From IMG/VR virus record IMGVR_UViG_3300043436_004714, positions 1 through 29,498 of that record: 29,498 nucleotides of DNA; one strand, 5' to 3'. Position numbers and translations under genes: made by a program. This document shows positions 1 to 29,498 of this stretch, one piece after another. The first letter of the stretch is position 1. Each line of letters opens with the position of its first letter. Below the pieces are notes generated by a model. It was not told the DNA's origin and did no database searches. It saw only the letters and a program-made list of their open reading frames with translations. Source of the stretch: a virus.

Positions 1-81
1 ATCGGTTACGGAAAACCTATATACATAGGTTAGTAGTGGGTTTGGTAACCCAATCCATATTTTTTCCTTTAATTCTACCAT
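1..81 (-). CDS. N-terminal fragment of an unidentified leftward gene
   Basis: An ATG at 79-81 opens a frame that runs off the left edge of the window after 27 codons with no stop. It begins MVELKEKIWIG and is rich in hydrophobic and aromatic residues. It lies 22 bases downstream of the stop of the preceding small gene, which fits the spacing seen elsewhere here. Too little is present to name a family. An ATG further upstream at 96-98 hits a stop after five codons, so 81 is the better start. Confidence 0.45.
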   Translation of the reverse strand, partial: MVELKEKIWIGLPNPLLTYVYRFSVTD

Positions 82-103
82 TATGTCAATGAACTCATTT
101 TTT

Positions 104-343
104 TTAATCTTCTGGATAATCTCTATCATCTTGATAGGATTTTAAATTTGCATTTTCAATCCTAAGACGGCGTATTTCATCCTCCAATTCTTTTTTATCC
201 TCAATATGACCAACTACCATTTCGTAGCCAATCTCAATCAGATCGGTTTCAGTTTCTGTTAAATCATTTCTGTCAATTAATAATCGACTCAATACTTCTT
301 CATAATACTGATCTTTAAGCGACTTGTTATGTAACATACGCAT
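104..343 (-). CDS. Small charged, probably coiled-coil protein of unknown function
   Basis: A 79-residue frame starting MRMLHNKSLKD. The same frame stays open further upstream, but that extension reads through the tRNA-Phe gene (352-424), so the ATG at 341-343 just past the tRNA is chosen; ATG 335-337 is an alternative. Residues about 30-70 are dense in Glu, Lys, Arg and Leu (for example KKELEDEIRRLR) with heptad-like spacing, suggesting a coiled coil. The tail is acidic. It is probably transcribed with the tRNA and small RNA from the promoters at 542-663. I do not recognise a family. Confidence 0.6.
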   Translation of the reverse strand: MRMLHNKSLKDQYYEEVLSRLLIDRNDLTETETDLIEIGYEMVVGHIEDKKELEDEIRRLRIENANLKSYQDDRDYPED

Positions 344-351
344 TTTTTTTG

Positions 352-424
352 TGGGGCGGGGTGGAATCGAACCACCGACACGCAGATCTTCAGTCTGCTG
401 CTCTACCAACTGAGCTACCGCCCC
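352..424 (-). tRNA. tRNA-Phe (anticodon GAA)
   Basis: On the minus strand a full cloverleaf is visible. The acceptor arms are GGGGCGG (418-424) and CCGCCCC (353-359), with discriminator A at 352. The D arm is GCTC...GAGC. The anticodon stem GCAGA/TCTGC closes the loop CTGAAGA (387-393), with GAA at 389-391. The T arm is GGTGG/CCACC with TTCGATT. No CCA is encoded; the next bases are CAA. It lies 8 bases downstream of the structured RNA at 433-512 and would share its promoter. Confidence 0.96.
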
Positions 425-432
425 AATTATTT

Positions 433-512
433 AACAATTTATCGGAATGGGTGTTACGGTTTTGAGTAAAAATCAAATGTAAGTTGTTTGCTGTAGACAT
501 TCCCAAATTGTT
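433..512 (-). ncRNA. Structured small RNA, candidate Y-like RNA (copy 2)
   Basis: This non-coding stretch folds on the minus strand. AACAATTT (505-512) pairs with AAATTGTT (433-440), 8 bp. Then comes an asymmetric internal loop (one base at 504 against GAT at 441-443), then GGAATG (498-503) with CATTCC (444-449), 6 bp. The enclosed 48 nt include a possible UUUGA/UCAAA hairpin. It shares GGGAAT-N5-CAGCAAA on the 5' side and ATTCCGA on the 3' side with the RNA next to the TROVE gene at 13917-14065, including the same bulge position. A consensus promoter at 542-573 would start transcription about 22 bases upstream. The Y RNA label is inference; the shared fold and motifs are seen directly. Confidence 0.6.
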
Positions 513-541
513 TTTTTATACTTCGTTTCCGAAATATTTTG

Positions 542-573
542 CAAAGATAAGACATTTATTTTTAATGTGCAAA
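542..573 (-). promoter_or_regulatory. Bacteroidota-type promoter P1 for the small RNA and tRNA-Phe
   Basis: On the minus strand TTTG (570-573) is followed after exactly 20 bases by TATCTTTG (542-549). This matches the known Bacteroidota -33 TTTG and -7 TAnnTTTG boxes. The predicted start near 535 falls at the base of a GNRA-loop hairpin (521-534), and the structured RNA and tRNA-Phe follow. Confidence 0.85.
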
Positions 574-631
574 TCTTTTTTTATTTTTTTTTCAAAGAAC
601 TAATTTTCTACTTCGTTTCCGAAATATTTTG

Positions 632-663
632 CAAAGATAAGACATTTATTTTTAATGTGCAAA
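632..663 (-). promoter_or_regulatory. Bacteroidota-type promoter P2, near-identical copy of P1
   Basis: TTTG (660-663), 20-base spacer, TATCTTTG (632-639) on the minus strand. The surrounding 90 bases repeat the P1 unit almost exactly. Its leader contains the hairpin at 611-624 and the TTCTTTGAA element at 591-600. It reads into P1, giving tandem promoters ahead of the same RNA genes. Confidence 0.82.
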
Positions 664-675
664 TCTTTTTTTTTG

Positions 676-749
676 TAGGGTGAGCTGGACTCGAACCAAC
701 GACATCTTCCATGTAAGGGAAGCGCTACTACCAACTGAGCTATCACCCC
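676..749 (-). tRNA. tRNA-Val (anticodon TAC)
   Basis: The minus-strand cloverleaf has acceptor GGGGTGA (743-749) with TCACCCT (677-683), including one G-U pair at the end, and discriminator A at 676. The D stem GCTC/TAGC has a mismatch at its inner pair and a D arm one base longer than in the tRNA-Phe here. The anticodon stem CTTCC/GGAAG closes the loop CTTACAT (711-717), with TAC at 713-715. The T arm is GTTGG/CCAGC with TTCGAGT. CCA is not encoded. It has its own promoter at 782-813. Confidence 0.93.
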
Positions 750-781
750 ATTTTTTTATACTTCGTTTCCGAAATATTCTG

Positions 782-813
782 CAAAGATAAAGCATTTATT
801 TTTAATGCGCAAA
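782..813 (-). promoter_or_regulatory. Bacteroidota-type promoter P3 for tRNA-Val
   Basis: TTTG (810-813), 20-base spacer, TATCTTTG (782-789) on the minus strand. The same leader hairpin as P1 and P2 follows at 761-774, then tRNA-Val begins at 749. Confidence 0.85.
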
Positions 814-871
814 TCTTTTTTTTATTTTTTTTTCAAAGAACTAATTTTTATCCCGTTTTCGAAATATTTTA

Positions 872-903
872 CAAAAGTAAGTAATATTTTTTTAATATCC
901 AAA
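872..903 (-). promoter_or_regulatory. Bacteroidota-type promoter P4, diverged copy
   Basis: TTTG (900-903), 20-base spacer, TACTTTTG (872-879) on the minus strand. The leader hairpin is kept at 851-864 despite base changes: UUUCG pairs with CGGGA through G-U pairs around an AAAA loop. A TTCTTTGAA element follows at 832-841. It reads toward P3 and tRNA-Val. Confidence 0.75.
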
Positions 904-910
904 TTTTTGC

Positions 911-946
911 AAAAAAAAAAGTCCAAACTTTTTATGGTTTGGACTT
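911..946 (-). terminator. Rho-independent terminator
   Basis: A perfect 10-bp hairpin, 919-928 with 937-946 (AAGTCCAAAC/GTTTGGACTT), has an 8-base loop. On the minus strand it is followed by an unbroken run of T from 920 to 911. It closes the short unit that includes the 26-codon ORF at 980-1060 and separates it from the stable-RNA cluster. Confidence 0.88.
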
Positions 947-979
947 CTAATGTTTTGTTTTGTTTTCTATTTTATATAT

Positions 980-1060
980 CTAACTATAACATAACGAAGC
1001 CCCTAGTGATTCTTGATCACCTCCAAATAGCTTATTCGTTAAATTTATAATCCTTTTCAT
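980..1060 (-). CDS. Possible 26-residue microprotein or leader RNA
   Basis: An ATG at 1058-1060 opens 26 codons (MKRIINLTNKLFGG...) ending in TAG at 980-982, 34 bases before a strong terminator. Upstream, ATTG, 19 bases and TATATTTA near 1090-1120 give only a weak match to the local promoter pair. The coding stretch contains GGAGGTGATC (1014-1023), an exact complement of the conserved 3' end of 16S rRNA, and a small hairpin GTGAT-CAAGA-ATCAC. It could equally be a small RNA. I know of no matching protein family, so confidence is low. Confidence 0.35.
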   Translation of the reverse strand: MKRIINLTNKLFGGDQESLGASLCYS

Positions 1061-1118
1061 TGAAAATTTTATTATTTTGTTATAAATATAGACAAGTTTT
1101 AGAAAAAGTCAATTATTT

Positions 1119-1640
1119 TTAAATTATTTTTTCAAAATAAAGAACTTTTTTTGAAAATTTTAAACTTTCTTTAATTGGTTCACCATATAAACCCTTGTAT
1201 TTACTGGCTTTACCATAATTTAGTATTATTACTTCCAAGTCATTAACCAAACACAAAAAAATAACATCTTTTTTTGTTGGATTGGTTGTTAATTGATCTT
1301 CTTTTTGAAAAGACCAACTAACACCATACTTTTCGGCTTGTTCAATTGATTGTGATTTAACATGAATATCATAACCAACTATTTTTAAATCAGCATCAAA
1401 AGATTTATTTTTTTTATCATAAATTTTTAGATCTGGTTCTTCTAATTTGTGTTTTTGACTTAAATATTTATACACACCAAATTCAGCAACTTTACCAATA
1501 ATAATATCATTAAGAATTTTATGAACTCTATTTTGATTTCTTCTAGAATATTCATCTAAATTTGTTTCAATAGAGTCATGTGCAAATTGAACACATTTTA
1601 AATAATCGTCTAAAGCAATATTAATTACTATTCTTTCCAT
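1119..1640 (-). CDS. PD-(D/E)XK nuclease-like protein, putative
   Basis: 173 residues. The middle carries a pattern typical of the PD-(D/E)XK restriction-endonuclease-like fold: a helix with GKVAEFGVYKYL (Glu53), then a strand with DADLKI (Asp82, Asp84), then YDIHVKSQ with Lys95. In the last motif the usual acidic residue before Lys is His93, so activity is uncertain. This family typically cuts DNA with a divalent metal. It sits two bases after a DUF458 RNase H-like gene and near an HTH-phosphoesterase, all leftward and probably co-transcribed. The fold call is motif reading by eye; the rest of the protein is unfamiliar. Confidence 0.5.
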   Translation of the reverse strand: MERIVINIALDDYLKCVQFAHDSIETNLDEYSRRNQNRVHKILNDIIIGKVAEFGVYKYLSQKHKLEEPDLKIYDKKNKSFDADLKIVGYDIHVKSQSIEQAEKYGVSWSFQKEDQLTTNPTKKDVIFLCLVNDLEVIILNYGKASKYKGLYGEPIKESLKFSKKVLYFEKII

Positions 1641-1642
1641 TT

Positions 1643-2092
1643 TTATCTACAAAAATTATCAGCAGCTGTTGACGCAGCCCATGCGTTTGGTTTTCCAACC
1701 GCATCATAACCCATTGATTTAACATAACCGATACCAGCTTCATATAACTGATTTGATTTGTTCGATTGTTTTGAGTTATAATCAATATGTAATGTTATTT
1801 TTTTATCGATATCTTTAATTATCTCAGCAACCTCAATAGATTTTTCTACCTCTAACCACAATCTACTGTGCATGCTATTTGATCTTGGTTCTTGTTCTTT
1901 ATTATATATAACATGCACACCCTTACCAATCTCATACATACATATTGTGGTTACGTAGTTTGTTTTACCATTTATTTCTTGTGAATCACAACCTATGTAA
2001 ATTTCACTATCTTGGTGTATTGATATCCAATTTTTTACATATTCTAATATATCTTCTATTTTTTTACCTTCTTTATTTTTAAATACTCTCAT
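1643..2092 (-). CDS. DUF458 (YkuK-type) RNase H-like protein
   Basis: 149 residues matching the DUF458 family, which includes Bacillus YkuK and is predicted to have an RNase H-like fold. Strand one carries IYIGCDSQ (Asp36), followed by a long helix with Glu81, then LHIDYNSK (Asp104), and a C-terminal PNAWAASTAAD with Asp145. These acidic residues sit where RNase H-fold enzymes bind metal. The C-terminal pattern with KP, AA, TAAD is the most characteristic part. Substrate and role are not established for the family. It lies between a nuclease-like gene and a phosphoesterase gene, suggesting nucleic-acid metabolism. Confidence 0.72.
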   Translation of the reverse strand: MRVFKNKEGKKIEDILEYVKNWISIHQDSEIYIGCDSQEINGKTNYVTTICMYEIGKGVHVIYNKEQEPRSNSMHSRLWLEVEKSIEVAEIIKDIDKKITLHIDYNSKQSNKSNQLYEAGIGYVKSMGYDAVGKPNAWAASTAADNFCR

Positions 2093-2103
2093 CTCAATTA
2101 AAT

Positions 2104-3699
2104 TTAATATTCAAATGTTGTAAAACCCATTTTATTGTTTGAGTCTTTAACAAAATTAATATGCTGCGCTCTACCATCTTTATGTATAATAACGTGTGAT
2201 TGTAACCATGAACTCGCTCCACTATTATAACCCATTCTTAGTTTGGTTGATGTGCCGACAGCTAATGCACCATCTTTTCTACCTGGTGTGTGGTAGTGTC
2301 CAACGATAATTTTGGTGTTCAAATTTCTAAATTGATTTAGTGAACCTCGACTACCATTTGTACCATAATCACCATGTTGACCCAATTCCCAGTTTTTAAC
2401 ACGATATGAATCACTTCTACCTAATGTTATGAATTTAGGGAATTTTTCATTTATTAATGCTGGTATTACTCCTTTAACTTTATGTGGTGTTTTTTCATAT
2501 TGTTCCAATAATAAATCAGATAATTTCATATAAAGTCTGGAATTTTTATAGGTTGGTTGTTTCTTCCAATCACCATTCTTTAACCATCTATCCAAAAAAT
2601 CATCATGATTACTTCTAACAATAACAACATTTTTATAATTAACAAAAGCTGTTAAACCCACCATCATAATATCTAATTCTTTACCAAGGTCATTGGTGCC
2701 ATTCATTTCTTTAGCATATTGAACGAATGGGTCGTTCATTTCGTGGTGATTTATTGACATACCATCAAATACATCATGTAAAATAACATGATTTGGTTTA
2801 ATATCAGCTAACATCTCGTGGGTAGAATCAATCACACCCTGGTCATGATTACCATAATGCATATCACCAAAAACAATAGCCTCAATTTCATTTACTTTAC
2901 TAACAACACCATTATCGACTTTATAATATAAATCACAGAAAGAACCATTTTTATCATCAGCCGTTACTTGTCTAAAATAAAATGTTTCATTATCTTTTAT
3001 TTCAACAATAGTAAAACCATATGTGTGGTGAAATTCACCCTTTTTACCTGATTTTGAATCAGTATAATTCTTTTTTGTTACCGATCCAGTTGTAACCATA
3101 GCTTTTGGTTTATTACCTTCAAGTACTGGGATCATCTCTAATTGAACCTTTGGTGCACCAAAGACACATGAATTAATACCACTAACACCCTGTAAACCAC
3201 TCATTGGGTTCGTTGCTGTTGGTTGTATTTTAATATCAGACATGATTGATAAGTATTTATGTACATCGTGTCTATTAGCATCTAAATATTCAACAACTTT
3301 TTTATCCCAATGTTCTTCTTGTTCATCACTAAATACTGATGTTGGGTTTTTATATCTACCAGCTATCACATGTATATCAGCATCAATGACTTGAGCATAT
3401 GCTTTGATATTCTCAAAAAATCGTTCGTGTATTGGTGTATTATTTTGTGCCCATGTAATAATAAAACGATCTTTATCTTTATCTAATTTTCTTTTTTTCG
3501 CCATCTCATATTGTTCTGAAACAATATCAACTTTTTCTTTAAATCCTAATTTCTCTGAACACCATTTTCTAACGGTTCTTTCAGATTTACCAAATAAATC
3601 CGTTAATTGTTTCATTCGGTCATCCCAAGTGATTTCTTTATTTAAATATATATTCCTAGCTTTATCGATTTGTTCGTTTGTTAATTCTTTAAAATTCAT
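2104..3699 (-). CDS. HTH plus calcineurin-like metallophosphoesterase
   Basis: 531 residues. Residues about 8-52 look like a helix-turn-helix (FGKSERTVRKW). The middle (about 75-265) has the phage-typical stretch with AGRYKNPTS at 113-121. The C-terminal half carries a full two-metal phosphoesterase set: GDMH (278-281), DVFDG (309-313), SNHD (363-366), QHGD (441-444) and GHYH (467-470). Such enzymes hydrolyse phosphodiester or phosphomonoester bonds. The architecture recalls, from memory, the T5 A1-type DNA-transfer or nuclease proteins, but that link is inference. The flanking nuclease-like genes support a DNA-processing role, perhaps early in infection. Confidence 0.72.
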   Translation of the reverse strand: MNFKELTNEQIDKARNIYLNKEITWDDRMKQLTDLFGKSERTVRKWCSEKLGFKEKVDIVSEQYEMAKKRKLDKDKDRFIITWAQNNTPIHERFFENIKAYAQVIDADIHVIAGRYKNPTSVFSDEQEEHWDKKVVEYLDANRHDVHKYLSIMSDIKIQPTATNPMSGLQGVSGINSCVFGAPKVQLEMIPVLEGNKPKAMVTTGSVTKKNYTDSKSGKKGEFHHTYGFTIVEIKDNETFYFRQVTADDKNGSFCDLYYKVDNGVVSKVNEIEAIVFGDMHYGNHDQGVIDSTHEMLADIKPNHVILHDVFDGMSINHHEMNDPFVQYAKEMNGTNDLGKELDIMMVGLTAFVNYKNVVIVRSNHDDFLDRWLKNGDWKKQPTYKNSRLYMKLSDLLLEQYEKTPHKVKGVIPALINEKFPKFITLGRSDSYRVKNWELGQHGDYGTNGSRGSLNQFRNLNTKIIVGHYHTPGRKDGALAVGTSTKLRMGYNSGASSWLQSHVIIHKDGRAQHINFVKDSNNKMGFTTFEY

Positions 3700-3700
3700 A

Positions 3701-4090
3701 TTATATTTTATTTTTTAAATTAGTGTCCATTTTATTGTAAAGATTCTCAAATTTAATTACCATTTCTTCATGTGAATCAATTAAAATATTTATATTTGAT
3801 AACCCTCGTAACCAAGTTCTGATAATGTGTGTTTTATCTTCAGAATCACCTGGTATATTTTTAAGGTTTAATATAACTGGTTCAACCATTTGCATTAAAT
3901 CTCTTTGCATTTCAATAATTTCTGCTCTTTTTATTGATATCTCCGATTGTATTTTTACTAACTCATTTAAAGTATTATCAGTTTTTAGTTCAATATCATC
4001 TTTATTTATTTTTTTGATAATTTTAGATAATATTGTTATTACTTTATTTAATGTTAAAACCAGAAATGTTTTTAATTTATTTTGCACCAC
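3701..4090 (-). CDS. Unknown protein with coiled-coil core
   Basis: 129 residues with a GTG start (4088-4090), overlapping the 3' end of the upstream GNAT-like gene by 14 bases; the overlap argues for coupled translation and for this unusual start. The first 25 residues are hydrophobic and basic. Residues 35-70 are heptad-like with Lys, Glu and Leu, and end in the MQRDLMQM helix. The C-terminal half (LRGLSNINILIDSH) is probably helical too. It lies one base upstream of the phosphoesterase gene. No family is recognised. Confidence 0.6.
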   Translation of the reverse strand: MVQNKLKTFLVLTLNKVITILSKIIKKINKDDIELKTDNTLNELVKIQSEISIKRAEIIEMQRDLMQMVEPVILNLKNIPGDSEDKTHIIRTWLRGLSNINILIDSHEEMVIKFENLYNKMDTNLKNKI

Positions 4091-5006
4091 GTTCTTTAGG
4101 ATATTTTAAATTTTTTAATTTTGGGTTTAATGTTTCAAATTCTTGTCTTAATTCTTTTGTTTCTTTTTTATTAGCACCTAAAATATACACATATTTATGT
4201 TTTTTAGGTACGACTCTAACCTCACAGGAGTTTTGGTAATTTTTACTAGACTGTTTAATTAATTTAGCAATTTCAGAATCAATTTTATCCCATAATATGT
4301 TATCACCTTTAACCCATTCATCATTCCAATTAACACCATTTAATATTGCAATTTTTTTATAAACACTCCTACTTCTAAAATAACGATCAGAAACCCATTT
4401 ACCGCTCTCAATTTTATATTGTTTATTTGTTCCAGAATTTTGCCCTAAATAATTAAAATTACATGCTTGGTAGATTGTTCCTAACTCTTTAGCTTCGGGG
4501 TCAGAATAAGCCGTAAATACGCGATAATTTGTATTCTTAACCATCCACTTCATTGAGAATGATATTAAGGCAGATGCTAAATTTTTTGGTGACCATGAAA
4601 TACAAGCACCTCTGGAAATTAATCTTTCGATTTTTCTTGTTTTATCACCAAGTAATTTTGAAAATGCATTTGGCATATCCATAATAACCACCCCAGCCAT
4701 AATATTTTTATATTTAGCTATGAAGTAATGTGTTGGGTATAAACTAACTTTACCTAACCATTCATGTTTTTCAATAAATTTTTTTATTTCAACCGCTGTT
4801 TCTTTATCTGTTTTTGGTATAAAGTGAAACGTAAAGTCTGAAATTTTTAAATCAGCGACATCTTCAATCGTTAAATTATGTTCCAATAAATCAGAATCTC
4901 TATTCTTAACTCTTATATCATATTGCCAACAAGTTTCGTTGTTAAAGTTTTTTGCTCTTTCTACTATATCTAATACCGTATTAGTATCATGATTAACTAC
5001 ATTCAT
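4077..5006 (-). CDS. Mom-like GNAT-fold protein, putative
   Basis: 309 residues. The core (about 75-200) follows the pattern of phage Mom-type GNAT proteins: HEWLG (81-85), a strand with IAKYKNIMAGVVIMD, then KIERLISRGACI, SPKNLASALISF (139-150), VFTAYSDPEAKELGTIYQA (163-181) and NFNYLGQ. In phage Mu, Mom modifies adenines in phage DNA and protects it from host restriction; GNAT folds normally bind an acyl-CoA. Here the acceptor is unknown, so DNA modification is an inference from the pattern. The C-terminal 100 residues are basic. It precedes a nuclease-like cluster, which could be linked to DNA modification or protection. Confidence 0.55.
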   Translation of the reverse strand: MNVVNHDTNTVLDIVERAKNFNNETCWQYDIRVKNRDSDLLEHNLTIEDVADLKISDFTFHFIPKTDKETAVEIKKFIEKHEWLGKVSLYPTHYFIAKYKNIMAGVVIMDMPNAFSKLLGDKTRKIERLISRGACISWSPKNLASALISFSMKWMVKNTNYRVFTAYSDPEAKELGTIYQACNFNYLGQNSGTNKQYKIESGKWVSDRYFRSRSVYKKIAILNGVNWNDEWVKGDNILWDKIDSEIAKLIKQSSKNYQNSCEVRVVPKKHKYVYILGANKKETKELRQEFETLNPKLKNLKYPKERGAK

Positions 5007-5017
5007 TTTATTTTATT

Positions 5018-5359
5018 TTATTTTTCAGTTAATCTTTTAATTTTTTGATACGCGTTTTCAAAACGTTTATCTAATTTTTTTTCAAAGTCATTTTCAACAT
5101 CTTTAATTGATTGGTAAACACCTTGCATTTCATTACCAAGTTGAATGTTGACTTCTTTTATTTTTTGATCATGATCTCGACCAACATTTTCAAATTCCCT
5201 ATAGATATTTTGGAATTGTTCTGCTGATGTTAAACCCAAACTCTCTAAATCAGAGATCCTGCGTTTTAAGTTAACAATAACCCAAGTCATAAGACTTAAG
5301 CTTATTATTAATAGCGTTGAAATAACGCTAATTACTATTGTTACTATTGTTGTACTCAT
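5018..5359 (-). CDS. Single-pass membrane protein with coiled coil
   Basis: 113 residues. Residues 4-30 form one strong transmembrane segment (VTIVISVISTLLIISLSL), followed by NLKRR, which suggests a cytoplasmic-side or stop-transfer anchor. The remaining 80 residues are charged and heptad-like with a repeated VENDFEKKLDKRFENA pattern, so an extended coiled coil is likely. No enzyme motif is seen. The shape resembles inner-membrane spanin or tail-tether proteins, but the family is not recognised. It lies 11 bases upstream of the GNAT-like gene. Confidence 0.6.
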   Translation of the reverse strand: MSTTIVTIVISVISTLLIISLSLMTWVIVNLKRRISDLESLGLTSAEQFQNIYREFENVGRDHDQKIKEVNIQLGNEMQGVYQSIKDVENDFEKKLDKRFENAYQKIKRLTEK

Positions 5360-5465
5360 ATAATTTATATTTTAATTTTAATTTTATTATAATATGTACT
5401 AACCATGATACTTACGGATTTATTTATTACAATATTAAACAATTAAAATTAAAAAAACAAGTGTG

Positions 5466-5495
5466 CATAAAAAAAATCCAACAAAAGTTGGATTT
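5466..5495 (-). terminator. Rho-independent terminator after the holin-like gene
   Basis: A perfect 9-bp stem, 5474-5482 with 5487-5495 (AAATCCAAC/GTTGGATTT), has an AAAA loop on the plus strand. On the minus strand a run of T follows (5476-5469). It ends the unit with genes 5525-6082. The 165 bases between 5359 and 5525 otherwise hold nothing I can support. Confidence 0.85.
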
Positions 5496-5524
5496 AATTA
5501 ATTTTTTAATAAATTTTTTGTTGA

Positions 5525-5767
5525 TTACTCGCCTTCAGTTTTTTTGTGTGAAAACTTATCTAATGTATCAGCACCCATACCGATCGCTGTGATAACCAAT
5601 ACTGCATTAACTAAATTATCAGATGGTGCAAAATCAGCGTGTGAAAATGAATTAAGTGTCATAGTAACACATAAAAATAATGCTCCGATAAATGCGATAA
5701 GTGGTTTAACTGAAGTTGATCCTCTTTCATCTTTAAAAAGATCAATAACCCAATTTTTAAATGTCAT
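5525..5767 (-). CDS. Holin-like small membrane protein
   Basis: 80 residues. An N-terminal stretch FKDERGSTSVKPL precedes a transmembrane segment (about 22-42, LIAFIGALFLCVTMTLNSF). A short outer loop with DFAPSDN follows, then a second segment (about 52-70, VNAVLVITAIGMGADTL) and a charged tail KFSHKKTEGE. Two-segment membrane proteins with this GSTS-K start recur in large phages and are often called holin-like; a pore-forming role in lysis is plausible but not shown. It is immediately followed by a terminator. The amidase-like and spanin-like genes lie far away at 22.8-24.6 kb. Confidence 0.55.
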   Translation of the reverse strand: MTFKNWVIDLFKDERGSTSVKPLIAFIGALFLCVTMTLNSFSHADFAPSDNLVNAVLVITAIGMGADTLDKFSHKKTEGE

Positions 5768-5827
5768 AGTTTTGTTGTTTAATTATTTAATGGTTTATTT
5801 ATTAATAAATATCAAACAAAACAATAA

Positions 5828-6082
5828 TTATGATTCTATAGGATTATTTTTCTTACTAAGATCAGTTATTTTTGATAATGCTATATTAATTACATTATTT
5901 TCTTCTTCAGAATATGCTTCTCTAGCTTGCGCATATCTAATCGCAGCCATTACAGTTATTATAATGTCATTATCACTACCACCTTCTAATCTTTGAATAT
6001 ATTGTTCAAGTTCTTGTTGGTCATTATATGCTAAAACACCAAATAATGTACCTAATGGTTGTTGTTCTTTATTTTCTTCCAT
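5828..6082 (-). CDS. Small acidic protein of unknown function
   Basis: 84 residues, acidic, probably helical: LEQYIQRLEGG followed by IITVMAAIRYAQAREAYSEEENNVINIALSKI. No membrane segment, Cys cluster or known motif. It starts 11 bases after the stop of the phosphoesterase gene at 6093-6773 and likely shares its promoter (6806-6837). A 60-base gap before the holin-like gene has no obvious signal. Confidence 0.6.
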   Translation of the reverse strand: MEENKEQQPLGTLFGVLAYNDQQELEQYIQRLEGGSDNDIIITVMAAIRYAQAREAYSEEENNVINIALSKITDLSKKNNPIES

Positions 6083-6092
6083 ATGTTTTTTT

Positions 6093-6773
6093 TTAATTTA
6101 AATTATAAAATTCATCAATACCTAATAAATTAAATGTTGTGTTATTGTATTCTTCAGTGTTAGTACTATGAAAATGACCATAAAACCAATGTTTTATTTC
6201 ATTATTTTCGGATAAAAGATCATATAACCTTTTAAGTTCACTTCGTTCAAAAGTTAAATCACTTATTAAATTTGAATCATCCTGAGCAAAAAGTAATACC
6301 AGTGAATTTAAACCAATTGGGTTTGCAAAATTAGGTGTTGTGTGGGTTACCACAATATCAATATTTTTTAACTTTTTAATTTTTTTAATATCTAAGCGAA
6401 ATATTTCATCAGACCACCAACTAATATTTTCTGTTCGATGGTTTCTGTCAATTGATGTGGCACCACCAATTAGTAAAATTTTTTTACCTTCAAGATCTAA
6501 AACAGTATAATCCTTTAATAATTTTAAATTACTCCAATTGTGTTTACCGTCAAAAAATTTAGGATTATCATGATTACCTCGAATAACATATAAAGTTACA
6601 TTATACTCAAATAAATGTCCATTTAAATATTCCATATCATCCAAAAAATCAGGACTAAAACCAGCGCCAAAATCACCCAATTGAATCAAATTTATAGGTT
6701 GTTTTGATTCGTTTTTTCTACAAAAATTAACAATTAAATTAAAGTTACCATGTATATCACCTAATATTACCAT
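6093..6773 (-). CDS. Calcineurin-like metallophosphoesterase
   Basis: 226 residues with the complete motif set of the calcineurin-like superfamily: GDIHG (5-9), LGDFGAGF (32-39), GNHDN (66-70), VTHTTPN (142-148) and GHFH (199-202). The GDIHG start and size fit the protein-phosphatase or Ap4A-hydrolase type of small enzymes, which use two metals to hydrolyse phosphoesters. Substrate cannot be told from sequence. A promoter with an exact -7 box sits about 30 bases upstream. It is distinct from the HTH-containing phosphoesterase at 2104-3699. Confidence 0.82.
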   Translation of the reverse strand: MVILGDIHGNFNLIVNFCRKNESKQPINLIQLGDFGAGFSPDFLDDMEYLNGHLFEYNVTLYVIRGNHDNPKFFDGKHNWSNLKLLKDYTVLDLEGKKILLIGGATSIDRNHRTENISWWSDEIFRLDIKKIKKLKNIDIVVTHTTPNFANPIGLNSLVLLFAQDDSNLISDLTFERSELKRLYDLLSENNEIKHWFYGHFHSTNTEEYNNTTFNLLGIDEFYNLN

Positions 6774-6805
6774 ATAATTTATTTACTATAATAAAAATTT
6801 TTATG

Positions 6806-6837
6806 CAAAGATAACTAAAAATAATTTAATAGTCAAC
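6806..6837 (-). promoter_or_regulatory. Bacteroidota-type promoter for the phosphoesterase gene
   Basis: GTTG (6834-6837), 20-base spacer, TATCTTTG (6806-6813) on the minus strand. The -7 box is perfect; the -33 box differs by one base from TTTG. It overlaps the stop codon of the 52-residue gene upstream. Confidence 0.7.
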
Positions 6838-6991
6838 CTTTAATTAATTTTTTTTTCTTATAGGTTAAAATTAATGATGGTAGGTAAATAAAATAAAAAA
6901 CTATTAAGTATTTTTCAATACCACCTTCGATGAAAAAAATGATTGGTGATAACATTAATAAAAAATCGAATAAATTGTTTAGTTTTTTCAT
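6833..6991 (-). CDS. 52-residue membrane protein
   Basis: An ATG at 6989-6991 opens 52 codons ending in TGA at 6833-6835. The protein begins MKKLNNLFDFLLML and has two hydrophobic stretches (about 6-22 and 28-45) separated by EGGIEKY, with a Lys-rich tail (YKKKKLIKG). It starts 6 bases after the stop of the 384-residue gene, so an operon is likely. The positive residues at both ends suggest both termini are cytoplasmic. Function unknown. Confidence 0.6.
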   Translation of the reverse strand: MKKLNNLFDFLLMLSPIIFFIEGGIEKYLIVFYFIYLPSLILTYKKKKLIKG

Positions 6992-6997
6992 AATTAA

Positions 6998-8152
6998 TTA
7001 AGAAGTTACACGTCTTATTTTACCCTCCAAAAAGAATTTATAATTAGTCCCCCTCAATATTAGAATCTCATTACCTTCACGTTTAAATTTAAAAATACCT
7101 GCAGCTTCAGCTGAATCTAATAACGTTTGTAAATAACCTTGTTTATGTTTTAAATTATTTTGTTCAAAAAAGTCATCAAGTATTGGTTTTTTCGCCGTAC
7201 TAATAAAACTTATCAAATTTAATATAATTTTATTTTTATTAGGTGTACTGAACGAGTACGAAAAATTTGGGTTATCTGTTTTCCAAAATACAAATTGAGA
7301 TCTAAATGGATCTATTTGTATTACACTACTATCAATATATTTTTTTAATAAAGGTATGAATGTTTTTCTAAAGAATTTTTCAGCTGAAAAATCGTCAGTT
7401 GGGATACGATATATTTCAAAAAAGTCTGTTAAAAAAACTTCACCTTGTCTGTTTTTTACTTTAATTGTAATTTTATTTGTATCTTTTGGGAAAATTAATG
7501 TTTCTATTAATATAGTTGGTTCTTCTTTAGATTCCCATGTTATTAATAATTTACCACCATCTTTTAATGTTTTAATTGGTGTCCAATAACCAACATCACT
7601 CTTTAATCGATAATCATTAAATTTACTTTCAAAAATACTTTTTATTATTAAATCAACTTTTCTTGGATTCTGGGTTTTTTCAACCTTTGCCGCTATTGGT
7701 ATATTTGGTGTTTTTGTTAATCCAGGTTCTTTATTAATTGGTGTATTTGATGCTTTATTTTTTAAAGTATCTTGTTTTGGGTTGATTTCCTGATCAATTT
7801 CATTAAATAACGACAATACTGGATTATAATTCTCTTTTAAAACAGGTAGATTTATTTCGTACCCATCATAAAAATCACTTGATGATAAATCTAATTTTTC
7901 CTCATCAATTCGATATCCATTTGATTCTATAATTGGTGTTAGTCTATCATAAACAAATTCATTTAAAAACTCAGTTAATGAGCCACATGTTGTAAAATTG
8001 TCGGTAACATCTAGGATTTCATTTAGTGTTAAAATCTCATTATAATAACCTTTACCACTTTGTACTTTAAAATTAATTCTATTGTTTAATTGAATCCCCT
8101 CATTTATTAAGGTGCTCAAAATTTCTGTTCTAAATATATCGGCTTTTTTCAT
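6998..8152 (-). CDS. Unknown phage protein with possible C-terminal winged helix
   Basis: 384 residues. The N-terminus MKKADIFRTEILSTLINEG resembles the short helical leaders of several other proteins in this window. Residues about 125-165 are Pro/Lys/Asn-rich and probably a linker. The middle (about 165-305) alternates beta and helical segments. Residues about 315-384 (KKPILDDFFEQNN ... YLQTLLDSAEAAGIFKFKREGNEILI) have a helix-helix-wing look suggestive of a winged-helix fold. No catalytic motif is seen. The 68-base gap upstream contains only AT-rich sequence with a weak inverted repeat. Confidence 0.6.
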   Translation of the reverse strand: MKKADIFRTEILSTLINEGIQLNNRINFKVQSGKGYYNEILTLNEILDVTDNFTTCGSLTEFLNEFVYDRLTPIIESNGYRIDEEKLDLSSSDFYDGYEINLPVLKENYNPVLSLFNEIDQEINPKQDTLKNKASNTPINKEPGLTKTPNIPIAAKVEKTQNPRKVDLIIKSIFESKFNDYRLKSDVGYWTPIKTLKDGGKLLITWESKEEPTILIETLIFPKDTNKITIKVKNRQGEVFLTDFFEIYRIPTDDFSAEKFFRKTFIPLLKKYIDSSVIQIDPFRSQFVFWKTDNPNFSYSFSTPNKNKIILNLISFISTAKKPILDDFFEQNNLKHKQGYLQTLLDSAEAAGIFKFKREGNEILILRGTNYKFFLEGKIRRVTS

Positions 8153-8220
8153 CGATTCAATAAACTTTACTAATAAATAGTTAAAAAAAACTAATTATAC
8201 TTTAAAAAAATATTTTTTTA

Positions 8221-9849
8221 TTAATCACCATATTTTATTATACACACATCACCATTGGAGTTTTTTTCCATTATTTTTTTGGTTTGTGTTGATATATTAG
8301 TATCATCAATACAAATCGCAACTATGTTAGGTAATCTACTTAATTCAACTGGTATTGTATCTAATTTTAAATTATTATGAACGTCTAATATAAACAATTC
8401 TTGACAATCTAAAATATCATCACATATATTCTTTAAATTACATGATGATGCGGTTAATCTAGATAATTTTTTCAAACCACTTAGATTAGGTAATTTACTT
8501 AAATTGCTATTAAAATCTAAGACAAGTTCTGTTAGTTTTTTACAATTATCAATATTACCTATTTTTTTTATATTACAACCAGCACAATCTAATAATTCAA
8601 GTGATTTTAAACTATTTATCCATTCTGGTATTTCAGTTAATAATTTATTATTTCTGATTTTTAACTTTTTTAACTTTGTTAGTTTTGATATTGATTCGGG
8701 TAGATTTTCGATTGAACAATCACTTAAATTTAATTCTTCAATGCTACTTATTTCACCGATATTGTTCAAATATTCATCTTCAATTTTATAACCACTAAAA
8801 TCAACACTAGCTGGTTTTGATTCTATCATCATATTAATAATTTGATCACCAAAACCTAAATTTAACAAATATTTTATAATATCTTTTTGTTTGCTATTAT
8901 TACCCATTCTTTTAGGTATTGCAACTTTACTAATATATGACCTAAAATAATTTTTAATATCTTTATTTGTATAAAAGAAATCATTTATATCTATGGGTTT
9001 ATCTGGAGCATTCATATACATATTATCCTCAAAATGAAATTGTAGTCTTGTATTTGGGTTTTTTGTAATTAACTTACCACTACCAAAACCTTTTTTAATT
9101 AAAACAAATAATTTACCTTTGTTATTATAACTATCAAACATACTAGTACCATATCTAGTACCCGCAGTACACCATGTTGTATGTCTACCAAACTCAACAT
9201 TAGCATCACGATCGTGGGTAACAACAATAACCCATTCATTATTCTCATAAACTAATTCAGCTTGACCTGGCTTATTGTTTTTTTCGGTAAAATTTTGTAT
9301 ATATTTAAGTTCCTTAAAACTTAGTGTATGGATTTCATTATCATTAACATCGTCATTAACCATATAGGGTTTAACAAAATTAATAAAATCGTTGAGTTCT
9401 TTAAATTTATTTATATCTCGATTTTCAATATTAAGTACGTTTGTTTTTTTCAACAATGAAAAAACTTCCAGAGATTCTGTTGCTTTTGAAAAGATATCTT
9501 CAAAAAAGGGTAAGTATTGGGTGGTTTGTGTTCTATCGATATTATCTTTTAAAATATTCCTATATAGATTTAGAAACCAATTGACATATTCTTTATTTTT
9601 TGATGGATCACATAATACAAAAAATTCAAAAATCATCTCTAATGGTGTTTTATCAATTAGATATGATTGATATTCTGGTATACCAACATGTTTGAATATT
9701 TGATCATAAAATTCAGAAAAACAAGGATCGTGAAATGTATCTTTACCTTTAATTTTTGGGTAAATGTTTTTCTTGATAGCTTTTTTAATATCATTATTAA
9801 AAATATCACGGAGAAACTCTATTCTGCTCTTTTTATCTTTGTTGCTCAT
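8221..9849 (-). CDS. WCT-motif domain fused to leucine-rich repeats
   Basis: 542 residues in three parts. Residues 1-195 are helical and unfamiliar. Residues about 195-300 hold a conserved phage-type block: WVIVVTHDRDANVEFGR, TTWCTAG (224-230), SMFDSYNNKGKLFVLI and RLQFHFEDN; I recall similar FG..T.WCT proteins in other large phages, with unknown function. Residues about 365-525 are at least six leucine-rich repeats (ELNLSDCSIENLPESISKL, KLKIRNNKLLTEIPEW and so on), a protein-binding solenoid. No signal peptide, so it probably acts inside the cell or virion. A perfect promoter (9871-9902) drives it. The LRR could bind a host or phage partner; that is inference. Confidence 0.68.
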   Translation of the reverse strand: MSNKDKKSRIEFLRDIFNNDIKKAIKKNIYPKIKGKDTFHDPCFSEFYDQIFKHVGIPEYQSYLIDKTPLEMIFEFFVLCDPSKNKEYVNWFLNLYRNILKDNIDRTQTTQYLPFFEDIFSKATESLEVFSLLKKTNVLNIENRDINKFKELNDFINFVKPYMVNDDVNDNEIHTLSFKELKYIQNFTEKNNKPGQAELVYENNEWVIVVTHDRDANVEFGRHTTWCTAGTRYGTSMFDSYNNKGKLFVLIKKGFGSGKLITKNPNTRLQFHFEDNMYMNAPDKPIDINDFFYTNKDIKNYFRSYISKVAIPKRMGNNSKQKDIIKYLLNLGFGDQIINMMIESKPASVDFSGYKIEDEYLNNIGEISSIEELNLSDCSIENLPESISKLTKLKKLKIRNNKLLTEIPEWINSLKSLELLDCAGCNIKKIGNIDNCKKLTELVLDFNSNLSKLPNLSGLKKLSRLTASSCNLKNICDDILDCQELFILDVHNNLKLDTIPVELSRLPNIVAICIDDTNISTQTKKIMEKNSNGDVCIIKYGD

Positions 9850-9870
9850 TTACTTTATTTAAATTTTATG

Positions 9871-9902
9871 CAAAAGTAGTAAAAATTTTTTTAATGCGCA
9901 AA
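9871..9902 (-). promoter_or_regulatory. Bacteroidota-type promoter for the LRR gene
   Basis: TTTG (9899-9902), 20-base spacer, TACTTTTG (9871-9878) on the minus strand. The upstream part (AAAGATTTGCGCATTAAAAA) is the same as in the promoters at 782-813 and 15507-15538. The predicted start leaves a leader of about 15 bases before the ATG at 9849. Confidence 0.85.
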
Positions 9903-9914
9903 TCTTTATTGAGA

Positions 9915-10355
9915 TTAATTTAATTTTTGTTCAAATAAATTATTACCATACTCATCATTTTTAATAAATGACTTAATTATGGAACCTGCTTTGGCGTTTG
10001 CTTCATCTTCAATTTCACCACCAACATCTTGGACTGGGTATTCCACTCTACCCTCTTCGTGCTGCATTTGGTGAACTAATTCATGTGCAATGCTTCTCAA
10101 AATATCACCTAACATTCTATTCTTACCATAAACTACCACCAATTTATCTTTATCAACGTAATAGGCGGTTGTATTAATACCATTAGATGCTCGATCAAAA
10201 ACAATTTTACATGTAAATTTATTATCTAAATTAAGTTCATCGCAACAATAGTTTAAGAATTTCTTAACCGTATTTATTTTTTTATCATCAAATGATAATT
10301 CATCATCAATTTGTAGATCAAATTTTTCTTTTAATAATGTTTCTATTAATTTCAT
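9915..10355 (-). CDS. Small HExxH zinc metallopeptidase
   Basis: 146 residues. HELVH at 91-95 is the zinc-binding and catalytic helix; EDEANAKAG (116-124) supplies the third ligand, probably Glu118, as in gluzincin-type peptidases. The N-terminal 80 residues are a compact helical and strand region (FLNYCCDELNL, YYVDKDKLVVVYG). No signal peptide. Substrate unknown; similar short peptidases are found in many phages. It lies 2 bases after the tail-fibre-like gene, suggesting cotranscription and perhaps a role in virion protein processing, which is inference. Confidence 0.72.
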   Translation of the reverse strand: MKLIETLLKEKFDLQIDDELSFDDKKINTVKKFLNYCCDELNLDNKFTCKIVFDRASNGINTTAYYVDKDKLVVVYGKNRMLGDILRSIAHELVHQMQHEEGRVEYPVQDVGGEIEDEANAKAGSIIKSFIKNDEYGNNLFEQKLN

Positions 10356-10357
10356 AA

Positions 10358-11482
10358 CTATAATAAATTATTTATATCCCGTTCAAGATAATTAGTATTA
10401 AATAAATCATCAGCGACACCTAATTGTGTAAAATCTTTCGCATTTAAAGCCACATATGGTTGTTTATTTATATTTGTTACAAGAAAATCAGCACCATCCC
10501 AAATCATCTCAACACTCTCCATAGCTTCCAATGGTAAAAAATAACTACCGTTATATTCTGTTTTTACATTTGTTGCAAATATTGGTGCACTATTAGAATA
10601 CACCATTAAAAATTTACTTAGATTGGTATTTTTTGTATTTTTTGCTATAAATTTATAAATAGCGCCGCTATGATTTGTAGTTAAACCTGTTGGTAATTGA
10701 ACTAAATGGTGGTAATTATCTGTCGTATTTAAATCAACAACAATGATATTTTGTTTTGTTGGTTTTTGTGTTGTCCCATATGTTAAATTTGAAACATTAT
10801 ATGTTAATCCACTGATTACTGTTTGCGTCCAACCAGTTGTTATTTTTTGAAAACTGTGGTTTGAGATACCAATTAAATACTTTTGACCATCTAACTCAAC
10901 GTTATTTATATCCGTACTAAAAGTTGTATTATCATTTAATCTAATTGTTTGTGTTGTACCAGTAAATGTAACATCAACAACATTATTAATTTGCGAAATT
11001 AAAGATGTTAAATCAATTATAACGTCAGCTAAATTATTATTAAATTTTAATGTTAATTCACTATTATTTAACGTACCTCCAGTAACATAAGAATCTGTCG
11101 CTTGTAATGTGCTTAAATCAATTGTAACCGTATTACCATCACTTAATAATAATATCAAATCACTACCATTAACACTACCACTAACAACATATTTATCACC
11201 AACACCGCCACCACCACCTCCAGCGATCTTAGTCCATATTGTTGTGATATTAGCACCATCAACAAAATTTTCTTTAAAAAGATTATTTGGTTTATACACA
11301 TAATCTGTATGCGTTAATTCACAATAATATAATGATGTTACACCACTAATTGAATTTAAAACAAATTGACCTCTAAAATATTCTTTTGGTTGCCATTCAG
11401 TTATGTTCAAATATAAAAAATTCGAATCTAACTCTTGATGCGTTAATGGTCTTGGTAGGTTTTGTCTAAGTACTAAACTCAT
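10358..11482 (-). CDS. Tail-fibre or virion appendage protein, putative
   Basis: 374 residues. The N-terminus contains RPLTHQELDSNFLYL (11-25), close to the PLT-E-D-NF-L motif common at the start of phage tail-fibre and baseplate-attached proteins. A glycine run (GGGGGG) at about 88-93 marks a linker. Residues 95-200 hold beta repeats of the form G-L-N-S-LTL-NN with IDL, typical of fibrous shafts. The C-terminal 170 residues are beta-rich and Asn/Thr-rich, perhaps a receptor-binding or capping part. The start codon lies inside one arm of a 16-bp inverted repeat (11480-11539), hinting at translational control. It follows clpP. Confidence 0.65.
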   Translation of the reverse strand: MSLVLRQNLPRPLTHQELDSNFLYLNITEWQPKEYFRGQFVLNSISGVTSLYYCELTHTDYVYKPNNLFKENFVDGANITTIWTKIAGGGGGGVGDKYVVSGSVNGSDLILLLSDGNTVTIDLSTLQATDSYVTGGTLNNSELTLKFNNNLADVIIDLTSLISQINNVVDVTFTGTTQTIRLNDNTTFSTDINNVELDGQKYLIGISNHSFQKITTGWTQTVISGLTYNVSNLTYGTTQKPTKQNIIVVDLNTTDNYHHLVQLPTGLTTNHSGAIYKFIAKNTKNTNLSKFLMVYSNSAPIFATNVKTEYNGSYFLPLEAMESVEMIWDGADFLVTNINKQPYVALNAKDFTQLGVADDLFNTNYLERDINNLL

Positions 11483-11539
11483 TTATCACTTAATTATTAT
11501 ATTATTATTTACAATAAATAGTCAATTAAGTGATAAATG
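11480..11539 (-). promoter_or_regulatory. 16-bp inverted repeat covering a start codon
   Basis: CATTTATCACTTAATT (11480-11495) and AATTAAGTGATAAATG (11524-11539) are perfect inverted copies separated by 28 bases. The inner part holds another short inverted repeat (TATTTA/TAAATA). On the minus-strand transcript the 3' arm ends exactly in the ATG of the tail-fibre-like gene. There is no T run, so it does not look like an intrinsic terminator. It may hide the start codon or serve as an RNase III site; both are inference. Confidence 0.7.
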
Positions 11540-11554
11540 GATAGTATTATTGTA

Positions 11555-12220
11555 TTATTTATTTTTTCTCTCCAATATAGCATCTATCATACCATATTCT
11601 TTAGCTTCAATAGATTTCATCCAATAGTCTCGATCTGAATCGGCGTGTACTTTTTTAACAGTTTGCCCCGTATGGTTTGAGATTATTTCATATAATTCAT
11701 TTTTTAATTTACCTATCTCTTTAGCTGTTATCTCGATATCACTAGCTTGACCCTCAGCACCACCTAATGGTTGGTGTATCATTATTCTTGAGTGTGGTAA
11801 TGCGAATCTTTTACCCTTTGTTCCAGCACAAAGCAAAACAGCTGCCATAGATGCCGCTAAACCAGTACATATTGTAGATACTTCGGGTTTAATGTATTGC
11901 ATTGTATCATAAATACCTAAACCAGAGTATACTGAACCACCAGGTGAATTAATATAAATTTGTATTGGTGATTCCTCATCAATAGATTCCAAATAAAGTA
12001 ATTGTGCTTGGATTATATTAGAAACTGAGTCATCTATTTCAGTACCTAAAAAAATAACACGTTCCATCATTAATCTTGAAAACACATCCACCTGTGTAAC
12101 ATTTAATGCCCTTTCTTCCATAATATATGGTGTTAACGAATTTTGGTATTTGTTAAGGTAAGTGCTCGAAATACCTTTGTGTTTTGTTGCGTAATTTGTG
12201 AAATCTTTTGATAAATTCAT
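11555..12220 (-). CDS. clpP: ClpP-type serine protease
   Basis: 221 residues from the ATG at 12220; an in-frame ATG at 12250 would add ten residues but overlaps the upstream gene, and the chosen start matches the N-terminus I recall for Bacteroidota ClpP (M-x-K-F-YATKH). The catalytic triad is Ser124 (LAASM), His149 (MIHQP) and Asp198 (SDRDYW); the 25- and 49-residue spacings equal those of E. coli Clp[10 protein letters not shown] forms the substrate strand. ClpP works as a 14-mer barrel fed by ClpX-type unfoldases. No ATPase partner is in the window, so it may dock on host ClpX. The close match to host enzymes suggests acquisition from a host. Confidence 0.92.
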
Positions 12221-12242
12221 ATTATAAGTTTTTTTTACAAAA

Positions 12243-13829
12243 TTAATCATTTTTTTCTATATAGTCAATATGTGATTTTATATTATCAAAAAATGGTGTT
12301 GCTATACTTTCAAAAAATGGTTTGGAGTATATATATTTAACATCAATACTATCACGTAATTTATTAGTGTTTAGCTCTAACGCTTTAATAATACTATGAT
12401 TATATTTTGTGTTGATAATGCTTCTGAAAATATCATCTTTATTTCGATATTGATAGCTAGATGTGTAGTATCTATTAAATTTAACACATAAAATTTCATT
12501 TTTATCGGTAATTTTTAACCCGAAATCAAAATCACGATATTGTTTATTAGTTACTAAAGAAAGAGTTTCACCTGGTTTTAAATATCTTTTTAATCGATTG
12601 TATGATTTTCTACTTAATATAGCAGTACCACTATGTTCAATCGCTTTTAAAACTAATTCGCTAACAATTTTTAAATGATCAATATTTTTAATTTTAATTC
12701 CAGCACAATATAATGAATTTAATTGGGTAATTGTATCAAGAAAAATAAATTGTTCGGTTTTAAATTGGAGTTTATCCATAATAAATTCATAATCAAATTC
12801 ATATAATTCGATGATATTAAAAATATATTTTTGCGTCAGAGTTTTTACCACATAACTATAATCGAGATTATTTTCAATAAAAAAATCTTTAGTTATTTCT
12901 GGTAGTTGATTATTGTTATCTAAAACTTTCAAAATCAATGGGTTGATCAAATATTTTTTTTGATTAACGTCTTTACTAATATATGCGTTATAATTTAAAT
13001 CAATTAATTTATATAATATTACATCAATAATCTTATGATTTTTAATATTATACTCGTTTATAAAAAAATCCTCGATTGTTTTTCCATGATATTGTTTTTT
13101 ATTCTTTATAAATAATTTAAAGAATGGTTCCAATAAAAAATAATTCGGTATTTTTATTTGAGATTTTTTCAGGTAATTTATCATTAAAAATGATTTTAAT
13201 GACGGTTTATCATCAAATCCATAATCAACATTAAAAGTATTATTTATTAACTTCATTTCAGTATTAATATCACAATAACCTAATAGGTTATAAAAACAAC
13301 TAAGTGACACATCCATCTCATTACCAATATCTAAGTGTGATAGTATATTATTAATTATTGGTTCGACTTTATAACTTAAAATACTTTTTCTAATTACTAT
13401 ATCATATTTTCGACCCATTTTAACTCGACTATAAACTGTAAAATCACCTGTTGATTTATTTACAGATATGCTGAACATTTGTTTGTCACGTATTTTAAAA
13501 ACTTTATTTTTTAATTTTCCTTTTGTAACCCTATATTTTGAAAAATAATATAATTTTAATGATATATTATTTTTAGTGGGATCTTCGGACACAACAATAG
13601 TTGTTCGTTGGACATTAACGTCTTTATTCTCACGCAAACATTGTTTAAATTCTTCCTCACTTATTGATTTTATTACTTTTTCTGTTATTATAAAAGGTTC
13701 ACTTACTGTCTGTGTTTGTTCTATTGAAAAAGGATCTATATCATCTATATCCACCGTAACCTCCTCCTCAACATCAACAATAATAGAAAAATCTTCAATA
13801 CAAGATCTATAATGTACTATATCTTCCAT
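12243..13829 (-). CDS. Large protein of unknown function
   Basis: 528 residues. The first 60 residues are acidic ([17 protein letters not shown]) and likely disordered. The rest is rich in Asn, Lys, Ile and Tyr, with alternating strands and helices and no membrane segment. Recognisable stretches such as [17 protein letters not shown] and [12 protein letters not shown] give no family that I know. A perfect -7 box (TATCTTTG, 13848-13855) lies 19 bases upstream of the start, with a poor -33 box. It ends 23 bases before clpP and probably shares a transcript with it. Confidence 0.65.
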
Positions 13830-13847
13830 TTTTTTTTAATTATTTTA

Positions 13848-13879
13848 CAAAGATAAAAATTTTTTTTAAATTAAAGAAA
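13848..13879 (-). promoter_or_regulatory. Probable promoter with perfect -7 and weak -33 box
   Basis: TATCTTTG (13848-13855) is preceded after 20 bases by TTTC (13876-13879) on the minus strand. It lies right behind the terminator hairpin at 13881-13909, as expected for the start of a new transcript, and would give a very short leader for the gene starting at 13829. Confidence 0.5.
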
Positions 13880-13909
13880 AAAAAAGACTGAACATAATTC
13901 AGTCTTTTT
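13870..13909 (-). terminator. Strong terminator ending the TROVE/ncRNA unit
   Basis: A perfect 12-bp stem, 13881-13892 with 13898-13909 (AAAAAGACTGAA/TTCAGTCTTTTT), has a 5-base loop. On the minus strand U-rich sequence continues into 13880-13870. It lies 8 bases beyond the 3' end of the structured RNA. Confidence 0.92.
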
Positions 13910-13916
13910 AAAATTT

Positions 13917-14065
13917 AGGATATTGTCGGAATAGTCTGGATTTTTAAGATTCCACATCTGGTAATATTAAACTAACTTTACCAAAGGTTAGAGTTATACC
14001 ATTTAAGGTATTTGCTGGCTATATAATTTGTATAATTAATTTGCTGCAATAATTCCCAATATCCT
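13917..14065 (-). ncRNA. Structured RNA downstream of TROVE gene, candidate Y-like RNA (copy 1)
   Basis: About 149 nt between the TROVE stop codon and a terminator. On the minus strand AGGATATTG (14057-14065) pairs with CAATATCCT (13917-13925), 9 bp. A two-base GA bulge (13926-13927) follows, then GGAAT (14052-14056) pairs with ATTCC (13928-13932), 5 bp. Inside are hairpins ATACC/GGTAT (13996-14000 with 14007-14011) and CTAAC/GTTAG (13972-13976 with 13987-13991). CAGCAAA occurs twice. No ORF of note. The bulged end-to-end stem beside a Ro-family gene is how bacterial Y RNAs are arranged; the RNA at 433-512 shares its motifs. Whether it is cut from the mRNA is unknown. Confidence 0.7.
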
Positions 14066-14071
14066 TTTTTT

Positions 14072-15472
14072 TTAAATTGTTATACACTCATAACGAGGTG
14101 TATTTATTGTTTTATTCATTATTGAAACTGGTGACATATCCTCACCTGTTAATAATGATTTTAAAATAGCTGGAGAAAATCCACTAACTAAAGCAACTCC
14201 GTTATCCGTAACTTGTGCTGGGAAATTACCCGAACGTCTACTTTGAATATTCCAGAATACTAACTTAGGCATTTGATAACCAGCATTTTCAAATTTACGT
14301 CTAATCATGTCCAAAGCAGAGTCACCTGATTTTGTCGCTGAGTTAAACTCCATATCTGACATAATCAAAACACTTGTAGGCATTTCAGATTCAGGTAAAC
14401 TGAACTTAATCGCTTGGTTAAGTATTAAACTAAACACCGCTTCAAGATTAGTCGACATTCCCCAATCAGCACTTTGTAATTGTGAATATCTTGATTGTAA
14501 ATCACCTTTTAAATACTGTAATTGTGGTCTGTCTGAAAATGTTATAAAAGCATCTTTGAAGAGACCTGTATTTCTTTCAGAAATGTAAAGACCTAATGAA
14601 ATACAAACATCCATACAAGTAAGATTTTTATTATTACCAGCTGGACTATCCATCGATCCAGAAACATCACATACTGGTAAAATTCTTTCATTATTATCTT
14701 CCATATAATTAGGTAACGAACCCCATTGTTTTACCGCCATAGGTTTGTCACCATACTTTAATGTTTTTAAAACATCGTATGGGTAGACAGCTGAAGCGTT
14801 AACTTTAGTATCACCAGTTTTATATGTGGTAAAACGAGCATTATCGTGTTTGTCAAAAGCTTTACCATATCTAGCCATAGCTAATGAAGGTACATGCTCA
14901 TAAGTAATACCAGTCCATTCGTTAGAACACATAGCCGTTTCAACAACATTAGTTTTTTCAACTAACATTTTACGATATGCTTTTGGTGTTAATTTCATAT
15001 AACGTTCAAGTGCAATAGCATTTTTACCTTTACGTGGCATCCATTTAGCACATAAACCATCATTTTCATTTAACGCGTTAGCGATTAATGATTTTGCTTG
15101 GTTATCCAATTTTGTGTTAAATAAAACTAATAAATCATCCCAACGCCCAAACTCTGATATATGGTTTAAATTTTTAGCTAAAACTTCAACATGGTTTTCG
15201 GCTAAATATGTGATTATATTTCTAAAAATCTCACGTTCACCAGCACCACCACGAACATCACGCACCCAAAATAATATTTTAAGCGCAGTTATTGGGTTTT
15301 CTACAAATGCCTTTGAGAATGTCGCGATCAATCTTTTTGCATCTTGACCTCTCATGGCACCAATTGTAAAAAATAAATCAACACAAGCATTAAGTGTTGA
15401 GCTGTTAGTAACCATTCCGTTTTCGGTTACATTGTCTCTTGTTCTAAGAGCATCTACTAATGATTTTGTCAT
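14072..15472 (-). CDS. TROVE/DUF2828-family protein with vWA domain (Ro60/Rsr-like)
   Basis: 466 residues. The N-terminal two-thirds match the TROVE/DUF2828 pattern, an alpha-helical repeat ring: LKILFWVRDVRGGAGERE (65-81), EFGRWDDLL (107-115), KWMPRKGK (143-150), YRKML and VPSLAMARYGKAF. The C-terminal part is a von Willebrand A domain with an intact metal site: DVSGS (269-273), Thr341 in GMSTN, and SDMEF (372-376). Ro60 and bacterial Rsr bind Y RNAs and damaged or misfolded RNAs and, in Deinococcus, help nucleases mature or degrade RNA. A consensus promoter precedes the gene and a structured RNA plus terminator follow it, making a self-contained unit. Its RNA ligand here is inferred. Confidence 0.88.
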   Translation of the reverse strand: MTKSLVDALRTRDNVTENGMVTNSSTLNACVDLFFTIGAMRGQDAKRLIATFSKAFVENPITALKILFWVRDVRGGAGEREIFRNIITYLAENHVEVLAKNLNHISEFGRWDDLLVLFNTKLDNQAKSLIANALNENDGLCAKWMPRKGKNAIALERYMKLTPKAYRKMLVEKTNVVETAMCSNEWTGITYEHVPSLAMARYGKAFDKHDNARFTTYKTGDTKVNASAVYPYDVLKTLKYGDKPMAVKQWGSLPNYMEDNNERILPVCDVSGSMDSPAGNNKNLTCMDVCISLGLYISERNTGLFKDAFITFSDRPQLQYLKGDLQSRYSQLQSADWGMSTNLEAVFSLILNQAIKFSLPESEMPTSVLIMSDMEFNSATKSGDSALDMIRRKFENAGYQMPKLVFWNIQSRRSGNFPAQVTDNGVALVSGFSPAILKSLLTGEDMSPVSIMNKTINTPRYECITI

Positions 15473-15506
15473 AACAATCTTTTTTTATGGGTTAATAAAT
15501 ATTCTG

Positions 15507-15538
15507 CAAAGATAAGGTAATTATTTTTAATGCGCAAA
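15507..15538 (-). promoter_or_regulatory. Bacteroidota-type promoter for the TROVE/ncRNA unit
   Basis: TTTG (15535-15538), 20-base spacer, TATCTTTG (15507-15514) on the minus strand. The flanking AAAAAAGATTTGCGCATTAA and GCAGAATATT match the tRNA-Val promoter (782-813) closely, so the TROVE gene and the stable RNAs probably share timing. Confidence 0.87.
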
Positions 15539-15545
15539 TCTTTTT

Positions 15546-15884
15546 TTATTTTTCATCTAAATTTTCTAAATCTACGTCTGGATTAATTGTATATAGTAAA
15601 TTACCATCATCATCAACACCAACAATATTAACAAGATCCTTATCAATTAATTCATCTAATGTTTTAGAGACAATCTGAGTTTTTACTTGGTTAATCGCTT
15701 CCATAAATTGTGTTTGATTTAATTGTGGTACTAAACCATTATTAACATTTTCGGTTGCAATAGCTAAAACCGCTTCATATAATAATTGCTCATCCATAAA
15801 AGGATTAGTATCTGAGAAAAAATTATCAGCCTTTAAATGAGCCATCATTTTTTTAACGTAAATTACTGTATCTATATCATTCAT
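15546..15884 (-). CDS. Small acidic protein of unknown function
   Basis: 112 residues, mostly helical: DTVIYVKKMMAHLKADNFF, then LLYEAVLAIATENVNNG, then TQFMEAINQVKTQIVSKTLDEL, and a short strand region ending in an acidic tail (DVDLENLDEK). No Cys, membrane segment or catalytic motif. It ends just before the TROVE promoter, so it belongs to the transcript upstream of that unit. Family unknown. Confidence 0.6.
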   Translation of the reverse strand: MNDIDTVIYVKKMMAHLKADNFFSDTNPFMDEQLLYEAVLAIATENVNNGLVPQLNQTQFMEAINQVKTQIVSKTLDELIDKDLVNIVGVDDDGNLLYTINPDVDLENLDEK

Positions 15885-15907
15885 GGTACAATAATAAACA
15901 ATAATTT

Positions 15908-16273
15908 CTAAAAAACCAAATCTTTATCTAAATTATTATAAGATTTTATAATTTCATTTACAATAATATTATCTAAAGCCGCAGAATTGTTGAAATAATG
16001 ATTAAAAATTTTATAATCTTTTTTCTCTAAAAAAGTAATTTCTTTTGGTGTATCCTCGAAAACAGTGCCAAATTTTTCGTTTAAATATAAATCACCTATT
16101 TCGCATTGATAATTTTTATTCTCATTAATAACACTATCAATTGATAAGTATAAGTGAAAATTATCTGGTGATATAAAATATAATTTTAATTTTTTATTTA
16201 CATGATCGTAAAATTTAAATCTGTAAATAAATAAAGTATTTAGGTCTTTTACCTTTTTCTCAAAGTTTATCAT
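15908..16273 (-). CDS. Unknown protein, 121 residues
   Basis: Asn-, Lys- and Phe-rich, with alternating strands in the first 70 residues (TLFIYRFKFYDH, KLKLYFISP, HLYLSIDSV) and helices later (IIVNEIIKSYNN). No known motif. A TTATCTTTTG sequence about 30-45 bases upstream (16303-16316 region) is one base longer than the -7 consensus and might be its promoter. It is the last leftward gene before the plus-strand island. Confidence 0.55.
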   Translation of the reverse strand: MINFEKKVKDLNTLFIYRFKFYDHVNKKLKLYFISPDNFHLYLSIDSVINENKNYQCEIGDLYLNEKFGTVFEDTPKEITFLEKKDYKIFNHYFNNSAALDNIIVNEIIKSYNNLDKDLVF

Positions 16274-16343
16274 CTTTTTATATTTTATGAACTATTTATA
16301 TTAGAGCAAAAGATAAGAACTTTTTAAATAAATATCTTGAATT

Positions 16344-16736
16344 ATGGAAAGTAAAAAAATTATATTAACACAAAAACAAATTGGAATGTTAGCTGAAAAT
16401 GAATTAGCTAAAATAAGAAAAGGTGACCTTGAAGATATGATTGGTAATCCTGAAGATAGAAAAATACAATACCCAACACCTGGTGAGTTAGAGGCAATTA
16501 AAACGGGTGAAAATATGTCTTCAGATAATAGTGAGGTTATTGATCCCAAAGATATGAAAAGTCCACCACATGAATTATTGGAATATCTAAATAAATTGGA
16601 AGAAGCTAAATCAATTTTAAGTAAAGTTGCTGCTAAAGAAGATAATGAGAATATTAAAAATAGAATTTATGCTCATTATGATAAAGCGCAAAAACTTGCT
16701 TTTGAAATGATAAAAGAATTTGCAATCGTACATTAA
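16344..16736 (+). CDS. Unknown protein with phage-type N-terminal LT-E leader
   Basis: 130 residues. Its start, KKIILTQKQIGMLAENELAKI, resembles the ITESQF-type N-terminus of the protein at 22423-22770. Residues 27-75 are Pro/Asp/Gly-rich and probably extended (IQYPTPGELEAI, SPPHELLEYLNK). The last 60 residues are helical (LEEAKSILSKVAAKEDNENIKNRIYAHYDKAQKLA). No family recognised; a virion-associated role is only a guess. It is followed by a terminator. This and the next gene are the only plus-strand genes in the window. Confidence 0.6.
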   Translation: MESKKIILTQKQIGMLAENELAKIRKGDLEDMIGNPEDRKIQYPTPGELEAIKTGENMSSDNSEVIDPKDMKSPPHELLEYLNKLEEAKSILSKVAAKEDNENIKNRIYAHYDKAQKLAFEMIKEFAIVH

Positions 16737-16742
16737 TATTAC

Positions 16743-16770
16743 GGTGAGTTAAATCACCTTTATTTTTTAC
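16743..16770 (+). terminator. Terminator after the first plus-strand gene
   Basis: GGTGA (16743-16747) pairs with TCACC (16754-16758) around GTTAAA, followed by TTTATTTTTT. The stem is short but lies 7 bases after the stop codon and has a T-rich tail. Confidence 0.65.
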
Positions 16771-16780
16771 ATTTTTTTAT

Positions 16781-16788
16781 TATCTTTA
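16781..16788 (+). promoter_or_regulatory. Possible -7 box just ahead of a start codon
   Basis: TATCTTTA differs at one base from TAnnTTTG and ends six bases before the ATG at 16794. No TTTG lies at the expected distance. If used, transcription would start at or next to the ATG, giving a leaderless message. Weak. Confidence 0.3.
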
Positions 16789-16793
16789 ACCAT

Positions 16794-17423
16794 ATGTATA
16801 AAATAATAATTTACAATAATGGTAAACGAGTTAAGGTTATAAAAAAATATAACACATATACCAACGCCATTAAAAAATACAAAGAATTACTTGATTCTAA
16901 CGTAGTTTACTTCCCAAAACAAACTTTATGGAATGGTGTTAAAACAGATTATGAATTAGTATTAACGGCACCAATAAAAAATAAAGCAAAAGAATATTTT
17001 AGAAATGAAATGGGTGCTTTGGTTAAAATAAAAACCAAGGGTGATTTTGTTATTAAAAAAATATCAAGTTATAAAATTGAAGAGGTTTTTAAAAATAAAA
17101 TAACTGATAAAAAAATGACATTCAAGGATTTGGTGAAACATTTTGCCAAAAAACGAAATCTAACTTGTGTTTTACAAGTGATTAATAATAAATTAGTTGT
17201 CGAATATTTTGAAAATGAGGATATTGATATGTTTATTTTAAAAGATTGTGATAACGCATATAATCTCTGTGAAACAATTAAAGAATTTAATCAAATAAAC
17301 AATATAACAAATTTTATTTACTTCCAGGAACCCGCAATGGATAGTCGGATTAGGATATATGATATATTAGAAGAAAAATATAATATATCTAGAGTATATA
17401 TGCATAAAATTAGTACACATTAA
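16794..17423 (+). CDS. Conserved phage protein of unknown function
   Basis: 209 residues with N-terminal MYKIIIYNNGKRVKVIKKY, then VVYFPKQTLWNG and YELVLTAPIKNK (about 54-65), GDFVIKKISSYKIEEVF, MTFKDLVKHFAKK, KLVVEYFENEDIDMFILKD, and a C-terminus ending YMHKISTH. I recall closely similar proteins in other large Bacteroidota phages, always without assigned function. It is basic, with a mixed strand-helix pattern and no membrane segment. Its 3' end overlaps by 4 bases the convergent gene at 17420-17638. Confidence 0.68.
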   Translation: MYKIIIYNNGKRVKVIKKYNTYTNAIKKYKELLDSNVVYFPKQTLWNGVKTDYELVLTAPIKNKAKEYFRNEMGALVKIKTKGDFVIKKISSYKIEEVFKNKITDKKMTFKDLVKHFAKKRNLTCVLQVINNKLVVEYFENEDIDMFILKDCDNAYNLCETIKEFNQINNITNFIYFQEPAMDSRIRIYDILEEKYNISRVYMHKISTH

Positions 17424-17638
17424 TTCTTTTTCTTAAATAAAAATTTTACATTCATTAATATAACATCAAACTTATCTTTTCCAATATAACCATATAATGT
17501 GTTATTCTGTAATTTATATACGTCCTGTTGTATATTTTCATATTTAATGGGATCTAAGTTGATTGAAATATTAACTTCAGTATCACCAATAGTTTCATTT
17601 ATATTTTTAGCTATCTTATATAAATCAGATACTATCAT
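17420..17638 (-). CDS. Small protein of unknown function, 72 residues
   Basis: Begins MIVSDLYKIAKNINET, continues with an alternating strand segment (EVNISINLDPIKYENI) and ends in a basic KFLFKKKN. Its ATG overlaps the TGA of the upstream 71-residue gene (ATGA), a typical translational coupling. No motif recognised. It is the last gene of the long leftward array and converges on the plus-strand gene. Confidence 0.6.
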   Translation of the reverse strand: MIVSDLYKIAKNINETIGDTEVNISINLDPIKYENIQQDVYKLQNNTLYGYIGKDKFDVILMNVKFLFKKKN

Positions 17639-17850
17639 ATGTATTTAAAAAAATTTTTAATTTTGTTTTTTAATTTTTCAAAAGTACTGGGTTCTTTTTT
17701 TATATAGGTATTAATATCATTGATCTTATCACCTAAACCATTTTTTATTTGATTGATAAATTTATTTTTATCAATCTCAACCTCCATAACATCTTTTCTA
17801 ATTTCTCGTTCGTAAACGTCTATTGCTTTTTTAATATTCTTATCTTCCAT
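17635..17850 (-). CDS. Small charged protein of unknown function, 71 residues
   Basis: Highly charged and helical: MEDKNIKKAIDVYEREIRKDVMEVEIDKNKFI, then TFEKLKNKIKNFF near the end, an amphipathic helix with aromatic residues. Its ATG shares one base with the stop of the methyltransferase gene (TAATG) and its stop overlaps the next ATG, so the three genes form a coupled set. No family recognised. Confidence 0.6.
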   Translation of the reverse strand: MEDKNIKKAIDVYEREIRKDVMEVEIDKNKFINQIKNGLGDKINDINTYIKKEPSTFEKLKNKIKNFFKYI

Positions 17851-18449
17851 TATTTATATAAGTAAATTGTGAAATCTTCATTTTCCAGATAACCAGTAAC
17901 TAATTTGGTTTTATTAAAATATTTTTTTATTTCAGAATGAAATTCTTCAGGGACAAAAGAATTAAATTCTGAGTCATCAACATAATCTTTTGTTAAAAAA
18001 TTAAATGCAATACCTTTATTGCATAATTCATATGATTGTTTTATGGCGTTAATAACTTCATCTAAAGACATTCCAACAGTAAAAACACCCGAACCTATTA
18101 TATAATCAAAATTGTTGCTTAAATCAAAAATTTCACCTGTAAAAAAGGTATGTTTTGGGTGTGTTTTTTTAGCGTGGTTAATATATTTTTGATTAATATC
18201 TATTCCTGTGTAATTATCAATCGTATTAAAATTTTGTTTTTTTAAATAATTAACTAAATGACCCACACCACAACCTAAATCTAATAATGTATCGTCATTA
18301 TTAACACCAATATCCAATAAAACCTTAAAACGAGTTTCTTGTGTTTCCTTAGTTGTCCACGCTACAATTTGTGGGTCGTTAATATTACAATATTTTAAAT
18401 AATTATCGTAAAATTTTGAAATAGTATCTTTAAATTTCGTCTTTGACAT
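17850..18449 (-). CDS. Class I SAM-dependent methyltransferase
   Basis: 199 residues. The Rossmann-type SAM-binding site is clear: LLDLGCGVGHLVNYL (motif I, about 55-69), TGIDINQKYINHAKK (motif II, acidic Asp84), and FDYIIGSGVFT (about 115-124) in the motif IV region. Residues 1-50 are helical and precede the fold. No target-recognition region or DPPY-type DNA methylase motif is seen, so a small molecule, protein or RNA substrate is more likely than DNA. It overlaps the upstream membrane protein gene by 20 bases. Confidence 0.8.
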   Translation of the reverse strand: MSKTKFKDTISKFYDNYLKYCNINDPQIVAWTTKETQETRFKVLLDIGVNNDDTLLDLGCGVGHLVNYLKKQNFNTIDNYTGIDINQKYINHAKKTHPKHTFFTGEIFDLSNNFDYIIGSGVFTVGMSLDEVINAIKQSYELCNKGIAFNFLTKDYVDDSEFNSFVPEEFHSEIKKYFNKTKLVTGYLENEDFTIYLYK

Positions 18450-18771
18450 ATCTTTCTAGGTTTAATTGTATTAAATATATTAAAAATATCATACCAGATA
18501 TAAATGAGGCATCAAATATTAAATAAAAGAAAAAATCATATACATTAATAAAATCATCATTACCAAAAACTTTATAGGAGATTGAATATTGTAATGAAAA
18601 TGATGATATTATCGATACCCAGAAACCAGTACACATCATACACGTAAGTAGTTTATGTAGATATGATTTTTTAACTTTAAAGTAATTTCTTAAAGGTTCC
18701 ATAATTTTACTTTGAACTATTAATGTGGTTATACCATAACAACCCATTAGAAAAAACAACACTTTTTCCAT
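18430..18771 (-). CDS. DUF1360-like membrane protein
   Basis: 113 residues with three hydrophobic stretches (about 4-20, 48-65 and 84-103). Between the first two lies LLTCMMCTGFWVSI, with Cys44 and Cys47, resembling the C-x2-C-G-W signature of DUF1360, a family of small phage and bacterial membrane proteins without known function. The Cys pair could bind metal or form a disulfide. It overlaps the methyltransferase gene by 20 bases. Confidence 0.6.
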   Translation of the reverse strand: MEKVLFFLMGCYGITTLIVQSKIMEPLRNYFKVKKSYLHKLLTCMMCTGFWVSIISSFSLQYSISYKVFGNDDFINVYDFFFYLIFDASFISGMIFLIYLIQLNLERYVKDEI

Positions 18772-18775
18772 TTTT

Positions 18776-19360
18776 TTAGTTTAAATTAACTGGTTGAATA
18801 TTATTAACATTACCCTCAATTACTTCTGATTCCAAATATTCTTCTTCATCTTCTTCAATTTGTTTTTCAATTACTTGTTTTTTTGATTTTTTACTCTTTT
18901 TTGTTTCAATAATTGTTTCTTCTTTAATCACTTCAACCACTTCGGGTGTATAAGCATAATTATTGTTATCATCAACCACAGATGAGGTCGGGTCAATTAT
19001 TGCGGTATCAAATGTTAATTTTTTTAATTCATCATACGATAATGTAATAAATAAATTTTTAAGTTCATCCATCTTTTTACTAAATAACATTTGTTTTCTT
19101 TCAATGTCTAAATTATATTCAATTATTTCACAAAGCTCATCAAATATCACTTCAAAGTCAAAAGTTTCACTATATATTATATAATACGATCTTTGATTTG
19201 AGTCATCGGTTTTTTGTTTTTTAATCATTATACCATTTCTAACTTCATCCCTTAATTCCCACGAGTTATTTAACCAAAAATCAATAATTTTGGTAGTTTT
19301 ATTAACCCTAAACCCAATAATATTATTTGGGTATTTTTCAAATAGTTCATCTATTCTCAT
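18776..19360 (-). CDS. Unknown protein with acidic-basic tail
   Basis: 194 residues. The first 125 form a compact domain (MRIDELFEKYPNNIIGFRVN, KIIDFWLNNSWEL, SYYIIYSETFDFEVIFDELCEII) ending with a helix around YDELKKLTFD. From about residue 145 the chain is low-complexity: ETKKSKKSKKQVIEKQIEEDEEEYLESE, probably disordered. Its ATG overlaps the stop of the small membrane protein upstream (ATGA). Family not known. Confidence 0.6.
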   Translation of the reverse strand: MRIDELFEKYPNNIIGFRVNKTTKIIDFWLNNSWELRDEVRNGIMIKKQKTDDSNQRSYYIIYSETFDFEVIFDELCEIIEYNLDIERKQMLFSKKMDELKNLFITLSYDELKKLTFDTAIIDPTSSVVDDNNNYAYTPEVVEVIKEETIIETKKSKKSKKQVIEKQIEEDEEEYLESEVIEGNVNNIQPVNLN

Positions 19361-19566
19361 ATTGATATTCCTTTAAATAATGTTGTTAAAATATATGATA
19401 ATGTTAATCCTAAAAATAATAATCTACGATTATTTATTAAATATCTTTCAGGTTCTATTTTATATAGATGTTTAATAAATAAAAAAGCTTCTCTTAAAAC
19501 ATTAAAACAAGATAAAATAAAAATTAAAAATAATATTTTATTAATTAATGATAATAATATGTCCAT
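19357..19566 (-). CDS. Small two-segment membrane protein
   Basis: 69 residues from the ATG at 19564-19566; a TTG six codons upstream is possible but less likely. Two hydrophobic segments, MDILLSLINKILFLIFILSC and LLFLGLTLSYILTTLF, flank a charged loop (KHLYKIEPERYLINNRR). Both ends are probably on the same side of the membrane. No family recognised. Confidence 0.58.
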   Translation of the reverse strand: MDILLSLINKILFLIFILSCFNVLREAFLFIKHLYKIEPERYLINNRRLLFLGLTLSYILTTLFKGISI

Positions 19567-19603
19567 AAAATTGTTTTTATACAAAAATAAACATTTTATA
19601 TTA

Positions 19604-20077
19604 TTATATCAAGTGATTTATAAAATAATTATCAATTATTTTATAAATTTCAATGAAGATATCATACTCCAATCTAGTTTTTTTATGTAAATTAAAAACT
19701 GAGCACCAAAATATTATAATTTGTTCTGGTAAGTTATCTTTTTCATTTTCTTCATAATAAATTTTAACAAAATAATCTAAAAAATAATTATAATGTTCAC
19801 CGTTGACATCAAAAAAAATATTTTGTTTTTTTAATGTATCAATATTTTTTAACCAACACCATTTAAAATGTCCTATAATATCATTATTTGTTTTTAAAAA
19901 ATTATCACCTAAATAGGTGTTGTCAATTATATGTGTTAATGTTACAATAAATTCATAATATAATTCTAATTTATTAAAGCAAATATCATGATCACGGTTA
20001 AGTTTGTCAATATCATTAATATCTAACTCCTTAGTATAGTATTGTACGAAATTATTTGTTTTACTATTGTTGATCAT
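19604..20077 (-). CDS. Unknown protein, 157 residues, aromatic-rich
   Basis: Helical, very rich in Tyr, Phe, Asn and Ile: LYYEFIVTLTHIIDNTYLG, HFKWCWLKNI, HYNYFLDYFVKIYYEE and EIYKIIDNYFINHL. It resembles from memory a short conserved phage protein found near structural genes in large phages, but with no function assigned. A terminator (20090-20117) lies just upstream of its start, and no consensus promoter is visible, so its transcription is unclear. Confidence 0.6.
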   Translation of the reverse strand: MINNSKTNNFVQYYTKELDINDIDKLNRDHDICFNKLELYYEFIVTLTHIIDNTYLGDNFLKTNNDIIGHFKWCWLKNIDTLKKQNIFFDVNGEHYNYFLDYFVKIYYEENEKDNLPEQIIIFWCSVFNLHKKTRLEYDIFIEIYKIIDNYFINHLI

Positions 20078-20089
20078 TAAATTTATTTA

Positions 20090-20117
20090 AAAAATAAAGG
20101 GCTTCTAATTGAAGCCC
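20090..20117 (-). terminator. Rho-independent terminator after the acidic EF-hand protein gene
   Basis: GGGCTTC (20099-20105) pairs perfectly with GAAGCCC (20111-20117) around TAATT. On the minus strand TTTATTTTTTAAAT follows. This is the most GC-rich stem among the terminators in the window. Confidence 0.85.
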
Positions 20118-20142
20118 CCTATATTTTATTTTTTTTTAATTA

Positions 20143-21861
20143 TTAATCAAAATAATTAAATAATTGTTTAAGTCTTTGAATTTCAGCATTTTCTTTAAGT
20201 GAAGGTGTTTTTTCGTACTCTTGTTTAGGTAGAATTGTATTTCTATCTGGTTTAGATGTATAATTATTTTGTGTTATACCCTCTTTAGCTCTTTTTTTAG
20301 CAGCGCCATATAACATTTCACCACCTTTAGAATCGTGATCAACATTAGCGTGATCTTTTGGTGGTACACCTGTTACTTCATCTTTAATTTTATCAATTTG
20401 TTCGTCTGTTAAATCATTGTCATAATCAAGATCTAGTGTATTGTTAAAACCGTGTAGTAATTCATCAACCTTAGTTTCATTATCATTTTTTTCGTATTTT
20501 TGATTTTTTAAATTATCAACTTTTTCTTCGGTTGTTTCTTGTGAATCATCAGCGTCAGTTGTACCTTCTTTGTTTTCTTTGTTAGAATCTGTTTTATTAG
20601 TTGAGTCGACATTTTTACCTTTAATTGGTGTGAATTTTGGTAAATCTGCTTCTTCTAATAAATCTTCATCATCATCACTGTAATCCATACCTAAATTTAA
20701 AGCGTCAACTGATAGAGCATCTAATTCATCTTTTGATGCCAATTTAGGCGCATCATATGTTTTGATTTTATCCTCAGTATCTCCTCTTTCAGCTTTTTCA
20801 CTTCTTTTTCCATCAATTTTTTCTATTTCTTTGTTCTTAAGATAAACTGAGTTTGATATATCAAATATTCTAAATAATAATTCTTGTAAAGAATCTAAAT
20901 CTTTAAAATTAAAATTATCACCATATTTATCAAAAAACTCATTTTTTCTAGGATTAATTAATCCATCAAAAATTGCTACATATAATGGATCGCCAGCTCT
21001 GGTAATTCTATTATAAAAATCAATACTACTTTCATTTTCAGTTTTTGTTAAAAACTCATTAAAAGATTCTAAAGAAAAATCTGACCCTGTGTTAAAATAT
21101 GATTTAATATCTTCAACGTCAAATTTATCTAACATATTTTTAAACTCATTTACTTTAAGTACAAATTTATTAACCTCATCGTCTAGTGTTCTTTTCTTTT
21201 TGATAACATAGGTTGGTGTACCGTCATCTTCATCCTCATCGTCATCAGATTCATTAATACCGTTCATTTCAGTATCACCATGTAAATATGATTTTATAGC
21301 ATCAGCGCTATGGTACATAACAGCCATTTTATCTTGGATCCAAGATGGTAATTCGTCATTACCGTCCATCATTCGGTTAATATCAGCCAAATCACTACAA
21401 ATTTGTGTTATTTTCTTTTTATAATGTTCACCTTCAGGATAAGAACCTTCATGCATTTCCTCATCTTTACGCATCATAGCAAAATCATTAGCATCGATTT
21501 CACCATTATTATTCTTATCTAATTGTTTTTGTTTACCGTAAAGTTTTTCATTTAACCATTCTTGCATTTTACCACCACATTCACTTTCATTCATTGTACA
21601 TGATTTATACATTTCAGACATAATATCATCATCCTCCATCATTGTAGATAATTCAGTGGCATAATCATCACCTTCATTTAATTCGTTAGGTAAAAAACCT
21701 TCATTAACTAATACTTCGTATAAACAACCTGAAGTTTCTTCAATCTCCATCATTTGTTGCATAGCAATTCTCATTTCTGAAATCGGTAAATTATTTAAAT
21801 TATTCATTTCTTTTATATTTTGTTTTTTATTTTTTAATTCTATTGATTCATCAAGTTTCAT
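20143..21861 (-). CDS. Acidic, low-complexity protein with EF-hand-like loop
   Basis: 572 residues. The N-terminus MKLDESIELKNKKQNIKEMNN resembles leader-like starts of neighbouring proteins. An EF-hand or dockerin-type loop is visible at about 115-126 (DKNNNGEIDAND, ligands Asp115, Asn117, Asn119, Asp126), suggesting calcium binding. Residues 215-350 hold a helical domain (VNEFKNMLDKFDVEDIKSYF). Residues 395-520 are Asp/Glu/Lys/Asn/Thr-rich and probably disordered. The C-terminus IQRLKQLFNYFD is of a type seen in other large-phage virion proteins. It overlaps the upstream gene by ATGA. A virion or scaffold role is inference. Confidence 0.62.
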   Translation of the reverse strand: MKLDESIELKNKKQNIKEMNNLNNLPISEMRIAMQQMMEIEETSGCLYEVLVNEGFLPNELNEGDDYATELSTMMEDDDIMSEMYKSCTMNESECGGKMQEWLNEKLYGKQKQLDKNNNGEIDANDFAMMRKDEEMHEGSYPEGEHYKKKITQICSDLADINRMMDGNDELPSWIQDKMAVMYHSADAIKSYLHGDTEMNGINESDDDEDEDDGTPTYVIKKKRTLDDEVNKFVLKVNEFKNMLDKFDVEDIKSYFNTGSDFSLESFNEFLTKTENESSIDFYNRITRAGDPLYVAIFDGLINPRKNEFFDKYGDNFNFKDLDSLQELLFRIFDISNSVYLKNKEIEKIDGKRSEKAERGDTEDKIKTYDAPKLASKDELDALSVDALNLGMDYSDDDEDLLEEADLPKFTPIKGKNVDSTNKTDSNKENKEGTTDADDSQETTEEKVDNLKNQKYEKNDNETKVDELLHGFNNTLDLDYDNDLTDEQIDKIKDEVTGVPPKDHANVDHDSKGGEMLYGAAKKRAKEGITQNNYTSKPDRNTILPKQEYEKTPSLKENAEIQRLKQLFNYFD

Positions 21862-22421
21862 AGTGATAAATATTTTTCTCTAATTATTTTTGCAATATAT
21901 TCTGGTTTTTTACCAGTAGCTCCACCGATATGTGAACAATATTCATAACAGTTTTCACACATATCTTCTTTATTTTCACCAATTAATTTAATTGGTTTAT
22001 CAATTGCACCTTGTGAGCAATATGGAAATGCTAGGCATTTAGGTTCAATTGCCACAATTTTACCACCATTAAAAGATGGTTTTTGTTTTAAATCACCGCC
22101 AAACCACTCTAATAATTGACCTTCGGTAACCATATCACCGTTTTCTGTGTAAATAAATTCTTCTTTAACATAACCTTGTGGTGGTTCAACTATTTTACCC
22201 AAACCACTACCAGCTGAATTTTTCGCATCTTTCCATCTCCATAAAAGTCTACTATTTAATTTTTTTTTAGATATTCTACTTAAAGGGCCTATAAAACCAC
22301 CATAATTTGGACTATCACTTGAACCTAATACTGATGATGTTGTTGTACCAGCAGCACCACCATCACCTTCTTCAGCAATTCTTTTTTTAAAATTTTCTAA
22401 TATATCTTGTTTGGTAATCAT
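21858..22421 (-). CDS. Cys-rich phage protein, putative virion-associated
   Basis: 187 residues. After a leader-like helix (MITKQDILENFKKRIAEEGDG) comes a Gly/Ser/Thr stretch, then GGFIGPLSRISKKKL. A beta region follows (YVKEEFIYTENGDMV). The C-terminal third has five cysteines: Cys129, Cys135, and a C-x2-C-x3-C group at 155-162, which may bind zinc. I recall similar proteins in other Bacteroidota phages but no function. Coupled by ATGA to the acidic EF-hand protein gene and one base from the stop of the next upstream gene. Confidence 0.6.
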   Translation of the reverse strand: MITKQDILENFKKRIAEEGDGGAAGTTTSSVLGSSDSPNYGGFIGPLSRISKKKLNSRLLWRWKDAKNSAGSGLGKIVEPPQGYVKEEFIYTENGDMVTEGQLLEWFGGDLKQKPSFNGGKIVAIEPKCLAFPYCSQGAIDKPIKLIGENKEDMCENCYEYCSHIGGATGKKPEYIAKIIREKYLSL

Positions 22422-22422
22422 A

Positions 22423-22770
22423 TTAATTAGCAGAGTTTTTTAATTCACTAGTCCAGAAATTTCTTCTAGTCCACATAGTTTTATAGAGTTGTACTGTTAC
22501 ATTTTTAATAACCTCAACCATGTATTTTTCAATGTCTTTATCACTCTTTATCTTTTTCTTAACAACATCCTCAATCTTTTTATCCAAATCAGCACTTCTA
22601 GTAATTTCCAAAAAACTTTTAATTTCGTTTTTAACTATCGTTTTAATATCATTTTTATCTGTTGGGGTTAATGCTTCGGTTATAACTTCACCACAAGGGC
22701 AAAGCTCACTTTCATCAAACGCTTCCTTAAAATATTCATTAAATTGAGATTCGGTTATTTTGATTTTCAT
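22423..22770 (-). CDS. Conserved small phage protein with ITESQF leader
   Basis: 115 residues. It starts MKIKITESQFNEYFKEAF, a leader type that recurs in large-phage virion proteins, followed by ESELCPCGE (Cys23 and Cys25) and TPTDKNDIKTIV. Residues 60-105 are helical (DLDKKIEDVVKKKIKSDKDIEKYM) and lead into LYKTMWTRRNFWTSEL. I recall closely similar proteins in large Bacteroidota phages, always of unknown function. It is directly linked to the two following genes (21858-22421 and 20143-21861), which share leader-like starts. Confidence 0.65.
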   Translation of the reverse strand: MKIKITESQFNEYFKEAFDESELCPCGEVITEALTPTDKNDIKTIVKNEIKSFLEITRSADLDKKIEDVVKKKIKSDKDIEKYMVEVIKNVTVQLYKTMWTRRNFWTSELKNSAN

Positions 22771-22808
22771 TGTTTTTTTATAATAAATAGTTTATAATTT
22801 AGTAATAT

Positions 22809-23216
22809 TTACTTAACCAATAAAAGTGTTGTAATTATTGTTGCAATAGATCCAATAATTGTAATATTTCTTTGTCTTTTAATGGTTTTTATGTTTTTAT
22901 TTAAATCACCAACTTGTTTTTCACGCTCGTTAATTATACTATTATTTAAACCAATAATGGTATCTTTTTCACTAACAATGGTTTTATAATCAGAAATCAA
23001 ACTATCTTTCAAAATACTTTGTTTTTGTAATATATTTACACTATCTCTTGTAACACTAATTTCAGAAACTAGTAATTTATTATCAGCTTTCATTAACAAT
23101 GCGTTTCTAAGACTTGAACATGGTACACAACATGTTGAATCATTTAAAAGCGTTTGCGAACTCATTTGAAATATCCCTGTTAGAGATAGAATTAATACGA
23201 TTAATATCTTTTTCAT
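22809..23216 (-). CDS. Exported coiled-coil protein, spanin-like candidate
   Basis: 135 residues. An N-terminal signal peptide (MKKILIVLILSLTGIFQMSSQ) has a possible cleavage near residue 21, followed by a short Cys-rich stretch (STCCVPC). Residues 45-112 are heptad-like with repeated KDSLISDYK and KDTIIGL patterns. A C-terminal transmembrane segment (NITIIGSIATIITTLLLV) ends at the last residue. No lipobox is clear. The frame overlaps the 3' end of the upstream gene by 77 bases. Periplasmic coiled coil plus membrane anchor resembles spanins, but the family is not confirmed. Confidence 0.5.
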   Translation of the reverse strand: MKKILIVLILSLTGIFQMSSQTLLNDSTCCVPCSSLRNALLMKADNKLLVSEISVTRDSVNILQKQSILKDSLISDYKTIVSEKDTIIGLNNSIINEREKQVGDLNKNIKTIKRQRNITIIGSIATIITTLLLVK

Positions 23217-23475
23217 GGTTTTTTTTCTCTTTATTTAATTTATTAGTTAAGTTAGCTAAATCGGTTTGATATTTGTTTATTTTGGCTACCTTGTTATTAA
23301 CAGATTCATTTAATGAATCAACTTTTTTATTACGATCGATTATCACTTGATTTAATGAATCAACTGTTTTATCATAATGTGATGTATTAATCAACTTTCC
23401 ACTACTTGTAAAAGTAAAATAAGCAGCCGCACCCAATATTAATAAAATTATTGTATAAATTATATAGTTTTTCAT
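23140..23475 (-). CDS. Membrane-anchored coiled coil, inner-membrane spanin-like
   Basis: 111 residues. An N-terminal transmembrane segment (about 4-23, YIIYTIILLILGAAAYFTF) is followed by a long heptad-like stretch: DKTVDSLNQVIIDRNKKVDSLNE and DLANLTNKLNKEKKNHEKDI. This is the layout of Rz-type i-spanins. The overlapping downstream frame (22809-23216) encodes an exported partner candidate, reminiscent of Rz/Rz1 gene overlap, and an amidase-like gene is two genes upstream. Assignment rests on topology and context only. Confidence 0.5.
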   Translation of the reverse strand: MKNYIIYTIILLILGAAAYFTFTSSGKLINTSHYDKTVDSLNQVIIDRNKKVDSLNESVNNKVAKINKYQTDLANLTNKLNKEKKNHEKDINRINSISNRDISNEFANAFK

Positions 23476-23479
23476 AAAA

Positions 23480-24007
23480 TTATTGTATTTCCCCTTGTGT
23501 TATTGATATTAATTTATTTCTACCGATTTGATTATCTTTAAAAGAAGATGCGATCGTCTGTAATAAACTAACTACATCTGTAGCTAAATTAATTGTACCC
23601 GAAATAACTTCCATTTGTGGATTTTCATTATTCGTATCAAAGGTGATTGATTTGATTGAGTCAATACCTGGGTTTTTAATTGTTTCGCTATTTAAAATAA
23701 TTCTACTATCCTCAACATTAATTGTTATAGTATCTAATAATAAACCAGTTGCTTTTAAAAACGCCCCGACATTTGTTGTTATTTCACTTTTAATTTGATC
23801 TGGTAATGAGGATTGACTATTTAAGAAACCAACGGTATTGATATCATCAAAGGTTATTTTTTCACCAGATGGTGTTTCATCATTCGACTCAACAGTATCA
23901 TCATTTGCTTGTGATAAATCAATCATTTGTTCATCGCGTGCAATATCTTCCTTTAGTGTTCTAATTACAGCTAAGCTTTTTCTAATTTGATCGTATTCGT
24001 TTATCAT
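23480..24007 (-). CDS. Unknown protein, 175 residues
   Basis: An N-terminal helix (YDQIRKSLAVIRTLKEDIARDEQMI) leads to an acidic, probably flexible linker (ANDDTVESNDETPSGE), then a beta-rich region (TITINVEDSRIILNSE, SIKSITFDTNN, MEVISGTINLATDVVSLLQTI) and a helix near the end. No membrane segment. It sits between the amidase-like gene and the spanin-like pair with only a few bases either side. A virion or lysis role is possible; nothing in the sequence decides. Confidence 0.58.
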   Translation of the reverse strand: MINEYDQIRKSLAVIRTLKEDIARDEQMIDLSQANDDTVESNDETPSGEKITFDDINTVGFLNSQSSLPDQIKSEITTNVGAFLKATGLLLDTITINVEDSRIILNSETIKNPGIDSIKSITFDTNNENPQMEVISGTINLATDVVSLLQTIASSFKDNQIGRNKLISITQGEIQ

Positions 24008-24010
24008 TTT

Positions 24011-24619
24011 TTATTTATTTATATTTTTACTTAATTCTTCAAAGTCAAATGCTGGCGATAAATCATAGTGATTTTTGCTAAAATTACTTCGATTAATTAT
24101 TCCATTAAATTTTAAAATATCGGGATTAAATGTATTGTCACCAATAAATCTTTTTTTAATAGAATATTCTATACATAAATAGTCTATTAATTCAATTAGT
24201 ACATTAAATTGTTGTGTTGTGTAGTTAGCCCAATATTTCTTACCTCTCCAAGATTTTTCTATAACATTATTATTGTATAATGAATCTTTCCAGTCGAAAA
24301 ATTTTTTTGTTTTTTTATTTAAATTAAGCCAACCAACATTTTCTAAAGCAATGACAATTGCTGTATCATCAAAAATGTTATCTAAGAAATTAACTTTAGT
24401 TATTTCTGGATCGTAATGTTGGTAAATATTACCATCAATATCAATACTAAATGTGGGAGTTTTTATAATTTGATTATTGGTATATTGATTGATTATTTTA
24501 TTAATAAAATAATCAATCTCATATACCGTATTTACTAGTATTATTTGATTTTTTTTTAAATTAGTGTAATTTTCGTTATTTTTTTTTATAAAAAAAACAC
24601 TTTTATTTAATTTCACCAT
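24011..24619 (-). CDS. Amidase_2-like protein with altered zinc ligands
   Basis: 202 residues from ATG 24617-24619; the frame also has a TTG two codons earlier. The fold pattern of N-acetylmuramoyl-L-alanine amidases is visible: IILVNT (26-31), FSIDIDGNIYQHYDP (57-71), IVIALENVGWL (88-98), a helix from TTQQFNVLIELIDYLC, and NRSNFSKNHYDLSPAFDF (176-193). In active enzymes histidines sit in strand one and in the last motif, with Cys or Asp before PSFD. Here they read Asn30, Arg/Ser177-178 and Leu187, so the classical zinc site seems lost. I recall similar sequences in other Bacteroidota phages, so this looks like a conserved variant. Either a wall-binding protein or a differently built active site. 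Confidence 0.6.
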   Translation of the reverse strand: MVKLNKSVFFIKKNNENYTNLKKNQIILVNTVYEIDYFINKIINQYTNNQIIKTPTFSIDIDGNIYQHYDPEITKVNFLDNIFDDTAIVIALENVGWLNLNKKTKKFFDWKDSLYNNNVIEKSWRGKKYWANYTTQQFNVLIELIDYLCIEYSIKKRFIGDNTFNPDILKFNGIINRSNFSKNHYDLSPAFDFEELSKNINK

Positions 24620-24736
24620 TATCAAATACCATAATATTTTTTAAAAAATTTATTTTACTATCATCATCTTTCTCCGTTTCAATAATAGTTATTTCATTTA
24701 AAAAATCAATGGGTGTTGTTAAATCTTTTTTTTTTC
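24603..24736 (-). other. Candidate programmed -1 frameshift site and 40-codon tail
   Basis: The upstream frame ends GAA AAA AAA AAG ATT TAA, an A10 run at 24726-24735 that includes the dnaX-type heptamer A AAA AAG in the right phase. A -1 slip enters a frame that stays open for 40 codons (DLTTPIDFLNEITII...) and stops at 24603-24605. That frame fills the otherwise empty 99 bases and overlaps the start of the amidase-like gene by 17 bases, the junction style used elsewhere in the array. A sequencing error in the A run would give the same appearance. Confidence 0.55.
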
Positions 24737-25669
24737 GATAGTTTCTTCTTCGTTATCGTTTGTTGTTAATTCTTCTTCAACTTCTTCATCAATATTCTCA
24801 TCCTCAATGATAATATCGTTTGTTGTTAATTCTTCTTCAACTTCTTTATCAATATTTTCATCCTCAATAATTATATCTTTAATTATAGGTTCATCAATTG
24901 TTTCAGTTTCAACATTTTCATCCTCAATAATTATATCTTCAATAATAGGTTCAACTATAACATCAATAACGTTATTTTCTTGGATATTTTCTGGTAATTC
25001 CTCGTAATCATTAGCTACTGTGTTAGTTAAATTATCACTAACAAATTTTTTATCATACTTTTTTAACAATTCTTCAAATTTTTGAAGATCAGTTTGCGTT
25101 GGTTGGTATGGTGGTATATTTTCGTTGATTTCTTTTGATATATCAATTGGTAAAGTTTGTGTAACCGCATCAGTGATTTGATCATTTACTACTTTATTTA
25201 CACCCTCATTTACACCCTCATTTACACCCTCATCTGGTTTAATATAATCAACCAATGATTTGATAAAACCTAATGCAACTAACGGTAATATAGCACCAGA
25301 AACCATCGATAAAATTCTTTTTTGTGTGATAATTTCTTCATCTATTAAACCAAATAGTTCAACCCATGATTGGTAATTTTGTAGATGTTGGTAAGCGAAA
25401 TAAGTATTACCCATTGCTTGCATAGCTGTTAATGTAATAAATAAAGCCCAAACAATACCTTTATTCATTTTTTTCATGGCTATTATTGATGCTAATGATG
25501 CTGCAGCACCAACTTCAAATGCTATTGCTAAAGTTATTGCTAACCATTCTGGATTTGATATTCTAAAGAAATCAATTACGTGTATTGTTGATATAATCGA
25601 GACCATTATATAAAGTGTAACAAAGGTACCAATAATAAAATTTCGTGTTAATTTATTCTCTTTCTGCAT
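24719..25669 (-). CDS. Four-segment membrane protein with acidic repeat tail
   Basis: 316 residues from ATG 25667-25669 (a TTG nine codons earlier overlaps the previous gene). Four transmembrane segments lie at about 10-32, 42-65, 71-93 and 119-141, with conserved-looking AIAFEVGAAASLASI and MQAMGNTYFAYQ; I recall this membrane module in other Bacteroidota phages, function unknown. A linker repeats GVNE three times. The cytoplasmic tail (about 220-316) has 20-residue acidic repeats with IIIEDEN. An A10 run near the end may cause a -1 frameshift that adds 40 residues. Likely cell-envelope or host-membrane role, undefined. Confidence 0.65.
   Translation of the reverse strand: MQKENKLTRNFIIGTFVTLYIMVSIISTIHVIDFFRISNPEWLAITLAIAFEVGAAASLASIIAMKKMNKGIVWALFITLTAMQAMGNTYFAYQHLQNYQSWVELFGLIDEEIITQKRILSMVSGAILPLVALGFIKSLVDYIKPDEGVNEGVNEGVNKVVNDQITDAVTQTLPIDISKEINENIPPYQPTQTDLQKFEELLKKYDKKFVSDNLTNTVANDYEELPENIQENNVIDVIVEPIIEDIIIEDENVETETIDEPIIKDIIIEDENIDKEVEEELTTNDIIIEDENIDEEVEEELTTNDNEEETIEKKKI
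24755..24950 (-). repeat. 60-bp tandem repeats encoding acidic 20-residue units
   Basis: Three units with an exact 60-base period, 24755-24814, 24815-24874 and a more diverged one up to about 24935, encode (P/L)(I/T)x(K/N)DIIIEDEN(I/V)(D/E). The first two are nearly identical at DNA level, which points to recent duplication or slippage. Lies in the tail of the membrane protein. Confidence 0.8.
25200..25235 (-). repeat. Three 12-bp tandem repeats
   Basis: ACACCCTCATTT occurs at 25200-25211 and 25212-25223, with a third copy differing at one base at 25224-25235. It encodes GVNE three times in the linker after the fourth membrane segment. Repeat number may vary among relatives. Confidence 0.85.
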
Positions 25670-25680
25670 ATTATATTTTT

Positions 25681-27564
25681 TTAAGCTATATAGCAATTTA
25701 ATTCATATTTCTCACGCATACCATAAATTTGGATTTGTAAGCTTTTTTTGGTTTCAACCCCATCTTTAAATAAACTGATTGTAAATCTATTAGTAACACC
25801 CTCATCTGGTTTTTTAGGGCCTAAGCCAATTTTCATGGCTGTTTCATCATCACTGTATGTGTAACCATTTCTTTCAGCGTAATCTAAAGCGGCGTTTACC
25901 GCTCCAGTATAACTATCATGGTAAACCTCATATTTATTTTTACCAATGTTATTTCGGTATTCTTTAAGAACATTCATCTTTTCTTCAGTTAATTGATTTT
26001 CATCGATTTGCTCAATTCTGGAATCAATTTGTGATATTAAAATTGTCTTAAATAATTTTTTTGATTCGTTGATATCATTCATAATTTCATCTATGGTAAC
26101 TCCACTAGTTTTTATTGGTGCTTTTAATAATTTAGCAACATAATCTTGACTAACTAAATCACCGTGAATTGTTTCTCCCTCAACCTCATCCAAAGATATA
26201 TGTTTGTTAATTTCTCCAATTATAATGTTAGAAGTTGTTGTGATAACATCTAAATTACCAAGGATACTATCTTTACTACCTCTCCATAAAGCAATATAAT
26301 TTATAGCATATTTTAAGTCTGGTATATCAAACGATTTTAATACAACATAAGCGACAGATTCAGCTTGTAGTTCTAAAATTTCAGACATATTTCTACCAAC
26401 ATAAGCATCTAAAATATGTTTTGTTTTTTCTGTAATTTTAACATCTGAATTATCTGACTTTTCAACCTCAGCTCTGGTTTTTAAATAGGTTTGGTGCATC
26501 AATTCATGAGCAAACTCATGAATTGCGGTAGAAGCTTTACCAACACCAACAGCATCCGTAGAAATTCTAACTTTACCCCCAGCTGAATAACCTTTTTCAC
26601 TACCTTTAGCGTCCTCAACAGCAAAATCAATACCGTAATCTTCATAAACTTTTGTCATAGCTTCAAAAATCTTGTCGGCTATTGGGTTTTCCTCAGTACT
26701 AAACCAATCCAATTTAGGTAATGTGTTAGATGGTTTTTCACCTTTGTCATTAACAACATCAGCAATATCATATACGGGATATAAGATATATGGGGTGGAT
26801 CTAATTGGTTCATTAATTTCGCCTTCCATTTTTTTAATCATGTCTGGTGATAATTTACCATTTTTACCAAACTTTTTCATAAAATTTTCTTTTCTCTCTT
26901 TTTTAATTTGAGCACTTGGCGGTTTAAGTGTTGGTCTCCAAAGAATAATTTGATTAGCACCTTGTTTTGGTGCATAACCTAATTTAAGCCAACCAGATTT
27001 TGAATTAACTTTTGTCGCTTTTCTATTCTGAATAAAAATTAAAAATTGGTTGTTGAAAGAATAATTAGGAAAATTAGATAACCAATCAAAATATTCTTTA
27101 ATTTTTTCTGTCAATCTAACATTATCAACTTCATCAGCTAATTCATTAATAAAGATATCTATTTTTTTATTAAGATCCTCTTTAGTAATAATCGCTTCTG
27201 GTGAAATAGGTGTTGTCATTACAGCATCTCTAACATCCTCAAGCTTTTGTATTAATTCATTAACCTCGTTAGATTTACCTAACTCTTTATTAGCTTCAGC
27301 AACCGCTTTTTTTGCAATATTAATCATAGTTTCAATTGATTGAAATCTATCATTTAAAATCCATTGTCTTTTTGACGGATCATACCAAAATTTATACTTT
27401 TTAAGTATATCTCTTGTGTCAATGATTTCTTTTGTAGCTAAAGTTGGGTTTTCTTGGTCTGACGCAACAATAATTTTATTATATTCTTGGTCATTACCTT
27501 TAAGTACTTTAGTTAGAATTAAAGACTCATTAATTTTTGGTTGTTCTTGTTTAAATATTAACAT
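25681..27564 (-). CDS. ArdC-like N-domain with HExxH metalloprotease and phage C-terminal domain
   Basis: 627 residues. An N-terminal leader (MLIFKQEQPKINESLIL) and a small domain to about residue 75 (YDPSKRQWILNDRF) precede helices. Residues 155-215 match the ArdC/LtrC-type N domain (FPNYSFNNQFLIFIQ, GWLKLGYAPKQGANQIILWRP), known to bind single-stranded DNA. A zinc peptidase follows with HEFAH (349-353) and probable third ligand Glu402 in ELQAESVAY. The last 80 residues (EVYHDSYTGAVNAALDYAERNGY ... LQIQIYGMREKYELN) are a domain I recall in other large phages. ArdC proteins counter restriction; here that role is inference. It likely shares a transcript with its neighbours. Confidence 0.75.
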   Translation of the reverse strand: MLIFKQEQPKINESLILTKVLKGNDQEYNKIIVASDQENPTLATKEIIDTRDILKKYKFWYDPSKRQWILNDRFQSIETMINIAKKAVAEANKELGKSNEVNELIQKLEDVRDAVMTTPISPEAIITKEDLNKKIDIFINELADEVDNVRLTEKIKEYFDWLSNFPNYSFNNQFLIFIQNRKATKVNSKSGWLKLGYAPKQGANQIILWRPTLKPPSAQIKKERKENFMKKFGKNGKLSPDMIKKMEGEINEPIRSTPYILYPVYDIADVVNDKGEKPSNTLPKLDWFSTEENPIADKIFEAMTKVYEDYGIDFAVEDAKGSEKGYSAGGKVRISTDAVGVGKASTAIHEFAHELMHQTYLKTRAEVEKSDNSDVKITEKTKHILDAYVGRNMSEILELQAESVAYVVLKSFDIPDLKYAINYIALWRGSKDSILGNLDVITTTSNIIIGEINKHISLDEVEGETIHGDLVSQDYVAKLLKAPIKTSGVTIDEIMNDINESKKLFKTILISQIDSRIEQIDENQLTEEKMNVLKEYRNNIGKNKYEVYHDSYTGAVNAALDYAERNGYTYSDDETAMKIGLGPKKPDEGVTNRFTISLFKDGVETKKSLQIQIYGMREKYELNCYIA

Positions 27565-27568
27565 TGTT

Positions 27569-27862
27569 TTATTTGTTTTCTAATAAATTTATTTCTTGTT
27601 CAATTTGTGTTTGTCTTTGAACATCCATTAATTTTCTATCAGTTGCTTGTATCATTCTTTTCTCTGATTTTAAACCCTCTATTTTCATTTCTTTTCTTAA
27701 TTGAGTAGTTAAAGTATCAATACCTAACTTAGTATTTTTCATTTCTTTTCTAACTAATTTTAAATTAGAATTTAATGTACATGTTTGTAGCAAAACAAGT
27801 AACATAAAAACAGTTAATATTATGTGACTGTTTGTGTTAAAAAAATTTTTAAATTTTTCCAT
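27569..27862 (-). CDS. Small membrane-anchored coiled-coil protein
   Basis: 97 residues. A single transmembrane segment (about 10-29, SHIILTVFMLLVLLQTCTL) is followed by a Lys/Glu/Leu-rich heptad region (LVRKEMKNTKLGIDTLTTQLRKEMKIEGLKSE) to the end. Topologically similar to the proteins at 5018-5359 and 23140-23475. It lies four bases from the ArdC-like gene's start region and 42 bases after the sigma factor's stop. Function unknown. Confidence 0.58.
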   Translation of the reverse strand: MEKFKNFFNTNSHIILTVFMLLVLLQTCTLNSNLKLVRKEMKNTKLGIDTLTTQLRKEMKIEGLKSEKRMIQATDRKLMDVQRQTQIEQEINLLENK

Positions 27863-27904
27863 AATTTTTAATTTTATAGTTTTTATTAATAAATATCTTA
27901 ATTT

Positions 27905-28708
27905 TTATAATAGTTCAAATAAATCTTTGGCATAAAATCTTAATTTCTTTACCGCACGTTCTTTTATTTGTCTAACACGTTCTTTAGTTAAATCCATATC
28001 ATCTGATATATCTTGTAGTGTAAGTGAGTTCTGACCATCTAAACCAAAAAATTTAATTGCCACATATTTTTCAGAATCATTTAGATTGGATAATATCTTT
28101 TTTAAGTGATTGTCGATAGCTTTACGATCATCATCAAAAATTAAATCTGGTCTTTTCGCTGATTTATCCTCAATAGTATCATATAAAAAAGCAGAACCAT
28201 CTTCATTATCATTTAATGGAGCATCTAGATATTTTATTGTTGGTAATCCTAAAATTGACTCAGGTGTATTAACTTCATTAAATTCATTTGGCATCTTTTT
28301 TCTCAATGTGTTCATTTCATTAATGATATTAACTGGTAACCTTATTGACCTTGAGTTTTCATGTAATGATTGTAACATTGATTGTTTAATCCACCATATA
28401 GCGTATGATAAAAAACGAACATCAGTTTGATTATAATCGAACCTTTCTGAAGCTTTAATTAATCCATAGTTACCCTCAGAGATTAAATCTATAATATCTA
28501 AACCCTGATTCTGATATTTTTTTGCCATTTTAATTACATACCTTAAATTTGAGTAAATTAATAATTCTTTTGATTTTTCACAACCATTTCTAATTTTTAT
28601 AATTAATTTATTTTCCTCTTCTCGCGTTAATGTTGTGTATTTTCTAACATCTTGCAAGTAGCTGTTAATTTTTGATTGGTTAATAAAATGACTAGTGTTA
28701 TTTTTCAT
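27905..28708 (-). CDS. Sigma-70 family RNA polymerase sigma factor
   Basis: 267 residues, compact and primary-sigma-like. Region 1.2/2.1 starts near NSYLQDVRKY (15-24); region 2 is well kept (SNLRYVIKMAKKYQNQGL 53-70, SEGNYGLIKASERFD, FLSYAIWWIKQSMLQSL 99-115); region 3 begins SIRLPVNIINEMN. Region 4 carries the -35-type HTH (LTLQDISDDMDLTKERVRQIKERA, about 229-252). The YAIWWIKQS and RVRQIKE sequences are very close to Bacteroidota housekeeping sigma factors. It probably redirects host RNA polymerase to phage promoters, possibly the TTTG/TAnnTTTG sites in this window. Overlaps the upstream gene by 11 bases. Confidence 0.9.
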   Translation of the reverse strand: MKNNTSHFINQSKINSYLQDVRKYTTLTREEENKLIIKIRNGCEKSKELLIYSNLRYVIKMAKKYQNQGLDIIDLISEGNYGLIKASERFDYNQTDVRFLSYAIWWIKQSMLQSLHENSRSIRLPVNIINEMNTLRKKMPNEFNEVNTPESILGLPTIKYLDAPLNDNEDGSAFLYDTIEDKSAKRPDLIFDDDRKAIDNHLKKILSNLNDSEKYVAIKFFGLDGQNSLTLQDISDDMDLTKERVRQIKERAVKKLRFYAKDLFELL

Positions 28709-29306
28709 CTCTATATTTTTTTAATATTATTTTTTCTTCTTCTGTTAAACTATTAATACCTTTTTCGCTTATTTTATCCAAAATAGGATCTATTTGTTCC
28801 ATTGTCACTTCCGATAATTGTTGATTGTCAGTATTATTAAAAAATTCTGTTTCTAACATAGATATCACAATTTCTCTTTGTTTATTTATCATCTCAACAA
28901 AATGTTGCGCATTATCCAATGACGTATTTAAATCAAGACCATTAATTGGTGTATATAAATGTTTGTTATGATTTTTTTCTAAATTCATCGCGTGCTTATT
29001 ATTATTTAAATCAAATAAAAAATAACTATCCATATAATCCTTATATATTTTATTGAGGATTTCTTTTATCTCAACAATGTTTTTAGTTGTTGTAAATCTA
29101 ACTAATATACAAGATGTACCAATACTATATCTAAATAAAGAATCATGCTCTAAAATAGGTGTAAAACCATGTTTAAAGTTATTCGGAAATTTACCAACAA
29201 AAAACATTAAATATTCACGTTTTTTTCTTTTAAAAAGATTACTAAAAAAAAGATAAACATGAAATTTTATAAAAAACAATAAATAACCCATACTACTATT
29301 TTTCAT
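28698..29306 (-). CDS. Unknown phage protein with hydrophobic N-terminus
   Basis: 202 residues. The first 25 residues are strongly hydrophobic (MGYLLFFIKFHVYLFFSNLF) and followed by KRKKR, consistent with a membrane anchor with its body inside the cell. The body (about 35-165) is mixed strand-helix (REYLMFFVGKFPN, CILVRFTTT). The last 40 residues (IDPILDKISEKGINSLTEEEKIILKKY) match a short C-terminal helix pair that recurs in Bacteroidota proteins. It overlaps the recombination-type ATPase gene by 11 bases and the sigma factor gene by 11 bases. Function unknown. Confidence 0.62.
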   Translation of the reverse strand: MKNSSMGYLLFFIKFHVYLFFSNLFKRKKREYLMFFVGKFPNNFKHGFTPILEHDSLFRYSIGTSCILVRFTTTKNIVEIKEILNKIYKDYMDSYFLFDLNNNKHAMNLEKNHNKHLYTPINGLDLNTSLDNAQHFVEMINKQREIVISMLETEFFNNTDNQQLSEVTMEQIDPILDKISEKGINSLTEEEKIILKKYRDEK

Positions 29307-29498
29307 TTACTGTTGATATATTATTTTCTTTTTTTACGGTTACTAGATGATCCGCCCAATCTAAGATAAGTGGGTTATGACTAATAATCCAAATATGTTC
29401 AAAAAATTGTTTAAGCTTATCAAAAAACAATCCAATTTTATCTAATTTGTCATTCGAGACTTTACCAGTTACTTCATCAAATATAATAATATTTGGTT
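29296..29498 (-). CDS. C-terminal end of an SbcC/Rad50/gp46-like ATPase
   Basis: The frame enters from the right edge and ends at TAG 29296-29298, giving 66 residues. It holds NIIIFDEVTG, a Walker B strand with its catalytic acidic residue and D-loop region, and further on WIISHNPLILDWADHLVTV, with a SHN switch/H-loop typical of ABC-type SMC, SbcC and Rad50 ATPases. In phage T4 the matching gp46 works with gp47 nuclease in recombination-dependent replication. Whether this is gp46-like or another SMC member cannot be settled from the end alone. It overlaps the next gene by 11 bases, and sigma follows, a replication/late-transcription neighbourhood. Confidence 0.75.
   Translation of the reverse strand, partial: PNIIIFDEVTGKVSNDKLDKIGLFFDKLKQFFEHIWIISHNPLILDWADHLVTVKKENNISTVNEK

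Follow-up and report, generated by a model that had tools for sequence, protein, structure and literature searches.

A run of exactly ten adenines (A10) near the 3′ end of a phage gene for a four-helix membrane protein is best explained as a programmed transcriptional slip site for RNA polymerase, a reading to which we assign a probability of roughly 0.57 on the sequence comparisons below. That recoding takes place at this run (site 1), at either the transcriptional or the translational level, is a broader claim that those comparisons make highly probable. According to the proposed mechanism, RNA polymerase would sometimes add one A, or drop two, while transcribing the A10, and ribosomes on the slipped mRNAs would be led into the −1 frame, so that the membrane protein would reach about 355 residues and its flexible acidic linker would close with the conserved tail of 40 residues. 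On mRNAs that had not slipped, or had lost one A, a stop would follow within a few codons, and the product would be about 317 residues long with no tail. Ribosomes on the slipped mRNAs would end over the start codon of the neighboring amidase gene, and slippage may in this way raise amidase translation by coupling.

An A10 Run Precedes an Open −1 Frame

The window analyzed here is the 29,498-base virus record IMGVR_UViG_3300043436_004714, taken from position 1 to 29,498; its features are collected in Table 1. The main-frame membrane protein consists of a hydrophobic domain of about 145 residues followed by a variable acidic repeat linker and the end ..EETIEKKKI, and on the minus strand its gene closes with GAA AAA AAA AAG ATT TAA, where a single codon separates the in-phase heptamer A_AAA_AAG from the 0-frame stop. 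The sequence-only reading, made earlier from the letters of this DNA, had described an A10 with this heptamer in phase just before the stop, which is borne out to the base, as is its account of a −1 frame open across the 99 bases between the main-frame stop and the amidase ATG and overlapping the next gene start. The −1 frame translates to 40 residues, DLTTPIDFLNEITIIETEKDDDSKINFLKNIMVFDNGEIK, and stops 17 bases into the amidase gene. When the tail was shuffled with its dinucleotides preserved, 0.5% of the shuffles were open over this length. Separate initiation of the tail was considered and rejected: upstream of its final 10 codons the −1 frame contains neither ATG nor GTG nor TTG.

Table 1. 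Positions of the features discussed, in window coordinates except where a locus is named
Feature	Position	Strand	Remarks
Four-helix membrane protein gene, main-frame form	24719..25669	(-)	ATG at 25669; ORF also open from TTG 25696
Slip site G-A10-G	24725..24736	(-)	codons GAA AAA AAA AAG; in-phase A_AAA_AAA and A_AAA_AAG; exactly ten A at 24726-24735, G at 24736 and at 24725 on either side
Main-frame stop TAA	24719..24721	(-)	one codon past slip site
−1 frame tail, 40 codons + TAA	24603..24725	(-)	stop at 24605-24603; conserved end INFLKNIMVFDNGEIK; similar main-frame tail in L020 and L032
Amidase_2-like N-acetylmuramoyl-L-alanine amidase, next gene	24011..24619	(-)	ATG at 24619; L020 homologue above Pfam cut-off
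Linker repeats	24740-25230	(-)	in-frame repeats (IIIEDENIDEEVEEELTTND; DTVH); L005:3720-3880
Rz-like spanin match	23140-23475	(-)	E 7e-6
Signal-peptide-like ORF	22809-23216	(-)	overlaps end of Rz-like ORF
Metallopeptidase-like gene	25681-27564		L020:2475-4001, L032:2282-3820, L005:993-3284
Small conserved membrane protein	27569-27862		..IEGLKAEKRMIQSTDRK..
Second A10 gene (site 2)	L116:3735-5005		L007 phage; also L149-L152, L159-L162

The Run and the Tail Recur in Related Phages

A protein search of IMG/VR with the membrane protein alone found no relative, and the family was opened by searching with the neighboring amidase and then with an alignment, the best 80 of 330 relatives being kept. 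Three records from three other metagenomes (L005, L006 and L007) have the same gene order as the window; their membrane protein genes end in GA10 followed by G or C and a stop after 0-1 codons, and their −1 frames of 38 to 41 codons end inside the amidase start. The tails of all four share the end INF[LI]..I.VF..GE, and the length of the run is identical in 4/4 records. The string GA10[GC] occurs once per record in the window, L005, L006 and L007 (29, 141, 44 and 299 kb, respectively), always at site 1, and is absent from three sister records. The −1-frame translations of the relatives align well above shuffles (0 or 1 of 2000 as good), with the other two frames aligning less well. Upstream of the site the linker varies freely in length and sequence among the relatives, so site 1 has been kept within an otherwise drifting stretch; linker length ranges from about 50 to 170 residues.

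The recurrence of A10, near stop and tail in three other records, which the sequence-only reading had proposed looking for, lies far beyond chance by these alignments, and the conserved A10 and −1 tail support its prediction of two forms of the membrane protein, with and without the 40 residues. Two aspects of site 1 nonetheless weigh against the transcriptional version: the site is carried by only about three independent lineages and its stop may be shared by descent, and outside the last 16 residues the tail evolves fast, with a dN/dS of about 0.4 over few sites between L006 and L007.

Sister Phages Encode a Similar Tail in the Main Frame

Most members of the family, among the best 80 of 330 relatives, have a main-frame C terminus formed by a short motif specific to their clade. 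In two syntenic groups, L020/L021 and L032/L033, the main frame ends in ..NNGIENIMVFTKDGGQ or ..DDSQ without an A run, and the overlap with the amidase start is similar to that in the window. The window tail aligns to the L020/L032-type main-frame end with a score of 47, better than any of 2000 shuffles, while the L006 tail matches less well, with 17 of 2000 shuffles scoring as high, and the L005 tail shows no significant match in the shuffle test. Because the main frame of L020 and L032 runs into a similar tail with no A run, the tail is, on this evidence, a real protein end, to which sister phages have two routes. Two trees differ on which arrangement came first: in the amidase tree the slip group is the sister of the in-frame pair (83/90), and in the membrane-domain tree the in-frame pair is weakly nested inside the slip group.

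A Second Gene Carries the Same A10 Arrangement

The L007 phage holds only one other A10 in a called gene (L116:4088-4097). At this second site a 122-codon ORF ends GTT TTA AAA AAA AAA GTC TAG, the stop lying one codon after the A10, and about 300 more codons follow in the −1 frame. The same arrangement, again with exactly A10, is present in L149-L152 (72 to 100% identity) and L159-L162 (57 to 58%), and the samples of L005, L006 and L007 each contain the second gene, in L007 on the same contig as site 1. An IMG/VR search tolerant of run length (A8 to A14) returned 8 stretches at site 2, all of them (8/8) with A10, two of which lie on one palindromic-looking contig. L159 and L160 (IMGVR_UViG_3300009419_002279) represent the same gene found twice, inverted, on a 17.5-kb contig that is probably a palindromic assembly artefact, and are counted once.

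The run at site 2 stands in a different codon phase from that at site 1. In the distant phage G020 (L146) the N-terminal domain of the site 2 gene falls within a single frame of 804 codons, in which it is followed by an acidic linker and by a stretch weakly resembling the start of the C-terminal part; the gene probably encodes a structural protein. A GTG start for the second part, as read in L149-L151, was rejected, the codon being GTC in L152, L159, L161 and L162. A third candidate in the L007 phage (L113:9972-10298, A7 followed by C TAA) turned out to overlap, in the usual way, a PhoH-like gene with an ATG of its own, and many other −1 openings in the coding-strand survey have the next gene's ATG at the stop.

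Long A Runs Are Avoided in Coding Strands and the Heptamer Is Not

Counts were pooled over five records, two of which are close relatives, so that they are not fully independent. In coding strands, A9 was observed 12 times against 45.7 in synonymous shuffles (ratio 0.26) and runs of at least ten A 7 times against 33.5 (ratio 0.21), whereas A6 and A7 are not avoided and in-phase A_AAA_AAG is close to expectation (69 against 75.1). Runs of 11 or more A were not seen in the data, and A10 is among the longest. In G003 (L108-L122) about 28 of 37 A9 runs fall outside called genes, and in G003 and the window runs of ten and longer are nearly absent everywhere, with an abrupt cut at ten.

At site 1 an in-phase X_XXY_YYZ heptamer is present, but the base after the run is not fixed, being G or C, and A_AAA_AAG becomes A_AAA_AAC in L006/L007. 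Folding of the RNA downstream revealed no conserved stem-loop, z being near 0 except in L005, where a stable hairpin (z about −4) lies downstream of the A10. Since runs of at least nine A are avoided, the heptamer is not, and no RNA structure is conserved, run length seems to matter; the working element looks like the length of the run rather than the heptamer, which points to slippage by RNA polymerase. The earlier description of the site as dnaX-type fits the in-phase heptamer but is less well supported in view of the AAC of two relatives, the normal frequency of the heptamer elsewhere, the lack of a conserved stem-loop and the varying phase of the run, and A10 slip site, probably transcriptional, is the better term.

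Conserved A-run length combined with a conserved shifted extension is regarded as the signature of purposeful transcriptional slippage (PMC1088944), and insertions prevail in transcriptional slips on A and T runs (PMC5574713). Since the phage supplies a sigma factor of its own, it is probably transcribed by the host RNA polymerase. Against the transcriptional version, ribosomes too can slip or slide on A10, and replication instability could instead explain the avoidance of long A runs.

The strongest competitor is programmed −1 ribosomal frameshifting, in which lysyl-tRNAs on A_AAA_AAA or A_AAA_AAG would slip back by one base on a uniform mRNA. In its favor, slippery heptamers are in phase at site 1 in 4/4 records and at site 2 in all copies, the direction of the shift is always −1, and L005 has its stable hairpin downstream. 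Ribosomes can, moreover, slide on long A runs (PMC4363877), and for this reason we keep ribosomal frameshifting as a possible, though clearly less probable, explanation. It sits poorly with a heptamer whose letters are not kept and which, unlike runs of at least nine A, is not avoided elsewhere, with a hairpin that is not conserved in sequences other than L005, and with a run of exactly ten A that exceeds the need of a heptamer.

Less Probable Explanations

A more sweeping form of the slippage reading, in which exact A10 runs would act as a general recoding switch, runs of at least nine A would be purged except where slippage is wanted, in no fewer than two unrelated genes, and site 1 would set the proportion of membrane protein that bears the tail and also, through translational coupling, dose the amidase and so tune lysis or entry, strikes us as unlikely. 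Still less likely is a tolerated indel, or pseudo-pseudogene, in which a one-base change would have misframed the tail, unavoidable slippage on the A run would rescue it, and the short form would have no function. The in-frame tail does work in this sense, as in L020/L032, and rescue of frame by slippage on A runs has been described in bacteria (PMC1088944), but A10 has been kept at two genes through deep divergence although a one-base change would restore the frame, and the main-frame stop lies 0-1 codons past the run in both genes.

Replication readily slips on long A runs, and phage populations could on that account be mixtures of A10 and A11 genomes in which the tail is phase variable; with neither A9 nor A11 as consensus at either site in any copy found, this appears very improbable. 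The least probable explanation is the homopolymer or assembly error that the sequence-only reading had offered as its alternative, with a true run of A11 and the tail simply in frame: A10 is among the longest runs in data that contain none of 11 or more, and the tail is in frame in L020/L032, yet GA10[GC] stands once in each of four records, so that the same mistake would be needed in four assemblies from different samples, and the 8/8 stretches at site 2 add further copies from several metagenomes, with no in-frame copy among them. Relatives with a main-frame tail and no A run, which that reading had taken as a mark of error, do exist in L020 and L032, but they do not point to error, because the A10 is itself conserved in the four records.

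Comparison with Known Recoding Sites

Purposeful slippage at A runs of nine or longer is known from IS elements (Deinococcus and others) and from Thermus dnaX (PMC1088944, PMC5009743). The present sites resemble these in a run of at least nine A of conserved length, a conserved extension in the shifted frame, early stops in other frames and the avoidance of long A runs elsewhere in coding sequence; they differ in belonging to phage genes, for a membrane protein and a second, probably structural protein. In spa13/spa32 of a type III secretion operon, the slippage extension overlaps the start of the next gene and strongly affects its expression (PMC5009743). Site 1 shares the C-terminal extension, here by proposed slippage, and the end overlapping the next gene start, although the proteins are unrelated and an effect on the amidase is here hypothetical.

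The in-phase A_AAA_AAG near a stop recalls the −1 ribosomal frameshift of Escherichia coli dnaX, where, however, frameshifting leads to the short product and not, as here, to the long one; moreover, no stem-loop is conserved at site 1 and the AAG is not kept in L006/L007. Lambda G/GT and the phage T3/T7 capsid use −1 frameshifts (PMC5009743), and there too −1 recoding in a tailed phage would give one protein two alternative C termini, but the proteins and gene place are different and the slip site here is a plain A10. A tail-assembly chaperone frameshift of the G/GT kind, with a short soluble ORF pair before the tape measure, was considered and rejected, a helical membrane protein beside an amidase being found instead. 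In Campylobacter phage CPt10, a methyltransferase gene changes frame in a poly-A tract, and its authors propose slippage (PMC2853527); as here a phage gene changes frame at a poly-A tract, but CPt10 is a single case, in which its authors saw a frame-shift mutation whose gene could perhaps still be expressed through slippage. What is unusual in the present case is the exact conserved run at two genes of one phage group, together with sister phages that encode a similar tail directly.

The Membrane Protein, Its Neighbors and the Host

The hydrophobic domain is predicted to form a helical bundle (AlphaFold model, pLDDT 83), similar in fold to unnamed phage membrane proteins (E 1e-7) and, at a weaker level, to a DUF2637 phage protein (E 3e-3). 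Pfam and PHROGs gave no sequence match for the membrane protein, neither to DUF2637 nor to another family, and PDB sequence and fold searches with the membrane domain found no match. Most probably the gene yields a membrane protein bearing a flexible linker, which in one form would end in a short tail that docks on a binding partner and in the other would lack it.

In other phages of the family, as judged by eye, the membrane protein gene is preceded by a small conserved membrane protein and followed by genes that are probably structural. The small protein is paired with the four-helix protein across the family, and it is also found upstream of the family gene in L027, L035, L054, L046, L064, L060, L068 and L085; in the window clade a metallopeptidase-like gene lies between the two. 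That gene is mosaic, the L020 version resembling that of the window and the L032 version that of L005, despite very similar neighbor genes in L020 and L032. In the window clade the membrane protein gene precedes the Amidase_2-like gene and Rz-like spanins, and the Rz-like match with its overlapping signal-peptide-like ORF downstream places the amidase in a lysis-like cassette. A single member of the family (L103) is found in a Bacteroidetes MAG, and on this basis the host of these large uncultured phages is probably a Bacteroidetes bacterium.

Implications

Because gene callers misplace the ends of both proteins, the annotation of two conserved proteins is wrong and a conserved tail goes unseen. 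The pair of genes that share an exact A10, set beside relatives with similar parts in one frame, forms a clean natural comparison of the benefit of slippage, and the same comparison bears on whether slippage would act in transcription or in translation. The overlap with the amidase start, finally, offers a testable link from slippage to a lysis-type gene.
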